A stretch of DNA of 22,278 nt, taken from the NCBI GenBank assembly GCA_001803565.1, contig MHDQ01000205.1, positions 1 to 22,278 on the forward strand, in the 5' to 3' direction. Source of the DNA: Nitrospinae bacterium RIFCSPLOWO2_12_FULL_45_22. Lineage in GTDB: Bacteria; 2-12-FULL-45-22. Of this stretch, positions 1 through 22,278 are shown piece by piece. The translations under genes and the position numbers were made by a program. Numbering within the stretch: the stretch's first letter is position 1; each line of letters opens with the position of its first letter. The notes below the pieces were generated by a model, which was not told the origin of the DNA, ran no database searches, and saw only the letters and a list, made by a program, of their open reading frames with translations.

Positions 1-237
1 TCCTATCCCTTCAATGGTCTTCCGCACTATCCGGGGAAAATCGAGGATTGCCGCAGTGGTTATTTCTCCGGCTACGACCACTAAACCGGTGGTTAATAGA
101 GTTTCACATGCCACCCGTCCGGTAGGGTCTTGCTCCATAACCGCATCTAATATGGCATCAGATATCTGATCAGCAATCTTATCCGGGTGCCCTTCTGTCA
201 CTGACTCCGAAGTGAAAAGTCTACTCTTCTTGCTCAT
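1..237 (-). CDS. metK: S-adenosylmethionine synthetase, N-terminal part (cut by window edge)
   Basis: The enzyme makes S-adenosylmethionine from ATP and methionine in the cytoplasm. Only the first 79 residues are inside the window. They begin [20 protein letters not shown], carrying the [13 protein letters not shown] signature at which MetK proteins start, followed by [18 protein letters not shown] and a [14 protein letters not shown] stretch, also typical of the first domain. The start is the ATG at 235-237, with a GGGAGAGGA Shine-Dalgarno just upstream. It is the last gene of a minus-strand run after prs and the QueG-like gene. The rest lies beyond position 1, so whether it is intact cannot be judged. 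Confidence 0.96.
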
Positions 238-309
238 ATCCTCTCCCTTTCTAAGCTACACCGTCCAGATTAAAAAAGTCCACCAAAACTCCTAAAGTGG
301 CACATCACT

Positions 310-1068
310 CTATGATACTTGATATCTTGGGCACTGGATCAGGCATTCGATACATTCGACCCTGAAAGGCCTACCCAAGGTATTTGTTACTAGCTGAGAA
401 AAACTATCCCCCTGGAGCCGTCGGGGCAAAAAGCGGGTAATAACCGAGGCTTTTAAGAGGGGATGAGCAACTGCATGGTCAAAACACCGGGGCTGCTCAA
501 ATTTGTCTGGCTTAATAGCCCTTGGGGGACAGGCTTTTATACAGACCTGGCAAGCGGGCTCGCAGAAGGATTCTTCAAAGGGTTTATCAGGTACGAGCTC
601 TGCCGTAGTCAATACCCCCCCCAGGCGCAACCTGGGGCCGTATCTTTCGTTTATCAGCAAGTAATTTTTCCCCAAGGAACCCATACCAGCTATCCGGGCA
701 GCATGTTTTAAAGAGAATATCCCCCGATACCAACCATCTCGACGATGCAAAGGGGTACAGGAAGGTATAGGTGCAGAGAGGGATCCAGTCTCTTCTAATT
801 TACCAGCAATGAGCAAGGCCAGGTCGTCCATAATAGCAAAATAGCGCTCATAGGCATGCATATAGAGATCATAGCGGCTATTTAATGCCTCAAATACCCC
901 TCTAGGGATGGCCTTAGCAAAGATTATCACACTCCGGCACCCAGGTAAAATATCGGTAGGATTATATCCCGGGGGGGCGTCAAAGAGATTGGGGTCAGCA
1001 ATCCCCATCAAGTCCATCCCTTTACCCAGGATATAGTCTCTTAAACCCTCTCTATTCATATTAGCCAC
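310..1068 (-). CDS. Short QueG-like 4Fe-4S protein
   Basis: This 252-residue protein resembles the corrinoid/Fe-S epoxyqueuosine reductase (QueG) superfamily but is much shorter than QueG (about 350-380 residues). Visible features are an N-terminal part with DLMGIADPNLF and GCRSVIIFAKAIP, a central GMGSLGKNYLLINERYGPRLRLGGVLTT segment like the conserved QueG core, then two cysteine sets. The first is C169, C173, C176 and C180 followed by P; the second is C195 with C239, C242 and C246 followed by P. These would suit two [4Fe-4S] clusters. The C-terminal HEAT-like repeats of true QueG are missing, so a role in queuosine synthesis is not assured; an electron-transfer role is equally possible. 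The longest start is GTG at 1066-1068; ATG at 1057-1059 is an alternative, and neither has a strong Shine-Dalgarno. Its start is 16 bases after the prs stop, so co-transcription is likely. Confidence 0.8.
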   Translation of the reverse strand: MANMNREGLRDYILGKGMDLMGIADPNLFDAPPGYNPTDILPGCRSVIIFAKAIPRGVFEALNSRYDLYMHAYERYFAIMDDLALLIAGKLEETGSLSAPIPSCTPLHRRDGWYRGIFSLKHAARIAGMGSLGKNYLLINERYGPRLRLGGVLTTAELVPDKPFEESFCEPACQVCIKACPPRAIKPDKFEQPRCFDHAVAHPLLKASVITRFLPRRLQGDSFSQLVTNTLGRPFRVECIECLIQCPRYQVS

Positions 1069-1084
1069 TTATCCATCCATCCAA

Positions 1085-2026
1085 TTAATCAAATAGAGAA
1101 CTTATGGAGGTCTCATTATGTATACTGTTAATGGCCTCACCAAATAAATGGGCTACCGATAAGAGCCTAATCTTCTCACACTTTTTCGCCTCTTCTCTCA
1201 AGGCAATAGTATTAGTTACTACTACTTCGGTCAAGTCAGACTTTTCTATCCTCTGCACTGCTGGGCCGGAGAGGACGGGATGGGTAGCACAGGCCCGCAC
1301 ACTCCTGGCCCCATGTTTTAATAACGCATTAGCCGCTTGAGTTAGAGTACCCGCCGTATCAATCAGATCGTCCACAATCAAAGTATCCTTACCTTTTACA
1401 TCGCCAATAACATGCATCACCTCGGAAATGTTAGGCTGATCCCGCCTCTTATCAATGATGCCCAGAGAAACATTTAATTTCTTGGCATAAGTCCTGGCCC
1501 GTTCTACCCCACCCGCATCGGGAGAAATTACTACCAGATTTTTTAGCTTGAGGGAGCGGAAATAATCCACCAGGACCGGGCGGGCGTAGAGATGATCCAC
1601 AGGGATATCAAAAAAACCCTGGATTTGTCCGGCATGGAGTTCCATAGCCAATACCCGGTCTGCACCTGAGGCTGTTATCAGCCGGGCCACTAATTTAGCA
1701 GTGATAGGGACACGGGGTTGGACTTTTCTATCCTGTCGGGCATAGCCATAATATGGTATCACCGCAGTGATCCGTTTAGCAGACGCCCTCTTCAAGGCAT
1801 CAATGATGATCAGGAGCTCCATAAGGTTTTCGTTTCCTGGAAAGCAGGAAGGCTGTATTACGAAGGCATCCTGGCCCCGGACATTCTCATTTATCTGAAC
1901 CAGGATCTCTCCATCACTAAAGTTAGATATCTCCATATCCCCTAAAGGAATTTTTAAATAATGGCAGACTTCTTGAGAAAGTCCTTCATTAGCCCTCCCG
2001 GAAAAAACCTTTAACCCATCAATCAC
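1085..2026 (-). CDS. prs: Ribose-phosphate pyrophosphokinase (PRPP synthetase)
   Basis: The enzyme converts ribose 5-phosphate and ATP to PRPP and AMP for purine, pyrimidine, histidine and tryptophan synthesis. At 313 residues it has the usual length. It shows the N-terminal [21 protein letters not shown] start, the [21 protein letters not shown] stretch, the [10 protein letters not shown] flexible region, the [20 protein letters not shown] region and the PRPP-binding loop [15 protein letters not shown] near residues 214-228. The start is a GTG at 2024-2026, chosen because AAGGAGGGGG lies a few bases upstream and the family begins here. The next gene follows within 20 bases. In many bacteria prs is linked to glmU or spoVG; here it sits beside the QueG-like gene and metK. 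Confidence 0.97.
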
Positions 2027-2107
2027 TTCTCCCCCCTCCTTAACAATAAAAATAATGTTTTGAAAAGGCCCAGGTTGCTATCTTACCCTTTTGTAACCCC
2101 AGTTTGC

Positions 2108-2959
2108 CTAAGGCACTCGTGCCAGATAGTCTTCTATCTGCATCTTGCGATATTCTCTAATCCCTTTATAGCGGAGCCGGTTTTTAGCTAGTGGAGACGC
2201 TAGCGCATCATAGGGGCAGATATTAATACAACCCCAGCAGCCCATACATCTATTATTATCCAGCATAGGGAAGGGTTTTAATTCTATAGCCTGGGTAGGA
2301 CAATTGGCCGCACATAAGCCACACTGGACACACTTGGTCCGGTCCACTATCACCCGTCCCATCATACGCCGCATCATATCCTTGGTAGCGAAGCGGGTCA
2401 AGCTATCTAAAGCAGCCGAGCGGGAAAAGGCCAGCCCTGGGGAGATATCATATCCCCCCCTTACCAAGGTATAGCGATGAATCAGTTCGCTAGCAAAGTT
2501 CCGTACTAATATAGCATCGTGATTGGTAGGTCGGCCAGCACTGAGTATTAAGCCAGGAAACCTAATAGGAGTAAAGGATTCTTCTGCCCGCATTGCCTGT
2601 ACCCCCAGCAGACGTATGCCTTTGGCCTGGAGGAGTTGAGCAAGGGTAGCTATAGTATTAGCTGGATACATGCCATAAGTGATAAACACAAAGCCATATT
2701 TGCCCGGGAAGGAAGGTAGTTGAGCGAGACATTCAGTCACGTTGGGAGCAGGTTGTAAGCTATAAACCGGCGAAGCAATACCAATAGCATCATATTTTTC
2801 TAGCTTATCTGCGGTTACAGCGGCTACCCTGGTAAGGTCACACTTACCCCCCTCCCTCTGTATCTGCCACTGGATTATCTCTGCCCCAAACCTGGTATTA
2901 CCAGTAGAGGATTGATAAATAATGTTGCATTTCATTTTCTTTTCCGTCTTTCTGGGCAC
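2108..2959 (-). CDS. EFR1-like flavodoxin-ferredoxin fusion protein
   Basis: A 283-residue cytoplasmic electron carrier. The N-terminal part is flavodoxin-like: a KCNIIYQSSTGNTRF loop near residues 10-24 should bind the FMN phosphate, and YDAIGIASPVYSL and FVFITYGMYPAN follow in flavodoxin order. The C-terminus has two ferredoxin motifs, CVQCGLCAANCP at 210-221 and CMGCWGCINICP at 238-249, enough for two [4Fe-4S] clusters. This order matches the EFR1 (flavodoxin plus bacterial ferredoxin) family of anaerobes; partners are unknown. The start is GTG at 2957-2959, preceded by a perfect AAGGAGG seven bases away; the ATG nine codons in has no comparable site. It follows the ChlI-like ATPase gene by 140 bases. 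Confidence 0.88.
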   Translation of the reverse strand: MPRKTEKKMKCNIIYQSSTGNTRFGAEIIQWQIQREGGKCDLTRVAAVTADKLEKYDAIGIASPVYSLQPAPNVTECLAQLPSFPGKYGFVFITYGMYPANTIATLAQLLQAKGIRLLGVQAMRAEESFTPIRFPGLILSAGRPTNHDAILVRNFASELIHRYTLVRGGYDISPGLAFSRSAALDSLTRFATKDMMRRMMGRVIVDRTKCVQCGLCAANCPTQAIELKPFPMLDNNRCMGCWGCINICPYDALASPLAKNRLRYKGIREYRKMQIEDYLARVP

Positions 2960-3099
2960 TTAAAGACCTCCTTAATTATGAATAGGTCATAACCCTTATA
3001 AGAAGAAAAGATTTGGAGATACTCCTCTCTTTACACCCATAGTGGGTGAACATCTATAATAAATTAACCCCGAAGTTGGCCTAGAGCGCTGTATCCGGT

Positions 3100-4146
3100 T
3101 TATTTTTTTACGGGTTGTTTATTGTAGAGTAATTCTCTTATCCTCTCCCGGTCTAAACGGATCTCCTCAAAAGGTCTACGCCGTACCCGGTGGAGCAAAG
3201 CCAGCTCAGCGGTCTCTTCTACATCCGTTAAGCTTATTTCTGGCCTTTGATTAAGGGATGCCAGGGTCATAGCCGCTTTCATCATAACAATATCAGCCCG
3301 ATGGCCATCTACGCCAATCTCTATAGCTACATTAGCTATCTTTAAGAGCATCTCGTCACTTATCTTGACCCGGGGGAGCAACTTCTGGGCCTCTAAGATT
3401 TGATCCCTTAGACACTGCTCTTCTGGCTGCCATTTTTCTACAAAGGCCTCGGGGTCTATTTCAAACTCCGTACGACGGCGGACTACTTCCACCCTCTGCT
3501 CTATCTCCCTTATTCCTTCAATGTTCACACATAGGCCAAATCTATCCAGGAGTTGGGGCCGTAACTCCCCCTCTTCTGGATTCATAGTACCTACCAGGAT
3601 AAAGTCTGCCGGGTGACTAAAAGAGATCCCCTCTCGCTCTATGGTATTAACCCCCATAGCAGCCGAATCCAACAATACATCCACCAGGTGATCATCTAAC
3701 AAATTTACCTCATCTACATAGAGTATCCCTCGATTACAGTCAGCTAAGATGCCTGGTTCAAAACGCTTCTCACCAGTCTTTATGGCTTGTTCAATATCTA
3801 AGGTTCCTACTACCCGGTCCTCAGTAGCACTTACCGGAAGATTGACTACCTTTATCTTCCGCTTAGTAACTGGCAGAGGCGCCTTTTTCTCTACCCTGGC
3901 TTTACATCTCTGACATAGCTTATTAAAATCGTGGGGGTCACAACTAAACGGACAGTCTTCCACCACCTCTATCTCAGGCAATACCGCCGCTAATGCCCTG
4001 ACTGCGGTAGATTTTGCCGTCCCTTTCTCCCCCCGGATCAATACTCCAGAGAGGCGATGATTGACAGCATTCAATATGAGGGATTGCTTCATCTGGGCTT
4101 GGCCAACAATAGCTGTAAAGGGATAAATAAAATATCTAGGTTTCAT
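3100..4146 (-). CDS. Magnesium-chelatase ChlI/BchI-type AAA+ ATPase
   Basis: A 348-residue MoxR/ChlI-clade AAA+ ATPase resembling the I subunit that powers metal insertion into tetrapyrroles. It shows Walker A GEKGTAKST (39-47), Walker B ILYVDEVN (141-148), sensor-1 GTMNPEEGELRPQLLDRFGL (about 186-205) and an ExxxR-containing C-terminal lid. Four cysteines (C65, C69, C78, C81) in the insertion after Walker A could bind zinc, as in many bacterial ChlI homologues. The usual partners, a ChlD-type VWA subunit and a ChlH/CobN large subunit, are not in this window, so the client (magnesium, cobalt or another process) is undecided. ATG start at 4144-4146 with a weak AAGG site, 20 bases after the zinc-ribbon gene, probably one transcript. 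Confidence 0.88.
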   Translation of the reverse strand: MKPRYFIYPFTAIVGQAQMKQSLILNAVNHRLSGVLIRGEKGTAKSTAVRALAAVLPEIEVVEDCPFSCDPHDFNKLCQRCKARVEKKAPLPVTKRKIKVVNLPVSATEDRVVGTLDIEQAIKTGEKRFEPGILADCNRGILYVDEVNLLDDHLVDVLLDSAAMGVNTIEREGISFSHPADFILVGTMNPEEGELRPQLLDRFGLCVNIEGIREIEQRVEVVRRRTEFEIDPEAFVEKWQPEEQCLRDQILEAQKLLPRVKISDEMLLKIANVAIEIGVDGHRADIVMMKAAMTLASLNQRPEISLTDVEETAELALLHRVRRRPFEEIRLDRERIRELLYNKQPVKK

Positions 4147-4166
4147 TAAGAGATTTACCTTATTTT

Positions 4167-4388
4167 CTACTTTAAGAGGGCCTCGTATTCAGCCTTAGTA
4201 ATTTGTTTTACATTTTCATGACCACACTTAGGACATTTAACCTTCCCACCAAAAAGCAGGTTTGGAATAAATAGAATAGGAGACAATAAACACCCCAACG
4301 GAAAACCTAAAGGGGGAAATAACCCCTTGCTAGCAGGACCAACATAACCACATTTTGGACATTCAACATACACTTCTGACTGGAACAT
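4167..4388 (-). CDS. Small double zinc-ribbon protein with central hydrophobic segment
   Basis: A 73-residue protein of unknown function. It has two matching CPKCG knuckles, near residues 10-14 (ECPKCGYVGP) and 52-56 (VKCPKCGHEN). The four cysteines could form one zinc ribbon. Between them lies a hydrophobic, glycine- and proline-rich stretch, LFPPLGFPLGCLLSPILFIP, that could insert in or lie on a membrane, so the two knuckles may be brought together across a hairpin. The ATG start is firm: AGGAGGTGA lies six bases upstream. It appears to be the first gene of a transcript with the ChlI-like ATPase, because a good promoter candidate precedes it and the next gene starts 20 bases after its stop. 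Confidence 0.72.
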   Translation of the reverse strand: MFQSEVYVECPKCGYVGPASKGLFPPLGFPLGCLLSPILFIPNLLFGGKVKCPKCGHENVKQITKAEYEALLK

Positions 4389-4512
4389 CCTTCACCTCCT
4401 GAATAGAATGGTTAAATAATTTATTTTTAGGAAACTTTTTACCAAAAAGTTTAATAAAAGTCACCTACCCCTCGCCTTCAGTCATTAGACAAAGTAAGGA
4501 GTTTGACTCCTT

Positions 4513-4541
4513 ATTTTGGACTCTCTGTTTGAAATTGTCAA
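4513..4541 (-). promoter_or_regulatory. Sigma-70-type promoter candidate for zinc-ribbon/chlI-like genes
   Basis: On the minus strand a perfect -35 box TTGACA (4536-4541) is followed after 17 bases by CAAAAT (4513-4518, four of six matches). Transcription would begin near 4505, about 115 bases before the zinc-ribbon start. A perfect eight-pair hairpin (TAAGGAGT/ACTCCTTA, 4495-4513) overlaps the -10 box and predicted start point. The rest of the 4389-4642 gap holds a second hairpin (AAACTTTTT/AAAAAGTTT, 4432-4452) and the palindrome ATGATATCAT at 4551-4560. Confidence 0.5.
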
Positions 4542-4642
4542 GGGATTTTTATGATATCATGATTCATTTTTTGAACGGCTTTACAGAGGCAGTCCTTTCT
4601 AAGCTACAACGGAAGCGGTTATTTAGTTCTTATAGATTATAG

Positions 4643-5335
4643 CTAAGAAATGGAGTCTAGCAAAGTTTTATAAAAGGTTAGGTCGGACAATAGGTAGTCC
4701 GGGGAGAGTTGCTTAAGTTCTTCCAGGGAATAACGCCCGGTAGCTACGCCTACTGTGGTTGCTTGGGCTTGGCGGCCAAAGATTATATCCCGGGGAGTAT
4801 CACCAATTACATAGATGTCCTCCTTAGTCAATTCTGTTTCGGGTAAAAACTTCTTTGCCCTACTAATAGCTAGCCGGACCAGTTCTCCTCTATCTTCTGA
4901 GTCAGAACCATAAGCCCCAAAAAGGAAATATTTATAGATTCCCCCCCGCTTTAGTTTTATCTCTGCACCCTGCTGGATATTTCCGCTAGCTATACCCAGG
5001 AGGATGTTTTGCCGGGCATGGAGGTCTTCCAGCATCTCTTTTACGCCTGGCATGAGACGATAATTGGGCGATATCAATATCTCTTCTTTTAGAAAGGCAA
5101 TATATTCCGTCAATATCTCCTCTATTTTAGTAGGTTCTATCTCTTGCTTGACCTTATTTTTGCGGATAGCCTCCCTAACAATTTCTGGGTCAGTCTTCCC
5201 ATCCATAGTAATCCCCTGAAAGGCATTTTCTATCCCATAAATCTTTTGGAATGCCCGGCTAAGAGATCTGGTCCCTGCCCCACCAGTATGCAATAATGTC
5301 CCATCAATATCCAATAGGAATACCTTCTGCCTCAT
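4643..5335 (-). CDS. HAD-superfamily phosphatase, phosphoglycolate-phosphatase-like
   Basis: A cytoplasmic HAD hydrolase of about 230 residues. Motif I is LLDIDGTLL near residues 7-15 (two catalytic aspartates), motif II is the IASGN segment, motif III a conserved KLKRGG lysine region, and motif IV YVIGDTPRDI, which supplies the acidic magnesium ligands. Length and cap position fit the Gph/PGP-like C1-cap subfamily, but substrate cannot be read from sequence; a nucleotide or sugar phosphate is possible. I prefer the ATG at 5333-5335 because GAGGG lies ten bases upstream. An in-frame TTG at 5357-5359 would add eight residues (MELEGKIR) but has no ribosome binding site. The gene stands alone, with more than 250 bases on each side. 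Confidence 0.85.
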   Translation of the reverse strand: MRQKVFLLDIDGTLLHTGGAGTRSLSRAFQKIYGIENAFQGITMDGKTDPEIVREAIRKNKVKQEIEPTKIEEILTEYIAFLKEEILISPNYRLMPGVKEMLEDLHARQNILLGIASGNIQQGAEIKLKRGGIYKYFLFGAYGSDSEDRGELVRLAISRAKKFLPETELTKEDIYVIGDTPRDIIFGRQAQATTVGVATGRYSLEELKQLSPDYLLSDLTFYKTLLDSIS

Positions 5336-5465
5336 CCTTATCTTTCCCTCGAGTTCCAAGAAAATAATAATAATTTCAACTCTGACCCAATGTGGGGTTT
5401 AAAATAACATATCTGACTGATAAAGGAAATATGGTAACTGTTTAGCCAAAATAAGCCCTATAATA

Positions 5466-5618
5466 TTAGCCACGGGTACACACGGATGAACACTGATTCT
5501 TGCCTTCATGGCAAAATTAACAAGGTAAAATTAGCAATTAACAAGAAGGAATTGATTTTGAAATGCTAACTGCTAATTTTGCATTTTGCATTGCCTATCC
5601 GTGTCCATCCGTGGCTAA
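5466..5618. repeat. Long fold-back (imperfect inverted) repeat
   Basis: The 5336-5653 gap contains no gene but one long imperfect inverted repeat. The outer arms are TTAGCCACGG (5466-5475) and CCGTGGCTAA (5609-5618), reinforced by CACGGAT (5481-5487) against ATCCGTG. An inner pair is AAAATTAGC against GCTAATTTT. The CACGGATGAACACTGAT text is of the short-period 'ccacggat...cacggat' kind seen between genes in many uncultured bacterial genomes. As RNA on either strand it would fold into a hairpin of about 150 bases. No coding capacity. Confidence 0.75.
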
Positions 5619-5653
5619 AATCCTAATGTTGGCTAAGTTGTTATGAAATATGT

Positions 5654-7084
5654 TTAATCGGCCTGGCCTTTTTTTGGTTTTAGAGCCCTTATTTCTAGGA
5701 CGGTAGTAGTTGCAGGGGTTATCTTTGCCCCATCACTTATCTGATGCCCAACCACCCAGAGAATCTCTGCCCCTGAAACCACCAAGGGGATTCTATCTCG
5801 GTCTTCCCGCCGAACTTTATGGTCAATAAAAAACTCTTTCAGCTTCTTACTCCCTCGCAAACCCAGGGGCCAGAATCGGTTCCCTATATCTCTGGTTCTA
5901 ATGATTAGGGGCAGATTTAGTTTGTGATAATCAAGAAAGGCTATAAAACGATTATCTTTGGCTTCTTGTAGGCTGATATTGGTCCGGGGTTTAATAGTAG
6001 TACTGAAGATCAGGCCATAGTCTGGTAAATAGGTGCTACCAGGAACCTCTAACTCTTTTTCTGGTAATGGATAAGAAGGGGAGCTTTCTTTCCATCTAAT
6101 TATGATTCTGTCCTTATCGCTTTGTGCCATTAATCCCCCGGGTAGATTAAGAGAGGCGGGTTCAGGGTTATCACGAGTTATTATCCTAAGAAGGCCAAAG
6201 GTATGCCGCGTCGGGAGGCCATACGACCCTCCCTGCAGCTCCTGTATGACCTGCCGTAAAACTCTTCTCTGCAAGGCAGGGTGTAGTTCTAACAATCCAG
6301 GCTTATCGAGGATTATATTTAATGGGCCCTTCTCCAGGATTAGTCCGGATAAGAGCTGCTGAGATACATCCTCCAGGAGACTCTCTTCTTCACGTAATAC
6401 TTCTGCCAGTCTGGCCAAGGTATTGACAATATTGGGGTTATACCCCTTCTTTATCTCTGGCAATAGCTCCAACCGGAGCTTATTGCGGAAATAGACGGGC
6501 TTTAGATTGGAGGGGTCAGTAATATAGCTAATGTTCTGCTGGGTTAAAAAATCTTCTACCTCTTGCCTGGTAGTCTCTAGCAGGGGCCGGATATAGAAGA
6601 AAAAATTTTCCTCCCTGATAGGTAGGATACCGCTTAATCCTTTAAGACCTGTACCCCGTAGTAACCTCATGAGGATAGTCTCTGCCTGGTCATCGGCAGT
6701 GTGGCCCAGGGCAATCTTATTGAATTTCAGATTTTGAGCGGTTTGCATGAAAAAGCGATACCTAACCTCCCGGGCCGCAGTTTGCAAGGAAAGTCTTTTT
6801 TCTTTTTGATAAGCCAGGCAATCTATAGCTGCAATAGTATAGGGCAGGTTTAGACCCTGAGCAATTTTTTGGACAAATAAGGCATCGGCAAAAGACCTAT
6901 CCGGCCGGATCAGATGATTAAGATGTGCTATATGTAAAAAGAGTCCATATTCATCCGCTAAGGAATATAGGGCATATAGCAGGGAGATGGAATCAGCCCC
7001 ACCGGAAACCGTTACTAATACCCTATCTCCTCGCTCTAATAACCTATATTTATAAATAGTGGCCTTTACTTTGTCTAAAAACAT
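5654..7084 (-). CDS. tilS: tRNA(Ile)-lysidine synthetase
   Basis: TilS attaches lysine to C34 of the CAU-anticodon isoleucine tRNA so it reads AUA; it is essential in most bacteria. At 476 residues it is full length. The N-terminal PP-loop ATPase shows VTVSGGADSISLL (SGGADS at 27-32) and the GHTADDQAETILMRLLRGTGLKGLSGI signature. A middle TilS domain and a C-terminal domain with RNRFWPLGLRGSKKLKEFFID follow, the last being diagnostic of TilS rather than related TtcA. The ATG directly follows the secA stop (TAAATG), with no independent Shine-Dalgarno, so translation is probably coupled to secA. The usual bacterial neighbours (hpt, ftsH) are absent. Confidence 0.96.
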   Translation of the reverse strand: MFLDKVKATIYKYRLLERGDRVLVTVSGGADSISLLYALYSLADEYGLFLHIAHLNHLIRPDRSFADALFVQKIAQGLNLPYTIAAIDCLAYQKEKRLSLQTAAREVRYRFFMQTAQNLKFNKIALGHTADDQAETILMRLLRGTGLKGLSGILPIREENFFFYIRPLLETTRQEVEDFLTQQNISYITDPSNLKPVYFRNKLRLELLPEIKKGYNPNIVNTLARLAEVLREEESLLEDVSQQLLSGLILEKGPLNIILDKPGLLELHPALQRRVLRQVIQELQGGSYGLPTRHTFGLLRIITRDNPEPASLNLPGGLMAQSDKDRIIIRWKESSPSYPLPEKELEVPGSTYLPDYGLIFSTTIKPRTNISLQEAKDNRFIAFLDYHKLNLPLIIRTRDIGNRFWPLGLRGSKKLKEFFIDHKVRREDRDRIPLVVSGAEILWVVGHQISDGAKITPATTTVLEIRALKPKKGQAD

Positions 7085-9835
7085 TTAGGCGGCACAGCAT
7101 TTTTTATATTTCTTGCCACTGCCACAGGGGCATGGTTCATTACGGCCTACCTTGGGGCCAACTCTCCTGACGGGTTGGGGCGCCTGGCCATCACCCCCTC
7201 CGGCCCCTGCCGAAGCAGTGGCGAACTCGCCACGGTGCTCTATTATCCTTTGGCGGGCAGCCCGGCGGTGTTCCAGCGGTGCTTCTTGCTGGAGTTCTGC
7301 CTTAAAGAGATATTCTGTGGCTTCTTCTTTAATACGCTGCACCATGGCCATGAACATCTCATAGCCTTCTTTCTTATATTCATTCAGGGGGTCTCGCTGG
7401 CCATAACCCCGCAGCCCAATCCCTTCCTTCAAGTAGTCCATATTAAGGAGATGGTCTTTCCATTGAGTGTCTATGATCTGGAGCATAATCATCTTCTCCA
7501 GATGCCGTATCATAGCTTCACCGTAGCGCTTTTCTTTATTTTCGTACGTCCGTTGTAAGGCGTTAAGCAATGCCTCTCTTAAAGAGTCGCGCTTAAGCTG
7601 CCCGATAGGCAAAGGCCCATCCTTACGCCCGTCAAGGGAAATGGTATCTTTGGCCCGATCAAGGTTCAGCCGCAGGGCAAGCTTGTTCCACATAGTCTCT
7701 CTTAAGCCTTCCAGGTCCCATTCTTCCGGATGCATTTCAGAGTTTACGTAGACTACCAGGATATCATCCAACACCTCTTCCAGCATGGCAAAGACTATCT
7801 CCTTTAATCCTCTTCCCTCCAGACATTGCCTACGTTGCTGGTAGATAACCTCCCGTTGTTTATTCATGACATCGTCATATTCTAATAAGTGTTTCCGGAT
7901 GTCGAAATTATGAGCTTCTACTTTGCGCTGGGCATTCTCAATAGCCCGGGTTACCCATTTATGCTCTATAGGCTGACCATCTTCCATACCGAGCCTCTGC
8001 ATCAGGCCTGAGAGTCGTTCCGAGCCGAAGATGCGTAAAAGATCATCTTCTAAAGATAGATAGAAGCGGGAAGAGCCCGGGTCGCCTTGTCGGCCAGCCC
8101 TACCCCGCAATTGGTTATCAATACGGCGGGCCTCATGCCTTTCGGTAGCTATGATATGTAAGCCGCCAGGGATTTCTCCCTCTATAGCAGTATCGTCCGA
8201 GTTATAGATAAGCTGTTTCGGTCTAATAACTTCTTCATGCTCCCGGGCACATATCCCTCGGTATTTGGGCAAAGTCTGCTGGTATTTATCCGGGTCTTTC
8301 TGGGGATCAGCTTCAGCCAGGGCCAGAAATTCAGGATTGCCACCCAAAAGGATATCCGTTCCCCGCCCAGCCATATTAGTGGCAATAGTAACGGCTTCTA
8401 GCCGGCCAGCCTGAGCTACTATCTCCGCCTCCCGCTCATGGTGCTTGGCGTTCAATACCTGGTGTTTTATGCCCCGGCGCTTTAACATCCGGCTGAGGAG
8501 CTCGGATTTTTCAATAGATATAGTTCCGACCAGGATGGGTCGGCCCAGGCGATGCAATTCCTCAATCTCTTTTACCACAGCATTGAACTTCTCTTTTTCT
8601 GTGCGGTAGATAACATCAGAGTAGTTGTAGCGGATCAAGAAGCGGTTAGTGGGGATAACTATCACATCCAGGCCGTAGATCTGGTGAAATTCGGCTGCCT
8701 CGGTCTCGGCGGTACCGGTCATACCGGCCAATTTATTATAGAGGCGAAAATAGTTCTGGAAGGTAATAGTAGCCAGGGTCTGGTTCTCATTAGCGATATG
8801 TACCTTTTCCTTGGCTTCCAGTGCCTGGTGCAAACCATCACTATAGCGCCTTCCTGGCATTAAGCGACCGGTAAACTCATCCACAATAATTACTTCACCA
8901 TTCTTTACTACATAATCCACATCTCTTTTAAATAGCGTATGGGACTTTAGTGCCTGCTGGACATGGTGTAATATTTCCATATTAGAAGGGTCATAGAGGT
9001 TTTCAACCGCCAGCAATCTCTCTGCCTTACCTACCCCTTCTTCTGAGAGACTAACGGTGCGGGCCTTCTCATCTATCTGGTAATCCTCTTCCCGCTTCAG
9101 CCTTGGTATAATCCTATCTATCTGATAATATTTTTCCGTAGACTCTTCTGCCAGCCCAGAGATGATTAATGGGGTGCGGGCCTCGTCAATAAGTATACTA
9201 TCTACCTCGTCTACTATGGCATAGTTCAATTCCCGCTGGACATAGTGTTCCAGAGAGAATTTCATATTATCCCGCAGATAATCGAAGCCGAACTCATTAT
9301 TAGTACCATAAGTTACATCGGCCAGGTAGGCCCCTTGGCGCTGCCGATCATCCATCTGGTGCTGAATAACCCCTACGGTCAGACCTAAAAATTTATAGAT
9401 CACACCCATCCATTCACTATCCCGCTTAGCCAGGTAGTCATTCACCGTTACTACATGAACCCCTCGACCAGTAAGGGCATTGAGATAGACAGGGAGAGTA
9501 GCTACCAGGGTCTTACCTTCTCCGGTAGCCATTTCAGCAATCTTACCTTCGTGCAACACTATACCCCCTAGCAACTGCACATCGAAATGCCTCATGTCCA
9601 ATACCCTACGGGAGGCTTCTCGAACCACAGCAAAGGCTTCGCAAAGAAGGGCCTCCAGGCCCTCACCTTTCTCGAAACGCTCTTTAAACTCACCGGTCTT
9701 TTGTTGGAGCTGATAATCGGAGAGCTTCTGGATATCCTTCTCCCACTGATTGATCTGGTCTGCGAGGGGCTGGATACGCTTTAATTCCCGCTCATTCCGG
9801 CTCCCAACTATGCGTTTTACAAATTCCCAAAACAT
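7085..9835 (-). CDS. secA: Preprotein translocase ATPase SecA
   Basis: SecA is the motor that pushes unfolded preproteins through SecYEG. This 916-residue copy is complete. Helicase-like domain 1 carries Walker A ATGEGKT (about 103-109) and the [20 protein letters not shown] segment; domain 2 carries [18 protein letters not shown] and [20 protein letters not shown]. The preprotein cross-linking, scaffold and wing domains follow, and the end is the zinc-binding SEC-C motif [13 protein letters not shown] at 902-914, which binds SecB or ribosomes in other bacteria. ATG start at 9833-9835; the site before it (AGGGGA, two bases away) is weak or badly spaced. A promoter candidate lies just upstream. 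It seems to head the minus-strand secA-tilS transcript. Confidence 0.98.
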
Positions 9836-9849
9836 CGTCCCCTAGTCCC

Positions 9850-9879
9850 TTTATAAACCTGAATTTAGACCATATTCAA
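9850..9879 (-). promoter_or_regulatory. secA: Sigma-70-type promoter candidate for secA
   Basis: On the minus strand TTGAAT (9874-9879, four of six to TTGACA) and TATAAA (9850-9855, five of six to TATAAT) are 18 bases apart. This places the start site close to the secA ATG, giving a leader of only about 10 bases. Inference from motif spacing only. Confidence 0.4.
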
Positions 9880-9952
9880 TATTAATTAGTTGCCACTGAA
9901 AAATGAGATCTCGAGCAAGCTCGCATGCTACAAGCAATTATTATTGAATTAA

Positions 9953-9973
9953 CGCCCTTCGGGCGAGCTTTTT
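9953..9973 (+). terminator. Terminator-like hairpin, plus strand
   Basis: A five-pair all-GC stem (CGCCC/GGGCG) with loop TTC is followed by AGC and five T. It would work on the plus strand, although no plus-strand gene lies upstream, so it may only be a repeat or may block antisense reading toward the Hsp70-like gene. Confidence 0.35.
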
Positions 9974-10022
9974 AGACAGGATTAACAGGATTTACCAATT
10001 TTTCCCTGGAAAATACCTTCTT

Positions 10023-10049
10023 GTCAGGCTGGAAGCCTGACCTATTTTT
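10023..10049 (+). terminator. Second terminator-like hairpin, plus strand
   Basis: A perfect eight-pair stem, GTCAGGCT/AGCCTGAC, with loop GGA is followed by CTATTTTT. Same orientation as the hairpin 60 bases before it. It may equally be one of the palindromic repeats in this gap. Confidence 0.35.
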
Positions 10050-10379
10050 CATGTCCTTTGTAAGCCAATAGCTCATGAGCGCTTCCTCGTATTTATCCTG
10101 TTTCATCTGGTAAATCCTGTCAAAAAAGGAAATTGGTATGCGATTTACCTTCTTGGGATTGATACCCTGAAAAACCGCATTATTAAAATGGAAATTCCTA
10201 TGCAATTAAATTAGAAGCGAGATTTACTCGCTCTGGATTCAGGATAAAAATTTCACCCATTGAATTCGTCCTTAATTATAATATAAAATGTTCTAAAGTT
10301 TAAGAGATTGCTCTAACAAAATCTTGTTTTTTGCACGGAGAATATTTCTATTGGCTCAGGGTCCATGGAGTGAGGACTG

Positions 10380-10408
10380 CGGACAATTAACACTATACCT
10401 GGTATAAT
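10380..10408 (+). promoter_or_regulatory. Promoter candidate for the Hsp70-like gene, with a long leader
   Basis: CGGACA (10380-10385, four of six) and a perfect TATAAT (10403-10408) are 17 bases apart. The start site would fall near 10415, leaving a leader of about 365 bases before the 10782 ATG. Inside that leader are a tenfold direct repeat ATGGACTACA (10436-10445 and 10504-10513), an AGGAGGTGA box near 10631 facing a later TCTCCTCC that could pair with it, and two tiny reading frames next to the true start. I see no known riboswitch. Confidence 0.45.
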
Positions 10409-10781
10409 AAAAATATCCCATATCCCGGAAACTATATGGACTACACAATAAAATACTAATTGCCTTATATGAAGCTCTGTTGGCAATATATTTAACTTTT
10501 CTCATGGACTACATAGGAAATACAGTTGCTTAATTATATCCCTTTATGTCAATAATATCAATGGGTTAAGCCAATTTTATGCATATTTTTTCCGGAAAGC
10601 GGGCTATATATCACGTTATTTAACCCCATAGGAGGTGAATAGCAGTTTCATTCAACAACTTCTCCTCCCCAATTATCTTTTCAGGAAAAAGCTTAATCGG
10701 TTCCTAATGCTTAAGGATCAAAGAAGAAAAAAAATCCACGGATTATAAAAATCTTTTAGTTGTATGGAGGCATTATGAATT

Positions 10782-13505
10782 ATGAGTAAGAAAGAGTTCT
10801 TTATAAATACTGTTCGTATGATTGATGTTGAAGGTAGCACAAACATACCTACCGTTCTATACTATAGGCCCAGGGCGTCGGTACTTATAGGCTCATCGGC
10901 ACTTGCAGAAGCCAAAAATCGCTACGAGATCAATGAAGATTTCAAGATTGATCTTGGCAATATTGATCCTAAATCCGAACCACCCAAAAAGTTTGATACA
11001 GCAACTGGAGAAAGGGTATCAGCGCGTAAACTAACCCACGATTTTCTTCACGAGGTACTTAAGTATGTTAGCGAATGGTTAGAAAATAATGACGTCGCTA
11101 AGGGTACCAGCATCTTACTGGCTGAACCATTAGTGATGCAAACTGAATTAGTGGGTCCGGATTGGTTATCAAACTACCGTCGAAATCTCGAACGTATCTT
11201 GGATGGAAAATTTGAAAAGATTGACTTTTTGCCGGAGCCATTTGCGGTATTCCAATACTACCGGTATGGGCTTAGACATCCTCTCGTAGCCGAGAGAACC
11301 AAACATTATGCCCTTGTTATGGACTTCGGGGGCGGTACATTTGACGTTTGCATAATAGAAACAACTAAGGAAGGAGATATCAGCCGAACCGGGAGTAATT
11401 CCAGGCCATTAGCAGCCTCGTCAGGGCCCATAGGAGGCTTTTATGTGAATCGGATGATCGCCCAGGAATTGTTTTGGAAATACCTGTTACCACAAAGCCG
11501 TAAGGACAAATTTAATAAAGGGCTAGAAGTCTACGGGAAGTGGCGCAAAGGCATAGACGACCTGTCCACGGCGGCTAACGAATACTGCAACTTCGTGAAT
11601 AATTTTCATGAGACTATTTACAGGGTTGAGAATCCAAAGCTTACTTTATGCAAGAGCATTGTAAACTGGGGAATCGAATCCTTACTAACCGTTAACGTCC
11701 CGATTGCCTTACCAGAAGACCCATTTTCTGCCACTGGCAAATTCATCAATGTGCAGTTTTCAGGGAGTGAACTTCGCAACATATTTGTTAGTAAGGTGTG
11801 GGAACCACGCCTCAAACATATTATTCGCCAAGCACTTCAACGTGGCAAAGAAGAACTTTGTGGTGCACCAATTTCAGTCGTACTCCTCTCTGGAGGATCA
11901 GCCAATATTGGCTGGCTTAGAGAACTTTTACAGCGCGATTTTGCAGGTGAATTGGGCGATGCCGAAATATTGCGCTTACCCGATTTTCAAGAAGTCGTTA
12001 CCAAGGGTTTGGCAGTAGAGTGTGCTAGGAGGTTTCATAATCAAGGGGGGGACTTTTCCTCGGTCACCTATAATCGACTTTGCCTTATTCTGGATGCCGA
12101 CCGCTCGGTTTATCAGCCTCAGTGCTTTAGAGCTAGAGTGGAAGGTCTGCCTAACGTGACCGATATGCCCGGTGTTTTACTCCCCTCTGCGAGTATCCTG
12201 CGAAGTTTTATTGATAAACCAATGAGGTGGCGAGTTAAGCTGGATCATCCACCCCGTCAGCAACTAGATTACTATTTCCTTCGGTCTAGCTTTGACCCGA
12301 ATGATCATGAAAACCTGCAAAATATAGAGGAGCACATAGTCTACACCCCACTTAACTGTCCCTTCGATGCAGCTTTGCAAGTGGAACTTATCGTCAAACA
12401 TGACGGCACTGCTATGCCGACATTCATATACAAGAGCGGACGTACTGAAGCAGAAACCATCGCACTTAAAGGCAAGCCGTTCTATCTCGATATGACATAC
12501 ACCCAGACAGCAGCAACCTCTAAGGCATACATTGGCCTAGATTTCGGCACTAGCAACACATCAATCTCATTCGTTGATGAATCGTCCATCCAGATTTACC
12601 GAAAACGGGCAGTGGAAAAGTCATGGAAGGAACTGAGTGATCTTGTTTCCACTCTCCCCTACCCTTTAGCTGTACCATTGGCCCTGTACCTAAGTCAGGT
12701 TGATCAGGCCAAGCTTGTAAAACAGGCCTTCGAATTCATCGAGGCTGCACTTACAATGGCCGCTTACGTGGCATATTTGGATTTTTGTTTAAATAAAACA
12801 GAGGGCGAATCAAGACTTTTTAAGGGTTTCACACAGAGGTCAGCCGGGCCACTATGGGCCTTAATCAATGACTGTCTTAGTAAGTTGGGAAATAATGCTG
12901 TCATCTCTTGCCCTTTTCAAGAACTCTTGAACCCTGAATTTCACCAACCGCTCAATGATGCTGTAACTTTCTTTGCATCGTATAAGCACGGCAAGGTCAG
13001 AGAAACCGAATTAGACATTCTCAGAGTAGTGCAAATATTAGCAAACATCAGCCAAAAAGTATTTGCGACCCATGTCTTCGGATTTTTTGAGAACGTCTCC
13101 AAACAGAGATTCGGGAGCGAGCATCACGGTATATTTCGGCATGCATGTGGCCCTCCTCCGTTCTTCAAATTCTCCCAATATCGAGGCCCTTATACGTTCT
13201 CAGAGGACGAGCCATTTTTGCTGAATTTGGACAAGTGCACTGCTTTGCCTCTTCAGCCTTTGATCTTTTGGGACCGTTGCAATAAACATCCTGATGTTGA
13301 TATTGGTCATTGCTACCTCTTCGATATACCAGAAAAAGGCAAAGGCCAATACTCGTTTAAGGCAGTTGGGTATCCGTGCAGTTGCCAGGTTTCGGTTACA
13401 AACCAATATCGCGCTTTAGCAGAGAAGCTAGAAGAGTATAGAGAGCGCGACTCAAAGGCCACACTTTTGCAAGTAGGTTCCGTTGAAGATATCCTAGGAG
13501 GATGA
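10782..13505 (+). CDS. Hsp70-type ATPase with displaced phosphate-1 motif and HEPN-like C-terminus
   Basis: A 907-residue protein not tied to a named family. Residues about 8-417 follow the Hsp70/DnaK ATPase fold: IPTVLYY plus VLIGSSALAEA (22-43), FLPEPFAVFQYYRYG (149-163), phosphate-2 VMDFGGGTFDVCIIE (179-193), SGPIGG (214-219), the adenosine motif VVLLSGGSANIGWLREL (366-382) and EVVTKGLAVECA (404-415). The N-terminal phosphate-1 motif is absent, and the frame is closed by TGA at 10776-10778, so it cannot be hidden upstream. Instead IGLDFGTSNTSISFVD occurs at 584-599, after a beta-rich stretch (about 425-575) that may be a substrate-binding-like domain. Residues 620-770 (LPYPLAVPLALYL, EFIEAALTMAAYVAYLDFC, FFASYKHGK) are helical and recall HEPN-like domains, with the RNxxxHG motif reduced to YKHG. 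The ATG follows GGAGG by 11 bases. No signal peptide or membrane segment. Confidence 0.82.
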   Translation: MSKKEFFINTVRMIDVEGSTNIPTVLYYRPRASVLIGSSALAEAKNRYEINEDFKIDLGNIDPKSEPPKKFDTATGERVSARKLTHDFLHEVLKYVSEWLENNDVAKGTSILLAEPLVMQTELVGPDWLSNYRRNLERILDGKFEKIDFLPEPFAVFQYYRYGLRHPLVAERTKHYALVMDFGGGTFDVCIIETTKEGDISRTGSNSRPLAASSGPIGGFYVNRMIAQELFWKYLLPQSRKDKFNKGLEVYGKWRKGIDDLSTAANEYCNFVNNFHETIYRVENPKLTLCKSIVNWGIESLLTVNVPIALPEDPFSATGKFINVQFSGSELRNIFVSKVWEPRLKHIIRQALQRGKEELCGAPISVVLLSGGSANIGWLRELLQRDFAGELGDAEILRLPDFQEVVTKGLAVECARRFHNQGGDFSSVTYNRLCLILDADRSVYQPQCFRARVEGLPNVTDMPGVLLPSASILRSFIDKPMRWRVKLDHPPRQQLDYYFLRSSFDPNDHENLQNIEEHIVYTPLNCPFDAALQVELIVKHDGTAMPTFIYKSGRTEAETIALKGKPFYLDMTYTQTAATSKAYIGLDFGTSNTSISFVDESSIQIYRKRAVEKSWKELSDLVSTLPYPLAVPLALYLSQVDQAKLVKQAFEFIEAALTMAAYVAYLDFCLNKTEGESRLFKGFTQRSAGPLWALINDCLSKLGNNAVISCPFQELLNPEFHQPLNDAVTFFASYKHGKVRETELDILRVVQILANISQKVFATHVFGFFENVSKQRFGSEHHGIFRHACGPPPFFKFSQYRGPYTFSEDEPFLLNLDKCTALPLQPLIFWDRCNKHPDVDIGHCYLFDIPEKGKGQYSFKAVGYPCSCQVSVTNQYRALAEKLEEYRERDSKATLLQVGSVEDILGG

Positions 13506-13619
13506 GGAAGGTAGACTTGTTGGTAATACAAGCCCAACTTCCATCCTGCTTAACAGAAGGATGCGTAGGCTTAGTGAGTCTTAGTCCTCAACTATTCACA
13601 AATAGTAGGATTGAGGGCT
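13506..13619 (+). promoter_or_regulatory. Three consecutive hairpins; the last masks the next gene's ribosome site
   Basis: Hairpin one pairs GGAAG (13506-13510) with CTTCC (13538-13542) and CTTGT (13516-13520) with ACAAG (13528-13532) across a symmetric internal loop. Hairpin two pairs CATCCT (13542-13547) with AGGATG (13558-13563), with an inner CT/AG. Hairpin three pairs AGTCCTCA (13583-13590) with TGAGGGCT (13612-13619) and ACTATT (13591-13596) with AATAGT (13601-13606). Its right arm contains the GAGG ribosome site of the gene starting at 13624. None is followed by a T run, so these look like leader structures rather than terminators. Confidence 0.55.
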
Positions 13620-13623
13620 TAGT

Positions 13624-13926
13624 ATGAAGATAGTTAAATCAAAAAACGGCATACCTATCCGATTATCGGAAGAGAGATGGATTCATATTACTGAAGAGCA
13701 TTCAGAAATGGCCGGTTATTATTTTGAGGTTCTTGAAACCGTTCAAGAACCAGAGGCACTTTATGAAGGCGAGGCCGAAGAGTTGCTTGCACTCAAAGAA
13801 ATTGAGTCCGGGAAATATTTGATTGTCGTGTACAAAGAGGTGAACAAAGAGGATGGATTTATCATTACAGCTTTCTTGACCAGGAGGATTAAGCAAATCG
13901 AAAGGAGGATAAAGCTATGGCCTTGA
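13624..13926 (+). CDS. Small PBECR/BECR-like protein, possible toxin
   Basis: A 100-residue basic protein. The opening KSKNGIPIRLSEERWIHITEEHSEMAGYY, the middle VLETVQEPEALYEGEAEELLALKE and the closing YLIVVYKEVNKEDGFIITAFLTRR follow a pattern I associate with small PBECR/DUF4258-like proteins of the BECR (barnase-EndoU-colicin-RelE) RNase fold. Conserved candidates are R17, H21, E24 and H25 in the ERWIHITEEH segment and the TRR near residues 86-88. RNase activity is inferred, not shown. ATG with GAGG seven bases upstream, inside a hairpin. Its end overlaps the next gene by ten bases, so the two are co-translated, which suits a toxin-antitoxin pair with a DUF2283 partner. Confidence 0.68.
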   Translation: MKIVKSKNGIPIRLSEERWIHITEEHSEMAGYYFEVLETVQEPEALYEGEAEELLALKEIESGKYLIVVYKEVNKEDGFIITAFLTRRIKQIERRIKLWP

Positions 13927-14156
13927 TAAATGTGAAAGATATCCTCAACCTTACTCCCCAATTGTTAAGTATACCTTTTAATCGCATCTGGTATAGTTAT
14001 GATGAGGAGGCAGATGTCCTGTATTTAAACTTTAAAAAGCCCAGCCATGCTGATGATAGCGAGCTCACTGATGACGATATTATCATCAGATATGAGGAGG
14101 GGGAAGTGATAGGCATTACGGTCCTTCATGCGAGTAAAAGAAAAGAGGCAATATAA
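13917..14156 (+). CDS. DUF2283 family protein, possible antitoxin
   Basis: A 79-residue acidic protein. The segment IWYSYDEEADVLYLNFKKP, then DDDIIIRYEEGEVIGITVLHASKR, is the standard DUF2283 pattern (YDxxADxLYI... then a short acidic turn and a V-IGI-IL-AS end). DUF2283 genes are often found beside small BECR-like or DUF4258 genes; that association is from memory and the partnership here is inferred. The first 20 residues (MALINVKDILNLTPQLLSIP) are extra and hydrophobic, and could contact the partner. The start is ATG at 13917-13919 with AAGGAGG eight bases before it, inside the last codons of the upstream gene, so the antitoxin candidate has a stronger ribosome site than the toxin candidate. 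No hairpin terminator follows. Confidence 0.75.
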   Translation: MALINVKDILNLTPQLLSIPFNRIWYSYDEEADVLYLNFKKPSHADDSELTDDDIIIRYEEGEVIGITVLHASKRKEAI

Positions 14157-14167
14157 TTTAAATTTTT

Positions 14168-14198
14168 TTGACATGGAAAGGGAAATCGGTAATATTAT
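14168..14198 (+). promoter_or_regulatory. ffs: Promoter candidate for SRP RNA
   Basis: A perfect TTGACA (14168-14173) begins 11 bases after the DUF2283 stop. TAATAT at 16 bases or TATTAT at 19 bases spacing can serve as the -10 box (14190-14198). Transcription from near 14205 would yield the SRP RNA and possibly dnaX-ybaB-recR. Confidence 0.55.
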
Positions 14199-14246
14199 TA
14201 ATGCCAATTTCTCTGGAAATCCAAGCAAGAAGATTAATGGCTGGTA

Positions 14247-14526
14247 ATGGCCGTGCTAGGTGGGGAGGTAGCGGTGCCCTGTAACCCGTAATCCGCTATA
14301 ACGGGACTGAATCCCCTTTTCAGCGGCTCGGCTTCTTTCAGGGTCGGGTCTCTGGGTAAGTGGTGTTGACAACTGGGTCTTGTACAATAAGGACTTGCGA
14401 ACCCCGTCAGGTCCGGGAGGAAGCAGCGGTAAGCAGGCACCCTTAGTTGCTGCAAGGGAGCCTGGTTCGAGCTAACTGCTCAGGAAGCGCCTGGGAGAGA
14501 GAGTCAATGAGGGGTGCACGGCCTTT
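14247..14526 (+). ncRNA. ffs: Signal recognition particle RNA, long Alu-domain type
   Basis: Scaffold of the signal recognition particle, which binds Ffh and brings membrane-protein ribosomes to the translocon. The GTCAGGTCCGGGAGGAAGC block at 14406-14424 is the Ffh-binding helix 8; its tetraloop is GGGA where GGAA is usual, still a GNRA loop. The 5' half, GCCGTGCTAGG then GGGGAGGTAGCGGTGCCCTGT (about 14250-14282), is the Alu domain, and GTAAGTGGTGTTGAC (about 14356-14370) is also as in Bacillus. The ends pair: GGCCGTGC (14249-14256) with GCACGGCC (14516-14523), followed by TTTCTT, so the closing helix may double as terminator. The ends are approximate. It sits directly before dnaX, as in Bacillus subtilis. 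Confidence 0.95.
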
Positions 14527-14546
14527 CTTATGAGGGAAATCAAGAA

Positions 14547-16178
14547 TTGAGCTACTTAGTTACTGCAAGGAAATGGCGGCCGCAACGCTTTGAAGAGGTA
14601 GTAGGCCAAAACCATGTTTGTCAAACCCTTAAAAATGCTATAGCCGCCGGTAGGATTGCCCATGCCTATCTCTTTGCTGGTACCCGCGGGGTTGGTAAGA
14701 CTACTACTGCCCGGATATTAGCTAAGGCTTTGAATTGCCTGGCAGGGCCCAGTCCTACTCCCTGTAACCAATGTGTCATGTGCCAGGAAATATCCCAGGG
14801 TAATTCCATAGATGTGCTGGAGATAGATGGCGCTTCCAATAGAGGGATAGATGAAGTTAGAGAACTGCGGGAAAATGTGAAATATGTGCCCGCAAGGGGC
14901 CGCTATAAAATCTATATTATAGATGAAGTCCATATGCTGACCAAGGAAGCCTTTAATGCCCTATTAAAAACATTGGAAGAACCTCCAGCACATGTTATCT
15001 TTATCCTTGCTACTACTGAGCCCCATAAGGTGCCTAATACTATCCTGTCCCGCTGTCAGCGTTTCTATCTGAAGCTAGTTCAAGTATCCGATATTGCGGG
15101 CCGACTGGAATTAATTGCCCGCGAGGAAGGGATCGGTATAGGGGAAGATGGTCTTATACAGATTGCCCGGAAGGCACAGGGAAGTATCCGTGATGCCCAG
15201 AGTTTCCTGGACCTGGTGGTATCTTATGCTGGACGAGAAATAAAAAAAGAGGATATAGAGAGTATCCTGGGCGGGATTGATCTAGAGCTTATTCACGCTA
15301 TTGTGGAAGGTGTTGCAGATAAAGACCCGTCTCTGGTATTAGAATTAGCCCAACACCTCTCCCAGGCCCAACATGAGCTGAAAGATTTTTGCTATGAATT
15401 TGCTAATTATATTAGAAACCTGGTTATCTTGAAGGTAACTCAAGCGCCAGAAAAGTTGATCCATTGGCCCCAAGCTGAACTTGCCCGGATAAAGACCCAA
15501 AGCCAACGCTTCAATCTGGAAGAATTAAACCTTCTCTTTAACATCCTGTTAGAACTAGACAAGAATATCCGGGTAGCTTCCAACCCCCACATCTCCTTAG
15601 AAATGGCCCTGGTAAAGATGACTATGGTTAAGCCGGTGCGTCCGCTAGAAGATATTATTGAGCGAATAGCTAACCTGGAGCGAAAATTAGCCGCAAACCA
15701 GGGATCAGTTGTCAGAGGTCAGGGAGCAGATGTCCTGATCCCTGATCTCCGATCCTCAATCCCCGATCCCCAACCTCCGATCCCTGATCCCGGTTCTATA
15801 CCCCCAGAAGAGGGCGAACTGAATCAGCTATGGGAAAGAATCAAAGGGATAGTTGCGCAGGATAAAGCCCCGCTAGCACCGTTCCTGGATTATATAATCC
15901 CGAAAGAATTAAATGATAAGCATCTGGTCCTGGAATTAGATAAGAAGTATGAGTTTTATTTCAAGGATGAGCCTCACAAAAAAGAGATCATTAAAAAAGC
16001 GGCCTTTAAGGTCACAGGAAAAATGGTGGAGCCCCGGTTCCTAGTCTTGGAAAATAAAAAGGGTCAAGGGCAAGAGAGCGAAACAAAAGAGAGTAAACTA
16101 GATATATTACAAGAAGCCATGAAAATATTTGGCGGCCAGATTTTAAAGGATACAGGACACAGACTGAGTGAGGAGTAA
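14547..16178 (+). CDS. dnaX: DNA polymerase III subunits tau/gamma
   Basis: DnaX is the clamp-loader ATPase that opens the beta sliding clamp. From the chosen start it is 543 residues. It begins MSYLVTARKWRPQRFEEVVGQ, exactly where the family begins, so I use TTG at 14547-14549 with GAGGG ten bases before it. A longer frame from GTG 14514 would run back into the SRP RNA. Visible are Walker A GTRGVGKTT (45-53), zinc cysteines C64, C73, C76, C79, Walker B IIDEVHM (124-130) and the LSRCQRF sensor motif. Residues about 387-416 form a proline-aspartate linker encoded by DNA repeats (see findings). The end is a tau-like basic domain. I see no convincing frameshift site for gamma. First gene of dnaX-ybaB-recR. 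Confidence 0.96.
   Translation: MSYLVTARKWRPQRFEEVVGQNHVCQTLKNAIAAGRIAHAYLFAGTRGVGKTTTARILAKALNCLAGPSPTPCNQCVMCQEISQGNSIDVLEIDGASNRGIDEVRELRENVKYVPARGRYKIYIIDEVHMLTKEAFNALLKTLEEPPAHVIFILATTEPHKVPNTILSRCQRFYLKLVQVSDIAGRLELIAREEGIGIGEDGLIQIARKAQGSIRDAQSFLDLVVSYAGREIKKEDIESILGGIDLELIHAIVEGVADKDPSLVLELAQHLSQAQHELKDFCYEFANYIRNLVILKVTQAPEKLIHWPQAELARIKTQSQRFNLEELNLLFNILLELDKNIRVASNPHISLEMALVKMTMVKPVRPLEDIIERIANLERKLAANQGSVVRGQGADVLIPDLRSSIPDPQPPIPDPGSIPPEEGELNQLWERIKGIVAQDKAPLAPFLDYIIPKELNDKHLVLELDKKYEFYFKDEPHKKEIIKKAAFKVTGKMVEPRFLVLENKKGQGQESETKESKLDILQEAMKIFGGQILKDTGHRLSEE
15707..15793 (+). repeat. GATCCC-type repeats inside the dnaX linker
   Basis: A run of near-copies, TGATCCC, TGATCTCC, GATCCTCAATCCCC, GATCCCCAACCTCC, GATCCCTGATCCCG, encodes IPDLRSSIPDPQPPIPDPG. 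It is preceded by GGATCAGTTGTCAGAGGTCAGGG, which pairs with the later TGATCC and TCCCTGA. The text has the look of intergenic repeats rather than coding sequence. Confidence 0.65.
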
Positions 16179-16181
16179 GCC

Positions 16182-16207
16182 GTGAGCAGTAACTCCTTAC
16201 TGCTTAC
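16182..16207 (+). repeat. Stop-proximal hairpin after dnaX
   Basis: GTGAGCAGTAA (16182-16192) pairs with TTACTGCTTAC (16197-16207) over loop CTCC: eleven pairs, one G-T. It begins four bases after the dnaX stop and lies between dnaX and ybaB. The start GTGAG-AGTAA recurs after the epimerase gene at 18119-18166. No T run follows. Confidence 0.65.
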
Positions 16208-16242
16208 TACCTAGAACCTAGAACACAAGTGGAGGTGAAAAG

Positions 16243-16557
16243 ATGGCCAAGGGAATCGGCAATATTTTCAAACAAGCCCAGGTCATGCAGCAGAAGCTTT
16301 TAGAGCTGCAAGATAAGATGGGTGAAAACAAAGTAGAGGCTACTGCGGGCGGTGGTATGGTGACGGTAGTAGCTAACGGGAAGCAAGAAGTCCTCTCTAT
16401 CAAAATAGACCCTAGTGTTATAGATCCAACCGATTTAGAGATGCTGGAGGACCTAGTTTGCGCGGCGGTAAATGAGGCACTGAGGAAAGCACGGGAAATG
16501 GTTACCGAAGAAATGGGTAAACTGACGGGGGGAATAAAGATTCCCGGCCTCTTCTAA
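16243..16557 (+). CDS. ybaB: YbaB/EbfC nucleoid-associated protein
   Basis: A 104-residue small DNA-binding protein of the YbaB/EbfC family that binds the nucleoid as a dimer. It shows GNIFKQAQVMQQKLLELQDKM, a helical start, and the family hallmark VEATAGGGMVTVVANGKQEVLSIKIDPSV, then a C-terminal helix with EDLVCAAVNEALRKAREM and a GGIKIPGLF end. Length is normal. ATG at 16243, with GGAGGTG six bases upstream. It lies between dnaX and recR as in most bacteria. No oddities. Confidence 0.96.
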   Translation: MAKGIGNIFKQAQVMQQKLLELQDKMGENKVEATAGGGMVTVVANGKQEVLSIKIDPSVIDPTDLEMLEDLVCAAVNEALRKAREMVTEEMGKLTGGIKIPGLF

Positions 16558-16569
16558 TTATAAATATTT

Positions 16570-17166
16570 ATGGAGCTACCACCTTCCCTGGTAAAATTAG
16601 TAGAAGCCCTTAGACGGCTCCCCGGTATAGGGCCTAAGAGTGCTCAGCGGCTAGCCTTTTTTATCTTAAAAAACCCCAAAAAAGATGCCGAGACCCTGGC
16701 TAAAGCTATCCTGGATATAAAAGAAAAGATACGCCATTGTAACATCTGCTATGCTATAACCGAAGGAGACCCTTGCCCTATCTGCCGATCTCCTTCAAGG
16801 GCAAAGGAGACCATATGTGTAGTGGAGGAACCAAGCGATATACTGGCTATAGAGAAGAGCCGTGGCTATAAAGGCTCTTATCATGTACTCCAGGGACACC
16901 TCTCCCCTTTGAATGGTATTGGCCCAGAGCAATTAAAGATCGCAGAGTTGATAGCCAGATTAAAGTCAGGTGAGGTTAAAGAGCTTATCATTGCTACTAA
17001 CCCCAATCTCGAAGGGGAGACTACTGCTATGTACTTAGCTAAGCTGGTTAAACCCTTAGGTATAAAAGTAACCCGTTTAGCCAGGGGCTTACCGGTAGGG
17101 GGGGATATAGAATACGCTGATGAGATAACCTTATCCAAATCCCTGGAGGGCCGCCAGGAGATCTGA
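16570..17166 (+). CDS. recR: Recombination protein RecR
   Basis: RecR acts with RecO and RecF to load RecA onto gapped DNA. The 198-residue protein is complete: an N-terminal helix-hairpin-helix (RRLPGIGPKSAQRLAFFIL, 15-33), the C4 zinc finger C57, C60, C69, C72, and the Toprim domain starting ICVVEEPSDILAIE and continuing GHLSPLNGIGPEQL, with the Walker-B-like IIATNPNLEGE. ATG at 16570 lies 12 bases after the ybaB stop; I see no Shine-Dalgarno, so reading may depend on ybaB translation. Confidence 0.97.
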   Translation: MELPPSLVKLVEALRRLPGIGPKSAQRLAFFILKNPKKDAETLAKAILDIKEKIRHCNICYAITEGDPCPICRSPSRAKETICVVEEPSDILAIEKSRGYKGSYHVLQGHLSPLNGIGPEQLKIAELIARLKSGEVKELIIATNPNLEGETTAMYLAKLVKPLGIKVTRLARGLPVGGDIEYADEITLSKSLEGRQEI

Positions 17167-17183
17167 AATAAGGAGATAAAAGA

Positions 17184-18122
17184 GTGAGGTTTTTAGTTAC
17201 TGGGGGAGCGGGATTTATTGGTTCGCACTTAACAGAATGGCTCTTAGAACAAGGGTATCTTGTTCGGGTACTGGATAATTTCAGTACCGGTAAGCAGGAA
17301 AATCTGGCCGGTTGCCGACAACGGTTTAACAAGGTGGAAATCTTAGAAGGTGATCTCAGGGATTTGGAGACTACTCGGCTGGCTTGCCAGGGTAGGGCTG
17401 GTATATTTCATTTAGGCGCCTTGCCTTCTGTAAGCCGCTCCCTGGAAAATCCTAGAGAAACAACGGAAATAAATATACTGGGGACTATTAATCTGCTTAT
17501 CAGCGCTCGGGAAGCGGGAGTAAAAAGGGTTATCTTTGCCTCCTCTTCGTCGGTTTATGGTAACACTCCCCGACTACCTAAAAAGGAAGATATGACTCCT
17601 AATCCCTTATCTCCTTATGCAGTAACCAAGCTAGCCGGTGAGGAATATTGCCGGATCTTTTATCGCACTTTTGGTCTGGAGACGGTTATTCTCAGATATT
17701 TTAATGTCTTTGGTCCCTGCCAGGACCCTGCTTCTCCTTATGCCGCGGTGATACCCAAATTTATCCGCCTGGCTTTACAACAAAGGCCCCTAACAGTGTA
17801 TGGTGATGGTAACCAGAGTAGAGATTTTTCTTACGTGGACAACGTGGTCTCCGCTAATATGCTAGCCTGGTCAGCTAAGGATGCTAGCGGTCAGGCATAT
17901 AATATTGGCTGTGGCGAGCGCTTTACCCTTAATCATTTAATCAATGAATTGCGCGAGGCCTTAGGGATTAATTTGGAAGCCCATTACCTGGAGCCCCGGC
18001 CAGGTGATGTCAGACACTCTTATGCCGATATTTCCAGGGCCATGCAGCTTCTGGGGTACCGGCCGAAGGTAAAATTCCCTGAAGGGCTGAGATATACTAT
18101 CCAGTATTTACGTAAGGCGTGA
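17184..18122 (+). CDS. NAD-dependent UDP-sugar 4-epimerase (GalE/WbpP-like)
   Basis: A 312-residue extended SDR that interconverts C4 epimers of UDP-hexoses. The Rossmann loop is [11 protein letters not shown] (6-16). The catalytic set is S121-S123 with Y145 and K149 in SPYAVTK. The RYFNVFGPCQDPASPYAAVIPKFI stretch resembles UDP-GlcNAc epimerases of the WbpP/TviC group more than housekeeping GalE, so an N-acetyl-hexosamine for surface polysaccharide is likely; substrate is inferred. The start is GTG at 17184-17186, with AAGGAG eight bases before, 17 bases after recR. It begins the envelope-sugar set. The stop is followed at once by a strong hairpin. Confidence 0.9.
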   Translation: MRFLVTGGAGFIGSHLTEWLLEQGYLVRVLDNFSTGKQENLAGCRQRFNKVEILEGDLRDLETTRLACQGRAGIFHLGALPSVSRSLENPRETTEINILGTINLLISAREAGVKRVIFASSSSVYGNTPRLPKKEDMTPNPLSPYAVTKLAGEEYCRIFYRTFGLETVILRYFNVFGPCQDPASPYAAVIPKFIRLALQQRPLTVYGDGNQSRDFSYVDNVVSANMLAWSAKDASGQAYNIGCGERFTLNHLINELREALGINLEAHYLEPRPGDVRHSYADISRAMQLLGYRPKVKFPEGLRYTIQYLRKA

Positions 18123-18161
18123 GTAGTAAGTGGTGAGGAGTTACCCCTCACCACTTACTAC
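18123..18161 (+). repeat. Strong stop-proximal hairpin after the epimerase gene
   Basis: GTAGTAAGTGGTGAGG (18123-18138) pairs perfectly over 16 bases with CCTCACCACTTACTAC (18146-18161), loop of seven. It starts directly after the epimerase stop codon and shares GTGAG-AGTAA and TTACT-CTTAC text with the hairpin after dnaX. No T run, so not a standard terminator, but it could end or protect the mRNA. Confidence 0.7.
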
Positions 18162-18179
18162 TTACCCCTAGCTTCTCAC

Positions 18180-18354
18180 CATATGGTAATGTCAAAAGTT
18201 TTATGAAAAAAGAGGGAAAAAGTATGAAACCACAGAGAGCACAGAGCAATACCTTGTGTACTCTGTGGTGAAGTTGCGAAAAGCAGAAGGAGAATTGATA
18301 TTTAATGATTTCTCTGTGTACTCTGTGGTGAAGTTTTGACAATACCCACCATAT
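18180..18354. repeat. Composite fold-back repeat before ugd
   Basis: The 18123-18371 gap also holds a second inverted unit. Outer arms are ATGGTAATGTCAAAA (about 18182-18197) and TTTTGACAATACCCACCAT (about 18334-18352), imperfect. Inside, ACCACAGAGAGCACAGAG (near 18229-18246) pairs with CTCTGTGTACTCTGTGGT, which itself occurs twice in direct orientation (18253-18275 and 18312-18335, each ending GTGGTGAAGTT). No gene. The TTGACA near 18336 has no properly spaced -10 box. Confidence 0.7.
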
Positions 18355-18371
18355 TATAGAGAGGGGTTAAA

Positions 18372-19676
18372 ATGAATATATGTGTTATTGGGGCCGGATA
18401 TGTAGGATTGGTAACCGGGGCAGTGTTTGCCGATCTAGGCAATGAAGTGATATGTATTGATGTAGTAGAAGAGAAGATAAAGATGTTGCAGGAGGGAAAG
18501 ATCCCTATCTATGAACCGGGCCTGGAAGAGATGGTTGTACGCAATACTAAGGATAGCCGGCTCTTCTTCAGTACTTCTATTGCTAAAGGGGTAAAGAGAG
18601 CCGAGATAATCTTTATCTGTGTAGGAACACCACCCCGGGCCAATGGTGAGACAGACTTATCTTATGTAGAAGCGGTTGCCAAAGGTATTGCCGAGGCTAT
18701 GGATAGTTATAAGATCATCGTGAACAAGAGTACTGTACCCGTAGGTACTGGAGATTTTGTCCGAAAGATTATCGAAAAAAACAAGAAGGTAGATACTGAT
18801 TTTGACGTGGTCTCTAACCCAGAGTTCTTGCGGGAAGGCTCTGCTATCCAGGATACCATTTGCCCTGACCGGATAGTCATTGGCGCCCCCAACAAAAAGG
18901 TCGCTATGAAACTTTTGGAACTATATGCCACCCTGGGCAGACCCATGCTGATTACGGATGTATATAGTGCCGAGATAATCAAATATGCCTCTAATGCCTT
19001 CCTGGCTACTAAAATATCTTTTATTAATGCTATTGCCAATATATGTGAGAAGGCCGGGGCCAATGTGACCGATGTAACCCGGGGTATGGGGTACGATTCC
19101 AGGATTGGGCCTGATTTCCTCTCCGCAGGCTTAGGGTTTGGTGGCTCTTGTTTTCCTAAAGATTCGGAGTCATTAGTGCAAACTAGCGCCAAATTAGGCT
19201 ACAACTTTGATCTGCTCCAGGCAGTAATTAATATAAATAAAGAGCGGGGTGCCCATTTTGTCAATCTAATCAAAGCAAGGATAAACCCCCTATCAGATAA
19301 AATCCTGGGGGTATTGGGCCTGGCCTTTAAGCCTAATACCGATGATATGCGGGACGCTAAATCTATCGAGATAATCAATAGTCTGCTAAACGAAGGGGCC
19401 CGGATAAAGGCATATGACCCGGCCGCTATGGAGAATGCAAAAAAAATACTCCCCCATATAACTTATTGTAGCAGCGCCTATGAAGCGGCAGAAAATGCTG
19501 ATGCCCTGGTTATCATTACCGATTGGAGGGAATTTAGGCTATTAAACATGGAACGGATAAAAGAGTTGATGCGTCGCCCAGTAATATTTGATGGTAGAAA
19601 TATTTATGACCCCGAAAAGAAAAAGCGATTAGGGTTCGAATATTATAGTATCGGCCGAGGAAATAGTATCCCATGA
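18372..19676 (+). CDS. ugd: UDP-glucose 6-dehydrogenase
   Basis: A four-electron dehydrogenase that turns UDP-glucose into UDP-glucuronate with two NAD+. At 434 residues it is full length. The N-terminal NAD loop is VIGAGYVGL (5-13), followed by FICVGTPPRANGETDLSYV and the STVPVGT segment. The active-site cysteine is C260 in GFGGSCFPKDSESL, with K264 near it. The C-terminal domain has VLGLAFKPNTDDMRDAKS and VIITDWREFR. ATG follows GAGGGG by about six bases. The stop overlaps the next gene by an ATGA, so exporter translation is coupled. UDP-glucuronate would feed the decarboxylase at the right edge. Confidence 0.96.
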   Translation: MNICVIGAGYVGLVTGAVFADLGNEVICIDVVEEKIKMLQEGKIPIYEPGLEEMVVRNTKDSRLFFSTSIAKGVKRAEIIFICVGTPPRANGETDLSYVEAVAKGIAEAMDSYKIIVNKSTVPVGTGDFVRKIIEKNKKVDTDFDVVSNPEFLREGSAIQDTICPDRIVIGAPNKKVAMKLLELYATLGRPMLITDVYSAEIIKYASNAFLATKISFINAIANICEKAGANVTDVTRGMGYDSRIGPDFLSAGLGFGGSCFPKDSESLVQTSAKLGYNFDLLQAVININKERGAHFVNLIKARINPLSDKILGVLGLAFKPNTDDMRDAKSIEIINSLLNEGARIKAYDPAAMENAKKILPHITYCSSAYEAAENADALVIITDWREFRLLNMERIKELMRRPVIFDGRNIYDPEKKKRLGFEYYSIGRGNSIP

Positions 19677-21433
19677 ACCTCTATCCACGGCTCCTGCAAT
19701 TTATAAAGCCTTATTGGCGCCAGATAGCCCTGGCTATCTTCTGTAGTTTCTTTGTCTCTGCGGCTATAGCCCTATCTGCCTGGATAGTGAAGCCTGTGCT
19801 GGATGGTGTCTTCATGAATAGAGATGCCCGCCTGCTAAGACTGTTGCCCCTGGCTATTATAGGCATCTATCTGGTTAAAGGCGCCTTCAGCTATGCCCAT
19901 GCTTACCTGATCCGATCCGTAGGGCAAAAGGTAATCCGGGATATGCGTAATCTCCTCTATGCCCATATTCAACACCTGTCCCTGAAGTTCTTTAACGACA
20001 ATCCTACCGGAGCCCTTATGTCCCGGATCATTAATGATATTGCCATGATCCAGCACTCAGTTTCTAATGTAATTAGCAGTCTGTTTCTTGAAATAATAAC
20101 CATGATAGGGCTGGCGGGTGTTGCCTTCATCCGAGATTGGAAACTAGCCCTTATTGCCTTTATGGTTATGCCCTTGATCGGCTTTTATACTAATAAATTG
20201 GGCAAGAAGCTCAAAAATATCAGCCGGCGTACTCAGGAGAAGATGGCCACCCTCAATGCCTATCTGCAAGAGACCTTTGTCGGTGCCAGGATTATCAAGG
20301 CCTTTTGTCGGGAAGATTATGTGACAGAAAAGTTTCGGGTGCAGAATCAAAAATATTACCGGACTACTATGAAAGGTGTGCGGGCTGATGAATTAACCTC
20401 GCCCCTGGTAGAACTCTTTGCTTCTATTGGTATCGGTGGGGTGGTACTTTATGGGGGCTATCAGGTGGTTCTGGGGCATACTACCCCGGGGACTTTTTTC
20501 TCTTTTATGGCAGCCATGATGATGATGTATTCACCAGTAAGGAAGATCAGTAAGGCCAATAATGCTATCCAGCAAGCCCTGGCGGCCGCTAGCCGGGTAT
20601 TTGATCTGCTGGACACCGAGAGTGAGATCAAAGAAAAAGAAGCGGCCATAAATTTACCTGAGATAGCCCGCAATATTGTCTTTGAAACTGTGACCTTCCA
20701 ATATAACTCTGGCGGAGGGCCGGTGTTAAAAAATATTAATTTGAAAGTTGAAAAAGGGATGAAGATCGCCCTGGTAGGCATGAGTGGAGTAGGAAAATCC
20801 ACTCTGATGGATTTACTGCCCAGGTTTTATGACCCCCAGGAAGGAAGAATATTAATTGATGGTATTGATATAAGAGAGGCGAGTCTGGCATCGCTAAGGG
20901 CCCAGATTGGTGTAGTTTCCCAGGAGATCATTCTCTTTAATGATACCTTACGGAACAATATCCGCTTTGGTAGACTGGATGCTACTGATGAAGAGGTTGA
21001 GGCGGCCGCCAAAGCCGCTTATGCCTATGATTTTATTATCCAGTCCGCCCAGGGTTATGACACTCTAATTGGTGACCGAGGGGTACGGCTCTCGGGTGGG
21101 GAGCGGCAGCGGATCGCTATTGCCCGTGCCCTCTTAAAAAACCCACCTATCCTGATCCTGGATGAGGCAACCTCCTCTCTGGATACAGAGTCGGAATATA
21201 TGGTGCAAAAAGCCCTGGAAAATCTTATGAGAGACCGGACAACATTTATCATTGCCCATCGCCTCTCCACGGTCAGGGATGTAGATAAGATCATAGCTAT
21301 GGAAGGGGGCAGGATTAGGGAGATAGGTACTCATGCCGAGCTATTAAATTCCAATGGGGTTTATAGTAGGCTATACGAGATGCAATACCGGCTGCAACAA
21401 GGGAATGGAGAGGAGCGATCATGGCTAGAATAG
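19673..21433 (+). CDS. MsbA-like ABC exporter (fused permease and ATPase)
   Basis: A 586-residue half-transporter in the MsbA/lipid-exporter group; as a dimer it would flip a lipid-linked glycan or lipid A-like molecule across the inner membrane. The N-terminal half has hydrophobic spans, including [58 protein letters not shown] and [16 protein letters not shown]. The ATPase half has Walker [10 protein letters not shown] (369-377), signature [15 protein letters not shown] (473-487), Walker [13 protein letters not shown] (about 493-504) and the switch [14 protein letters not shown] lies in the ugd stop overlap. Its own stop overlaps the next gene by 13 bases, so all three are one operon. Substrate unproven. 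Confidence 0.93.
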
Positions 21434-22278
21434 TAATAACCGGCGGGGCAGGATTCATCGGGTCACATCTCTGCGACTATCTACTAAAAAAAGGCCACGA
21501 GATAGTATGTATTGACAATCTTATTACCGGAGATAAGGCCAATATTGCCCATTTAATAGGGCGAAATAACAAATTTACCTTTATCCAACAAGATGTCACC
21601 AACTACCTCTCCATAGATGGAGAAACAGATTTTGTCCTGCACCTGGCCTCACCGGCTAGCCCCATAGATTATGCAGAATTACCTATCCAGACCCTTAAAG
21701 TAGGCTCTTTAGGGACTCATAAGGCCCTGGGCTTAGCTAAAGCCAAAAAAGCTGCCTTTCTACTGGCTTCTACCTCTGAGGTATATGGTGACCCTTTGAT
21801 CCACCCACAACCAGAGACTTACTGGGGTAACGTCAACCCCGTAGGGCCCCGTGGTGTATATGATGAGGCTAAACGATTTGCCGAGGCTATGACCATGGCC
21901 TATCACCGTTTCCATAAGCTGGAGGTAAGGATTGCCCGTATATTTAATACCTATGGGCCGAGGATGCGGATCAAAGATGGCCGGGCTATTCCTACTTTTC
22001 TCTCTCAAGCCTTGAGGAATGAAGACCTGACGGTCTTTGGCGATGGTACTCAAACCCGTAGCTTTTGCTATATATTAGATCTCATAGATGGCCTTTACCG
22101 GTTATTACTGTCCAACATTAACCAACCTATAAATCTGGGTAATCCCCACGAGATGACTATCTTGGAACTAGCCCAACGGATCCTGGATATAACTAAAAGC
22201 AAGAGTAAAATAGTCTTCTCTCCTTTACCCGAAGATGATCCTAAGGTGCGGCAGCCCAATATCACTAAAGCAAAGACC
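21421..22278 (+). CDS. UDP-glucuronate decarboxylase-like SDR, 5' part (cut by window edge)
   Basis: The first 286 residues of an extended SDR that would oxidise UDP-glucuronate at C4, lose CO2 and give UDP-xylose. The NAD loop is [11 protein letters not shown] (7-17). [11 protein letters not shown] (74-84) is typical of the UXS/UDP-glucuronate decarboxylase group. [10 protein letters not shown] and Y147/K151 in GVYDEAKR form the active site, and [17 protein letters not shown] follows. ATG at 21421-21423, with GAGGAG nearby upstream, overlaps the end of the exporter gene. The last 20-50 residues lie past the right edge. Being after ugd in the same operon supports the assignment; a plain epimerase is less likely. 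Confidence 0.9.

Follow-up and report, generated by a model that had tools for sequence, protein, structure and literature searches.

The 907-residue protein encoded at positions 10782–13505 (+ strand) of the window, the whole 22,278-nucleotide stretch of Nitrospinae DNA analysed here, is very probably a natural circular permutant of the Hsp70-type unit of nucleotide-binding domain (NBD) and substrate-binding domain (SBD), with the break in its chain falling between lobe I strands 2 and 3. Circular permutation had been put forward in the initial annotation of this sequence and is the best reading, since sequence profiles, the predicted fold, and the dependence of a relocated hairpin on the Hsp70 part all agree on it, as does the evidence from homologues. 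Allostery in Hsp70 proteins is thought to pass from the phosphate loops via the inter-domain linker to the SBD. In this protein, lobe I would be cut at the turn between strands 2 and 3, and an SBD-like domain would be wired directly into the phosphate-1 strand. The protein would thus be a natural experiment on which connections the Hsp70 engine needs, with catalytic residues kept across phyla. It also points to an unstudied gene that often lies just upstream of BREX, DISARM and restriction-modification (R-M) genes.

Motif order and catalytic residues

The open frame is preceded by GGAGG at 10766–10770, a likely ribosome-binding site for the ATG at 10782, and is closed upstream by an in-frame TGA at 10776–10778. 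Its composition (GC 44.8, GC3 44.1) is like that of its neighbours. Neither PADLOC nor PHROGs put a name on the protein; PHROGs returned only weak matches to partition proteins, around the phosphate-2 motif. The frame begins at strand 3 of the Hsp70 NBD, and the motifs then follow on the + strand in the order, and at the places, first read from the translation. They are the EPFAVFQYYRYG motif (residues 152–163, read in the translation); phosphate-2, VMDFGGGTFD (residues 179–188; 11316–11345), and the adenosine motif, LLSGGSANI (residues 368–376; 11883–11909), both placed by sequence and homologue alignment; connect-2 (QEVVTKGLAVECAR at residues 403–416), which with the last NBD helix occupies residues 403–417 (11988–12032) in the AlphaFold model and alignment; and only then phosphate-1, IGLDFGTSNTSIS, at residues 584–596. 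The phosphate-1 motif sits in a relocated strand 1–phosphate-1–strand 2 hairpin (residues 582–599; 12525–12578), placed by motif, model and prefix tests.

No phosphate-1 motif occurs before residue 584 in the window protein, as the initial annotation had it, or in the homologues. Taken alone, the missing N-terminal motif would suit a truncated or misassembled gene from which phosphate-1 had been lost. However, full-length homologues start at about the same residue, none of them with an N-terminal motif, and a stop codon and ribosome site lie just upstream of the ATG, which together leave truncation a negligible chance. The same stop had been taken in the initial annotation to rule out a simple start-site error. 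In every copy covering both regions, phosphate-2 is found around residue 180 and phosphate-1 around residue 590; the phosphate-1 motif and its position are kept in every homologue that extends that far, and so are not due to chance. Ordinary Hsp70s from other genomes, collected as matches to the family profile, have phosphate-1 before phosphate-2 wherever the pattern found both. Two open frames without a phosphate-1 match, L084 and L074, were set aside as Hsp70s of ordinary order with long N-termini (SIDVGATN / SIDLGATN). They are Desulfobacterota proteins of about 900 residues, in which a long N-terminus resembling helical repeats stands ahead of the ordinary-order Hsp70.

The residues expected at an Hsp70 active site are present in permuted order: D10, T13, K71, E175, D199, T204 and D206 of Hsp70 correspond to D587, T590, K55, E152, D181, T186 and D188. 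K55 (10944–10946, + strand), the equivalent of Hsc70 K71, is invariant and aligns to the SIKR of DnaK; E152 (11235–11237, + strand), the equivalent of Hsc70 E175, is likewise invariant, its equivalence being assigned by motif (PEP vs NEP). Around phosphate-1, the homologue alignment shows Y583, G585, D587, F588, G589, T590 and S591 to be invariant. The catalytic residues are thus kept on both sides of the permutation cut, with the single exception of T186S in one homologue, as expected for one joint ATP site.

The resemblance to DnaK and Hsc70 (PF00012) extends over the NBD fold, the phosphate-1, phosphate-2, adenosine and connect-2 motifs, the equivalents of the catalytic residues, and a beta domain after the NBD. 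There are also differences: phosphate-1 opens the NBD in DnaK and Hsc70, whereas here the strand 1–phosphate-1–strand 2 piece follows the beta domain; there is no recognisable alpha lid, the C-terminus carries a module comprising a HEPN-like and a beta domain; and identity in structural alignments is only 13–20%. No precedent for a naturally permuted Hsp70 NBD, or for a permuted actin fold, was found in the literature searched, which lay mostly outside subscription journals.

Profile and structural evidence for the permutation

Whole-rotation scanning with local HMM scoring was uninformative on permutation, because local alignments are insensitive to the position of far ends; prefix tests were used in its place. 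Built from residues 1–424, a profile matched positions 29–351 of the 353 in the Hsp70 NBD (hhalign score 149.4, E 5e-20). When the 22-residue hairpin segment was moved to the front, the match lengthened to 3–351 and the score rose to 185.8 (E 5e-25), while 100 random 22-residue prefixes drawn from the same proteins scored at most 153.2. Single sequences scored against an HMM built from Hsp70 proteins gained 6 to 17 bits from the hairpin in front in all nine cases; the few random prefixes that scored in this test had probably drawn the hairpin itself. The Pfam HSP70 model behaved alike, the same move raising the window NBD from 18.8 to 21.5 bits and two homologues from 28.8 to 36.9 and from 25.9 to 32.7. 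In its natural order, the window protein reached 17.0 against PF00012 (gathering score 20.6), with L008 (28.8) and L014 (25.9) above the gathering score.

Structure prediction, proposed at the outset as a check, gave a consistent picture. The AlphaFold model of the full protein has a pLDDT of 78 and a pTM of only 0.52, from an alignment of nine sequences. Its residues 7–422 (10800–12047, + strand) comprise an Hsp70-type NBD, strand 3 through to its final helix (hhalign probability 99.3%), and align with Hsp70 NBDs from their residue 20–24 on (VIA-align Z about 25, rmsd about 4 over 334 residues); only strands 1–2, the first 20 or so residues, are missing from the fold. The hairpin has a pLDDT of 81–83 in this model. 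When residues 575–907 were folded alone, it fell to 42–48 while most of the C-terminal module reached values above 90; because that run removed the NBD and the beta domain together, the hairpin can be said to need the Hsp70 part, but not lobe I alone. The hairpin thus does not model as belonging to a separate domain, the outcome that the initial annotation had named as counting against a permutation. It is predicted to fold back into lobe I and complete the ATP site.

The sequence data fit equally well with a domain swap: one molecule would lend its phosphate-1 hairpin to the NBD of a partner, and an ATP site would exist only in a dimer or filament. The linkers flanking the hairpin are weakly predicted (residues 572–579 and 605–613 fall below pLDDT 50), which would suit such an exchange; the single-chain run, however, was already confident on the hairpin, which is less expected if only a partner hosts it, and we consider the swap unlikely. 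For the preferred reading, folding back within one chain, the reconstructed order is as follows: the old N-terminal piece (strand 1, phosphate-1, strand 2) would now come after the old C-terminal end, to which it is joined via the SBD-beta-like domain, and the HEPN-like and beta module would come after the hairpin. D587 and T590 would form a joint ATP site with K55, E152, D181, T186 and D188, in which ATP would be bound and hydrolysed. Past the hairpin, a short additional strand (12588–12599; residues 603–606 of SIQIY) resembles a second strand 3, and may be left over from a tandem duplication that gave rise to the permutation.

The beta domain and the C-terminal module

Residues 434–578 (12081–12515, + strand) form a beta domain at the place of the Hsp70 SBD-beta. 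Structure alignments reach residues 568–574 in DnaK chains with an SBD, covering 430–434 residues as compared to 334 in an NBD-only chain. The initial annotation had described a substrate-binding-like domain as inserted into the permuted NBD; the fold comparison sustains this, but no SBD similarity was detected by sequence profile, and with the profiles silent the evidence that this predicted domain is SBD-like is moderate.

A helical domain (residues 612–764; 12615–13073) and a beta domain (residues 765–903; 13074–13490), both on the + strand, make up the C-terminal module; the first was assigned by fold comparison and alignment, the second from AlphaFold models. The helical domain was best matched in fold by Roquin, in its ROQ region (Z 11.5 over 130 residues; ROQ chains Z 10.7–11.5), followed by unrelated rows at Z 8.8 and the HEPN protein 4nqf at Z 6.2; Foldseek gave no significant match for the module, all E-values being weak. 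In Roquin, the helical portion is a HEPN domain. Within the helical domain of the window protein, H736 is invariant in the homologue alignment, and no arginine occurs at positions −5 to −7 from it. The domain resembles the HEPN superfamily (PMC3710099) and Roquin ROQ in these tentative fold matches and in the conserved histidine; HEPN RNases carry the RX4-6H motif, of which the arginine is missing here. It is therefore probably not a HEPN RNase, and a part that binds RNA or protein is the more likely role.

The nature of this module also bears on the alternative raised in the initial annotation, that the IGLDFGTSN motif starts a second, degenerate actin-like domain. The motif does resemble the beginning of any actin-fold domain. 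Against this, residues 600–907 are confidently modelled as a bundle of helices and then a beta domain, with no actin-type alpha/beta fold; the best fold match of the module is Roquin ROQ and not actin or Hsp70; no homologue has a second phosphate-2 motif; and the first NBD would be left without strands 1–2. We therefore rejected a second actin-like domain as highly improbable.

Relatives, genomic neighbourhoods and possible role

Searches with tblastn found a full-length relative on plasmid records of Bradyrhizobium barranii (two records, both strain 323S2; 41% identity over residues 1–862) and a broken copy on pUSDA123-1 of B. japonicum USDA 123 (L006, 9950–11400). A contig scan with a single sequence as query gave no match; with a two-row alignment as query it added nine loci. 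These were in a Terriglobia metagenome-assembled genome (MAG; 58%), Geomonas oryzae (49%), two more Acidobacteriota, Aureimonas, Sphingopyxis, Mesorhizobium, Sphingomonas and Bradyrhizobium BTAi1. Whole-genome searches added two copies: G774, the one further copy among 384 genomes from the class to which BTAi1 belongs, and G1460, the one further copy among 394 from the Geomonas phylum. No further full-length copy was found among 385 relatives of the genome that holds the window or in 395 genomes of the phylum of L009, and viral contigs and phages yielded no relative. This brings the count to 13 loci including the window, or 14 with the broken USDA 123 copy; L011, L012 and L014 have frame breaks or stops. 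All homologues are in permuted order and none carries a normal N-terminal phosphate-1, the homologue search thus bearing out the initial annotation. Since 12 loci besides the window, from Acidobacteriota, Desulfobacterota and Alphaproteobacteria, retain both this order and the catalytic residues, we regard this as a real family and not a broken gene. In a 12-member tree, the window sequence groups with those of Acidobacteriota and Geomonas (100/99), apart from the alphaproteobacterial members.

Defence genes adjoin six of the 14 loci, one of these being the broken copy, and in all six the gene lies just upstream of, and on the same strand as, a defence gene. In G774 it directly precedes brxA and brxB. 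In G1460 a type III methyltransferase lies only 6 bases away and belongs to a run of genes that also holds a type III nuclease, DUF2130, HARE-HTH, GmrSD and a DrmD-like helicase. On the B. barranii plasmid its stop codon overlaps the start of a DrmD-like fragment, followed by ZacABC; in USDA 123 the broken copy stands ahead of an annotated drmD and an N-6 methylase. In the Terriglobia MAG it precedes an SspF-like gene, and in Mesorhizobium a DUF262 gene and a cytosine methyltransferase. In a control with ten other genes, PADLOC matched only two, which were read as ClpB and RpoD; single matches are therefore weak evidence, but the multi-gene defence sets near the relatives are not easily explained as false matches.

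A precedent for an Hsp70-like protein in restriction loci is CnuD, an Hsp70-like NBD/SBD protein of type III CoCoNuT restriction systems that is found with BREX and R-M systems and has been proposed to bind RNA (PMC11090510). Compared by description, the two share an Hsp70-like NBD/SBD in phage-restriction loci and RNA-related partner domains. CnuD, however, is partnered by McrB-like GTPases, has HEAT-like repeats, and has partly degenerate ATP motifs, whereas those of the permuted protein are conserved, and its description mentions no permutation (PMC11090510). No McrB-like GTPase gene was found among the scanned neighbours or among the window's open frames.

From these contexts, we infer that the protein is reasonably likely to be a defence-associated, ATP-switched sensor or regulator. 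The phosphate-1 hairpin physically links the SBD-like domain to the HEPN-like module, and the nucleotide state should therefore move both. The two parts would be coupled through the hairpin, and target binding, by either part, and ATP state would control each other. More specifically, it would be a conserved defence protein based on a natural circular permutant of Hsp70; the hairpin would itself act as the mechanical joint, and ATP state would gate an immune sensor. This proposal has in our view an even chance of being right. A smaller but appreciable chance goes to a correct permutation in a solitary chaperone or stress protein with no tie to defence. The window gene does stand alone, between secA and SRP RNA/dnaX, and eight of the 14 loci, the window among them, have no recognised adjacent defence gene; the rare and patchy distribution is nevertheless unlike that of a housekeeping gene, and the consistent placement in the six defence contexts also speaks against a solitary role.

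Three other features of the window lie near the gene. Directly downstream, at 13624–14156, a PBECR2-like nuclease gene, whose score only just exceeds the Pfam cut-off, overlaps a DUF2283 gene, the two forming a toxin-antitoxin-like pair. A bacterial large SRP RNA follows at 14251–14521 (196.9 bits); as it extends past the mechanically assigned GTG start of the dnaX open frame at 14514, the true start of dnaX is probably further downstream. Upstream, the AT-rich gap ahead of the permuted gene contains an imperfect inverted repeat at 9968–10128, with TTAACAGGATTTACCA / TGGTAAATCCTGTCAA.
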